Assembly (NCBI GenBank): GCA_955652455.1
Contig: CATPBU010000123.1
Coordinates: forward strand, 1-15,608
Reading direction: 5' to 3'
From: Candidatus Dormiibacterota bacterium
GTDB taxonomy: Bacteria; Chloroflexota; Dormibacteria; UBA8260
DNA length: 15,608 bases
Position 1 is the first letter of the stretch. Every line of letters begins with the position of its first letter. The notes under the pieces were generated by a model, which saw only the letters and a list, made by a program, of their open reading frames with translations, was not told the DNA's origin and did no database searches. The translations under genes and the position numbers were made by a program. Of this stretch, positions 1-15,608 are shown piece by piece.

Positions 1-733
1 GCCATATCCCTCGAGGATCTCCGCGGATGGGACGCGGCGTTCGAACTCGAGGAGCACGTCCATCGACAGCGGCGCCCCGCCGCTGCCGACATATTGGAGT
101 GAGCTGAGGTTGGTGTCCTCCAGGGGTTCGCCAAGGAGCATCTGCACCATCGCCGGTACCAGCGCAGTGCGTTCGGCGCGCCACTGTTCGGCCAGTGACA
201 CCCATTCGCCGGGGGTGAACCAGCGCTGGACGACCGCCAGTCCCGGTTCCACGGCGTGCATGCCGACCACCGTGACGATCATCCCGTAGGCGTGCGACAG
301 GGGCAGTGGCACCAGCATTCGAGTCAGGCCGGGAACGTATGACGTGTCCCACAGGCTCTTGGCGCACGACCAGAGGTTGCCGTGACTGAGGGCGACGCCC
401 TTGGCACGGCCGGTCGTGCCTCCGGTGTACATCAATGCCGCCAGCTCCCAGCAGCTCATCCGCGGTCACCAGGAACACGACCGGGGTGACGATCGCACCG
501 GCGCGCCACACCGCGTTGTAGGTGATCAGCACCTCGGGGCAGTTGGCCATCAGCACCACGACGCGATCGCCAGGTCCCACACCCAGATCGGCGAGTCCGC
601 CCGCCGCGCGCCGGCTTCGCGCGGCCAGCTCGGCGGATCGGAATGTCCGCCCCTCGAACACCAGCGCCTCGTGGTCACCGAGCCGAAGCTCGATGTTCTG
701 CGCGAGCACAGCAAGGTTGTGCCCCTCAGCCAC
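1..733 (-). pseudogene. AMP-dependent acyl-CoA synthetase, internally deleted and frameshifted, cut by window start
   Basis: Fatty-acid or aryl acyl-CoA synthetases of the ANL superfamily activate a carboxylic acid with ATP and join it to CoA. A GTG at 733 opens the reading frame and overlaps the stop of the upstream thioesterase by 8 bases. The first 94 codons give a typical N-terminus (GLADLGVGPGDRVVVLMANC, then VFLVTADEL). After about 452 the family sequence resumes in another frame as ELAALMYTGGTTGRAKGVAL, the P-loop signature, and continues to SAEILEGYG at the window edge. In intact relatives roughly 65-80 residues separate these two segments, so a block is missing as well as the frame being changed. 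The junction lies at about 442-457, where GAGCTG occurs twice on the minus strand, fitting a deletion between short direct repeats or an assembly collapse. Family assignment is firm; the substrate is unknown. Probably last in an operon with the dehydrogenase and thioesterase. Confidence 0.8.
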
Positions 734-1238
734 GCGCGTCCTCGGGTGGCGCCCCGGTGGCGTCGGGCACCGCGTGACGACCGAACGGCCCCGAATCGGG
801 AAGCACAACCTGCGTGCACCGGCTGGTCGCGAGCAGGCGGTCGTCGGCACTGCGCATCTCCGCGGAACAGAACACCACCCGCCGGGTGCGGCGAATGACC
901 GTGCCCACAGCCCGGAGGAGCTCCGGCCTGGACACCCGGAGGAATTCCACGCGCAGATCGGCGGTCAGGAACACCTGGTCATTGTTGAGCACCGTCCAGC
1001 AGGCGCCGCCCATCGCCGAGTCGAGCAGCGCCGTGACCAGGCCGCCATGCACGACCGGCCCGTCGGCGGTGGGAAAACAGTAGTCGGCGGTGGCCTGCCA
1101 CTCGATGGTCGTCGATCCCGGCTGCCAGTCGGTGCGACGGTAGTCGAGCGTGCGCCACACATGGGGACCGGTGAGATCGCTCGCGCCCCAGGCACGCGGA
1201 TCGTGGAAACGGTCGCCGGGTGTGATTCCCTCGCTCAT
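726..1238 (-). CDS. PaaI-family hotdog-fold thioesterase
   Basis: A 170-residue single-domain hotdog protein, likely hydrolysing an acyl-CoA thioester in the cytoplasm. The central motif VVHGGLVTALLDSAMG (residues 62-77) is the PaaI/4-hydroxybenzoyl-CoA thioesterase signature, with the HGG turn and the Asp on the hotdog helix. It is followed by LTADLRVEFLRVSRP, the usual beta strand contacting the acyl chain. Residues 1-40 and the proline-rich tail after 147 are less conserved in type. The ATG at 1238 lies 10 bases after the end of the aldehyde dehydrogenase and the stop overlaps the acyl-CoA synthetase start, so the three genes look like one transcript. Together they suggest interconversion of an aldehyde, a free acid and a CoA ester. 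Substrate is not readable from sequence. Confidence 0.85.
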   Translation of the reverse strand: MSEGITPGDRFHDPRAWGASDLTGPHVWRTLDYRRTDWQPGSTTIEWQATADYCFPTADGPVVHGGLVTALLDSAMGGACWTVLNNDQVFLTADLRVEFLRVSRPELLRAVGTVIRRTRRVVFCSAEMRSADDRLLATSRCTQVVLPDSGPFGRHAVPDATGAPPEDARG

Positions 1239-1248
1239 CGGTGGTGGT

Positions 1249-3005
1249 TCAACTGCGCAGCGCCGCCACGAGGATGCCGGGAACGCGCCTGACGGCGTGA
1301 TCCGCCTCGAACCGGGTCAGCCGTTCACTCACCGCGTGCGCGTGGCGGTGAGTCACGAACCACGGCGGTGTGGGCAGCAGCGTCGGCCGGCCGTGGGCGA
1401 GGCTGCGCGGGTATGGATGGAACGGGGCGCGCACCACGCTCTTCTCAGGCCTGTCGAAGAGAAGGCTGTTGTGCACCACCCCGATGCCACTCTGGATGTT
1501 GTCGATGGTGTGGCCGGGGAAGGCACCCCAGCTCGCCTGGGCGAGGAGGAAGCCGACGCCGGTCCACGCGTTGACTCCGATGCAGCCGTAGCGAAGCCGC
1601 GCGATTGCGCGATCGAGCGCGGCCGCGTACAACCGGGCGGTGGTGGGATGGATGATGATGTTGGCGCCAAGCGTGCCCCACAGCGTCTCGTTGCAGAAAT
1701 CCACCGCCCGCTCGAGGTAGTCGTCGACGTCATTGGCGGTGAGGTTGGTGGCGGAAAGAACACTCGCGAACGCCTCGGTGCGAAAGCAGCGCTCCGCCGC
1801 GTCGGCGCTGTCCAGACCGGCGATGAGCGTCGCCGGCGCGGCGTCGTCACCGCCGAGTGTCTCGGCCCCGGGATGAACCTGCACCATGGCCTGCTGACGC
1901 TGGCGGCGCCGGGGTAGTACGCGGGTCGGGTCTCAGTTCTTGACATCACCCTCGCCACCTCGCGCAGGAGCGGCACGCCGAGACTCCAGCCCTCATGGGT
2001 GATCACCACCTGCGCGGCGATGCAGTTGAACCCGGCGTTGTGCAGCTTCTGGGTGGCGATATGGGCGCCCTGGAAGCGGATGTCGCGCTCTGACCACGGT
2101 CCCGGCACCACGATGGTGGGGCTGACGTTGCCGAGCTCGCTGCTCATCCGCTTGGTGCTGATTGGCTCGCCCCGCGCCTTGCGCGCGGCACCCTCGTCGC
2201 CGGCGCCGAACACGATGGCGTCGTGGGTTCGACTGCTGCCCGTCACGTGGATCTCGTCGATTCCCTGGTGCCTGGTGAGGCGTTCGCCGGCCTCGGCGCC
2301 GACATACGCGAACCGGACAAATCCGGCGGAGACGAGGTCGGCGAAGATGTCCTCGAAGATCGGACCGAGGTATTCGTTGACCGGGTTCATCTTGAGCAGG
2401 CAGACCCGGCCTTCCGCGAACAGCTTGTAGAGAACGTCAAGCGGAGGGATGCTGGCGATGTTCCCGGCACCGAGCACCAGCGCGACCGCTCCGTTGGGGT
2501 CGCGCTGCCTGTAGAACACCGCCATCGTGCCGGGAAGGCTGGTCGCGGTGACGCCGTGCTTCATCCAGATCTGCGCGCTGACGCCACTGAGCAGGAGCCT
2601 GTCCCAAGTGCTCTGCGGAAAGACATCGACGACGACCTGTCCATCTGGCCGGGTATGGACGGCGTTGCGCCGCAAGTGCGGGGTGCTGGTGTCAGCCACG
2701 GCGATGAGCGTCTCGATCAGCCGGTTGATGCCGAACAGCAGCGCCCACGGTCCCGATGTCCATTCCTCACCGGCGAGCGGCGAGGTCATCTCCAAGCCCT
2801 TGGCGCCGCAGGCTGCACGCACCCAACGCTCAGCGTGTTCCGATGTGTTCGCCACCAGCGTCCTCAGGTGCTCGATCTTGCTCGCAATCGGCAGCCGCGC
2901 CCAGGCGCCTTTGTTGGCCGCCAGCGTGGCGACATCGTCCTCCACGGCTGCCCGCCAGGCCGAGGGCCACCCTGCTCGAGCCGGTGTCTGCGTGTGAGTG
3001 CTCAC
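1249..3005 (-). pseudogene. Aldehyde dehydrogenase family protein, split by a one-base frameshift
   Basis: NAD(P)-dependent aldehyde (or acyl-CoA) dehydrogenase fold, about 585 residues when reconstructed. The first frame (3005 to 1899, 369 codons) holds the nucleotide-binding part with KMNPVNEYLGP (Lys205), HVTGSS (from His253), general-base region MSSELGNVSPTIVV (Glu290) and catalytic segment HNAGFNCIAAQVV (Cys328). The second frame (1896 to 1249) carries the C-terminal half with NETLWGTLGANIIIHP and GCIGVNAWTGVGF. Joining needs one extra base near 1897-1898, giving SxQQAMVQVHP across the join. The start is GTG at 3005, with a strong GAGGAGGAG Shine-Dalgarno on the minus strand at 3011-3019. 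It begins 57 bases after arsR on the same strand, so read-through from the ars unit is possible. The long GFNC-type family is known in actinobacteria and relatives; its substrate is not clear to me. Real mutation and sequencing error cannot be told apart here. Confidence 0.85.
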
Positions 3006-3010
3006 GGGCT

Positions 3011-3043
3011 CTCCTCCTCAGTATCGGGCTCAGACAATATCGG
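3011..3043 (-). promoter_or_regulatory. Tandem repeat and Shine-Dalgarno ahead of the aldehyde dehydrogenase
   Basis: The short gap between arsR and the dehydrogenase holds two copies of CTCAG followed by TATCGG (plus strand: 3017-3027, and 3029-3043 with four extra bases ACAA), plus the GAGGAGGAG ribosome-binding site. On the minus strand TATTGT at 3034-3039 could act as a -10 element, but no good -35 is seen. It may be an operator for a separate regulator of the dehydrogenase unit, or chance. Confidence 0.3.
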
Positions 3044-3062
3044 AGGCAGGTGTTGCCGATCC

Positions 3063-3428
3063 CTACCGAATCAGCGAGACAGCGCCGCGTGCCGCCTCGG
3101 ACATTGCCGGGTCGAGCTGGTAGAAGGCCCAGATCCCGCGTTTGAAGCTGGTCACCAGGCCGGCCTCCCTCAGCCTGGCGAGGTGGTGGCTGATGGTCGG
3201 CTGACCGAGGTCGAAAGCGGCGGTGAAGTCGCACACACAGACGGGGTCAGGCGCGGCCGCGAGGATGTGCACCATCTGAACGCGGGTGGGGTCGGCGAGT
3301 GCGCGGTGCACGCCGGCCAACTCAATGGCGCGCGCGTCCGGCAGCGGCGGCGCCACCGCCTGGCAGCAGCCCTTGACACGCTCGGGGACGCCGATCTTCT
3401 CGGTGAGACGCAGCGCAGCCGGATTCAC
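3063..3428 (-). CDS. arsR: ArsR/SmtB-family arsenic-responsive repressor
   Basis: A 121-residue winged-helix repressor that should bind the ars operator and release it on binding trivalent arsenic. The core HRALADPTRVQMVHILAAAP leads into VCVCDFTAAFDLGQPTISHH (about residues 63-82), the recognition-helix region with the CxCD metal motif of arsenic-sensing ArsR (Cys64, Cys66). A further vicinal pair, Cys21-Cys22, sits near the N-terminus, as in ArsR types that use N-terminal cysteines for As(III). The GTG start at 3428 is chosen because it overlaps the stop of the upstream acetyltransferase in a GTGA junction, indicating translational coupling. Longer in-frame extensions run back into the acetyltransferase gene and are unlikely. 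Probable targets are the two inverted repeats between the arsN1-like gene and the cysteine-rich peptide gene. Confidence 0.9.
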   Translation of the reverse strand: MNPAALRLTEKIGVPERVKGCCQAVAPPLPDARAIELAGVHRALADPTRVQMVHILAAAPDPVCVCDFTAAFDLGQPTISHHLARLREAGLVTSFKRGIWAFYQLDPAMSEAARGAVSLIR

Positions 3429-3931
3429 GGCTTGCGCCGCTCCATGAACACGACGTCGCGCCAGCTGCCGTCGAACCTTCCGAGGCGTTCGCGAATCCCC
3501 ACGATGCGGAAACCACAACGCCGATGGAGGTCGATGCTCACCGCGTTCTCGGGAAAGATCCCCGTCTGGATCGTCCAGATGTCATCGGCATCCGCGCTGC
3601 TGATCACCGCCTCGAGCAACCGCCTGCCGACACCCTGGCCACGCGCCTCGGAGCTCACGTACACGCTGTCCTCGGCAACGCCCGCATAGGCGCAGCGATC
3701 GGACACCGGGGCCAGGGCGACCCATCCAATCACTCTGCCCTCGCGACGCGCCACGAAGCGGTGGTCGGCGAGATGAGAGACGTTCCAACGTGCCCAGTCG
3801 GGCGGCTCGGTTTCGAAGGTTGCGTTCCCGGAGGCGATACCCGCGGCGTAGATGGCGCGAACGGCCGGCCAGTCCTCGGCACGCATCGGTTCGATGTCGA
3901 CGGCGGTCGCCGGGCGGGCGGCCAGGTTCAT
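3425..3931 (-). CDS. arsN1: GNAT acetyltransferase, ArsN1/phosphinothricin acetyltransferase-like
   Basis: A 168-residue N-acetyltransferase using acetyl-CoA. Segment GIASGNATFETEPPDW (31-46) is typical of the phosphinothricin/arsinothricin acetyltransferase group. The acetyl-CoA pyrophosphate loop is ARGQGVGRRLLEA (96-108), and FPENAVSIDLHRRCGF (126-141) is the standard C-terminal GNAT motif. ArsN1 enzymes acetylate the organoarsenical antibiotic arsinothricin, and close relatives act on phosphinothricin or methionine sulfoximine. Sequence alone does not separate these, and the ars context favours an arsenic role. ATG at 3931 is chosen because a near-consensus TATACT lies 7 bases upstream on the minus strand, fitting a leaderless mRNA. 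The longer frame would run through the divergent promoter region. First gene of the arsN1-arsR arm; its last codon overlaps the arsR start. Confidence 0.8.
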   Translation of the reverse strand: MNLAARPATAVDIEPMRAEDWPAVRAIYAAGIASGNATFETEPPDWARWNVSHLADHRFVARREGRVIGWVALAPVSDRCAYAGVAEDSVYVSSEARGQGVGRRLLEAVISSADADDIWTIQTGIFPENAVSIDLHRRCGFRIVGIRERLGRFDGSWRDVVFMERRKP

Positions 3932-3938
3932 CCGGCAG

Positions 3939-3967
3939 AGTATACCCATTGACAGGCGTCGATGGAA
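3939..3967 (-). promoter_or_regulatory. Promoter of the arsN1-arsR arm
   Basis: On the minus strand, TTCCAT (3962-3967), a 17-base spacer and TATACT (3939-3944) form a sigma-70-like promoter with a strong -10. The -10 ends 7 bases before the arsN1 ATG, so transcription would begin at or one base from the start codon. The promoter overlaps the divergent one on the other strand. Confidence 0.6.
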
Positions 3968-3978
3968 GGCGCTACCAT
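3949..3978 (+). promoter_or_regulatory. Promoter of the cysteine-rich peptide-arsI-arsC arm
   Basis: A perfect TTGACA (3949-3954), an 18-base spacer and TACCAT (3973-3978) on the plus strand. The inferred start of transcription is near 3985, just ahead of inverted repeat 3991-4006. The -35 lies inside the spacer of the opposite promoter, so the two polymerases would compete. Confidence 0.6.
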
Positions 3979-3980
3979 CG
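3960..3980. promoter_or_regulatory. Inverted repeat CGATGG-N9-CCATCG over both ars promoters
   Basis: Perfect 6-base arms at 3960-3965 and 3975-3980. The left arm covers most of the -35 of the minus-strand promoter and the right arm overlaps the -10 of the plus-strand promoter. A protein bound here could block both arms. It shares the ATCG core with the downstream repeat, so it may be a second ArsR site, but the spacing differs. Confidence 0.4.
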
Positions 3981-3990
3981 TGGGCAATAG

Positions 3991-4006
3991 ATCGACGTTC
4001 ATCGAT
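3991..4006. promoter_or_regulatory. Putative ArsR operator ATCGA-N6-TCGAT
   Basis: The palindrome ATCGACGTTCATCGAT lies about +7 to +22 relative to the predicted plus-strand transcription start and directly before the Shine-Dalgarno of the peptide gene. ArsR-family operators are commonly AT-flanked inverted repeats with ATC/GAT-like arms. Position and symmetry both fit repression of the arsI-arsC arm. Confidence 0.6.
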
Positions 4007-4018
4007 AGGAGGTCTGCG

Positions 4019-4072
4019 ATGCCGTGTGACTGCCCGTGTGGAACGTGGCCCTGTGGATGCGGGTGCTGCTGA
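4019..4072 (+). CDS. 17-residue cysteine-rich peptide, first gene of the ars plus-strand arm (unrecognised)
   Basis: The frame reads MPCDCPCGTWPCGCGCC followed by TGA: 7 of 17 residues are cysteine, spaced CxCxCx4CxCxCC, with no His, Lys or Arg. AGGAGG (4007-4012) stands six bases before the ATG, the best Shine-Dalgarno in the locus. The gene sits directly behind the predicted ars promoter and operator. The stop is one base before the arsI ATG, which has no clear Shine-Dalgarno of its own, so arsI translation is probably coupled to it. I know of no family to assign. The cysteine pattern resembles metallothionein-like metal or As(III) chelation. Alternatives are a cysteine-rich leader peptide that only couples or senses translation, or chance. 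The promoter, operator, ribosome site, stop-start junction and composition together make a real gene likely; function is inference. Confidence 0.7.
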   Translation: MPCDCPCGTWPCGCGCC

Positions 4073-4073
4073 C

Positions 4074-4511
4074 ATGTCCCGAGTGCAACTGGCACTGAAC
4101 GTCGGCGACATCGATGCAGCCGTCCACTTCTACGAGAAGCTGTTTGCGGTGGCGCCGGCAAAACGACGGCCGGGATACGCCAATTTCATCGTCGCGGAAC
4201 CGCCGCTCAAGCTCGTCCTGTTCGAGAATCCCGCTCATGCCGGCACCCTCAATCACCTCGGTGTCGAGGTCGAGTCGACAGGCGACGTGGTAGCGGCCAC
4301 ACGCCGGCTGGCTGCGCAGGGTCTTGCCACCGAGGTGCAGGACGGTGTGGCGTGCTGTCACGCGCTGCAGGACAAGGTGTGGGTGAGCGGCGCGGACACG
4401 CGATGGGAGGTGTACACAGTGCTCGCCGACGCGCAGACGGCTCCGTGTGACTTCTCGGCCGAGGGCTCGAAGGACGCGACGCCGCACCAGGGAGCGTGTT
4501 GCGCGAGCTGA
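4074..4511 (+). CDS. arsI: ArsI/CadI-family organoarsenical C-As lyase (VOC-fold dioxygenase)
   Basis: ArsI cleaves the carbon-arsenic bond of trivalent organoarsenicals such as MAs(III) using non-heme Fe(II) and oxygen, releasing As(III). The same family includes mycobacterial CadI. The 145-residue product begins MSRVQLALNVGDIDAAVHFY and has the hallmark PAKRRPGYANFIVAEPPLKL. Candidate metal ligands are Gln5, His61 (LNHLGVEVE) and Glu112 (RWEVYTVL), matching the Gln/His/Glu set described for ArsI. The substrate-binding vicinal pair is Cys94-Cys95 in ACCHALQDKVWV. The C-terminus has an additional Cys142-Cys143. The ATG at 4074 is one base after the stop of the cysteine-rich peptide; an upstream extension of this frame to 3852 crosses the promoter and is rejected. 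arsC begins six bases after its stop. Confidence 0.92.
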   Translation: MSRVQLALNVGDIDAAVHFYEKLFAVAPAKRRPGYANFIVAEPPLKLVLFENPAHAGTLNHLGVEVESTGDVVAATRRLAAQGLATEVQDGVACCHALQDKVWVSGADTRWEVYTVLADAQTAPCDFSAEGSKDATPHQGACCAS

Positions 4512-4517
4512 CCTGAC

Positions 4518-4944
4518 GTGAACGAGATATCCAAGCCGACGGTGCTCTTTGTCTGCGTGCACAACGCGGGGCGGTCCCAGATGGCCGCCGCCCTGCTCGA
4601 GCACCACGCCGGCGGGTCGGTGGCCGTTCGTTCGGCCGGATCGGAACCGGCCGACAGGCTCAACCCCGCGGTGGTCGCCGCAATGGAGGAATTGGGCATC
4701 GACATCTCCAGGGAGTTCCCCAAACCGCTGACCGACGAGGCCGTCGCATCGGCGGACGTGGTCATCACCATGGGTTGCGGAGATGCCTGTCCCTACTACG
4801 CGGGCAGGCGCTATCTGGGACTGGGACCTCGACGATCCGGCGGGACAGTCTCTGGCTGCCGTCCGTCGGATCCGCGATGACATCGACGTGCGGGTCAGGG
4901 AGCTGCTCGAAGAATTGAGTGACAGCGCGGTCGGCAGCGGCTAG
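4518..4944 (+). pseudogene. arsC: Arsenate reductase (LMW-phosphatase type, mycothiol-dependent-like), one-base frameshift
   Basis: Reduces As(V) to As(III) through a low-molecular-weight tyrosine phosphatase fold. The P-loop CVHNAGRS gives C-x5-R (Cys13, Arg19), and VVITMGCGDACPYY follows. The CVHNAGRSQMA form is that of arsenate-mycothiol transferases and thioredoxin-linked ArsC of Gram-positives. GTG at 4518 is the start, six bases after arsI, without a clear ribosome site. After RRYL the frame slips. Removing one G from 4817-4819 restores DWDLDDPAGQSLAAVRRIRD and a natural end at 4942-4944, 141 residues in all. As written, the product would be about 120 residues with a wrong tail and might be inactive. 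The extra base is a candidate sequencing error. Last visible gene of the plus-strand ars arm; it converges on the secreted-protein gene with four bases between stops. Confidence 0.85.
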
Positions 4945-4965
4945 GTGATCACGACCAGAAGCCGC
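4937..4965. terminator. Weak bidirectional hairpin over convergent stops
   Basis: Arms GCGGCT (4937-4942) and AGCCGC (4960-4965) pair across a 17-base loop spanning the arsC and secreted-protein stops. Six base pairs without a U-tract is weak, but no other terminator is visible between these convergent genes. Confidence 0.2.
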
Positions 4966-7900
4966 AGACGTCGATGATCACGTCGACACGCCCGGACGGG
5001 TTGAAGAAGCTGATCGACCCGGCATTGCCAAGTTTGCCCAGCAGCATGTTCGAGGCAACCTCGCCCGGGACCCAGTTGAGATCGGAGCTCGTCGGTCGCC
5101 CGGTTCCGAGCGGGTAGACCGTCAGGAAGCTGGACCCGGTCGCATTCGCCACGGTGACGTTGCCCGCGAGCGCGGCGGTGTTGGCGGGGAGGCCGGCGGT
5201 TGTCGCGATCGATGTCGAGTCAACACTTCCCGCCCCGAGGGTCATGCCGGCCAGCGGTTGACCGGATCCCGCGCGGGTGTCGACCACACGGGTGGGACCG
5301 ATGGGTGTGAAGCGGAAGCCGGTGGCCTGGGGGTTGCTTCCGTCGGTGAACCAGCCGCTGACGTCGACGACGACGTCAACGCTCCCCCCGTGGTTGTAGA
5401 TTGCCACCTTGCCATCCGCGCCGAGCGGGACGATGACCCGGTTGGGCACCACCTGGCGGGCCAGGAAGTTGAGGTTCGAAGCCAGCGGCTGTGAGGCGTT
5501 CGACGGGTAGGCGGTCAGGAAGCTGGCTGCAGTCGCGTCGACCGCGGTCACGTTGAGGATCACCGCGGACGCCCCGTTGGCAGGCACCCCACCCGCGCCC
5601 GCGACTTGGACCATCAGCGTGGAACCCGTGCGCAGCGAGGCGCCGGAATTCGGCTGACCGGATCCTGCACGCGTGTCGGTCACCCGGGCGGGGACCAATG
5701 AGTTGTACAACCCAGCGGGGCCACTGCCAGCCTCGAAATAGCCCTCGAGGTCAACGACGACATCAGTGCGACCGGCATGGTTGAAGAAGCTCACCGCACC
5801 GTTGACGCCGATCGGCACTGTGACCAGGTTGGCCACCGTCTGACCGGCTGCGAAGTTGAGGTTGGATGCCAGGGGCACGCCGGCGCCACCTGGGTACACG
5901 GTGAGGTACGACGCCGCGGTCGCGTTGGTGACGGTCACGTTGAAGACGGCGGCGCTCGCATCAGACGGGACGCTGTGGATCCCGACGACGGGGAGCGCCG
6001 CGGTCTGGCCGGTGCCCAGAGAATTGCCCGCCAGGGGCAACCCTGACCCGGCGCGACTGTCGGCGACCCGGACCGGCGTCAGGGGATGGTAGACGCCGGC
6101 ACTGCCCTGGACCAGCACAGCCAGGCCGTTCTGACCGGTGGCCGACTCGGTGGCGATCAGCGTACAGGTCGCATCTGTGGTTGACGCCCTGAAGGTGGTC
6201 GAGGCGTGCCCGGCCGAATCGGCCGTGACATCAGTCGGGTTCACCGTGCCGCAGGTGCCCGACCGACTGTAGGTCGCGAAGTGGACCGCGGCGCCACTGA
6301 CCGCCAGGTGTTGCGCGGACTGGACGACGGCGGTGACAGTCGAGCTGCTCACACCGTCGTTGGGAATGTGCGCTGGGGACACGGTCACGGTGACGCTGTT
6401 CGCCGCCGCGTTGGAGGACTGGGCGTTGCCTTGGATACAGCCGCGTCCGGTGGCGGCGTACGCCGCGTTGCTGAACTCCTCCTGGGTGTAGTACCTGCCC
6501 GAGCCGATCAGCTGGTTGTACTGAGTGGTCTGCGGCTTGCTCGCATCCGTGGACCCCAGAGGAGCGCCGAAGAGATTGGCGCACTCGTCGCCGATCTCGT
6601 TGCCCGCGCTGTCTGTCCAGGCGTTTCCGACCGGGTTGGTGATCGCCTCGCTGAGCTGGTGGCTCAGTGTGTCGATGGCACCGTCGGCGATTGGATCACC
6701 GTTTGGAGACTGGCCCGTGGTGCATGCTCCGGCCGTCGGGTAGGCCACCACCGCGTAGAGAACCGTGCCGCCGGCATGCGCGTAACTGCTGTGGTATCCG
6801 CAGTACGAGGACGCCGAGCACGAGGTGGTGCTGGAGCAGGTCTCAACGCCCGGCGGCAGGAAGAGGACGTAGAGGTGGGAAAGGTCGAGCGGTGGCGAGG
6901 AGCCCTGCGCGTAGATGATGTTGGTGACCTCGTTCTGGATCTGAAGGTCACTCAGACACGTCGCGTATCCGGGGTCAGGGGCGCATCCAGCGCCAGGCGA
7001 CGCCGCGGAGTCTGATAGGCGACCTGCGAAGGTGAACGGAGCGGTCGTCGGTGGGCTGCCGCCGTACCGCGGGTCGCTCCCGTACACGTTGGCCGCTGGA
7101 CTGTTCGATGCAACGTTGGTCAGATAGCCATCGACGATATTCGCGTAGGTGGATGAGAACGCGGTGCTCCCCGACCAGTAGAGCGAGTTCACCGTGGCGG
7201 TTCCCATCTCCGGACCGCCGTGGTTCAGCAATGGGGGCGCGCAGGTGGAGCAGACCCGGGTTTCACCGGCAGTGCTGGGTGCGAAACTTGCCGCCAGCTC
7301 GAGCCAGGAAACGTCGGGGTAGTAGTAGAGGCCGTTGGCGTACGACGGATTGCCCATCGACTCGCTCCAGTTGGAGACGTTGATCCGCCCAGTGCCGGGG
7401 CCGCCATCGTTTTCCTCGATGACTGTGATGTAGCCATTGCCGGTCGACAGGTTCACGTGCGAAACGTCGCTGACGACGGCGGTGTGTCCGGCTGGAGCCG
7501 CGTTGGGATTGGCGGCGCCACCCGACAGGCTGACGACGTCGCCGGGTGCGGGAAGGCTGCCGGCGTAGGGTGTTCCAACCGCGATGGATGGGAAACGGGC
7601 ATGGTTGTTGGCAACGAACACGCCTCCGTTGCCAGGCGCGGCCTGGATCCCATACACCTCCCACATGAAGCGCGTGCTCAACTCGACGCATTGGAAGTCC
7701 GCCTCGAAGGGGTCGTTGCTCCACCCGGTGTTCAGGGTGGGGCCGCAGGCGAACACGTTGGCGTACGAGGGACCGAGGTTGTAACCATGCACGGTCGTGC
7801 CGCCGACCACGCCGGACACCGACCCACAGAAGCCGCAGCCGCTGCCCACGCCGGCCGGCAGACCGGCGGGGACGCTGGCCGTCCTGAAGTCGCGGGTACC

Positions 7901-8017
7901 CGCAGGTGTCGATGGCGGGCCGGCTGCCGAACCATTGAGTGGCGCGAACATCCCGACCAGCGAGGCCAGGCTGGCGACAACCGCGAACGCACGCAGCGAG
8001 CGGCGCGTTGACGTCAT
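4949..8017 (-). CDS. Secreted multidomain protein: CHAP, Exordium-like, Ig-like and three C-terminal repeats
   Basis: A 1022-residue exported protein. Residues 1-32 (MTSTRRSLRAF, a hydrophobic stretch, then NGSAA) form a signal peptide. About 90-205 is a CHAP-like cysteine amidase/peptidase domain, with FQCVELSTRFMWEVYGI (Cys110) and GHTAVVSDV (His178), the usual pair for cutting peptidoglycan peptides. About 260-530 resembles Exordium/phosphate-induced proteins, with YANIVDGYL and SHQLSEAITNPVGNAW followed by EIGDECANLFG. About 540-637 is a bacterial Ig-like (Big1-type) domain. Three ~120-residue repeats close the protein, and no sortase motif or membrane anchor follows. ATG at 8017 is preferred because it begins directly with the signal peptide; a TTG at 8062 would add 15 unusual residues. 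No strong Shine-Dalgarno is seen. Role is probably cell-wall or surface-matrix related; specific substrate unknown. Confidence 0.8.
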   Translation of the reverse strand: MTSTRRSLRAFAVVASLASLVGMFAPLNGSAAGPPSTPAGTRDFRTASVPAGLPAGVGSGCGFCGSVSGVVGGTTVHGYNLGPSYANVFACGPTLNTGWSNDPFEADFQCVELSTRFMWEVYGIQAAPGNGGVFVANNHARFPSIAVGTPYAGSLPAPGDVVSLSGGAANPNAAPAGHTAVVSDVSHVNLSTGNGYITVIEENDGGPGTGRINVSNWSESMGNPSYANGLYYYPDVSWLELAASFAPSTAGETRVCSTCAPPLLNHGGPEMGTATVNSLYWSGSTAFSSTYANIVDGYLTNVASNSPAANVYGSDPRYGGSPPTTAPFTFAGRLSDSAASPGAGCAPDPGYATCLSDLQIQNEVTNIIYAQGSSPPLDLSHLYVLFLPPGVETCSSTTSCSASSYCGYHSSYAHAGGTVLYAVVAYPTAGACTTGQSPNGDPIADGAIDTLSHQLSEAITNPVGNAWTDSAGNEIGDECANLFGAPLGSTDASKPQTTQYNQLIGSGRYYTQEEFSNAAYAATGRGCIQGNAQSSNAAANSVTVTVSPAHIPNDGVSSSTVTAVVQSAQHLAVSGAAVHFATYSRSGTCGTVNPTDVTADSAGHASTTFRASTTDATCTLIATESATGQNGLAVLVQGSAGVYHPLTPVRVADSRAGSGLPLAGNSLGTGQTAALPVVGIHSVPSDASAAVFNVTVTNATAASYLTVYPGGAGVPLASNLNFAAGQTVANLVTVPIGVNGAVSFFNHAGRTDVVVDLEGYFEAGSGPAGLYNSLVPARVTDTRAGSGQPNSGASLRTGSTLMVQVAGAGGVPANGASAVILNVTAVDATAASFLTAYPSNASQPLASNLNFLARQVVPNRVIVPLGADGKVAIYNHGGSVDVVVDVSGWFTDGSNPQATGFRFTPIGPTRVVDTRAGSGQPLAGMTLGAGSVDSTSIATTAGLPANTAALAGNVTVANATGSSFLTVYPLGTGRPTSSDLNWVPGEVASNMLLGKLGNAGSISFFNPSGRVDVIIDVCGFWS
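4955..6091 (-). repeat. Three tandem ~120-codon repeats inside the secreted protein
   Basis: Units at about 5729-6091, 5348-5707 and 4955-5314. Each opens with VRVxDSRAGSG or similar (VADSRAGSG, VTDTRAGSG, VVDTRAGSG), continues with NVTxxxATxxSxLTxYP, then SxLNxxxxxxxxNxxxxxLGxxGxxxxxN (one variant with PIG), and ends with DVVVDxxGxF or DVIIDVCGFW. The repeats have diverged, so they are old duplications. Such repeats are common at the C-termini of secreted proteins in actinobacteria and Chloroflexota-like bacteria; a surface-attachment role is inferred. Confidence 0.85.
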
Positions 8018-8052
8018 GGGTGCGGAAAGCACAGAGAAGATCACCGTGGGCG

Positions 8053-8078
8053 CAATTGACAAGGGAACGCGTCAATTG
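8053..8078. promoter_or_regulatory. Inverted repeat CAATTGAC-N10-GTCAATTG upstream of the secreted protein
   Basis: Perfect 8-base arms at 8053-8060 and 8071-8078, 36-61 bases before the ATG of the secreted protein. The arms contain TTGACA/TTGACG-like -35 elements on the two strands but no matching -10 was found at normal distance. A two-fold symmetric protein operator is the simplest reading. The rest of the 8018-8187 gap shows only the GC hairpin listed separately. Confidence 0.45.
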
Positions 8079-8162
8079 GGCCGGGTCAGCGTCACTGGAG
8101 GGCCGACCTCCCGGCAAAGAATCGGTAACGACCTAGGCGAGCGGGGGTGGCGACGCGGCGAG

Positions 8163-8179
8163 CCGGGCGAGGCGCCCGG
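8163..8179 (-). terminator. GC-rich hairpin after nfuA, candidate terminator
   Basis: CCGGGCG-AGG-CGCCCGG forms a perfect 7-bp stem with a three-base loop, beginning 9 bases past the nfuA stop. No U-tract follows, so it may be a high-GC intrinsic terminator of the I-shaped kind or only an mRNA end-stabilising hairpin. Confidence 0.45.
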
Positions 8180-8187
8180 GGCGACGG

Positions 8188-8772
8188 CTACTTCTTGGCG
8201 GCCTGGTAGTAGGGGTTCGCCCCCTGGGCATGATCGGTGGTATCACGCACCTCGCGGATGTCCGGAAAGCTCTCGAGGATGGCCGCGCGCACGCCCTGCC
8301 CCAAAGTGACCGCCGCCATGCCGCAGCCCTGGCAGCCGCCGCCCATATGGATGAACGCGACTCCGTCAACGACGTCGAGGAGGTCGATGTGGCCGCCGTG
8401 CATGGCCACCGAGGGATTGATCTCGTCGTCGAGGAGGCGCTGAACGGCCTCGGCGAGCGGCTCTAGCCAGAGGGGGTTGGGGTTCTCCACGCGCACCGCG
8501 CCGCCGGGAAGATGGGCGTCCAGGGTGATCCCATCGAGGTACGGCGCTGACGCGAGGGGGACGTGAAGCTGGATGCCGGATGGGCCGGAGAACACCAGGT
8601 CGCCCTGTTGCTCCTCGCCCGGGGTCACCAGTTGCATGTCGTAGACGAACGCGCCGTTCTCCCGGCCGGTGATGGCAATGCGCAGACCTGCATTGGATTG
8701 CTTGCGATTGGCGCGGACCTCGGCGATGCGGGTCACCGCCGCCGGTGTCGCGCTGACCCGAGGTTGCTTCAT
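8188..8772 (-). CDS. nfuA: NfuA-type Fe-S cluster carrier (degenerate HesB domain plus NifU C-terminal domain)
   Basis: Carries and delivers [4Fe-4S] clusters to apoproteins. Of 194 residues, about 1-100 form an A-type (HesB/IscA-like) domain that lacks the family's cluster cysteines, as in NfuA. About 105-180 is the NifU C-terminal domain with AMHGGHIDLLDV and the cluster-binding CQGC motif in GGGCQGCGMAAVTL. Length and domain order match NfuA of E. coli and many high-GC bacteria. ATG at 8772 opens 17 bases from the divergent ATP-grasp gene. The minus-strand hexamer GACACT, six bases before the ATG, is only a weak -10. It is followed by a GC-rich hairpin. Confidence 0.93.
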   Translation of the reverse strand: MKQPRVSATPAAVTRIAEVRANRKQSNAGLRIAITGRENGAFVYDMQLVTPGEEQQGDLVFSGPSGIQLHVPLASAPYLDGITLDAHLPGGAVRVENPNPLWLEPLAEAVQRLLDDEINPSVAMHGGHIDLLDVVDGVAFIHMGGGCQGCGMAAVTLGQGVRAAILESFPDIREVRDTTDHAQGANPYYQAAKK

Positions 8773-8777
8773 GACCG

Positions 8778-8783
8778 TAGTGT
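8778..8783 (+). promoter_or_regulatory. -10 element for leaderless ATP-grasp gene
   Basis: TAGTGT lies six bases before the ATG at 8790, and there is no Shine-Dalgarno in the 17-base space to nfuA. The distance is that of leaderless promoters common in high-GC Gram-positives. The upstream part of the promoter must then lie inside the nfuA coding start. Confidence 0.45.
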
Positions 8784-8789
8784 CGCTAA

Positions 8790-10043
8790 ATGCCCCGGGT
8801 CATGCTCGTGCTGCCCACCGCAACCTACCGAGCGAGCGCGTTTCTGCGCGCGGTGGAGGCCGTGGGCGTCGATTGCGTGATCGCGTCTGACGAGGCGCCC
8901 ACCCTCGCCGGACTGATGACGGGACGGGTGCTGGCCCTCGACCTCGGCCGGCCCGATGAGGCGGCCGCCAAGGCGTTGGCGTTCGCGCAGCAATGGCCAA
9001 TCGACGCCGTTGTCGGTGTCGACGAGGCATCCGTTGTCAGCGCGGCACACATCGCCGCGGCGCTGGGCGTGGTCCACAACCAGGTGGCGGCGGTGGCCGC
9101 GACCCGCGACAAGCGCCGATTACGAGCCCTCCTGGCAGCGGCTGGTGTGCCGCAGCCGCCGTGGGTGGAGGTGCGCGGCGACGCGGTGGGGTCGGCGGCG
9201 GTCACCGCTGCCAGGGTGGTGGGCCTGCCCGCGGTGGTCAAACCAGTTGACCTCGCAGCCAGCCGCGGGGTGATCCGCGCGGACAGTGTGGACGAGCTTG
9301 CTACAGCGATTGGCCGCGTGGATGCGCTGCTCCGCCGCCCCGATCTCTGCGGCGCACACGGCGACCCGCCGCTGCTCGTCGAGGGCTTCGCAGCCGGCGC
9401 TGAGATCGCCATCGAAGGCCTGCTCGACAGGGGAGCTCTGATGGTGATCGCGGTGCTCGACAAGCCGGATCCGCTGGACGGGCCGTTCTTCACGGAAACG
9501 CTCTACGTCACGCCATCGCGCCACGACCCCGAGGTCATCGCGCAGGCCATCGCGGTCGCTGCCCGCGCCGTCGACGCGATCGGCCTGACCGAGGGACCCA
9601 TCCACGCCGAGCTGCGGCTCGCGGCCGGCGGTCCTGTCCTCATCGAGGTGGCGGCACGATCGATCGGCGGGCGCTGCTCGTCGGCGTTGCGGATCAATGA
9701 CGGCAACAACGAGGTGACCCTCGAAGAGCTGATCCTGCGCCACGCCTGCGCGATGCCCCTGGGCCGGCCACGGCTGGTTCCCGGAGGCGCCGGGGTCCTG
9801 ATGCTGCCCGTGCCGGCGTCAGGAGTGCTGCACAGCGTGGCGGGCACCGACGAGGCGGCCGCCGTTCCGGGGGTGACCAGCGTGGAATTGACCATCCCGG
9901 TGGGACAGAAGGTCGAGGCTCTCCCCGAAGGGGACCGCTACCTCGGTTTCGTGGTTGCCCACGCGCAGGACGCCGCCGCGACAGAGGCGGTGCTCAGGAC
10001 CGCCTGGGGGCTGATCAAAGCTGAGATCGAGCCCATGGGCTGA
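8790..10043 (+). CDS. ATP-grasp domain ligase, substrate unknown
   Basis: A 417-residue protein of the ATP-grasp superfamily, which joins a carboxylate to an amine or thiol through an acylphosphate. The N-terminal Rossmann-like preATP domain starts MPRVMLVLPTATYRASAFLR. The nucleotide-binding part has TRDKRRLRALLAAAGVPQP and GLPAVVKPVDLAASRGV with the ATP lysine, then PLLVEGFAAGAEIAIEGLL. Metal-ligand region is EGPIHAELRL followed by PVLIEVAARSIGG, where an Asn or similar in the usual ExN is replaced by Ala-Ala. This layout resembles amino-acid or carnosine-synthase-like ligases. No neighbour gives the substrate; divergence from nfuA is the only context. The start is fixed by the 17-base gap and the upstream TAGTGT. 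Its stop lies about 10 bases from the end of the convergent diguanylate cyclase gene. Confidence 0.8.
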   Translation: MPRVMLVLPTATYRASAFLRAVEAVGVDCVIASDEAPTLAGLMTGRVLALDLGRPDEAAAKALAFAQQWPIDAVVGVDEASVVSAAHIAAALGVVHNQVAAVAATRDKRRLRALLAAAGVPQPPWVEVRGDAVGSAAVTAARVVGLPAVVKPVDLAASRGVIRADSVDELATAIGRVDALLRRPDLCGAHGDPPLLVEGFAAGAEIAIEGLLDRGALMVIAVLDKPDPLDGPFFTETLYVTPSRHDPEVIAQAIAVAARAVDAIGLTEGPIHAELRLAAGGPVLIEVAARSIGGRCSSALRINDGNNEVTLEELILRHACAMPLGRPRLVPGGAGVLMLPVPASGVLHSVAGTDEAAAVPGVTSVELTIPVGQKVEALPEGDRYLGFVVAHAQDAAATEAVLRTAWGLIKAEIEPMG

Positions 10044-10052
10044 GGTCCGGCC

Positions 10053-11714
10053 TCAGGCCAGGTCGGAGGCGACGCGGTTGCGGCCGGAATACTTGGCCGC
10101 GTACAGGTTGCGGTCAGCCTGGCCGAGCAGCGCTGCCTGGGAGACGCGGCCAGCCCCCAGCTCAGTGACGCCGACGCTCACCGTCAGCAGCAACCCGGGA
10201 GCGATGCTCGACCACGGGAACGACTCGACCGCCTTGCGCACGTCCTCGCACCGTGAGAGCGCCACGCCCAGCCCGTCGCCGGGGAAGACGAGCAGGAACT
10301 CCTCGCCACCCATGCGCGCGGTCCATCCCGACTCGGCGGTGGCGGCGGCGAGAATGTCGGCAACACGGCGAAGGACGTCGTCGCCGACGGCGTGCGAGTG
10401 CCTGTCGTTGACGAGCTTGAAGTGGTCGAGGTCGACGATCGCCACGGAGAAGGGCGACATCTCGTCAACCGCTCGCGCCAACCGCGCAGGAAGGTCGTTC
10501 TCGACGAAGCGGCGGTTGCGTAGCCCGGTGAGGGCGTCACACAGAGCGAGCTCGCGGAAGCGTTCGCCCTCGCGGCGGGCCTCGGTGGTGTCGAACACCG
10601 CTTGCAGGGTACGGGCGTTGGCCTCGCGTTCGGCGGAGCGCAGAGCCGTGTCCGCATCGTGGAACTCGATGTACTGCTGGTAGGCGCGCTCGAAGTCTCC
10701 CTGCTGCGCGTAGAGCTGCGCCTGCTCCTGCAGCGCCTCGACGCGGATCAGGCCGATCCCCCGTTCCTCGCTGAATCGTGCACAGCGGTTGAGGGTGACC
10801 TGGGCGCTGCCGGCATGGCCCTGGAGGCGCTGGGCGCTGGCCCCCGTCCTCAATGCTTCGGCAACGCCCTCGCTTTCCCGGGAGGCGAGGTCTGGGTCGT
10901 CGAGGATCGGGCGCAGGGTCGCCTCCGCCTCCTTGTACTCGCCCAGCATCAACTGCGCACGGGCGATGGTGTCCAGGCAGGCGACGTCGAGCTCGATGCG
11001 GTGCTTGGCGGCGAACGCCTTCATGCGGCGCGCGATCTCCATCGACTGGTGGACGTCACCGGCCTCCTCCTCCAACCAGGCGAGGTTGTTGAGGAGCTTC
11101 AACCGCAGGTGCACGTCACCCAGCCCTTCCGCCAGCTCGAGCGCGGCACGGTAGCGCTCGCGCGCGGCATCGAAGGCGCCGGTGCGGACAAGGGCGATGC
11201 CGAGGCCGAAGAGGTGGTCGGCGCGTAGCCGGGGCGACATGGTGTCGTCCACGAGCTCCACGGCGCGCACCGCGTGGGTCCACGCGCTTGGCATGTCACC
11301 CATCGAGTCGAAGAACATGGCGAGCAGGCGGTGACTGCGCGCCAAGACGTGTTTCACACCGGCCTCGGCGGCCCAGTCGTTGATCTCCCTGATCAGCTGA
11401 CCGCTGGCAGTGTGCTTGCCTTTGCGACCGAGCACGTCGGCCTGGACGAGCTGCGCGCGCCTGCGCAGGGTCTCGGATCCGAGCGCGAGGGCCCGTCGCT
11501 CGAGGACCAGGGCAGGTGCGAACGCGGCTTCGGCGTTTGAGAACGGCACCATCTCGAGGTGGTCGAGCTGGGCGGCGAGCTGTTGGAGACGGCGACGCTG
11601 CTGCTTGGTGAGCGCCGGCGACCCGTCGGTCGCAGGCGTGCTTCCCACAGCGGTCGTCTCTGCGGAGATGACCCGGAGCTGCGGAGCAGCGCTGCGCGAT
11701 TGGACTGTCGCCAT
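10053..11714 (-). CDS. TPR-linked GGDEF diguanylate cyclase
   Basis: Makes cyclic di-GMP from two GTP. The 553-residue soluble protein has no transmembrane segment. About 80-355 is a run of TPR-like helical repeats (for example TGAFDAARERYRAALELAEG and GDFERAYQQYIEF), a likely protein-sensing region. About 355-390 is a charged linker helix. About 388-550 is the GGDEF domain, with DALTGLRNRR (393-402), metal-ligand strand VDLDHFKLVND (427-437), active-site GGEEF (469-473) and YSGRNRV near the end. The catalytic residues look intact. The product-inhibition I-site RxxD is replaced: the place reads AESG, so feedback control by c-di-GMP is probably lost. ATG at 11714 follows the minus-strand hexamer TAGGTT by six bases, again suggesting a leaderless start. 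Confidence 0.9.
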   Translation of the reverse strand: MATVQSRSAAPQLRVISAETTAVGSTPATDGSPALTKQQRRRLQQLAAQLDHLEMVPFSNAEAAFAPALVLERRALALGSETLRRRAQLVQADVLGRKGKHTASGQLIREINDWAAEAGVKHVLARSHRLLAMFFDSMGDMPSAWTHAVRAVELVDDTMSPRLRADHLFGLGIALVRTGAFDAARERYRAALELAEGLGDVHLRLKLLNNLAWLEEEAGDVHQSMEIARRMKAFAAKHRIELDVACLDTIARAQLMLGEYKEAEATLRPILDDPDLASRESEGVAEALRTGASAQRLQGHAGSAQVTLNRCARFSEERGIGLIRVEALQEQAQLYAQQGDFERAYQQYIEFHDADTALRSAEREANARTLQAVFDTTEARREGERFRELALCDALTGLRNRRFVENDLPARLARAVDEMSPFSVAIVDLDHFKLVNDRHSHAVGDDVLRRVADILAAATAESGWTARMGGEEFLLVFPGDGLGVALSRCEDVRKAVESFPWSSIAPGLLLTVSVGVTELGAGRVSQAALLGQADRNLYAAKYSGRNRVASDLA

Positions 11715-11720
11715 GGCGGC

Positions 11721-11751
11721 AACCTAATGAGTGCGCGGGTCAGGCGCCTGA
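11721..11751 (-). promoter_or_regulatory. Diguanylate cyclase promoter with a 12-base palindrome
   Basis: On the minus strand TAGGTT (plus positions 11721-11726) lies six bases before the start ATG. The perfect palindrome TCAGGCGCCTGA at 11740-11751 covers the place where a -35 would sit, so it may be an operator. The rest of this 183-base gap to the LigD gene holds no other gene I can support. Confidence 0.4.
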
Positions 11752-11844
11752 TCAATGGGGGGTCTGTGACCAAGCAGGTGCACGGCTCTGATGGTGTTGC
11801 GGTCACCGTCACACGGTCGTCACCGCAGGCCCAGCGCGCGGCAA

Positions 11845-11862
11845 GTTGAGCTGTCGCTCAAC
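11845..11862. promoter_or_regulatory. Hairpin or palindrome GTTGAGC-TGTC-GCTCAAC before the LigD-polymerase gene
   Basis: Perfect 7-base arms with a four-base loop, 36-53 bases ahead of the ATG at 11898. Could be an operator near the -35 region or a hairpin in a transcript reading in from upstream. A related GTTGAA follows at 11870-11875. Confidence 0.4.
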
Positions 11863-11883
11863 CGCAACAGTTGAATTCGCGGC

Positions 11884-11889
11884 TATGGT
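11884..11889 (+). promoter_or_regulatory. -10 element for LigD-polymerase gene
   Basis: TATGGT, eight bases before the chosen ATG at 11898, with no Shine-Dalgarno between. Fits a leaderless start like those of other genes in this window. Confidence 0.4.
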
Positions 11890-11897
11890 CGCTGGTG

Positions 11898-12911
11898 ATG
11901 GACGACGCGATGATTGTCGAGGCATCCGGGCGGGAGGTGCCAATCACCAGCCCGGGCAAGGTGTTCTTCGCCGACCGAGGTGACACCAAGCTCGACCTGG
12001 TGCGCTACTACCAGGCTGTCGAAGAGCCCCTGCTGCGCGCCATGGGTGGCCGGCCGGTGTTGCTCCAGCGCTTCCCCAACGGTGCCGGTGGCTCCTCGTT
12101 CTTCCAGAAGAGGGTGCCCGACTCGCATCCCGACTGGTTGCAGACCACCATCGTGAGCACCCCGAACGGGACGACGTCGCGCGCCCTGGTGGCCGCCGAT
12201 CTCGCCCATGTGCTGTGGGCGGTGAACCTCGGATGTCTCGGCTTCCATGTGTGGCCGGCAAAGGCTGCCGACCCCGAGCACGCCGATGAGCTGCGCATCG
12301 ACCTCGACCCGACCCCGGGGGTGACGTTCGCGATGGTGCAGGAGGCTGCGCGCGAGGTGCGAGCGCTGCTCGACGGGCTGGGCGTCGCGGCTCTGCCCAA
12401 GACCACGGGCAACCGCGGTATCCACGTGTATGTTCGGCTGCAACCACGCTGGACCTCGTACGACGTGCGTGCGGCTGCGGTCGCGGTCGCCCGCGAGCTC
12501 GAGCGCCGCCGCCCCGACCTGATCACCGCGGCGTGGTGGAAGGAGGAACGCGGTCGCAGGGTGTTCGTCGACTTCAACCAGAACGCGCCGCACAAAACGA
12601 TCTTCGGGGCGTGGTCGGTGCGCGCCCGACCCGGCGCACAGGTGTCGGCACCTTTCGACTGGGACGAGCTCGACACCATCGCTCCTGATGTGCTCACCAT
12701 CGCCACGGTGCCCGAACGGGTTGCCAAGCGCGGCGATCCGTGGGCTGCCATGGCGGCTGCACCGCAGCAGCTGGACGCGCTGCTTGCGCTCCATGAGCGC
12801 GACATGCGAGCGGGACTCGTCGACGCACCGTGGCCACCGCAGTACCCGAAGATGCCGGGCGAGCCGCCGCGGGTGGCTCCCAGCCGGGCGCGGAAGGTCG
12901 ACGAGGGCTGA
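11898..12911 (+). CDS. LigD-type polymerase domain protein (NHEJ primase-polymerase), stand-alone
   Basis: Archaeo-eukaryotic primase-fold polymerase that fills or extends ends during bacterial non-homologous end joining, normally with Ku and a ligase. The 337-residue product contains the whole PolDom and no ligase or nuclease domain. Signatures are QRFPNGAGGSSFFQKR, the catalytic acidic pair in ELRIDLDPTPGV (Asp135, Asp137), GNRGIHVYVRL with the conserved His176, and the third Asp225 in VFVDFNQNAPHKT. ATG at 11898 is preferred over TTG at 11871, which would add nine residues and lacks a ribosome site. The C-terminal residues after about 310 are proline-rich. No Ku or ligase gene is visible in the window. 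It converges on the cyclodeaminase gene with eight bases between. Confidence 0.92.
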   Translation: MDDAMIVEASGREVPITSPGKVFFADRGDTKLDLVRYYQAVEEPLLRAMGGRPVLLQRFPNGAGGSSFFQKRVPDSHPDWLQTTIVSTPNGTTSRALVAADLAHVLWAVNLGCLGFHVWPAKAADPEHADELRIDLDPTPGVTFAMVQEAAREVRALLDGLGVAALPKTTGNRGIHVYVRLQPRWTSYDVRAAAVAVARELERRRPDLITAAWWKEERGRRVFVDFNQNAPHKTIFGAWSVRARPGAQVSAPFDWDELDTIAPDVLTIATVPERVAKRGDPWAAMAAAPQQLDALLALHERDMRAGLVDAPWPPQYPKMPGEPPRVAPSRARKVDEG

Positions 12912-12919
12912 CGGAGCCG

Positions 12920-13867
12920 TCACAAGCCGCTCAGCGACAGTTCCTGGCCGGAGCCCTGCTGCAGTGCCCGCTCGTACACCAGGCGTGCCGCCGCGGCGTC
13001 CTCCACCGCGTGCCCCATCGACTTGTAGACGGTGATCTGCTGCGCCGATTCGCGGCCGGGCAGTCTCCCGGAGACCACCTCACCCAGCTCCGCCGCCATG
13101 TCAGCGGCGAGGCCAAACAGCTCGATGCAGCCTGCGGGCGGGCGCTGAAATGCGACCCTCGACTCGACGACGAGGCGGCCTTGGAGGATCGTGTCCTGAT
13201 CCAGCTCGGGACCGTCGAAGTTGGCGCCGACCGAGTTGACATGAGCTCCGGGACTCAGCCAGCTGTACTGCAGGACCGGCGCCGCCGAGTGGGTGCAGCA
13301 GCACACCACGTCCGCCCCATGGACGGCTTCTTCGAACGAGCTCACCGCCCGCGCCATCGGGTTCCGCTGCGCCAGGGAAACGGCTCGATCCCGGGTGCGG
13401 TTGGCGATGCGGATCTCACTGAAATTGCGGACGCGCGGCAACGCGTCAAGGTGATACTCTCCCTCGACACCGGCACCGAGGATGGCGATAACGTGCGCGT
13501 CCTCGACGGCGATGACGCGAGTCGCCAGCGCAGCCGATCCCGCCGTGCGCGCCGCGGTGATATGGGTGCCGTCCATCACCGCCCTCGGTGTCCCGGTTGC
13601 ATCGTCGAACAGCACAATCAGCGCCTGGTGGCTGGCCAGCCCGCGGGAATGGTTGCCGGGGAACAGACTCACCAGCTTCACCTCCAGCCCTGCGCCCGGA
13701 AGATGGACGGGCATGGCGGCGACCAGACCGTCGGCCGACCTCGCCGCAATCCGCGGCGGGGCCAACGCCGACCCGTCGCTCAGGGCAACGAAGGCCGTCG
13801 CCAACGCGTCGACGAGCTCGTCGGGATCCAGCAGGGAGCGGACGTCAGCCTGGTTGAGGAAGAGCAT
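12920..13867 (-). CDS. Ornithine cyclodeaminase/mu-crystallin family protein
   Basis: NAD(P)-dependent enzymes of this family convert ornithine to proline, reduce imines, or make or break N-alkyl amino acids, so the exact reaction is open. Of 315 residues, the start MLFLNQADVRSLLDPDELVDAL and LEVKLVSLFPGN (Lys64 region) form the substrate dimer domain. THITAARTAGSAALAT (101-116) is the family hallmark. The Rossmann loop is AILGAGVEGEYHLDAL (GAGVEG 131-136), followed by ADVVCCCTHSAAPVL. ATG at 13867 is chosen at the family start; GGAGGAGG (13878-13885, minus strand) lies 10 bases away. A GTG two codons upstream (13873) is also possible. Divergent from the polyamine-type transporter, which hints at amine or amino-acid metabolism. 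Confidence 0.85.
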   Translation of the reverse strand: MLFLNQADVRSLLDPDELVDALATAFVALSDGSALAPPRIAARSADGLVAAMPVHLPGAGLEVKLVSLFPGNHSRGLASHQALIVLFDDATGTPRAVMDGTHITAARTAGSAALATRVIAVEDAHVIAILGAGVEGEYHLDALPRVRNFSEIRIANRTRDRAVSLAQRNPMARAVSSFEEAVHGADVVCCCTHSAAPVLQYSWLSPGAHVNSVGANFDGPELDQDTILQGRLVVESRVAFQRPPAGCIELFGLAADMAAELGEVVSGRLPGRESAQQITVYKSMGHAVEDAAAARLVYERALQQGSGQELSLSGL

Positions 13868-13886
13868 GCCCACACATCCTCCTCCA

Positions 13887-13901
13887 CACACCAATGGTGT
13901 G
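13887..13901. promoter_or_regulatory. Palindrome CACACC-AAT-GGTGTG between divergent genes
   Basis: Perfect six-base arms at 13887-13892 and 13896-13901, directly next to the ribosome site of the cyclodeaminase gene. A possible shared operator of the cyclodeaminase and transporter genes. Elsewhere in the gap TAGGGT (13958-13963) is a weak plus-strand -10. Confidence 0.35.
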
Positions 13902-14034
13902 GGGTGGCTCCTTACAGAACATTCGCAAGCATCGCCGCACACCCCCGCGCCGAGTGGTAGGGTCCGACCCGACGTCTTCGGCGGTGTGTGAGAGGGACCG
14001 GATTTTGGCCGTGGCCGGGATCGACGACGCGCAG

Positions 14035-15111
14035 ATGGCGGTGACCGTTCAGGGTCGTGTGGCCGTCCGCCTCGAAGAGGTCGAGAAGAGTTTCGGCAGC
14101 GTTGCCGCCGTCGCCGGGATCTCTCTCGACATCGTCGACGGCGAGTTCTTCTGCCTTCTCGGTCCCTCCGGCTCAGGAAAGACCACGACGCTGCGGCTGA
14201 TCGCGGGCTTCGAGCGACCGACCCGGGGCCGGATACGGCTGTACGGTGAGGACGTCACCGACCTGCCCGCATTCGACCGCGACGTCAACACGGTCTTCCA
14301 GGACTACGCGCTGTTTCCCCACATGACGGTTGCCGAGAACGTGGGCTATGGCCTGATGGTCCGCCGCGTCCCGAAACGAGAGCAGGCCTCGCGCGTTGCC
14401 GAAGCGCTCCACACTGTGCGCCTCGACGGATTCAACACCCGCAAGCCCTCCCAGCTGAGCGGCGGCCAGCGGCAGCGCGTCGCGCTGGCGCGCGCTCTGG
14501 TCAACCATCCCCGCGTCCTGCTCCTCGATGAACCACTCGGCGCGCTGGACCTGAAGTTGCGCGAGGACATGCAGGTCGAGCTCAAGGACATCCAACGGCG
14601 GGTGGGCATCACCTTCATCTTCGTCACCCATGACCAGCACGAGGCGCTGGCCATGAGCAATCGCATCGCCGTTTTCAACGCGGGTGTCGTCGAGCAGGTG
14701 GGCACGCCGGACGAGATCTACGAGGCGCCGGCGACGCCGTTCGTCGCCGGTTTCGTCGGCACCTCCAACATCCTCGAGGGCGAGTTGGCGCGTACCGTGA
14801 TCGGCGACTCGCGGCGTCACACCGTCCGACCCGAGAAGATCAGGATGCTCGATCCGCACGACCACGCCGAACCAGCAGACTACAGCGTCATCGGCGTCGT
14901 TCGCGACGTCATCTACCTCGGTGCTGAGACTCGGTACATCGTGGACGTCGGCGCGGCCAGCATGATCGTCGTCCAGCAGAATCTCGCGACCTCCTCGACG
15001 GAGGTCCGCGCCAGGATTGGGCGAGAGGTTCGCCTCGCCTGGGCGCGCGACAGCACGCTGAGCCTGAGCGAACGCTCATCCGACCACGTCCCGGGGGAGG
15101 CAACCGCATGA
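14035..15111 (+). CDS. potA: ABC transporter ATP-binding protein, spermidine/putrescine (PotA) type
   Basis: Powers import of a small cationic or similar solute. From ATG 14035 the product has 358 residues. Walker A GPSGSGKTT (43-51), Q-loop FQDYALFPHMT, signature LSGGQRQRVALARAL (141-155), Walker B VLLLDEPLGALD and H-loop FVTHDQHEALAMS are all intact. After about 240 comes a TOBE-like region (VRPEKIRML and GVVRDVIYLGAETRYIV), typical of the PotA/MalK/FbpC importer group. Other possible starts are TTG 14005, behind AGAGGGA, and GTG 14011; the domain begins just after 14035. Its stop overlaps the next gene's start as ATGA, so the binding lipoprotein is co-translated. Substrate is inferred from similarity to polyamine ATPases and is not proven. 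Confidence 0.85.
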   Translation: MAVTVQGRVAVRLEEVEKSFGSVAAVAGISLDIVDGEFFCLLGPSGSGKTTTLRLIAGFERPTRGRIRLYGEDVTDLPAFDRDVNTVFQDYALFPHMTVAENVGYGLMVRRVPKREQASRVAEALHTVRLDGFNTRKPSQLSGGQRQRVALARALVNHPRVLLLDEPLGALDLKLREDMQVELKDIQRRVGITFIFVTHDQHEALAMSNRIAVFNAGVVEQVGTPDEIYEAPATPFVAGFVGTSNILEGELARTVIGDSRRHTVRPEKIRMLDPHDHAEPADYSVIGVVRDVIYLGAETRYIVDVGAASMIVVQQNLATSSTEVRARIGREVRLAWARDSTLSLSERSSDHVPGEATA

Positions 15112-15608
15112 CCAGAAAGACCGGCCCACCTTTGATCGCCGCGCTCAGCCTGGTGCTGATCGCGACCGGGTGCGGGAGCGGCGGTGGTGGCAGCACGCCG
15201 GCGAACACCGGTCCCGCCAGCATCGGCAAGGGAGAGGGCGCCCTCAACATCATTGTCTGGACGGGGTACGCCGAGAATGGCTCCAACAACAAGACGGTCG
15301 ACTGGGTGACGCCGTTCCAGAAGCAGACAGGGTGCATCACCAACGCCAAGATCGCCGGAACGTCGGACGAGATGGTGTCGCTAATGCAGACCGGCCAGTA
15401 CGATGGCGTGTCGGCGTCGGGCAATGCGACGCTGCGCCTCATGGTCGGGGGCACCGCCGCACCAGTCAACACCAACCTGCTCACCAACTACCCCGACATC
15501 AACCCCGCGCTCAAGGATCAGCCGTACAACACGTACCAGGGCGTCCATTACGGCGTGCCCCACGGCTGGGGCGCGAACCTGCTCATGTACCGCACCGACC
15601 TGGTACAC
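15108..15608 (+). CDS. Extracellular solute-binding lipoprotein, PotD-like, cut by window end
   Basis: The first 167 residues are visible. MTRKTGPPLIAALSLVLIAT followed by GC is a lipoprotein signal with the cleavage Cys at residue 21, then a Gly/Ser-rich linker. The mature part starts GALNIIVWTGYAENG and contains VTPFQKQTGC, AGTSDEMVSLMQTGQYDGVS and YQGVHYGVPHGWGANLLMYR, the standard N-terminal lobe of the polyamine (PotD/F) binding-protein group. ATG at 15108 overlaps the ATPase stop and has GGGGGAGG (15093-15100) seven bases upstream. It should capture the solute outside the membrane for permeases expected beyond the window. Confidence 0.88.
   Translation, partial: MTRKTGPPLIAALSLVLIATGCGSGGGGSTPANTGPASIGKGEGALNIIVWTGYAENGSNNKTVDWVTPFQKQTGCITNAKIAGTSDEMVSLMQTGQYDGVSASGNATLRLMVGGTAAPVNTNLLTNYPDINPALKDQPYNTYQGVHYGVPHGWGANLLMYRTDLVH

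Follow-up and report, generated by a model that had tools for sequence, protein, structure and literature searches.

The window, that is, the whole stretch of DNA analysed here (15,608 nucleotides), has a very short ORF on the forward strand at positions 4019–4072, running from an ATG at 4019 to a TGA at 4070–4072. Its translation, MPCDCPCGTWPCGCGCC, is a candidate micro-metallothionein-like peptide of 17 residues, seven of which are cysteine; CxC occurs four times and CC once, and histidine is absent. A single base, C, lies between the TGA and the ATG (4074) of the next gene, arsI, of the ArsI/CadI family (4074–4511, forward strand; 176.6 bits to NF041414, cut-off 116). The peptide ORF has a Shine-Dalgarno sequence, AGGAGG (4007–4012, forward strand), six bases before its start codon, with a duplex energy of −9.7 kcal/mol. 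The arsI gene has no strong Shine-Dalgarno sequence of its own, the best upstream duplex being −3.1 kcal/mol. Further upstream lies a putative forward-strand promoter, TTGACA-N18-TACCAT (3949–3978), with TTGACA at 3949–3954, an 18-base spacer and TACCAT at 3973–3978, in a region that was aligned for eight loci. A putative downstream operator, ATCGA-N6-TCGAT (3991–4006), has a matching element in the relatives, and an upstream copy with one mismatch, ATTGA-N6-TCGAT (3948–3963), overlaps the −35 box. The first-pass annotation, made from the letters alone, had described the peptide, the AGGAGG, the promoter, an operator and the one-base gap to arsI, and all of them were borne out on the sequence. 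The peptide gene is called from its frame, its relatives, its Shine-Dalgarno sequence and its codon changes.

Two divergent genes lie on the other side of the promoter. One encodes an ArsR/SmtB-family repressor (arsR, 3063–3428, reverse strand; 82.3 bits to NF033788, cut-off 55), and the other an arsN1-like GNAT acetyltransferase (3425–3931, reverse strand; 62.4 bits to PF00583, cut-off 20.7), which reaches 142.6 bits with the ArsN1a model NF040503, under its cut-off of 170. Downstream of arsI is an arsC-type arsenate reductase gene (4518–4880, forward strand; 65.4 bits to PF01451, residues 9–88), whose frame is apparently broken near 4.8 kb; the NCBIfam arsC models match it to residue 91 only, below cut-off. 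The remainder of this protein (4518–4930) seems to run on in another frame, owing to either a sequencing indel or a true break. By eye, an aldehyde dehydrogenase-like frame (PF00171; 1249–3005, reverse strand) is also apparently split over two frames near 1.88 kb, which suggests a second sign of indels in the window beside the arsC break. A reverse-strand ORF of 1037 codons (4949–8062) has an N-terminal part that looks CHAP-like by eye and is perhaps a secreted or surface protein. The closest named relatives of arsI are found in Candidatus Dormiibacterota MAGs.

A match to the downstream operator starts 28–32 bases 5′ of the peptide start in all 15 peptide-first loci tested, and the upstream operator is matched in 13 of the 15 (not in L102 and L134). 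The short start at 4019 is preferred because of this position of the downstream operator; longer in-frame starts exist at 3962 and 3980 and are less likely, since the distance from the operator to the short start is nearly constant. An arsR gene is present in the window and at L109, L112 and L113. Thus, a metal-type regulator gene and an operator element accompany the peptide gene, and binding of the regulator to this element is predicted. At L088, TCTAT replaces the TCGAT of the other loci in both operator copies, as though the two followed a single repressor. The operator stretch GACGTTCA (3994–4001) is complementary by eye to TGAACGTC (4096–4103) within the arsI codons; the same is seen in some relatives and not in L002 or L015, and is probably due to chance.

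How often would such a frame arise by chance? The whole window was dinucleotide-shuffled 100 times and read on both strands, and no shuffle had any frame of 10–25 codons with at least seven cysteines. Among frames of 10–40 codons, all 100 shuffles together gave two with seven cysteines, 15 with six and 64 with five. In the window itself, the sole seven-cysteine frame of 10–40 codons is the peptide frame, readable from the starts at 3962, 3980 and 4019, and one other frame of this length, at 8764, has five cysteines.

Is the short ORF common before arsI? A search of 110 Dormibacteria genomes (the class of L002) gave 13 arsI matches, of which 12 are clear and one (L094, 43%) is partial and was not taken as arsI; L088 and L102 were included despite one stop codon within the matched stretch. 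A frame of 16–19 codons ending 1–7 bases before arsI was found at 11 of the 12 clear loci, and it has at least four cysteines at 10 of them. The first-pass annotation had named the lack of a conserved cysteine-rich frame upstream of related arsI genes as a refutation, and its proposal therefore stands on this point. The gap between the stop codon and arsI is 1–2 bases at 10 of the 11 loci with the frame, as it is in the window, and seven bases at L101. The remaining clear locus, L100, has arsI without the peptide frame and with a Shine-Dalgarno sequence directly before arsI. At L004, the frame and the coupling have been kept and the cysteines are down to two; the other 11 of the 12 peptides compared have 4–8. 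The consensus of the peptides is M-P-C-D-C-P-C-G-x-C-P-C-x-C-G-C. In a wider set, the best 80 of 555 confirmed arsI loci, seven loci are from the class (L001–L006 and L015), and six of these have a cysteine-rich frame 1–2 bases before arsI, the seventh being L004 with its two cysteines.

The codon changes were compared in six relatives (L088, L101, L103, L109, L112 and L113) over the gap-free codons 2–14, the others having been dropped for gaps. The 15 pairs, which are not independent of one another, have 74 synonymous and 24 nonsynonymous differences, giving a pN/pS of 0.085. Between the window and L103, codons 2–9 have six synonymous differences, all at the third position, and no nonsynonymous one; past codon 9 the residues and the length diverge. 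In a subgroup of L001, L003 and L004, 13 codons were compared, with 9 differences at the first codon position, 10 at the second and 12 at the third. This subgroup shows no clear constraint, and two of its members have lost cysteines. The bias towards synonymous change anticipated in the first-pass annotation is thus seen in the six relatives and is missing, as a clear third-position bias, from the subgroup of three. Judged from these codon changes, the peptide frame is a conserved gene, not merely conserved DNA.

The starts of the peptide ORFs have a median Shine-Dalgarno duplex of −9.15 kcal/mol. For arsI, the median is −2.8 kcal/mol behind a peptide (n=12) and −8.0 kcal/mol without one (n=73), and the Mann-Whitney p value of this contrast is 1.9e-6, uncorrected for kinship. 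The peptide has the stronger site at 11 of the 12 loci; the exception is L003, which has a strong arsI site too. Four loci are absent from this comparison: L023 (Ns), L016 and L038 (with no start codon where the match lies) and L091. In short, arsI behind the peptide has mostly lost its own Shine-Dalgarno sequence. Because the peptide has a strong site and arsI a weak one, these sequences point to stop-start coupling of the two ORFs. This coupling may be a role that the frame has in the arsI loci in addition to the function of the peptide, and, judging from L004, it may persist after cysteines are lost.

It was found that the peptide gene also occurs beside arsM. A profile of 12 peptides matched 18 of the 110 class genomes at E≤1, and 11 were credited: in eight the match is an arsI copy already known, and the other three have no arsI match. 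Three of the known copies (G002, G005 and G007) escape the profile (A2), so that absences in the profile searches are weak evidence. In the three genomes without an arsI match, the peptide ORF either stands in front of arsM with the frames overlapping (L112 and L113) or lies behind arsM and is followed by a terminator-like hairpin of 14 pairs (L109). An arsM gene scores over the cut-off in 72 of the 110 genomes, and 30 arsM loci were scanned for cysteine-rich short frames by criteria set after the peptides were known. Five of them have such a frame: besides the three above, L134 has a 35-codon frame before arsM, and L152 has one of 11 codons that overlaps the end of arsM. The other 25 have no peptide by these criteria. 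By the same criteria, 62 class loci (224,486 bases, both strands), picked for an arsI, arsM or profile match and consisting for most of their length of other sequence, gave 24 hits, which fall at 15 distinct places; 14 of these adjoin arsI or arsM, and the remaining one is L116. The weak profile matches L114, L116–L122 and L155–L157 were dropped as chance after they were read in frame, and L161–L163 were dropped likewise because no such motif was found there. As a separate observation, many of the arsM-like matches of about 196–224 bits in the class (e.g. G246, G348 and G034) have one in-frame TGA, which is in line with the selenoprotein ArsM models in NCBIfam.

The phylum of L002's class, which I take to be Chloroflexota, includes further classes, since its genomes number over 400 and the class accounts for 110. 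In a second class, MRAFEVCDCPCGHCPCDCPGCGC (L154) and MRAASDGCDCPCGQCPCDCPGCCGG (L160) lie directly after, or overlap, metal-type MerR genes. When 400 genomes were searched, L154 was matched at E 0.021, which is a weak match when taken alone, and L160 was found at E 1.1e-4 with L154 as the query. Over 15 codons, the two have nine third-position differences, of which one alters an amino acid and eight are silent. MerR-linked peptides were found in two of the 47 genomes of this class. Their MerR neighbours score best with the CueR, CadR and MerR models, all under the cut-offs. In both loci (L154, 1492–2158; L160, 1489–2392; reverse strands), the MerR gene, nearest to the CueR/CadR models, is followed by a cysteine-rich peptide of 23–25 residues, and this pair is possibly a one-gene metal response. 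A terminator-like hairpin was credited behind the L109 and L154 peptides only; a hairpin at L152 was not called a terminator by the scan. Among such short cysteine-rich peptides, likeness could also be due to convergence instead of homology.

The first-pass annotation had looked to actinobacteria and their relatives for further copies, and this expectation failed. At the 73 non-class loci among the best 80 of 555, mostly from actinobacteria and cyanobacteria by title and including three without a clear start (L016, L023 and L038), no short peptide ends at arsI; ten have some frame with at least three cysteines within 250 bases upstream, none of the peptide's form. The peptide frame is also missing at L089–L091, three arsI loci of the phylum's other classes. 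The profile search gave no match at E≤0.1 in nine actinobacterial genomes, and the lone match at E≤0.05 in 247 genomes of L007's class, L158, lies inside a 931-codon frame and was not credited. On these results, an actinobacterial peptide family was rejected. Instead of actinobacteria, the carriers found belong to Dormibacteria and to one other class of their phylum.

Does the peptide gene leave a trace in public ArsI proteins? An N-terminal extension of eight amino acids or more was matched in 32 of the 120 ArsI relatives listed (8000 scored), the remaining 88 being uninformative on this point. Of these extensions, 31 end in E or D just ahead of the usual start, and Ala or Val make up four or more of their last 16 residues; P0071 has an extension of another form, which the pattern misses. 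This composition suggests that the 31 extensions are CxC codons read in another frame. It had been claimed that a gene of this size escapes ordinary gene callers, and the peptide gene proved to be a real, conserved gene of such a size. Gene callers may thus both miss a conserved gene and run other predictions through its DNA.

What does the peptide do? The reading that I favour, and regard as probable, is that ribosomes make it as a micro-metallothionein or arsenic(III) carrier, with ArsR controlling its gene and its binding being predicted. The ORF would be the first gene of an ArsR-controlled arsenic operon, with a 17-residue metallothionein-like product. By analogy with the ArsR family, As(III) would lift ArsR off the two operators. 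Ribosomes would load at the AGGAGG, make the peptide, stop at the TGA and restart on arsI one base on, and the strengths of the Shine-Dalgarno sequences predict a peptide output at least equal to that of ArsI. The CxC-spaced thiols would hold As(III) or methylarsenite and so buffer arsenic in its toxic trivalent form; more broadly, the ligand of this thiol peptide may be trivalent arsenic or some other soft metal. The peptide may also carry trivalent arsenic to ArsI or, in the relatives, to ArsM, enzymes whose substrates are As(III) or methylarsenite. The first-pass annotation had left the choice between a chelator and a cysteine-rich leader; the chelator fits best, and the leader-only alternative is disfavoured because relatives follow arsM (L109 and L152) or MerR genes (L154 and L160).

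An unlikely alternative is that the frame is a cis-acting leader that gates arsI translation, its Cys codons letting the ribosomes respond to the supply of cysteine or to arsenic bound by nascent thiols, the peptide itself having no job. The upstream, coupled position in the class arsI loci, the loss of most arsI Shine-Dalgarno sequences and the retention of the frame at L004 after most cysteines had gone all agree with it. In the mycobacterial poly-Cys attenuators an RNA structure controls the next gene; here, however, eight leaders fold no better than their shuffles (z −0.73 to 2.12; seven of them, from relatives, were cut at a fixed offset and start at differing places within the operator). 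Covariation contributes an unfavourable term of +1.3, although 7 of the 31 predicted pairs have a two-sided change. Rfam has no match at E≤1 in positions 3800–4600 of the window. A poly-Cys attenuator or an RNA-structure leader was therefore left without support from folding, consensus folding or Rfam. Moreover, Asp or Glu, Pro and Gly recur between the cysteines, runs of cysteine are few, and the copies behind arsM, one with its terminator-like hairpin, and behind MerR genes fit poorly with gating. Precedents for such leaders do exist: cysteine-rich regulatory short frames are known in mycobacteria (in passages of PMC9094748), and so is a copper-sensing nascent protein, CutF (in passages of PMC9973294).

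It is improbable that the frame is a translational coupler only, for which any short frame would suffice and the cysteine content would be historical. The close spacing of the stop codon and the arsI start, the two cysteines of L004 and the lack of silent bias in its subgroup are what this explanation would give, whereas the amino-acid constraint in the six other relatives and the copies behind arsM or MerR genes with no gene directly following are not. I give a similarly small chance to a peptide that handles another soft metal (Cu, Cd, Zn or Hg) and sits in the arsenic operon by co-selection: the best models of the L154 and L160 regulators lean this way, all below cut-off, and the distinct scan places in the class, nearly all adjoining arsI or arsM, lean the other. 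A chance frame or an artefact is very improbable; the two apparent frame breaks noticed by eye elsewhere in the window suggest indel errors, yet independent genomes show silent bias and the shuffles gave no comparable frame. There was no support for the peptide standing in for an absent cellular thiol, as a GCS2-family ligase is present in 54 of the 110 class genomes. This ligase is also present in 12 of the 16 genomes credited with the peptide. In the MshC search, none of the 110 genomes was over the cut-off, and all 110 and all 14 controls matched below it.

A broader proposal can be put forward tentatively, with more doubt than confidence: the micro-metallothionein or arsenic(III) carrier favoured here might be a gene-encoded counterpart of phytochelatins, a thiol peptide of 16–20 residues that is co-made with ArsI or ArsM and hands over trivalent arsenic to the enzyme, within a wider CDCPCGxCPC family serving MerR metal responses in another class of the phylum. 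If this proposal is true, the peptide would be among the smallest natural metallothioneins and, within the searches made, the first with a link to arsenic enzymes. Should it bind As(III), it would be a new part for arsenic resistance in the literature searched, a peptide dedicated to chelating or carrying arsenic alongside the enzymes, and it would push down the smallest size known for a working natural metallothionein.

Full-text literature searches, which covered few subscription papers, gave no such peptide among the matches listed, and a search with the motif gave only an unrelated match. Pfam has no family at E≤1 for the L112, L113, L134 and L154 peptides (at least 20 amino acids; the window peptide is too short), and no PDB chain was matched by profile A3 at E≤1. 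If the peptide binds metal, it is metallothionein-like in its working, and by its sequence it is outside the described metallothionein families. SmtA is about 56 residues in length; unlike it, the window peptide has 17 residues and no histidine, belongs to an arsenic operon and gave no sequence match. According to passages of PMC8790569, SmtA/SmtB and NmtA/AzuR are bacterial metallothioneins under ArsR/SmtB repressors, and the peptide resembles SmtA and NmtA as a small cysteine-rich protein, with predicted metal binding, beside a repressor of the same family. Passages of PMC7558416 give SmtA a zinc-finger fold and describe MymT of Mycobacterium tuberculosis, which is likewise the cysteine-rich product of an unannotated small frame; MymT, however, is a copper protein of 4.9 kDa, and the peptide here is about one third of its size and is tied to arsI or arsM.

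The mycobacterial cysteine-responsive poly-Cys attenuators (Canestrari 2020, as cited in passages of PMC9094748 and PMC13236596) are like the arsI loci in having a short cysteine-rich frame just upstream of a gene. They differ in being leaderless, according to the cited title, whereas the frame here has a strong Shine-Dalgarno sequence and spaced cysteines; no RNA structure was found for it, and it has the copies behind arsM and MerR genes. CutF is similar in that a cysteine-bearing product is translated just before the gene it serves, and passages of PMC9973294 describe it as an exported protein acting through a stem-loop. The peptide locus has no sign of export or a stem-loop; by eye, no hydrophobic stretch was seen in the 17 residues. 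Phytochelatins and EC20 are also short, with cysteines alternating with acidic or small residues (passages of PMC4611968). In the same passages, EC20 is ribosome-made, its surface display raised the arsenic resistance of E. coli, and its removal from a combined construct improved growth. Phytochelatins are made by an enzyme and EC20 was engineered, whereas the peptide described here would be natural and genetically encoded.
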